A stretch of DNA of 17,526 nucleotides from Amoebophrya sp. AT5.2 (lineage: Eukaryota; Sar; Dinophyceae; Syndiniales; Amoebophryaceae). The notes below the pieces were generated by a model. It did no database searches. It was given only the letters and a program-made list of their open reading frames with translations, and was not told the origin of the DNA. Of this stretch, positions 1 through 17,526 are shown piece after piece (positions within the stretch are counted from its first letter, which is position 1; every line of letters starts with the position of its first letter). The stretch covers positions 1 through 17,526 of the forward strand of contig RXOD01004877.1 in the NCBI GenBank assembly GCA_005223375.1, read 5' to 3'. The position numbers were made by a program, and so were the translations under genes.

Positions 1-3000
1 GGACGTAGCTGCTGCTGTGGTGGAGCCTGCTGCATCAGTGGACGTACCTGCCGCCGTTGTGCTGGAGCTGGCAGCCGCAGTTGTAGGAGCTGCTGTCGTG
101 GTGCTGATGATCACCGGAGGCTGACCAACGAAGTTGTCTCCGATGCCGTAAATTTTCGGCAGCTGCGAATTCGGCAAGTTTAGCGCCTTGAACAGGAAGT
201 CGTGTAGTGCGGTGTTAAGGGTGGAGTTGAGCATTCCCGTGGGCCAGAGGGCGGCGGAAGCAGCTGGCAGCTCGGCGACCACTTCGGCGGAAATCTCCAT
301 CGCGACCGTCCCGTTTGGCATCACGGCCGATTTCGTTGAGTTGAGGCTGACAGTGACGGAATCGAAACCGAGCTTCGCCGTCTCCACCTCCTTATTGGAC
401 TCGGCAGCGACCTGAATCAGAGATATCGCCTGTTCCTCGTCTTCGCCCTCGCCCGTTTTTTCGCGGCCATTGAATTCGCGTAGCCTTCGCCTTCGCTCTT
501 CCATCAAGAAGGCTTCCATCGCGTCGTCGAAGTCGCCCTTCGAGTCGGGGTGGTCCAGCATGAAGCTGTGCATGCGCGACGTCAGGAGCAGGCTGGTTGT
601 CGCTTGGTTCAGATAGTCGTAAAAGTCCGCGCCCATCATGTTTAGTGCTGCGATAAACGCCGGATTCTGCAGTACGTCCATGTCCACATCCGCGTCAAGC
701 GTTGCGTACACGACAATCGCAAACGCGCGCGTGTTCGCTGTGATCGGCGTGGGAGTCGTCGTAGGCACCACTGTTGTCGGGGCCACTCCAGAAGTGGTCG
801 GGGCAGGGGTCGTTGTAGCCACGGAAACTAGGGAACTGGAGGCTTCACAGCTGAAGCCGGTTACGTCCACCACGTACGGGTGCTGCATCGTGAGCAAATT
901 GTTCTTCAACAGGTCCTTCAGTTCCTCGTGCTGATCGACGGGGAGTGCGCCATCCGGGTACTTTGCGAGCAGCTCGTCATACGCGGCCTGTGTGTTTGCT
1001 TGAATCCGGACGCCGGTGAAGCCCACGATTTTCCGCGTCGGATCGCCCGTCGTCGCGTCGGCCGGTCCGGGCAGCTCCACCAGCACATCTGGCGCCGGGT
1101 TTTTCAGGAAGTCCTTGATTTTCGTCTCTGCGAGGTTGTTGGCGTCCATCAGCGAGGCGAGGTAGTCGACGAGCGTCTGGTTGATCGCGTTCTCGAGAAT
1201 GGGGTTGTACGTCACGTAGTCGGTGTCGATGTCGGCGGGGAGCACCACCAGCTGGAAGTTGAACGCGCGGTCGACGTCCCCGCCGCCCCCGACCGGCGTG
1301 GTCGTCGCCGTAAAGGTGCTCGTGCCGACTCCGGGCACGGCGATCACCGAGGAGCCGGGCGTGCCGCCGTTCGCGGGGTCGGCCTTGCTCAAATCCACCG
1401 TCCCCGGCGCCACGCCGAACAGCTGCAGCGACGCCTCGACCAGCTGCGCCAGCAGCGCGGACCCCTGCCCGGCCGGGGCGTTCGAAAGCCACGCGACGTC
1501 CACCGCGTCCGCGGTGTTCTTGTCCGCAAAGTTCAGCGTGACCGAGACGCGTACCTCTGCGCCCTCGTACACGGTGCCGCCCAGGCTGCCCAACACCGGC
1601 GGCGTCGCCAGTACGTTCTGCTGCCCGCTCAATAGCGAGTCCGCGTCAAAATCGCCGTTCTTCGCCGTGTACCCCAAGATCGCCATGAAGTCGAACACCG
1701 TCTTGTTCACAGTCTCGGCCCAGCCCGAGGAGTCGAGGACCGCTCCCTGCACGTCGTCCGTGGTGGTGTCGATCGTGAAGGTGAAGGTTCGGATTATGGA
1801 GAACATCACCGGGGGCGGGGTGGTGGTGGTCGTCGTGACCGCGCCCTCCACGGCGCGGACCTCCTCGATCGGGTACGGGTACAAACCCAAACCACCGTTC
1901 GCCACCGGCTGCACCACCTCGCTCTCCAAAATCGCCAGCAGCTCCGCCTCCACGCTGGCTGCCAGCGGCTCGCCGCTCTCCCAATTCTGCAGGAATTCCG
2001 CAGTCACGGCGGTATCGTCGATGCCGATCGTGAACTCAACGTCCATCACCGGGTGCAGGCCCTGCACCACCGCCGGCGGGTTCCCGCTGTTCACGTCGCC
2101 CGTCAGCGTCGTGACCAGCGCGACGCTCACAGCCTTCATCTGGAGGATCTCGTCGTCCGCCGCGCCCCCCGGCAGCGACGGTAAAGATTTTTTCAGGTAG
2201 TCGAGAATCATGTTGCTGCACGCAATTTGGAAGTCGGCGTTGGCTTCGATCTCGGCTGCCGCGTCCGAAATCGTCGTGGAGCCGAGCAGCACGTTCACCG
2301 AGCGGCGGTAGGTGGGCGTGGTAGTGGTCGTGGTGGTGGTCACGAAGGGGTCGCTCCCCGCCACCGACACGACCGCGAGCACGAGCGACGCCGACAGGTC
2401 CACCACCATCGTCGCGGCGCCGGTCGCCGTGGACACGCTCTTGTACACGAGTAGCCCCTGCGTCTCCAGCGCGGCCAGAAAAAAGTCCTGCAGCTCGCCG
2501 AGCAGGGTGGCAGAAAGCGTAAAGCTGTGGTTGGGCCACTCCGCGACCAGGGCCGAGTAGTCCGCTTGGCCGGTGATGGTGAAGTTGTAGGTCACCTCCA
2601 GCGCCACGTCCTGCACCACCGTCCCATCGGCCAACACGGTCGGACCGGACTGCAGCACCCGCGGCACCGTCTCCTGCACCTGCACGCGCGTCTCGTCGAC
2701 GGTCGTCTCCGCGGTAATCCAGCTGGTGGCGGTCTCCGTCAGCGCCTCCTTAACCTTCTGCCCGAGCTCGTTGTCCTCCGCACACAGCGCGGTGACGTTC
2801 GAACTCGGACTCAGATACAGGGCGAGCGTCAGCGCGCGCGCGGTTTCGATGTCGGGCGGAGGGGTGGTCGTGCTCGTCGACGATGGCGCCGGCTGTGCGC
2901 CGACGTCCACCACCTGGAGGATCGGAGGCATCGCCCCGGTGGTCGCCAGCGTGCCCCCCCCGCCCACGTTGGTTGTGAACAGCTGCTGCAAAATCGCGTT

Positions 3001-6000
3001 CTGCACCGTATCCAGCGCCGTGTTCGGAAAAACGGCATCCAACGTCGCCACGTCCTTCGTCGCAAACAGCGCTTTCACCCCGAAGAGCGTTCGAAGTGCG
3101 TCGCTTCCGTCGGATGGATTGGTGGCCATCGTGGAGGAAATTTCTACGAGCGTCAGGTCAGTCAGCATCACCTCGTCGGGCATGATCAGCCCCAAGCTGG
3201 CGACGTAGTCCGAGAGCGTGTCGTTTATGGCGAGCTGCAGCTGGGCGCTCCCCGAGGCAGAAGCTGCACTGGTCGTGGCGGTCGACGGGTCATAGTTGTT
3301 CACCTCGCTGATCAGGTCCCCGACATCCGTGGTCGACGCCAGCAGCAACTCGGCGTCGAAGATGCGCATGATGCCCTCCGTCCACACCGGGGTGGTTCCA
3401 CCCATGGGATTCGTGGTGACGGTCGTGACCGTCGACTGGGGAATGCACACCGCCGTGTCCACCGCGATCACAACGTTCGGCGGCATCGGGTCCGAGCTGT
3501 CGATGCCCAGGGGGAGGTTTCCCAGAGTCGGGGCGTTCTTCAGCTCCACGAGAAGAAACTTCACGAACTCCCGCATGGAGCCCTCGTCCAGCGCTTGCGT
3601 CGGGGCCCAGATGTTGCTCAGCAGCGCGATTTCGTTCATCGTGAGAGAATACTCGAGCGTCGCCTGCATGGTCAGGTTGAAGGCCTCCCCCGTCGGGTTG
3701 TAGTTGGAGTTCAGGCTTCCCGGGTCCTTTTCGTAGTTCACGATCGAGACCAGCTCCAGCCCGACCTTCTGCGCGTCGACCGACTCCACCACGACGCCGG
3801 CGACCGGGTCTGACGGCGCCACGCCCACGGCCTGCAGGAACTTCCTCCCGGCGTCGCTCAGCGCCGTGGTGAGTTCGGCGTGGAGCGCCGTGGCGCCCGG
3901 CGCGAAGAACTCCGTAATGTCCGAGTCTTTCGCAAGCAGCAGGCTGAGGACGACCGTCCGCGGCGTGGGCGTCCGCGGGATGGGGGTCGTGGTGGTGGTC
4001 GTGGTGGTCGTTGGCGCCGGCAGCGACGTGATGGCGGACACGGAAAACACCTGCGGTACCTGCAGCACCGCGATGTTCTGCGACAGCAGCTGCTTCAGCA
4101 GGTAGTCGTCACTGCTGGACAGCGGCAGCGTGCCCCAGTACGGGGTCAGCGCGTCCACGTTCGGGTTCGCGCGGATGGCCACCGTGCAGCCCACGATCAG
4201 GTCCTGGCAGGCGGTGCCGTCGGCGTTGGTGGACGCGGTGGCCGCGAGTTCGTCGAGCACCACGTCCTCGATCGTGACATTCTGCAGCGACGGCGGCACC
4301 GCCTGCGCGTTGGGGAACGAACTCGCCAGAAGGTTGCTGATGTAGTCCGCCACAGTCTGGTTCACGGCTTCGCGGAGCAGCACGTCCGCAACCACGGAGT
4401 CCGGCGAGGTCACGGCGTCGATCTTCAGCTGGAGGTTGAAGCCGCGCAGCAGCGGCGCGGGCGTCGTCACAACGGTGGGCGTCGGCACGCCGATCACGCT
4501 GCCCACGCTCGTCACGAAGATCGCGCTGCCCGAAGAAGAAGGAGAACCCCCACCTCCACCTCCAGCGGCCGCGCCGCCGCCTGCTGCGGGATTGCCACTC
4601 GCGTCGGGGGGCGGGCTCACGAGACCCTTGCCCTGGACCCAGCTGTTCAGGAACTGCCCCAGCAGGGCCGACTGTTGCGCCGTCGTGTTCGTCCCGGGCG
4701 GCCAGGTCTGCAGGATCTCCGTTCGCGCCGCGTCTGGCGCCAGCTCCAGCACTGCGTCCGCCCGCAGCCGGGCTTTTGTGACCAGGACGTTCGCGTCGTT
4801 TCCGTCCGTGTCGTTCACGACCAGGATTTCGTTCGCGACCACGCTCAGCGGCTCCACCGCCAGCTCCTTCACCTCCACACTCGCGACTACGTCCGTCAGC
4901 GTCTGCGCGAAGCCCATAACCGTCTCGTTCACGGCCTGCCGGAAGTCGGGGTTGGCGCACACGTCGTGCGTGACGTTCAGGCCGTCGGTGACCGCGACGT
5001 CGAAGACCAAACTGTACAGCGTGTCGGGTACGGAGTTGTCGACCGCGGGCGGCGCGAACATCGAGAGCTCGGGCGGGGCAATGATATACGCGGCCTTCAC
5101 CTCCTTCACCACGGACACGAACGAGGCAGTGCTGGAACCGGTGGTGGTACCGCCCGAACTGCTGACCGTGCTGCTCGAGCTAGTACCGGAAGAAGAAGTA
5201 GAAGAGGATATCCCGTACAGGTTCAGGTACATGAGCTGCTTCAGGTCGTCGTTCGGCACCAGGTCGATCGCATTGCCCGGCCACACCGTGGACTTTATGG
5301 TGTCCACCGTGGGCACGTACGCCGTCCAGTGCGCGAAGGCGTTGAACGTGGCGAGCGCCTCCCCCGTGGTGGCCCCGGTCGCGCCGTCGGTCAGCTGTTC
5401 CACGCTCAGGACGTGCAGCTTCATCGCGTCGAAGAATTTCGCCGGGGAGACGTAGGCCTCATCCACCTTTCCGTCGTCGGTGAGGTAGTCCACGAACGTA
5501 TCGTTCACCATCTGCAGGAAGTCTGTGTTCAGTGCCAGCGCCGGCACGTCCACAAGGTTGGGCGCCGCGGTTGTGCTGCTGTCGTCTTTGAGGAGGAGTT
5601 TGAACAGGATCCCCCTCGCGAACTCCTCCGTCGGGGGCGGGGTCGTGGTGGTGGTGTACACTATTCCCTGCGGGGAATACTTCACGCCAACCACGCCGTC
5701 GATATCCGCAACCGGCACCGCGTTGATCCCCTGCGTGAGAAGCGACTCCAGCAGCTGCTGCTCGCCGGCGGCGAGCGGCGAGCAGCACGGCCACGCGGCC
5801 TCGAGGATGGACTTCACCGAAGCGTTCGGCACGAGGAACGTGACGGTGGTGCGCAGGCTCACCTTGTTGCTGCCGGTGGTCACCTCCGCAATGTCGCTCT
5901 CGACTTCCGTCATCGTGACGGAGAGGTAGGAGGGCTCCGCGGGGTCGAAACAGTTCAGGCCCATTTCGTCCAGAAAGGCGGCGGCGGTGTCGTTCATGGC

Positions 6001-6096
6001 GACAGCATACGCTGGATCGTTCGTGATGTCCACGGGATCCTTCCCGGTGGGCAAAATCAGCTCCGCAACCCAGATGCGCTGCGTCTCGGAGGCCAC
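1..6096 (-). CDS. Exon G: giant array of Thr-linked repeat units (3' end outside window)
   Basis: 2,032 codons with no in-frame stop. I checked every codon of this frame; it opens after a TGA at 6151-6153. It encodes eleven diverged units of about 140-200 residues joined by low-complexity linkers (positions under the repeat-array entry). Each unit has a strand, a helix often reading A(V/I)N-x-T-x-x-D-Y-L, a strand, then a second strand, an aromatic-Pro step and a second amphipathic helix. The pattern looks like a duplicated beta-alpha-beta, perhaps SEA- or ferredoxin-like; the fold is inferred. Many N-x-S/T sites and Thr/Pro linkers suggest a secreted, glycosylated protein. An insertion in the last unit (about 430-520) carries EERRRRLRE, an acidic run and SLIQ. 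The acceptor is CATCGACAG before GTG, phase 0, giving the domain start RIWVAELIL. No transmembrane segment is seen before the window ends. Confidence 0.85.
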   Translation of the reverse strand, partial: MASETQRIWVAELILPTGKDPVDITNDPAYAVAMNDTAAAFLDEMGLNCFDPAEPSYLSVTMTEVESDIAEVTTGSNKVSLRTTVTFLVPNASVKSILEAAWPCCSPLAAGEQQLLESLLTQGINAVPVADIDGVVGVKYSPQGIVYTTTTTPPPTEEFARGILFKLLLKDDSSTTAAPNLVDVPALALNTDFLQMVNDTFVDYLTDDGKVDEAYVSPAKFFDAMKLHVLSVEQLTDGATGATTGEALATFNAFAHWTAYVPTVDTIKSTVWPGNAIDLVPNDDLKQLMYLNLYGISSSTSSSGTSSSSTVSSSGGTTTGSSTASFVSVVKEVKAAYIIAPPELSMFAPPAVDNSVPDTLYSLVFDVAVTDGLNVTHDVCANPDFRQAVNETVMGFAQTLTDVVASVEVKELAVEPLSVVANEILVVNDTDGNDANVLVTKARLRADAVLELAPDAARTEILQTWPPGTNTTAQQSALLGQFLNSWVQGKGLVSPPPDASGNPAAGGGAAAGGGGGGSPSSSGSAIFVTSVGSVIGVPTPTVVTTPAPLLRGFNLQLKIDAVTSPDSVVADVLLREAVNQTVADYISNLLASSFPNAQAVPPSLQNVTIEDVVLDELAATASTNADGTACQDLIVGCTVAIRANPNVDALTPYWGTLPLSSSDDYLLKQLLSQNIAVLQVPQVFSVSAITSLPAPTTTTTTTTTPIPRTPTPRTVVLSLLLAKDSDITEFFAPGATALHAELTTALSDAGRKFLQAVGVAPSDPVAGVVVESVDAQKVGLELVSIVNYEKDPGSLNSNYNPTGEAFNLTMQATLEYSLTMNEIALLSNIWAPTQALDEGSMREFVKFLLVELKNAPTLGNLPLGIDSSDPMPPNVVIAVDTAVCIPQSTVTTVTTNPMGGTTPVWTEGIMRIFDAELLLASTTDVGDLISEVNNYDPSTATTSAASASGSAQLQLAINDTLSDYVASLGLIMPDEVMLTDLTLVEISSTMATNPSDGSDALRTLFGVKALFATKDVATLDAVFPNTALDTVQNAILQQLFTTNVGGGGTLATTGAMPPILQVVDVGAQPAPSSTSTTTPPPDIETARALTLALYLSPSSNVTALCAEDNELGQKVKEALTETATSWITAETTVDETRVQVQETVPRVLQSGPTVLADGTVVQDVALEVTYNFTITGQADYSALVAEWPNHSFTLSATLLGELQDFFLAALETQGLLVYKSVSTATGAATMVVDLSASLVLAVVSVAGSDPFVTTTTTTTTPTYRRSVNVLLGSTTISDAAAEIEANADFQIACSNMILDYLKKSLPSLPGGAADDEILQMKAVSVALVTTLTGDVNSGNPPAVVQGLHPVMDVEFTIGIDDTAVTAEFLQNWESGEPLAASVEAELLAILESEVVQPVANGGLGLYPYPIEEVRAVEGAVTTTTTTPPPVMFSIIRTFTFTIDTTTDDVQGAVLDSSGWAETVNKTVFDFMAILGYTAKNGDFDADSLLSGQQNVLATPPVLGSLGGTVYEGAEVRVSVTLNFADKNTADAVDVAWLSNAPAGQGSALLAQLVEASLQLFGVAPGTVDLSKADPANGGTPGSSVIAVPGVGTSTFTATTTPVGGGGDVDRAFNFQLVVLPADIDTDYVTYNPILENAINQTLVDYLASLMDANNLAETKIKDFLKNPAPDVLVELPGPADATTGDPTRKIVGFTGVRIQANTQAAYDELLAKYPDGALPVDQHEELKDLLKNNLLTMQHPYVVDVTGFSCEASSSLVSVATTTPAPTTSGVAPTTVVPTTTPTPITANTRAFAIVVYATLDADVDMDVLQNPAFIAALNMMGADFYDYLNQATTSLLLTSRMHSFMLDHPDSKGDFDDAMEAFLMEERRRRLREFNGREKTGEGEDEEQAISLIQVAAESNKEVETAKLGFDSVTVSLNSTKSAVMPNGTVAMEISAEVVAELPAASAALWPTGMLNSTLNTALHDFLFKALNLPNSQLPKIYGIGDNFVGQPPVIISTTTAAPTTAAASSSTTAAGTSTDAAGSTTAAATS

Positions 6097-6395
6097 CTGT
6101 CGATGAAGATGATGTCGTGGATGTTGTGGAATGTTGTGGGACCACCTGCATCATCGTGCGGATGACGACCACGACAGGGCTGCAAGCCGTCGTGCTACCA
6201 ACGATAAGATGGGAACGCATGATCATGTCCATGCTAGACGTAGTATCCATAGTACCTACATGTGCATCTACATCAACAGCACGTAGGTAGCTGCAAGATG
6301 GGAAAAAAGTCGCCGCTACTTTTCCAGTGAAGTAAAGAGTTTGTAGTTTTACTATTCTGGATCTGGAGCAGCAGGAGGTGCCGCTGACCTTAATT

Positions 6396-6445
6396 GACGC
6401 TGTCGCTTTATCATGCAAGACGCTGTCGCTTCCTTTATCATGCAA
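6396..6445. repeat. Short tandem duplication in the F/G intron
   Basis: Two adjacent copies, 6396-6418 (23 bases) and 6419-6445 (27 bases). Both start GACGCTGTCGCTT and end TTTATCATGCAA or nearly so; the second has about four extra bases. They account for the start of a spurious minus-strand open frame ending at 5459. Confidence 0.85.
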
Positions 6446-7165
6446 AAGCGCTTCATCTAGTTCTAAACGATGACCATGACGACTCGTAGTATTAAAGCGA
6501 GTGCGTTAGCGACAAATCACAAATTAAATCGTCCTCCCATTCTTCATGCAAATTTCTGCGATCGCGACGGCGCATCCGTTGAGGCATCTCCGCGAGCCGG
6601 CACACCCGCTCACGCCTGAGCTTCAGAAGATAACGGCGGGGAAACATGCTCAACTGTCCCTGCTGCCCACCACTTTAGAGTCTTCGTCAATTATGATTCA
6701 TGATGTGGATTAACAAGATCCTCAGTTCGATATCGATTCTACACCAATTCGGTCACGAAAAAGCCATGCCCTAGCTAGTACGCAATGTTCGTTGCACATC
6801 ATCGGCCTCCTCGAATTTACATGCAGCGATGTTGGAGTTGGAGGTTTGTAAAAATACGTAGGGTAAGGGTAGTGCTGTGCCTGTACGTGGTTCGTTCGTG
6901 GTTGTAACGCTACGTTAAGAGGCCTGCTGCATTGCGTAGACTGATACGGAGGAGGTCACGGAGACGGATTTCCAGTTTCGTTTCGTTTCGTTTTACGATG
7001 AGAATGAAATGTTCTGATTGTCATGCGAAGGTAGATGAGATTGGCTACGACTTCTACTAGGGGGAGAAGATGTCAAAAGGTTCATTTTTCATCATCCGTG
7101 CCCGGAAAAGGCACGACGTCGGCAAGAAAATCTAAACAAAAAGTAGATCACCCTGCAGCTCCTTC

Positions 7166-7196
7166 CAGAGCCTCGCTGAAAGACCACGAGGCTCTG
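7166..7196. repeat. 10-bp perfect hairpin in the F/G intron
   Basis: CAGAGCCTCG (7166-7175) and its exact complement CGAGGCTCTG (7187-7196) flank an 11-base loop. There is no T-run after it, so it does not look like a bacterial-type terminator. Role unknown. Confidence 0.8.
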
Positions 7197-8073
7197 CTGC
7201 TTGATGCATGCGAGCAGGAGCTAGTAAGCGTGACAATAATTCTTGAAAAAGAAATTTTGAAAGCTGTGCAAATCGAAGTCAAAAATTTCATACCTGCTAG
7301 GATCGGACGACAATAATTCTTTTTCTTGGAACCAACACAGAATGGAAAAAGTTGCTGCTGGTAAAAGGCTCGCTAAGTTTATTTCAGTGCCAGCGCGAGT
7401 CGGCTCCGCTCCCACAACAAGAGGAGCGGGAGGAGGAACAGTCCAACGAACTGCGCATGCGCTCTATACAAAAAAACTATACTTGTATACCGTCCTCTAC
7501 TTGATCTTGAATGTTGCGTAGCTATTCTTATTTGTATTTCAAGATACGTCTACGAGAGTCAGAGTCTCAAAAAAGATGAACAGTCAAAAAATATTCCGCG
7601 TCAGACAAGGGCTGTCTCATCGGCCGCTCCTCTTGTAAAAAGGCTAGAATCAAAGTAGTAGTCACACCCATAAAACAACAGTCGCTGATGGGCTGATGTC
7701 TCGAGTGTGCTTTCCTCTGCAACTGTATTGAAATAGAATCTCGAAAAAGTCTGCAACCTGGAGAGGTCTTCCCCTTCTCTGCTGTAAAGTCTAGAATAAA
7801 AGTTGTAATAAATCAAGGCTTTTCTTTTTGCACGACATAAGATTCGACTAAAAAGGAATTTGGCACCGCGCGTAGCGTTTAACGGTTAATGAGGTTGTCC
7901 ATTGTTGAGCACCAACTGACTCTCTGGCAGCAAAAGTGAGCTACTTCGTCCTAATTGTATTGTTCTTCTTCCTCTGCCGCTGGTCTGTGTGTCTCGTGGT
8001 GCCAGATAGTTTTTGGGCAGTTCGGGTCGATTCCTCCTAGGCCAAACAAAATGCAATTAGTGCGCTGCAGTAC

Positions 8074-8771
8074 CGAGATCGCCGCGGTTGTGGTTGTTGT
8101 GGTGGTGGTGGTTGTGGTTGTGGTGGTTTCGCCGCCCAGGAAGTACGAGACCACGCACGACGTTATTCCGTTGGACCACATGGCTGCTTCCATCAGCTTT
8201 TGCAGGTACAGTCGGTCTCCTTCGGTCGTCAGTCCGCTCGCCGGCCAGGCGTTCGTCGCGGAGGCGATGTCCGGCACCACCGCCTCGTAGGTCCCGGTCA
8301 CCTGCACGCGCTGTTCCCCCGGTACGCTCGACGCGACCGACAGCAGCAGCAGCAGCAGCGGCGTGGTCGACGCCACCGTGCTTGTCGCCTTCAGCACCGC
8401 CTCGGGCGCCATCGTCAGCGGCGCCATCTGGTTGGAGAGGAAGGCGGCCACTCCCTCCTGTATCGCCCGCTCGAACTCAGGCGAGGCCACCAGCTGACCA
8501 GCGTCTTGCGTGTTCGGGACGTCCAGCCCGATCTCGTACTTGCGCACGAAGTTGGCCTGCCCGTAGGTGGAGCTCGTCGTGGTGGTGGTCGTGGTGGTTG
8601 TGGTCGAGCAGTGCCGCCACTGGTCGATGCCCAGGACGTTGATCTGGGGGAGCATGTAGATGCCGCCGACAATGCCAAACTGCGTCGCGATCTGCTTCTG
8701 CACGGCGGAAGACAGGAGCGCGGCCTCGAGCACGAGCTCCATCGGCTCGGGCATCTCTATGAGGGGACCAG
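8074..8771 (-). CDS. Exon F: first Thr-linked repeat units
   Basis: About 232 codons. They start with the helix (MELVLEAALLSSAVQKQI) of a short first unit whose first strand lies at the end of exon E. A run of ten threonines follows (8575-8604), then a full second unit with helix FERAIQEGVAAFLSN, a Leu run encoded by six CTG codons, and an AWPAS step at about 8245. A run of fourteen threonines (8086-8127) closes it. The acceptor is ATACCTCCAG before CTGG, phase 1. The 3' end is uncertain: I place it at TCG then GTACTG (8073), phase 0, because the residues after the threonines up to the TAG at 7951 do not resemble any unit. A stop (TAA) directly precedes an ATG at 8791-8793. A separate gene starting there is possible, but it would lack the first strand of the unit. 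Confidence 0.65.
8341..8358. repeat. (CAG)6 microsatellite inside exon F
   Basis: Six CAG triplets on the plus strand, read as six CTG leucine codons on the coding strand, inside the second Thr-linked unit. This is a likely length-variable site. Confidence 0.85.
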
Positions 8772-9116
8772 CTGGAGGTATGGTCACAGGCATTTATTCC
8801 AACGAACTCCAGCTGCTGCACGCCATGCATAAACAAGTGGACCACTATGAATGTTGTTGGAGTTGTTGGGGATTGTGTTCAGGAGGAGGCTCACCCGGGA
8901 GATCGAGATCATACAGCCATTGACAGGTAGAGGCGGGCGGCCATAGAAAGCCTTAGCCTTCATCTGCCGAAGGCGGTCGTCCTCGTCATGTCATAGATAG
9001 GTACAAACTTTTAATTGATTCATAGAGCCTGAAAGTAGGCATAGGGCCACAAACGGGAGCGCCTTCTTCTAAGGTGGCGACGTAAAAATGTTCAACATTG
9101 CTAGTTGCCTACTTGC
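8772..9116 (-). other. Intron E/F (345 bp), GC-AG type
   Basis: The donor is G then GCAAGT, the usual GC-donor context, and the acceptor is ATACCTCCAG, phase 1; the join reads VGPAGYAGPL. Both borders carry the 9-base word CCAGCTGGT (minus strand; plus-strand ACCAGCTGG at 8767-8775 and 9121-9129), whose core CCAGCTGG is a palindrome. Just outside or inside the borders ATGCC(G/T)GTGACCAT also occurs twice. Splicing anywhere within the repeat would give nearly the same protein. Alternatively this is an intergenic gap before a new gene starting at 8793. Confidence 0.58.
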
Positions 9117-11319
9117 CGTAACCAGCTGGTCCCACCATAATTTCGATGGTCACCGGCATCTCGACCACGCCGGCCGGCAGGGCCTGGGTTTTGGCTAGCT
9201 GCTCTCGGGACAGAGCAAGCAGGTTGGTCGGGGACGAGGCAACGGGGGCGCTGCTGGCTGCAACTGCTTGCATTTGTGATTGTGATTGGACGAGCGGGAC
9301 GAGGTTTGCTGCGGGTGCGGACGAAGGGGCAGCGACCGCGAGAGGCGCGGTAACCGGAGCAGCGGCGAGGTCTGCGAGCATCGGAGCTACAGCGCCTGCG
9401 ATGAGAGGCGTTTGTTGTTGCGCAGCTCCGGAGCCCGCCTCCGCACGTGAGGACGCCCGCACGGCTGCGCTTTCGCCTTCTTGAAGAAATGAGGGTGCGG
9501 GTCGTGCTGGCCGCCGGCTGGAAAGTAGAAAGTGGTCTGCATCTTCGTACGGTGGTGCCTCGTTTTCATCTTCGTTCCCTAGCGACAAGTGGGCCTCTGG
9601 CACCCCGAGTTCCTGAGCGAGCTCCGCACTCAGAATCTCAGGTCTTCTCAACACCCTGCGCGCCATGTCCAGCTGCACAAAACTCGGAATGGTTTGCATC
9701 CGCTGACGGACCGCGGCGGCGGCAGCAGCGTGGGCAAGGTGCTCATCAGCGTGACCCTCGACACCTCCATCTGAAGACGCAGGTCGCAAGGGAGATGATG
9801 CGACCTCGTAACCTACCTCGACTTCCTCATCATCCGACGAGGCCACTTGTTCCCCGTCAAATGAGTCCGCATCTGTCTCGATCTCGCTGTCCTCACCACC
9901 CGCGTGATCGGCGGTCTTCGAGCCGCTTTCCGCATCCTCGGCCTTGTCTTCAAGTAGATCCGGGCCTTCTGCCACGTCGGAGGACAAGCTCGTCGTTTGC
10001 AGCAGGGGTTGCACTCCCACCTTCCCTATCGTTTTCAGCTGCGTGAGCGTGGGGGCTTTGGCTATCTCCGACTCCGTTGCGTGAGCGTGTGCCTTCATCT
10101 CCGCACTGGGGCCGCGCCTGCTCTTCTTTGCTTCCGCGTCCACCTTTTTCCCCGTTTGCTTTTCCACCCCGTCGGACTGTGAGGGCGTCGCGATGCTCAT
10201 CTTTAGCGTGTTTTTGCTTTTTATCAATCTCTTCTCGCCGCCGGCAACGAGGGAAACCTGCTGCAGCTGGTTGACGAAGTTCGTGACGTTGGGCAGCTCC
10301 GGCCCGCCGTAGGGGTTGGTTGCCGCGCCCGGGTTGCTGTAGTTCCCCCCGAGGTTGGTTAGGTTCGCGGCCGCGAAGGGTGCCACGAGGATCATTCCCG
10401 GGTCCAGCCCCATGAACAGGACGGCCGAGAACGCCTTCTGCACCTGCTCCTTCACCTTGTCCACCGTGAGCAGGTCCGCGGTGGTGAGTTGCGTCGCGGC
10501 GGTGACCTCCTCCCCCGCCGCCGTCTGCGTGATGATGCTGGTCGTGCGCGCGCTCGTGTCCAGGTACACGAGGACCCGCTCCCGCACCGCGCTCTGGTAG
10601 ATGTTCAGCTTGATCGCCTCTTCCCGGGCCTTCTGTTTCTTCGCGTCCTCCGCCTTCACCGCCGTCTCCGCGGTCGCCGCCAGCTGGGACTGCTTCACGC
10701 CCAGCTCCTCCTTCTTCTTCTTCCACTTCTCGTCCCAGAGCTTCTTCGCCTCCTCGGTCTGGTTGTTTTGCGCGCCGGACTTGGTGATCAGCTCCTGCTG
10801 CTTCTTCACGTGGTTCTCGTGATTCGCCTTCAGCGTCACCTCCGCCGCGGCCGTGGAGTTGTTGTCCTTTTCCACCAGCTCGGCCTTCTTCGCGTTCCAC
10901 TCCGCCTCCTTCGTCTCCAGCTCCTCCCGCTTTGCCTGCATCGCGCTTACCGCTTTGGCGGACTCCTCGTTCGCGTGTTTCGCGTTTGCCTCGGCCTGCA
11001 TACTGGCCTTGGCGATCGTCTCCGCCTGTGCGCTGCTCTCGCCCTTCGTCTGCTGCTCGGACTTGTGCTGCTCCTCCGCCAGGGTCTTGGCGTTCTCCTC
11101 GGCGTTGGTCTTCACCTTCTCGGCGTCCTCGGCCTTCGCCCGCGCCTCCTCCAGCAGCGCCTTCATCGCCTCGGAGGAGTCGGAGGCCTTGAAGCCCTTC
11201 TCCGCCGCCTCGGCGCCGGCAGCGAGCGCGATCTGCTCCTTCTCCGCAACCTCGTGGGCCTGCTTCGCATCCGCCTCGGCCATCCACTTCACCTGCTGCT
11301 CCGCGTCGGCAGTCTCCGC
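9117..11319 (-). CDS. Exon E: end of coiled coil, alpha/beta half-domain, acidic disordered region
   Basis: About 734 codons. Residues 1 to about 235 are coiled coil (AETADAEQQ, then many Ala/Glu/Lys heptads). Residues about 238-323 look globular: a strand RERVLVYLD, a helix VDKVKEQVQKAFSAVLF, and GLDPGMILVAPF, like one half of the repeat units in exons F and G. The rest is low complexity: lysine-rich, then very acidic (about 453-506, with DSEIETDADSFDGE and SSDDEEVEV), an Ala run, then an Ala/Pro/Ser-rich tail. Two short motifs, SFVQ (9673-9684) and SFLQ (9481-9492), follow arginine-rich spots. The last residues (MPVTIEIMVGPAG) form the first strand of the next repeat unit. The acceptor is TTTCTAAG before GCG. 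The donor is TACG then GCAAGT, a GC donor, phase 1. Unspliced, the frame stops at 9109. Confidence 0.75.
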
Positions 11320-11338
11320 CTTAGAAACCAACCGACCT

Positions 11339-11368
11339 CGTCCGACTGCGAGGACGACGAGGCCCTTA
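11339..11368 (+). repeat. Left arm of intron D/E inverted repeat
   Basis: Starts CGTCCGAC and ends GGCCCTTA. It pairs with 11699-11721 on the opposite strand and has a 7-base extra segment in the middle. It lies about 20 bases inside the exon E border. Confidence 0.75.
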
Positions 11369-11698
11369 CGTAATTCTCTAGTACTCCTAGTACCAATTCC
11401 AATCACAATCTTCTATTCGGCGAGGGCGACCGTGACCGATGGATCGATGGTCATGGTTTCGCTCCTAGTAGATGCGGCTATCCTGCTCGCACACCTGCAT
11501 CTGCACTAGCACAAGCTGCTATACGAAGTAACTACTACATTCATCGTGTAATAAAGAAAAAGAAGAACATAGACCCAACTGCAGCACTTCTTCCACTTAG
11601 CTACGCGACGCAGTACAAAGAGACCCGCAAAATGCAGTTTGCATGAATTTTTGAACCGCCCCCACCAGCGCGTGGTCGGATCCCCGGAGCAGGAATAT

Positions 11699-11721
11699 TA
11701 AGGGCCCCTCTCGGTCGGACG
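11699..11721 (-). repeat. Right arm of intron D/E inverted repeat
   Basis: On the minus strand it starts CGTCCGAC, continues CGAGAGG and ends GGCCCTTA, matching the arm at 11339-11368. It lies about 40 bases inside the exon D border. Confidence 0.75.
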
Positions 11722-11760
11722 CGATCATCGAAGCCGCGCCATATTCTTGTCTGCTTCCGC

Positions 11761-12854
11761 CTGGCTGTATTTCACTTCGAGTTCCGCGTTTGTTTTGTTC
11801 CTGGCCTCGTCCGCTGCTTTCGCGGAGTCCATCTGGGCCTGCTGCTTGACGTCGGATTCCGCCTGCTTTTCCTTTGCCTCGATCTCGTTTTTCCGCGTGA
11901 CGTTTTTCGTGTCCTGTTCGTCCAGCTGCTGTTGGTGCAGTATTGTCTTCGCGTCCTCCTCGATTGCTTGTGACTGCGCCACCTTCATCGCCGCCTCCTG
12001 CTGCTTTGCGTGTGCCTGGATCTCTTTCCCGCTCCACTCTTGCTGTCGCTTCGTGTAGTCTTCCACCAGTTTCAGGGCCTGCTCCTTCTTTTGCGACGCC
12101 AGTGCCTCCTGCTCCTTCAGTTGCTTTTCTGTTTCCGCGCTCATCCGCTTCTCCTCCCCTTCCGCCTGCTGCTTCGAGAATTGCTCCGCCGTGTTCAGGT
12201 CGTTCTGCGTTTTCTGCGAGTCCAGTTTGCTGTCGATTTCCGCCTGCTGCAGCTGCGCGTCCGCGTCCGCCACGTCCTGCTTCGTCTGCTGCTCCGCCTT
12301 TCCCGCCAGCTCCGCGTCCACCTTCGCCTGGTCCGCCTTCTCCTTCCAGGTGGTCGACTTCACCTCCGACTCCGCGATGTTCGCCTCGGACTGTTTGCGC
12401 ACCGCCTCGGCCAGCGTCTTGTTTTTCTCCTCCTGCAGCCCGATCTTCGCGGTCATCTCGGCGGTGCGCACGCCCTCCTGGTAACTCACGTCAGCCTTTG
12501 CGTTCACCTCCTCCTCGCGCAGCGCGTAGTGCGCCTCGTTCATGTTCATCACGTGCCGGCTGCCCGCCGCCTTCGCGGCAGCTAAAGCCGCCGCCTCGTT
12601 CGTCGCGGACTCGTTCTGCCGCGCGGCCTGGATGGTGGCGTGGTGGTCCGCGATCTCCGCATCGGACCAGTTCCCGACCGTCCACCGCAGGTTGCGCCAG
12701 TCGGTCTCGTTCTGCTGGTCCTCCGCCACCGACGCCTCCGAAGCGTTGCCGACCGCCCAACGAGACTTTAAAGACTCCTCAGCCTTCAGCTCGTACTCAG
12801 CCTGCTCCTGCTGCGCCTGCTCACGCACGCTAGCCATCTCCTGCTCCAGTTTCT
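11761..12854 (-). CDS. Exon D: coiled-coil rod segment
   Basis: About 364 codons of Ala/Glu/Gln/Lys-rich sequence, predicted coiled coil throughout. Near the N-terminal end are two similar short stretches with a tryptophan (SLKSRWAVGNASEASVAEDQ and NLRWTVGNWSDAEIADH), an internal duplication of an R-W-x-VGN motif. The acceptor is the clean CACTTCACCGCAG, followed by AG AAA CTG. It completes a phase-1 codon from exon C, and the join reads LAEETEKLEQEM. The 3' end is placed at CAG then GCGGAAG, a GC donor in phase 0, because no GT donor occurs before the in-frame TGA at 11725-11727. The same AGGCGGA word stands at the start of exon E. The ATG at 12836 region (MASVREQ) could be mistaken for a gene start, but the frame is open upstream to the acceptor. 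Confidence 0.75.
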
Positions 12855-13169
12855 CTGCGGTGAAGTGCGTGGAGCTATGGAGGAGCGATCATCGAGAAAA
12901 CTTCGTCAACAGCAAACGCCGAAGGACATCAGCAACTCACACAATCAACGTAATTTACGTTGTGTTTTCGTTTTGAACAACGTAATATAGGAAGTTTATT
13001 CGACCTGCAGTAACACCTGCATGTGCTTTACGGTATTTACATCACAGACACAGTGACGAATATAAGAGATAGAGGAAATAAGCCACATCAGTTTCTTGTT
13101 CTTGATGAAGATGATGTAGGACACATAAAGAACTACTTTCTTACCCATTGATCAATCTAGGATCTTCAC
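12855..13169 (-). other. Intron C/D (315 bp)
   Basis: GT-AG intron, phase 1: the donor is GTGAAG and the acceptor is CACTTCACCGCAG. GGTGAAG occurs at both ends in opposite orientation (plus strand 12859-12865, and the complement at the donor). A near-perfect palindrome CAACGTAA-T-TTACGTTG lies at 12946-12962, and CAACGTAAT recurs at 12978-12986. ACACCTGCATGTGC (13013-13026) matches a word in intron D/E. No gene is seen inside. Confidence 0.72.
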
Positions 13170-14031
13170 CTGTTTCTTCCGCCAAGTCTTCTTTCGCTTT
13201 TTCTTCCTCCAACCTTCGTTGTTCCGCTGTCGCTTCGGCGTCCAGTCGCTGTTGCTTCCAGTCTGCCGCAGTAGCTTGGTACTCGCTGATCTTGGTCTGC
13301 GAAAAGTGGATCCGGGCGTTCGCGGTGTTGTTTTCCATTTTCATCTTCTGTTCGTGGTGCTTCAGCACTGCCACCCGCTGCGCCTTGTCCATCACTTTCT
13401 GCGTTTCTTCGTTGAACTTGAGCTGCAAGTTCGTGTTCTTCTTGTGCAGCTTTTCCGCTTCCTCGATCGTTTTCCGCTCCAGCTTCGCGTCCGTCTCGTT
13501 CTGTTTCAGCGCGGCGATATAGTTCGTGTGCTCTAGTTCGATCGCCGTCGTATTGGCCTGCACCTTCTCCAGGTTTTCCTGCGACGCCTGCACCTTGGTC
13601 TCCGCTTCCAGGGTTGTTTTCTCCGAGATCTCCGCCTGCTCCTGGATGTGCGCGTTCATCTTTTCCTCCACCTCCGCTGTCTCCGCCGACGCGTCCTTTT
13701 CCGATTGCTCCGCCTGCGCCGCCGCGGCCGCCGCGTTCGATTTCGTGGTCTCTTCCGCGGTGATGTGCTGGTTCAGCTCGGTCTGCGCCCCGTCTTCCTT
13801 CACCGCCATCTCCTCCTTCCGCATTTTGTAGTGGTCCTCGAACATGTCCTCGACCTTTTCCGCGCCCTCCAGCTGCAGGTTCAAAACGTCGATCTTGTCC
13901 AGAAGCTCGTCCTTCGTCCTGCTTAGGGCGTTGATCTGCTGCACCTGCGCGGCGTTGATGGCAAGCACGTTCATCTTCGCAGCCTCCACCACGTCCGCCG
14001 ACTGCTTCGCCGCTGTTTCCGCCTTGGTCGG
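13170..14031 (-). CDS. Exon C: coiled-coil rod segment
   Basis: About 287 codons, almost entirely charged and helical. They are rich in Glu, Lys, Gln and Ala with heptad-like hydrophobic spacing (INALSRTKDELLDKIDVLNL, then long EAE/AEQ stretches). No proline-rich breaks and no catalytic motif are visible. It continues the rod started in exon B. The acceptor is placed at TGTAAG before CCG, giving the join DQAK-PTKAETAAK; an alternative AG nine bases downstream (CCAAG before GCG) would drop three residues. The donor is ACAG then GTGAAG, phase 1, matching the phase-1 acceptor of exon D. A GTAAGA a little downstream is out of phase with exon D. If unspliced the frame would stop at 13141. Rods of this type form dimers or filaments; no specific partner can be named. 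Confidence 0.75.
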
Positions 14032-14053
14032 CTTACAGCGCGACCGGAAAAAA

Positions 14054-14062
14054 TAAATCCAC
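14054..14062 (+). repeat. Inverted-repeat arm, intron B/C (exon C side)
   Basis: TAAATCCAC. The complementary copy is at 14490-14498, at a similar distance from the other intron end. Confidence 0.6.
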
Positions 14063-14489
14063 GTACTACTTTATTTAGAAACAATATTGCAGTTACAGTT
14101 TTCTGACTACACTGCCAGCGGATCGGCACCGTATTTCCTCCAGCTACAAGACGAAACCTGAACCCGAAACGGCTCTTCACACTGATGCAATGAATTGCAA
14201 CTTGTGCTTGTGCACAGCACAGAATATAAGCCAAAGGCCAAGCCCAAGCCTGGACGTCGCGCAGACATCATAGATACCTACACGCCAGACGTCAGAAGTG
14301 CTCAGTACTCTTTTGCCTTTCCAAGAGACGAGCACGCCGCTCTTTTCTTTTCTTCATCAACAAATAAAGAAGATTCATACATTATGACAAGTCAGGAGTG
14401 ATAGGTTTCTCCTGACAAGCCGAACTGAACCTCAGAACCGGAAGGGATTTCTTTCCTAGTGGATGACTAATGTGGCTGTGCTGGTGCGT

Positions 14490-14498
14490 GTGGATTTA
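14490..14498 (-). repeat. Inverted-repeat arm, intron B/C (exon B side)
   Basis: TAAATCCAC on the minus strand, paired with 14054-14062. Confidence 0.6.
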
Positions 14499-14522
14499 AA
14501 TTTGTGAAAGACGCGGCTTAAC

Positions 14523-15740
14523 CTTCGCTTGGTCAGCCTCCTTCTGGTAGGTTTCTGCCTTTTCTAGGTTGTCGGCGAGCGTGAGATTAGCACCGATGTA
14601 CGCCTTTTCCGCCTCGTCCGCTTGCGCGTTGGCGACCTGTATTTGTGCGTTATACTGGTCGGTGGCCTTTTGCAGTTCTTCCAGCTTCTGGAGGGCTTTT
14701 TCCTGCGCCTTGAGCATCAGTTGCTTTCTGGTTGCGGCGGTTGCCGCGGCGTTTCCGAAGTCCGATTCCTTCTTCACGTAGATCTCGATCCCGCAGAGCA
14801 TGACCGCGTTCTTTGTTTCGATGCGCAGCGTCTCCGCGCCGAAATCGACGGCCAGGTCCGTGCCTTCGTCGGGGTCCGACGAGATCGCTGACGGAAACGG
14901 CAGCCGCACGTCGTCGTCGATGACGAGCGTGGCGTCCTCCAGCGAGTCCTGGTACTGGTCGCTCGCGCCCCACACCACCACCCGCGTCACGAACTTCTTG
15001 TCCACCGCGACGCTCCCCGCGGTGGGCTTGATCCGCGCCTGCCACCAGGCGTCGGTGCTGGTCTTCGTGAAGGCGCAGGTGCCCGGATACTTCGTGGTGC
15101 CGTGCAGGAAGTGCAGCGGGAACGTGGCGTTGCGCCCCTGCTCGATGTCGATCTGCGTCGCCTCGAGCTCCCCCGCGGCCAGCTTCCGCTCGCTCGCGTG
15201 CATGAAGATGCGGATGCCGCACAGCTTCAGCCGGGAGGCGGGATTGCCGGTGATGCGGACCTTGCTCGCGGTGCGGTCGACGATCACTTCGGTGCCGTAG
15301 GTGGAAATCTCCTTCGGCAGCTCGTACTCCGCGCCGTCCACGGAGAGACTCGCGCCGTCGAGCTCCTCCTGCCCGGTCTCCCCGTTGTAAAGGACGATCC
15401 GGGAAATGAAGACCACCCCCTCCTTCACCTCCGCCTCCCACCAGGGCTGCTCGTCGCCGGAGGTGGCCTTTGTGATGCTGCAGGTGCCCTCCTCCACCGC
15501 GGTGGGCTCCCCCGCGTAAAACAGGGGGAAGGAACCCACGTAGGCGCCTTCCGTCGAGCTTTGGCTCGCCTGCAGCTCCACGCCGAGCAGCTGCCGCTCC
15601 TGCCCGGAGCCCTTAAAGTGCTTGCACACGGGCACCACGTCCTCGTTCTTGTCCCCCACCCCGATCTTGTAGTTGAACCGAGCCTGGCCCGCGTCCGGAG
15701 AGTCCGCTGGCGGGATCGAGCAGCCTCCCGGCAGGCCGTT
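14523..15740 (-). CDS. Exon B: end of second cysteine module, two F-type-lectin/discoidin-like domains, start of coiled coil
   Basis: 406 codons. Residues 1-40 finish the cysteine module begun in exon A (LPGGCSI...ARFNYKIG...VVPVCKHF). Residues about 46-182 and 183-327 are two similar beta-sandwich domains. Each has a WW step (WWEAEV, WWQARI) followed by a strand of the ISRIVLYN / VTRVVVWG type, and each ends in the closing strand LCGIRIF or LCGIEIY. This pattern is typical of F5/8 type C and fucolectin (F-type lectin) domains, which bind sugars or lipids outside cells. Residues about 330-406 are Ala/Glu/Lys/Gln-rich and read as coiled coil (QEKALQKLEEL). The acceptor is TGTAAG before AAC; a TGA in the same frame just upstream (in AGC TGA TCC) excludes reading through. 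The donor is AAG then GTTAAG. A GTG codon at 15659 opens a shorter frame, but it sits inside the cysteine module. Confidence 0.78.
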
Positions 15741-16293
15741 CTTACAGGATCAGCTATCACCCATCTGGAGTTGGAGTAGCGTCTACTTTAGTACCCGTAG
15801 CAAACAATAAGCGCGGCGATCTCACCTTCACCAGACAAACAGACCGATTGACCGATGGGCGATCTGACACCGAAGCGACAATGACCAGAATCATAGACAG
15901 TGACACTCAGCCTGGGCGGGACATTGCGACGGGTAACGGTAAGTGCTACGAAGTCTCGGTTGATTCACCGCCCTGCTCCGCCCCATCCTGCTCCGAATGG
16001 CGGAGGTTCATCCCGCTCACCTCACGGCCGCCAGCCCCAGCCAGCACGCTCAGTAGTAGGTACGTACGCAGATGATCTTCGTCCTCCTCCTCGTTTTCCG
16101 CCCTAGTACTACAACAATGAATGCACTTATCCATGATTCTCCACGAGTTACCCGTGCCACGCCAAGCCCAAGCCCAAACACGACAAGTTCTAGTAGCGGG
16201 ACGCTGGTGCGCGCTCCTTCGCTAGAGATGCTGCCAGAGGTGGCAGAGGTCATCGAGATGGGCTACATAGCTAGGCTCGTAGCCTTCCTTAAC
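15741..16293 (-). other. Intron A/B (553 bp)
   Basis: The GT donor is GTTAAG and the acceptor is CTGTAAG, phase 0. Both borders carry TAAG(G/A)A. Near the ends is an imperfect inverted repeat: plus-strand AGCTATCACCCATCT (15752-15766) against the complement of 16251-16272 (AGCTATGTAGCCCATCT). A second small inverted repeat, GGCTAC...GTAGCC, spans 16261-16284. The interior holds GCCAAGCCCAAGCC (16161-16174), also found in intron B/C, and TCATAGA (15891). No open frame here looks like a gene. Confidence 0.7.
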
Positions 16294-17424
16294 GTTAATT
16301 CCCCCACTGGCGTATGTGAGCCAGGACTGCGGCGCGCGGTTGAGTTGCTGGAGCGCTTTTGTACACTCCTCCTTCGTCGCGATCACCAGGTCTTCGGACT
16401 TGCAGACCTCGCCCTTTTTGCCAAACTTGAAGGTGTAGGTCTGGGTCGAGACCGGGCGCGGGCGGATGCAGATGGGCCGCTTGTCGTCGTCGGCGAATCC
16501 GACCCCGGTGTAGTAGTTCATGAACACCGACTCGTCCAGCTCGTCCTTCGGCACGGAGCAGCCGTTCGGCATCGAGGGGTTGCCCAGGTCGTCGGACTTC
16601 CACCACTTGCTGTTGTCGTAGGGGATCCCGAGCGACACCAGGGCGAGCTGGCAGCTCTCCGCGGTCTTCAGCACCTGGCTCGCGTCCGCGCACGTCTCGC
16701 CCGCCGCGAGCTGGGCGTACTCGTACTGCACGTCGGTGGCCTCCTTGAACATCCGCACCTTCTCGATCCGGAGCGAGGTGTTCCCCACCTCCTCGATGGT
16801 GATGTTCTTCCCGCCCGGGTTCAGCACCGAGTGCGTCACTACGGAGCTGTCGCCCTCGTTCGCGTACACGGTGAACACTTTCGGCATGGCCTTGGGGCCG
16901 TCGTCCGAGCCCGCGGTGGAGTCGTACAGGGGGTTCTCCACCTCCTGCTCCGTGCCGTCCAGCAAAAATTTCGCCCCCGCCGGATACTCGCAGCCGTTCA
17001 CGTCGTCGTTGCAACCGTCGAGGCGGCACACGCCGTAGGTGATCTCCACTTTGGTGATGTCCGACTCAAAGATGCGCGAAATGCCGCCCACAGCGTCGGT
17101 TTCCGCCGCGGTGTTGCCCCCGTACCAAGCGTGGTTATTCAACCCGCGGCAGGCGCGGTGCACGTGCCCCATGTCGCACGGCTCGGCATAAACCACGCCC
17201 GCGGCCTGGACCAGCGCCGCGTCAGTCTGCTTCGTTGCCGTCTTCAGGTCGCAGGTTTTTGTGGCCTCGGTCCAGCACACGGCCCTGCATTGCGCAAACC
17301 TTCTGCACTGCTCCACGCACGCGTCGAGCGAGGTTAGAGTGGACCCCTGGGTCGTTTCGGGCACGTCCGCGGTCCCCGGCGCGAGGCACTGGTCGAACGC
17401 GGGTGAGCAGACCCGCAGTGGCGC
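16294..17424 (-). CDS. Exon A of giant mosaic protein: PAN/apple-like domain plus cysteine modules (5' part outside window)
   Basis: About 377 codons, open throughout. Residues about 6-82 look like a PAN/apple domain: spaced cysteines around the segments DACVEQC, AQCRAVCW and KTCDLKT, closing at YAEPC. PAN domains bind protein or carbohydrate outside the cell. Residues about 85-232 are beta-rich with three cysteines in CRLDGCNDDVNGC, possibly a galactose-binding-like sandwich. From about 233 to 323 there is one complete cysteine module (GETC...ESCQLAL...NGCSV...FMNYYTG...PICI). A second copy starts at about 328 (GEVC...EECTKAL) and is cut by the exon end. I chose the start at 17424 because the minus strand reads a pyrimidine-rich tract then CCGCAG before GCG. 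The frame stays open to the window edge, so an unspliced 5' extension is possible. The donor is AAC then GTTAAG. The ATG start is not in the window. Domain names rest on motif reading only. Confidence 0.72.
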
Positions 17425-17526
17425 CTGCGGTTTATGGAGAGACCAGATGGTAAGTGGGTAAGTGGTAAGTGAAATCTTTTGGGCGCTTTTTGGAGCCAGT
17501 ACGAGCAGAAAAGCGGCTGTCCGCGG
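17425..17526 (-). other. Probable end of an upstream intron (window edge)
   Basis: Read on the minus strand this stretch holds three direct copies of a CACTTACC-type word (plus-strand GGTAAGTG at 17449-17456 and 17457-17464, GTAAGTG at 17465-17471), then a pyrimidine-rich tract and CCGCAG at the exon A border. It has no stop in the exon frame, so it could be coding (reading AAFLLVLAPKSAQ, vaguely signal-peptide-like). The composition and repeats favour intron. Confidence 0.5.

What the first reader, a model, noticed from the sequence alone, without database searches (positions are those of the whole stretch)
1..8604. Possibly undescribed repeat domain with an N-x-T helix and a conserved aromatic-Pro step
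Each unit reads strand, helix, strand, strand, helix, strand. Seven of the eleven exon G units have N-[DEQK]-T in the first helix (5986-5994, 5497-5505, 4921-4929, 4354-4362, 3217-3225, 1699-1707, 1174-1182). All full units have an aromatic residue, usually W followed by P, before the second helix (for example 5791, 2536, 8245). I do not recognise a named family; SEA-like or ferredoxin-like is a guess.
Basis: partly seen in the sequence, partly recalled or inferred. Interest (0 to 1): 0.75.

Follow-up and report, generated by a model that had tools for sequence, protein, structure and literature searches.

The report
Mucin-like SEA-type repeats in a dinoflagellate
A giant gene of a dinoflagellate-type microbe strings together many copies of a protein bead, unknown by sequence, that is predicted to fold like the SEA beads of animal mucins, joined by threonine-rich linkers that could carry sugars.

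The parts
5671..6078 (-). unit G1 (N-D-T at 5986-5994)
5200..5616 (-). unit G2 (N-D-T at 5497-5505)
4489..5025 (-). unit G3 (N-E-T at 4921-4929)
4018..4446 (-). unit G4 (N-Q-T at 4354-4362); unit whose structure was predicted
3442..3960 (-). unit G5, no N-x-T in helix 1
2893..3372 (-). unit G6 (N-D-T at 3217-3225)
2356..2838 (-). unit G7, no N-x-T in helix 1
1837..2307 (-). unit G8, no N-x-T in helix 1
1318..1791 (-). unit G9 (N-K-T at 1699-1707)
847..1272 (-). unit G10 (N-Q-T at 1174-1182)
133..732 (-). unit G11, with a long insert, placed by me between helix 1 and strand 2, that holds a polybasic run RRRRLR (478-495)
8131..8547 (-). unit F2 in a separate upstream open frame; second unit whose structure was predicted; its frame is the query that found the related contigs
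8551..8751 (-). weak C-terminal part of a further unit (F1); where its first half lies was not settled
   Evidence: E 0.0026, profile positions 121-168 of 179
3961..4017 (-). example of a T/S/P-rich linker (84% T+S+P); 11 linkers in exon G, 278 residues, 85 T, 34 S, 40 P
1..132 (-). T/S/A-rich stretch running off the contig; bases 1-51 match the tandem array at the upstream end of contig C2587

Best explanation
Exon G and its neighbours encode the middle of a giant secreted or cell-surface glycoprotein of a dinoflagellate-lineage protist, built like animal MUC16: many SEA-like globular beads of about 140-200 residues on T/S/P-rich, probably O-glycosylated, strings. The beads are a sequence family not matched in the libraries searched, with a predicted SEA/ferredoxin-like fold beta-alpha-alpha-beta-beta-alpha-alpha-beta. 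Shown: the repeats, their recurrence in other contigs, purifying selection among the units of one of them (C2119), absence of a convincing library match, and the composition of the linkers. Predicted: the fold. Inferred: secretion, glycosylation, and the function, namely an extended, mechanically tough surface coat or adhesive layer in which the beads space and stiffen glycan-covered linkers. Also inferred: a subset of units outside the window, with long basic strand 2-strand 3 loops, is cut there by a convertase-type protease, as some animal SEA domains are. The window units lack such sites in that loop.
Confidence: 0.6

Rival explanations
1. A lineage-specific ferredoxin-like domain unrelated to SEA, which reached the bead-on-string design independently; the protein is still a giant mucin-like surface protein.
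For: No sequence link to SEA. Ferredoxin-like folds are common, S6 and Cas5f rows tie with SEA rows for G4, and Foldseek lists no SEA.
Confidence: 0.3
2. An adhesin or host-recognition protein of a parasitic (Amoebophrya-like) dinoflagellate, the beads being variable ligand-binding modules rather than spacers.
For: Units are highly divergent within the gene (13-28% to G4). The assembly is small (50.7 Mb) and has the dinoflagellate spliced leader; compact dinoflagellate genomes are known from Amoebophrya (PMC7789003 passages). PAN domain upstream.
Against: No sign of diversifying selection among C2119 units: dN/dS 0.14-0.22; the window's own units were not tested. The organism is not identified.
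Confidence: 0.2
3. Not a protein: an open frame by chance in G+C-rich repeats.
For: G+C of window 1-6000 is 59-68% per kilobase, and long antisense frames (783 and 452 codons) are open too.
Against: Frames of 2050 and 3500 codons, the profile relationship between contigs with shuffle control, a confident predicted fold, and dN/dS about 0.2 in C2119.
Confidence: 0.02

Closest known systems
MUC16 (CA125) SEA tandem repeats, animals
   Same: Repeats of 156 residues with SEA domains interspersed with P/S/T-rich sequence (PMC12143179 passages). The predicted G4 fold aligns to 7sa9 and 8vm1. The three human MUC16 chains also carry an N-T-T in the stretch that I place in helix 1; the mouse chain 1ivz does not (letters; the helix placement is mine).
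   Different: No sequence similarity by profile. MUC16 SEA1-12 are over 70% identical, whereas these units are 13-28% identical to G4. The disulfide that links strands 2 and 3 in MUC16 was not looked for. Membrane anchor not seen.
Cleaved SEA / SEA-like domains: MUC1, Notch2, GPR126
   Same: The F2 model ranks Gpr126 403-503 first. These domains are cut in the loop between strands 2 and 3 by themselves or by furin (PMC6954182 passages). Related units outside the window have basic sites in that loop.
   Different: No GSVVV-like motif in the frames searched. Window hairpins lack the basic sites. Cleavage untested.
Ribosomal protein S6 and other ferredoxin-like folds
   Different: Intracellular, no T/S/P linkers, no tandem arrays (recalled, established knowledge).

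Membership tests
SEA domain (Pfam PF01390) | Match to the family profile | tested here: not met
   SEA is not among the 13 families hit by 33 units at E up to 1; not hit by exon G or the F frame or by four frames of C2587/C2119. Unit G11 was scanned only inside exon G. The whole-genome search with PF01390 found nothing, but no control rang, so it shows nothing.
SEA domain (Pfam PF01390) | Ferredoxin-like alpha/beta sandwich, beta-alpha-beta-beta-alpha-beta | tested here: met
   Element order in two predicted models, pLDDT 91.3 and 74.4; predictions only. Fold described in passages of PMC6954182 and PMC12143179.
SEA domain (Pfam PF01390) | Closest solved structures are SEA domains, clear of other folds | tested here: inconclusive
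SEA domain (Pfam PF01390) | Profile-profile similarity to known SEA sequences | tested here: not met
   hhalign probability 0.02-0.12%; observed score reached by 199 of 300 and 78 of 200 column shuffles; one search agrees. Only 3-5 SEA sequences were used, so the test is weak.
Autoproteolytic SEA (MUC1 type) | GSVVV-like motif between strands 2 and 3 | tested here: not met
   G[ST][VIA][VI][VA] absent from six frames, 8646 residues; the F2 frame was not in that scan.
MUC16-like mucin | Tandem SEA-type units alternating with T/S/P-rich sequence | tested here: met
   11 units and 11 linkers in exon G; the same plan in C2587 and C2119; holds only if the units count as SEA-type.
MUC16-like mucin | O-glycosylation of the linkers, secretion and membrane anchor | not testable with these tools
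   Needs the protein; the gene's 5' end is not in the window.

The most novel reading that the evidence does not exclude
Giant SEA-type mucins, including the cutting of the strand 2-strand 3 loop known from Notch, GPR126 and MUC1, exist in alveolates, far outside the animals. Either the SEA mucin is far older than thought or the same mechanosensitive bead-on-string design arose twice.
Probability: 0.25. Interest if true: 0.78.

Novelty: new variant of a known kind. Interest (0 to 1): 0.57.

Why it matters
As far as I recall, SEA mucins are known from animals, where they shield surfaces. A sequence-invisible SEA-like family in arrays of this size in a dinoflagellate would widen where such coats and their protease switches are looked for, and would give a family profile to annotate long unnamed T-rich dinoflagellate proteins. 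My searches 'SEA domain' with 'dinoflagellate' (3 papers), with 'protist' (1 paper), and 'dinoflagellate', 'mucin-like', 'glycoprotein', 'tandem repeat' (2 papers) listed none that, by title and start of abstract, describes such a protein. The library leaves out most subscription journals.

Tried and rejected
Three protein-database searches (whole exon G, 12-unit alignment, units G9-G10) scored 7959, 7997 and 7993 candidates and found none. T-run words may have crowded out relatives. The GTDB genome-contig and viral-contig scans with unit G10 found no relative; these hold bacteria, archaea and viruses, so absence in other protists is untested. Own-genome searches with whole exon G and with G10 found no other contig at E below 0.1. 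Viral structure library: no match at E 0.001. Profile search of PDB sequences with 12 units: none at E 10; with 33 units: best E 0.071 to a nucleoporin, rejected as chance. Weak Pfam hits such as RNase_II_C_S1 (E 0.00075, below its cut-off) and Muc_B2 (E 0.013, below its cut-off), each in one unit, were rejected; the table prints no cut-offs, its best E is 0.001. A recurrent [ST]-[FLI]-[LIV]-Q motif was tried as a cleavage mark: 8 found against 2.9 expected, 6 of 500 shuffles reaching it, so not pursued. For alignment A4, 6 of 39 units were left out, mainly those with long inserts. In one search one of 40 units was assembled by hand from two pieces under threshold (L039 residues 589-868).

Whether the window gene really continues into C2587 rests on 46 identical bases (51 at 98%) in a tandem array, with strand and frame agreeing. 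The array matches itself at several places, so this is not proof.

Full report
What was checked. Window 1-6150 read on the minus strand is one open frame of 2050 codons that runs off the contig. I cut 12 units, 11 from this frame and one at 8131-8547. They align with 13-28% identity to unit G4. A profile of any 11 finds the twelfth at 20.1-58.3 bits, against at most 14.2 bits for 200 shuffles of each. The repeats are real.

Where it lives. The genome (50.7 Mb, 2759 contigs) holds 18 exact and 15 one-mismatch copies of the dinoflagellate spliced leader, and none of the pattern read backwards. The pattern itself was recalled; DinoSL as a dinoflagellate trait is in PMC7789003 (passages). So this is a dinoflagellate-lineage eukaryote. 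An Amoebophrya-like parasite is a guess from the small size.

No known family by sequence. Pfam gives no hit for exon G, only hits below cut-off for 10 of the 12 window units scanned alone and for four frames of the related contigs, and weak scattered hits (best E 0.001, no SEA) for the 33 units of alignment A4. Three protein-database searches, two PDB profile searches, and contig scans of prokaryotes and viruses found no convincing relative.

The family is larger than the window. The F2 frame finds contigs C2587 and C2119; whole exon G and unit G10 did not. C2587 carries an open frame of 3500 codons, of which 3332 were read in one locus and the rest in another. Four-round profile search over held loci gives 39 good units. 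In the hairpin count I used 40: 17 in C2587, 11 in C2119, 12 in the window. The 12-unit window profile alone finds 12 domains in five frames there, and none in 100 shuffled frames. A fourth contig, C1484, has a half unit (E 3.7e-8). The window's end and C2587's end share 46 identical bases in a TST(D/G)AA-type array, same strand and frame. They are probably one gene broken by the assembler, which would give at least 28 units. Among C2119 units dN/dS is 0.14-0.22 in all 7 pairs that I compared, some sharing a unit: a protein under constraint. The window's own units were not tested in this way.

What marks the domain. The aromatic is in 33 of 33 rows of A4, the following Pro in 21 of 33. N-x-T in helix 1 is in 7 of 11 window rows (7 of 12 with G11) and 0 of 21 other rows with residues there. 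The sequon is thus a feature of this stretch of gene, consistent with N-glycans on the bead.

How it may work. The linkers between beads in exon G are 40-84% T+S+P. C2119 and C2587 have linkers with long T runs and PSGASSTTTTTT or TSTGAASSTAEP arrays. This is the plan of MUC16: SEA domains interspersed with P/S/T-rich sequence (PMC12143179 passages). I infer an extended glycosylated coat protein. In animals some SEA domains are cut between strands 2 and 3, by themselves or by furin, and hold together afterwards (PMC6954182 passages). Here 10 of 11 units with long loops at that place have [RK]R or RxxR, against 1 of 29 with short loops. [RK]R pairs number 19 in the hairpins, 1 in the strand 1-helix 1 part, 3 in the following loop and 0 in the last part. 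Shuffling within the hairpins gives 8.4 on average and never 19 in 1000; for RxxR, 12 against 5.7, reached by 14 of 1000. The window's own hairpins have none, and related units inflate the count. Cleavage is a prediction.

Verdict. A sequence family without a match in the libraries searched, with a SEA-like predicted fold, in giant mucin-like proteins of a dinoflagellate: a new variant of a known kind. SEA homology, secretion, glycosylation and cleavage remain to be shown.

Noticed in passing
window 17430-17526: A 60-110 base element at the upstream end recurs at 81-95% identity in nine other loci, seven of them within 300 bases of a contig end; dispersed repeat, perhaps an introner or transposable element, so the translation there is probably not coding.
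   Followed up: partly
window 16222-17526, minus: PAN domain above its Pfam cut-off (25.7 bits against 21.4), on the same strand upstream of the repeats; may be the start of the same gene.
   Followed up: no
window 14496-15749, minus: Two similar halves that look like discoidin/fucolectin-type domains by eye (recalled, no Pfam match of that kind); a relative at C70:32722-33144 (E 4.1e-4).
   Followed up: no
window 9109-14070, minus: Long A/K/E/Q-rich, coiled-coil-like frames (by eye) between the PAN part and the repeats.
   Followed up: no
L040 (C2119:1-10000): Several units are split between open frames near the strand 2-strand 3 region, as if introns sit at the same place in successive units.
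   Followed up: partly
L040, about 8920-9520: Mucin-like array PSGASSTTTTTT after the last beads of C2119.
   Followed up: no
window 478-495, minus: Polybasic RRRRLR in an insert of unit G11, the only R-x-[KR]-R place of exon G.
   Followed up: partly
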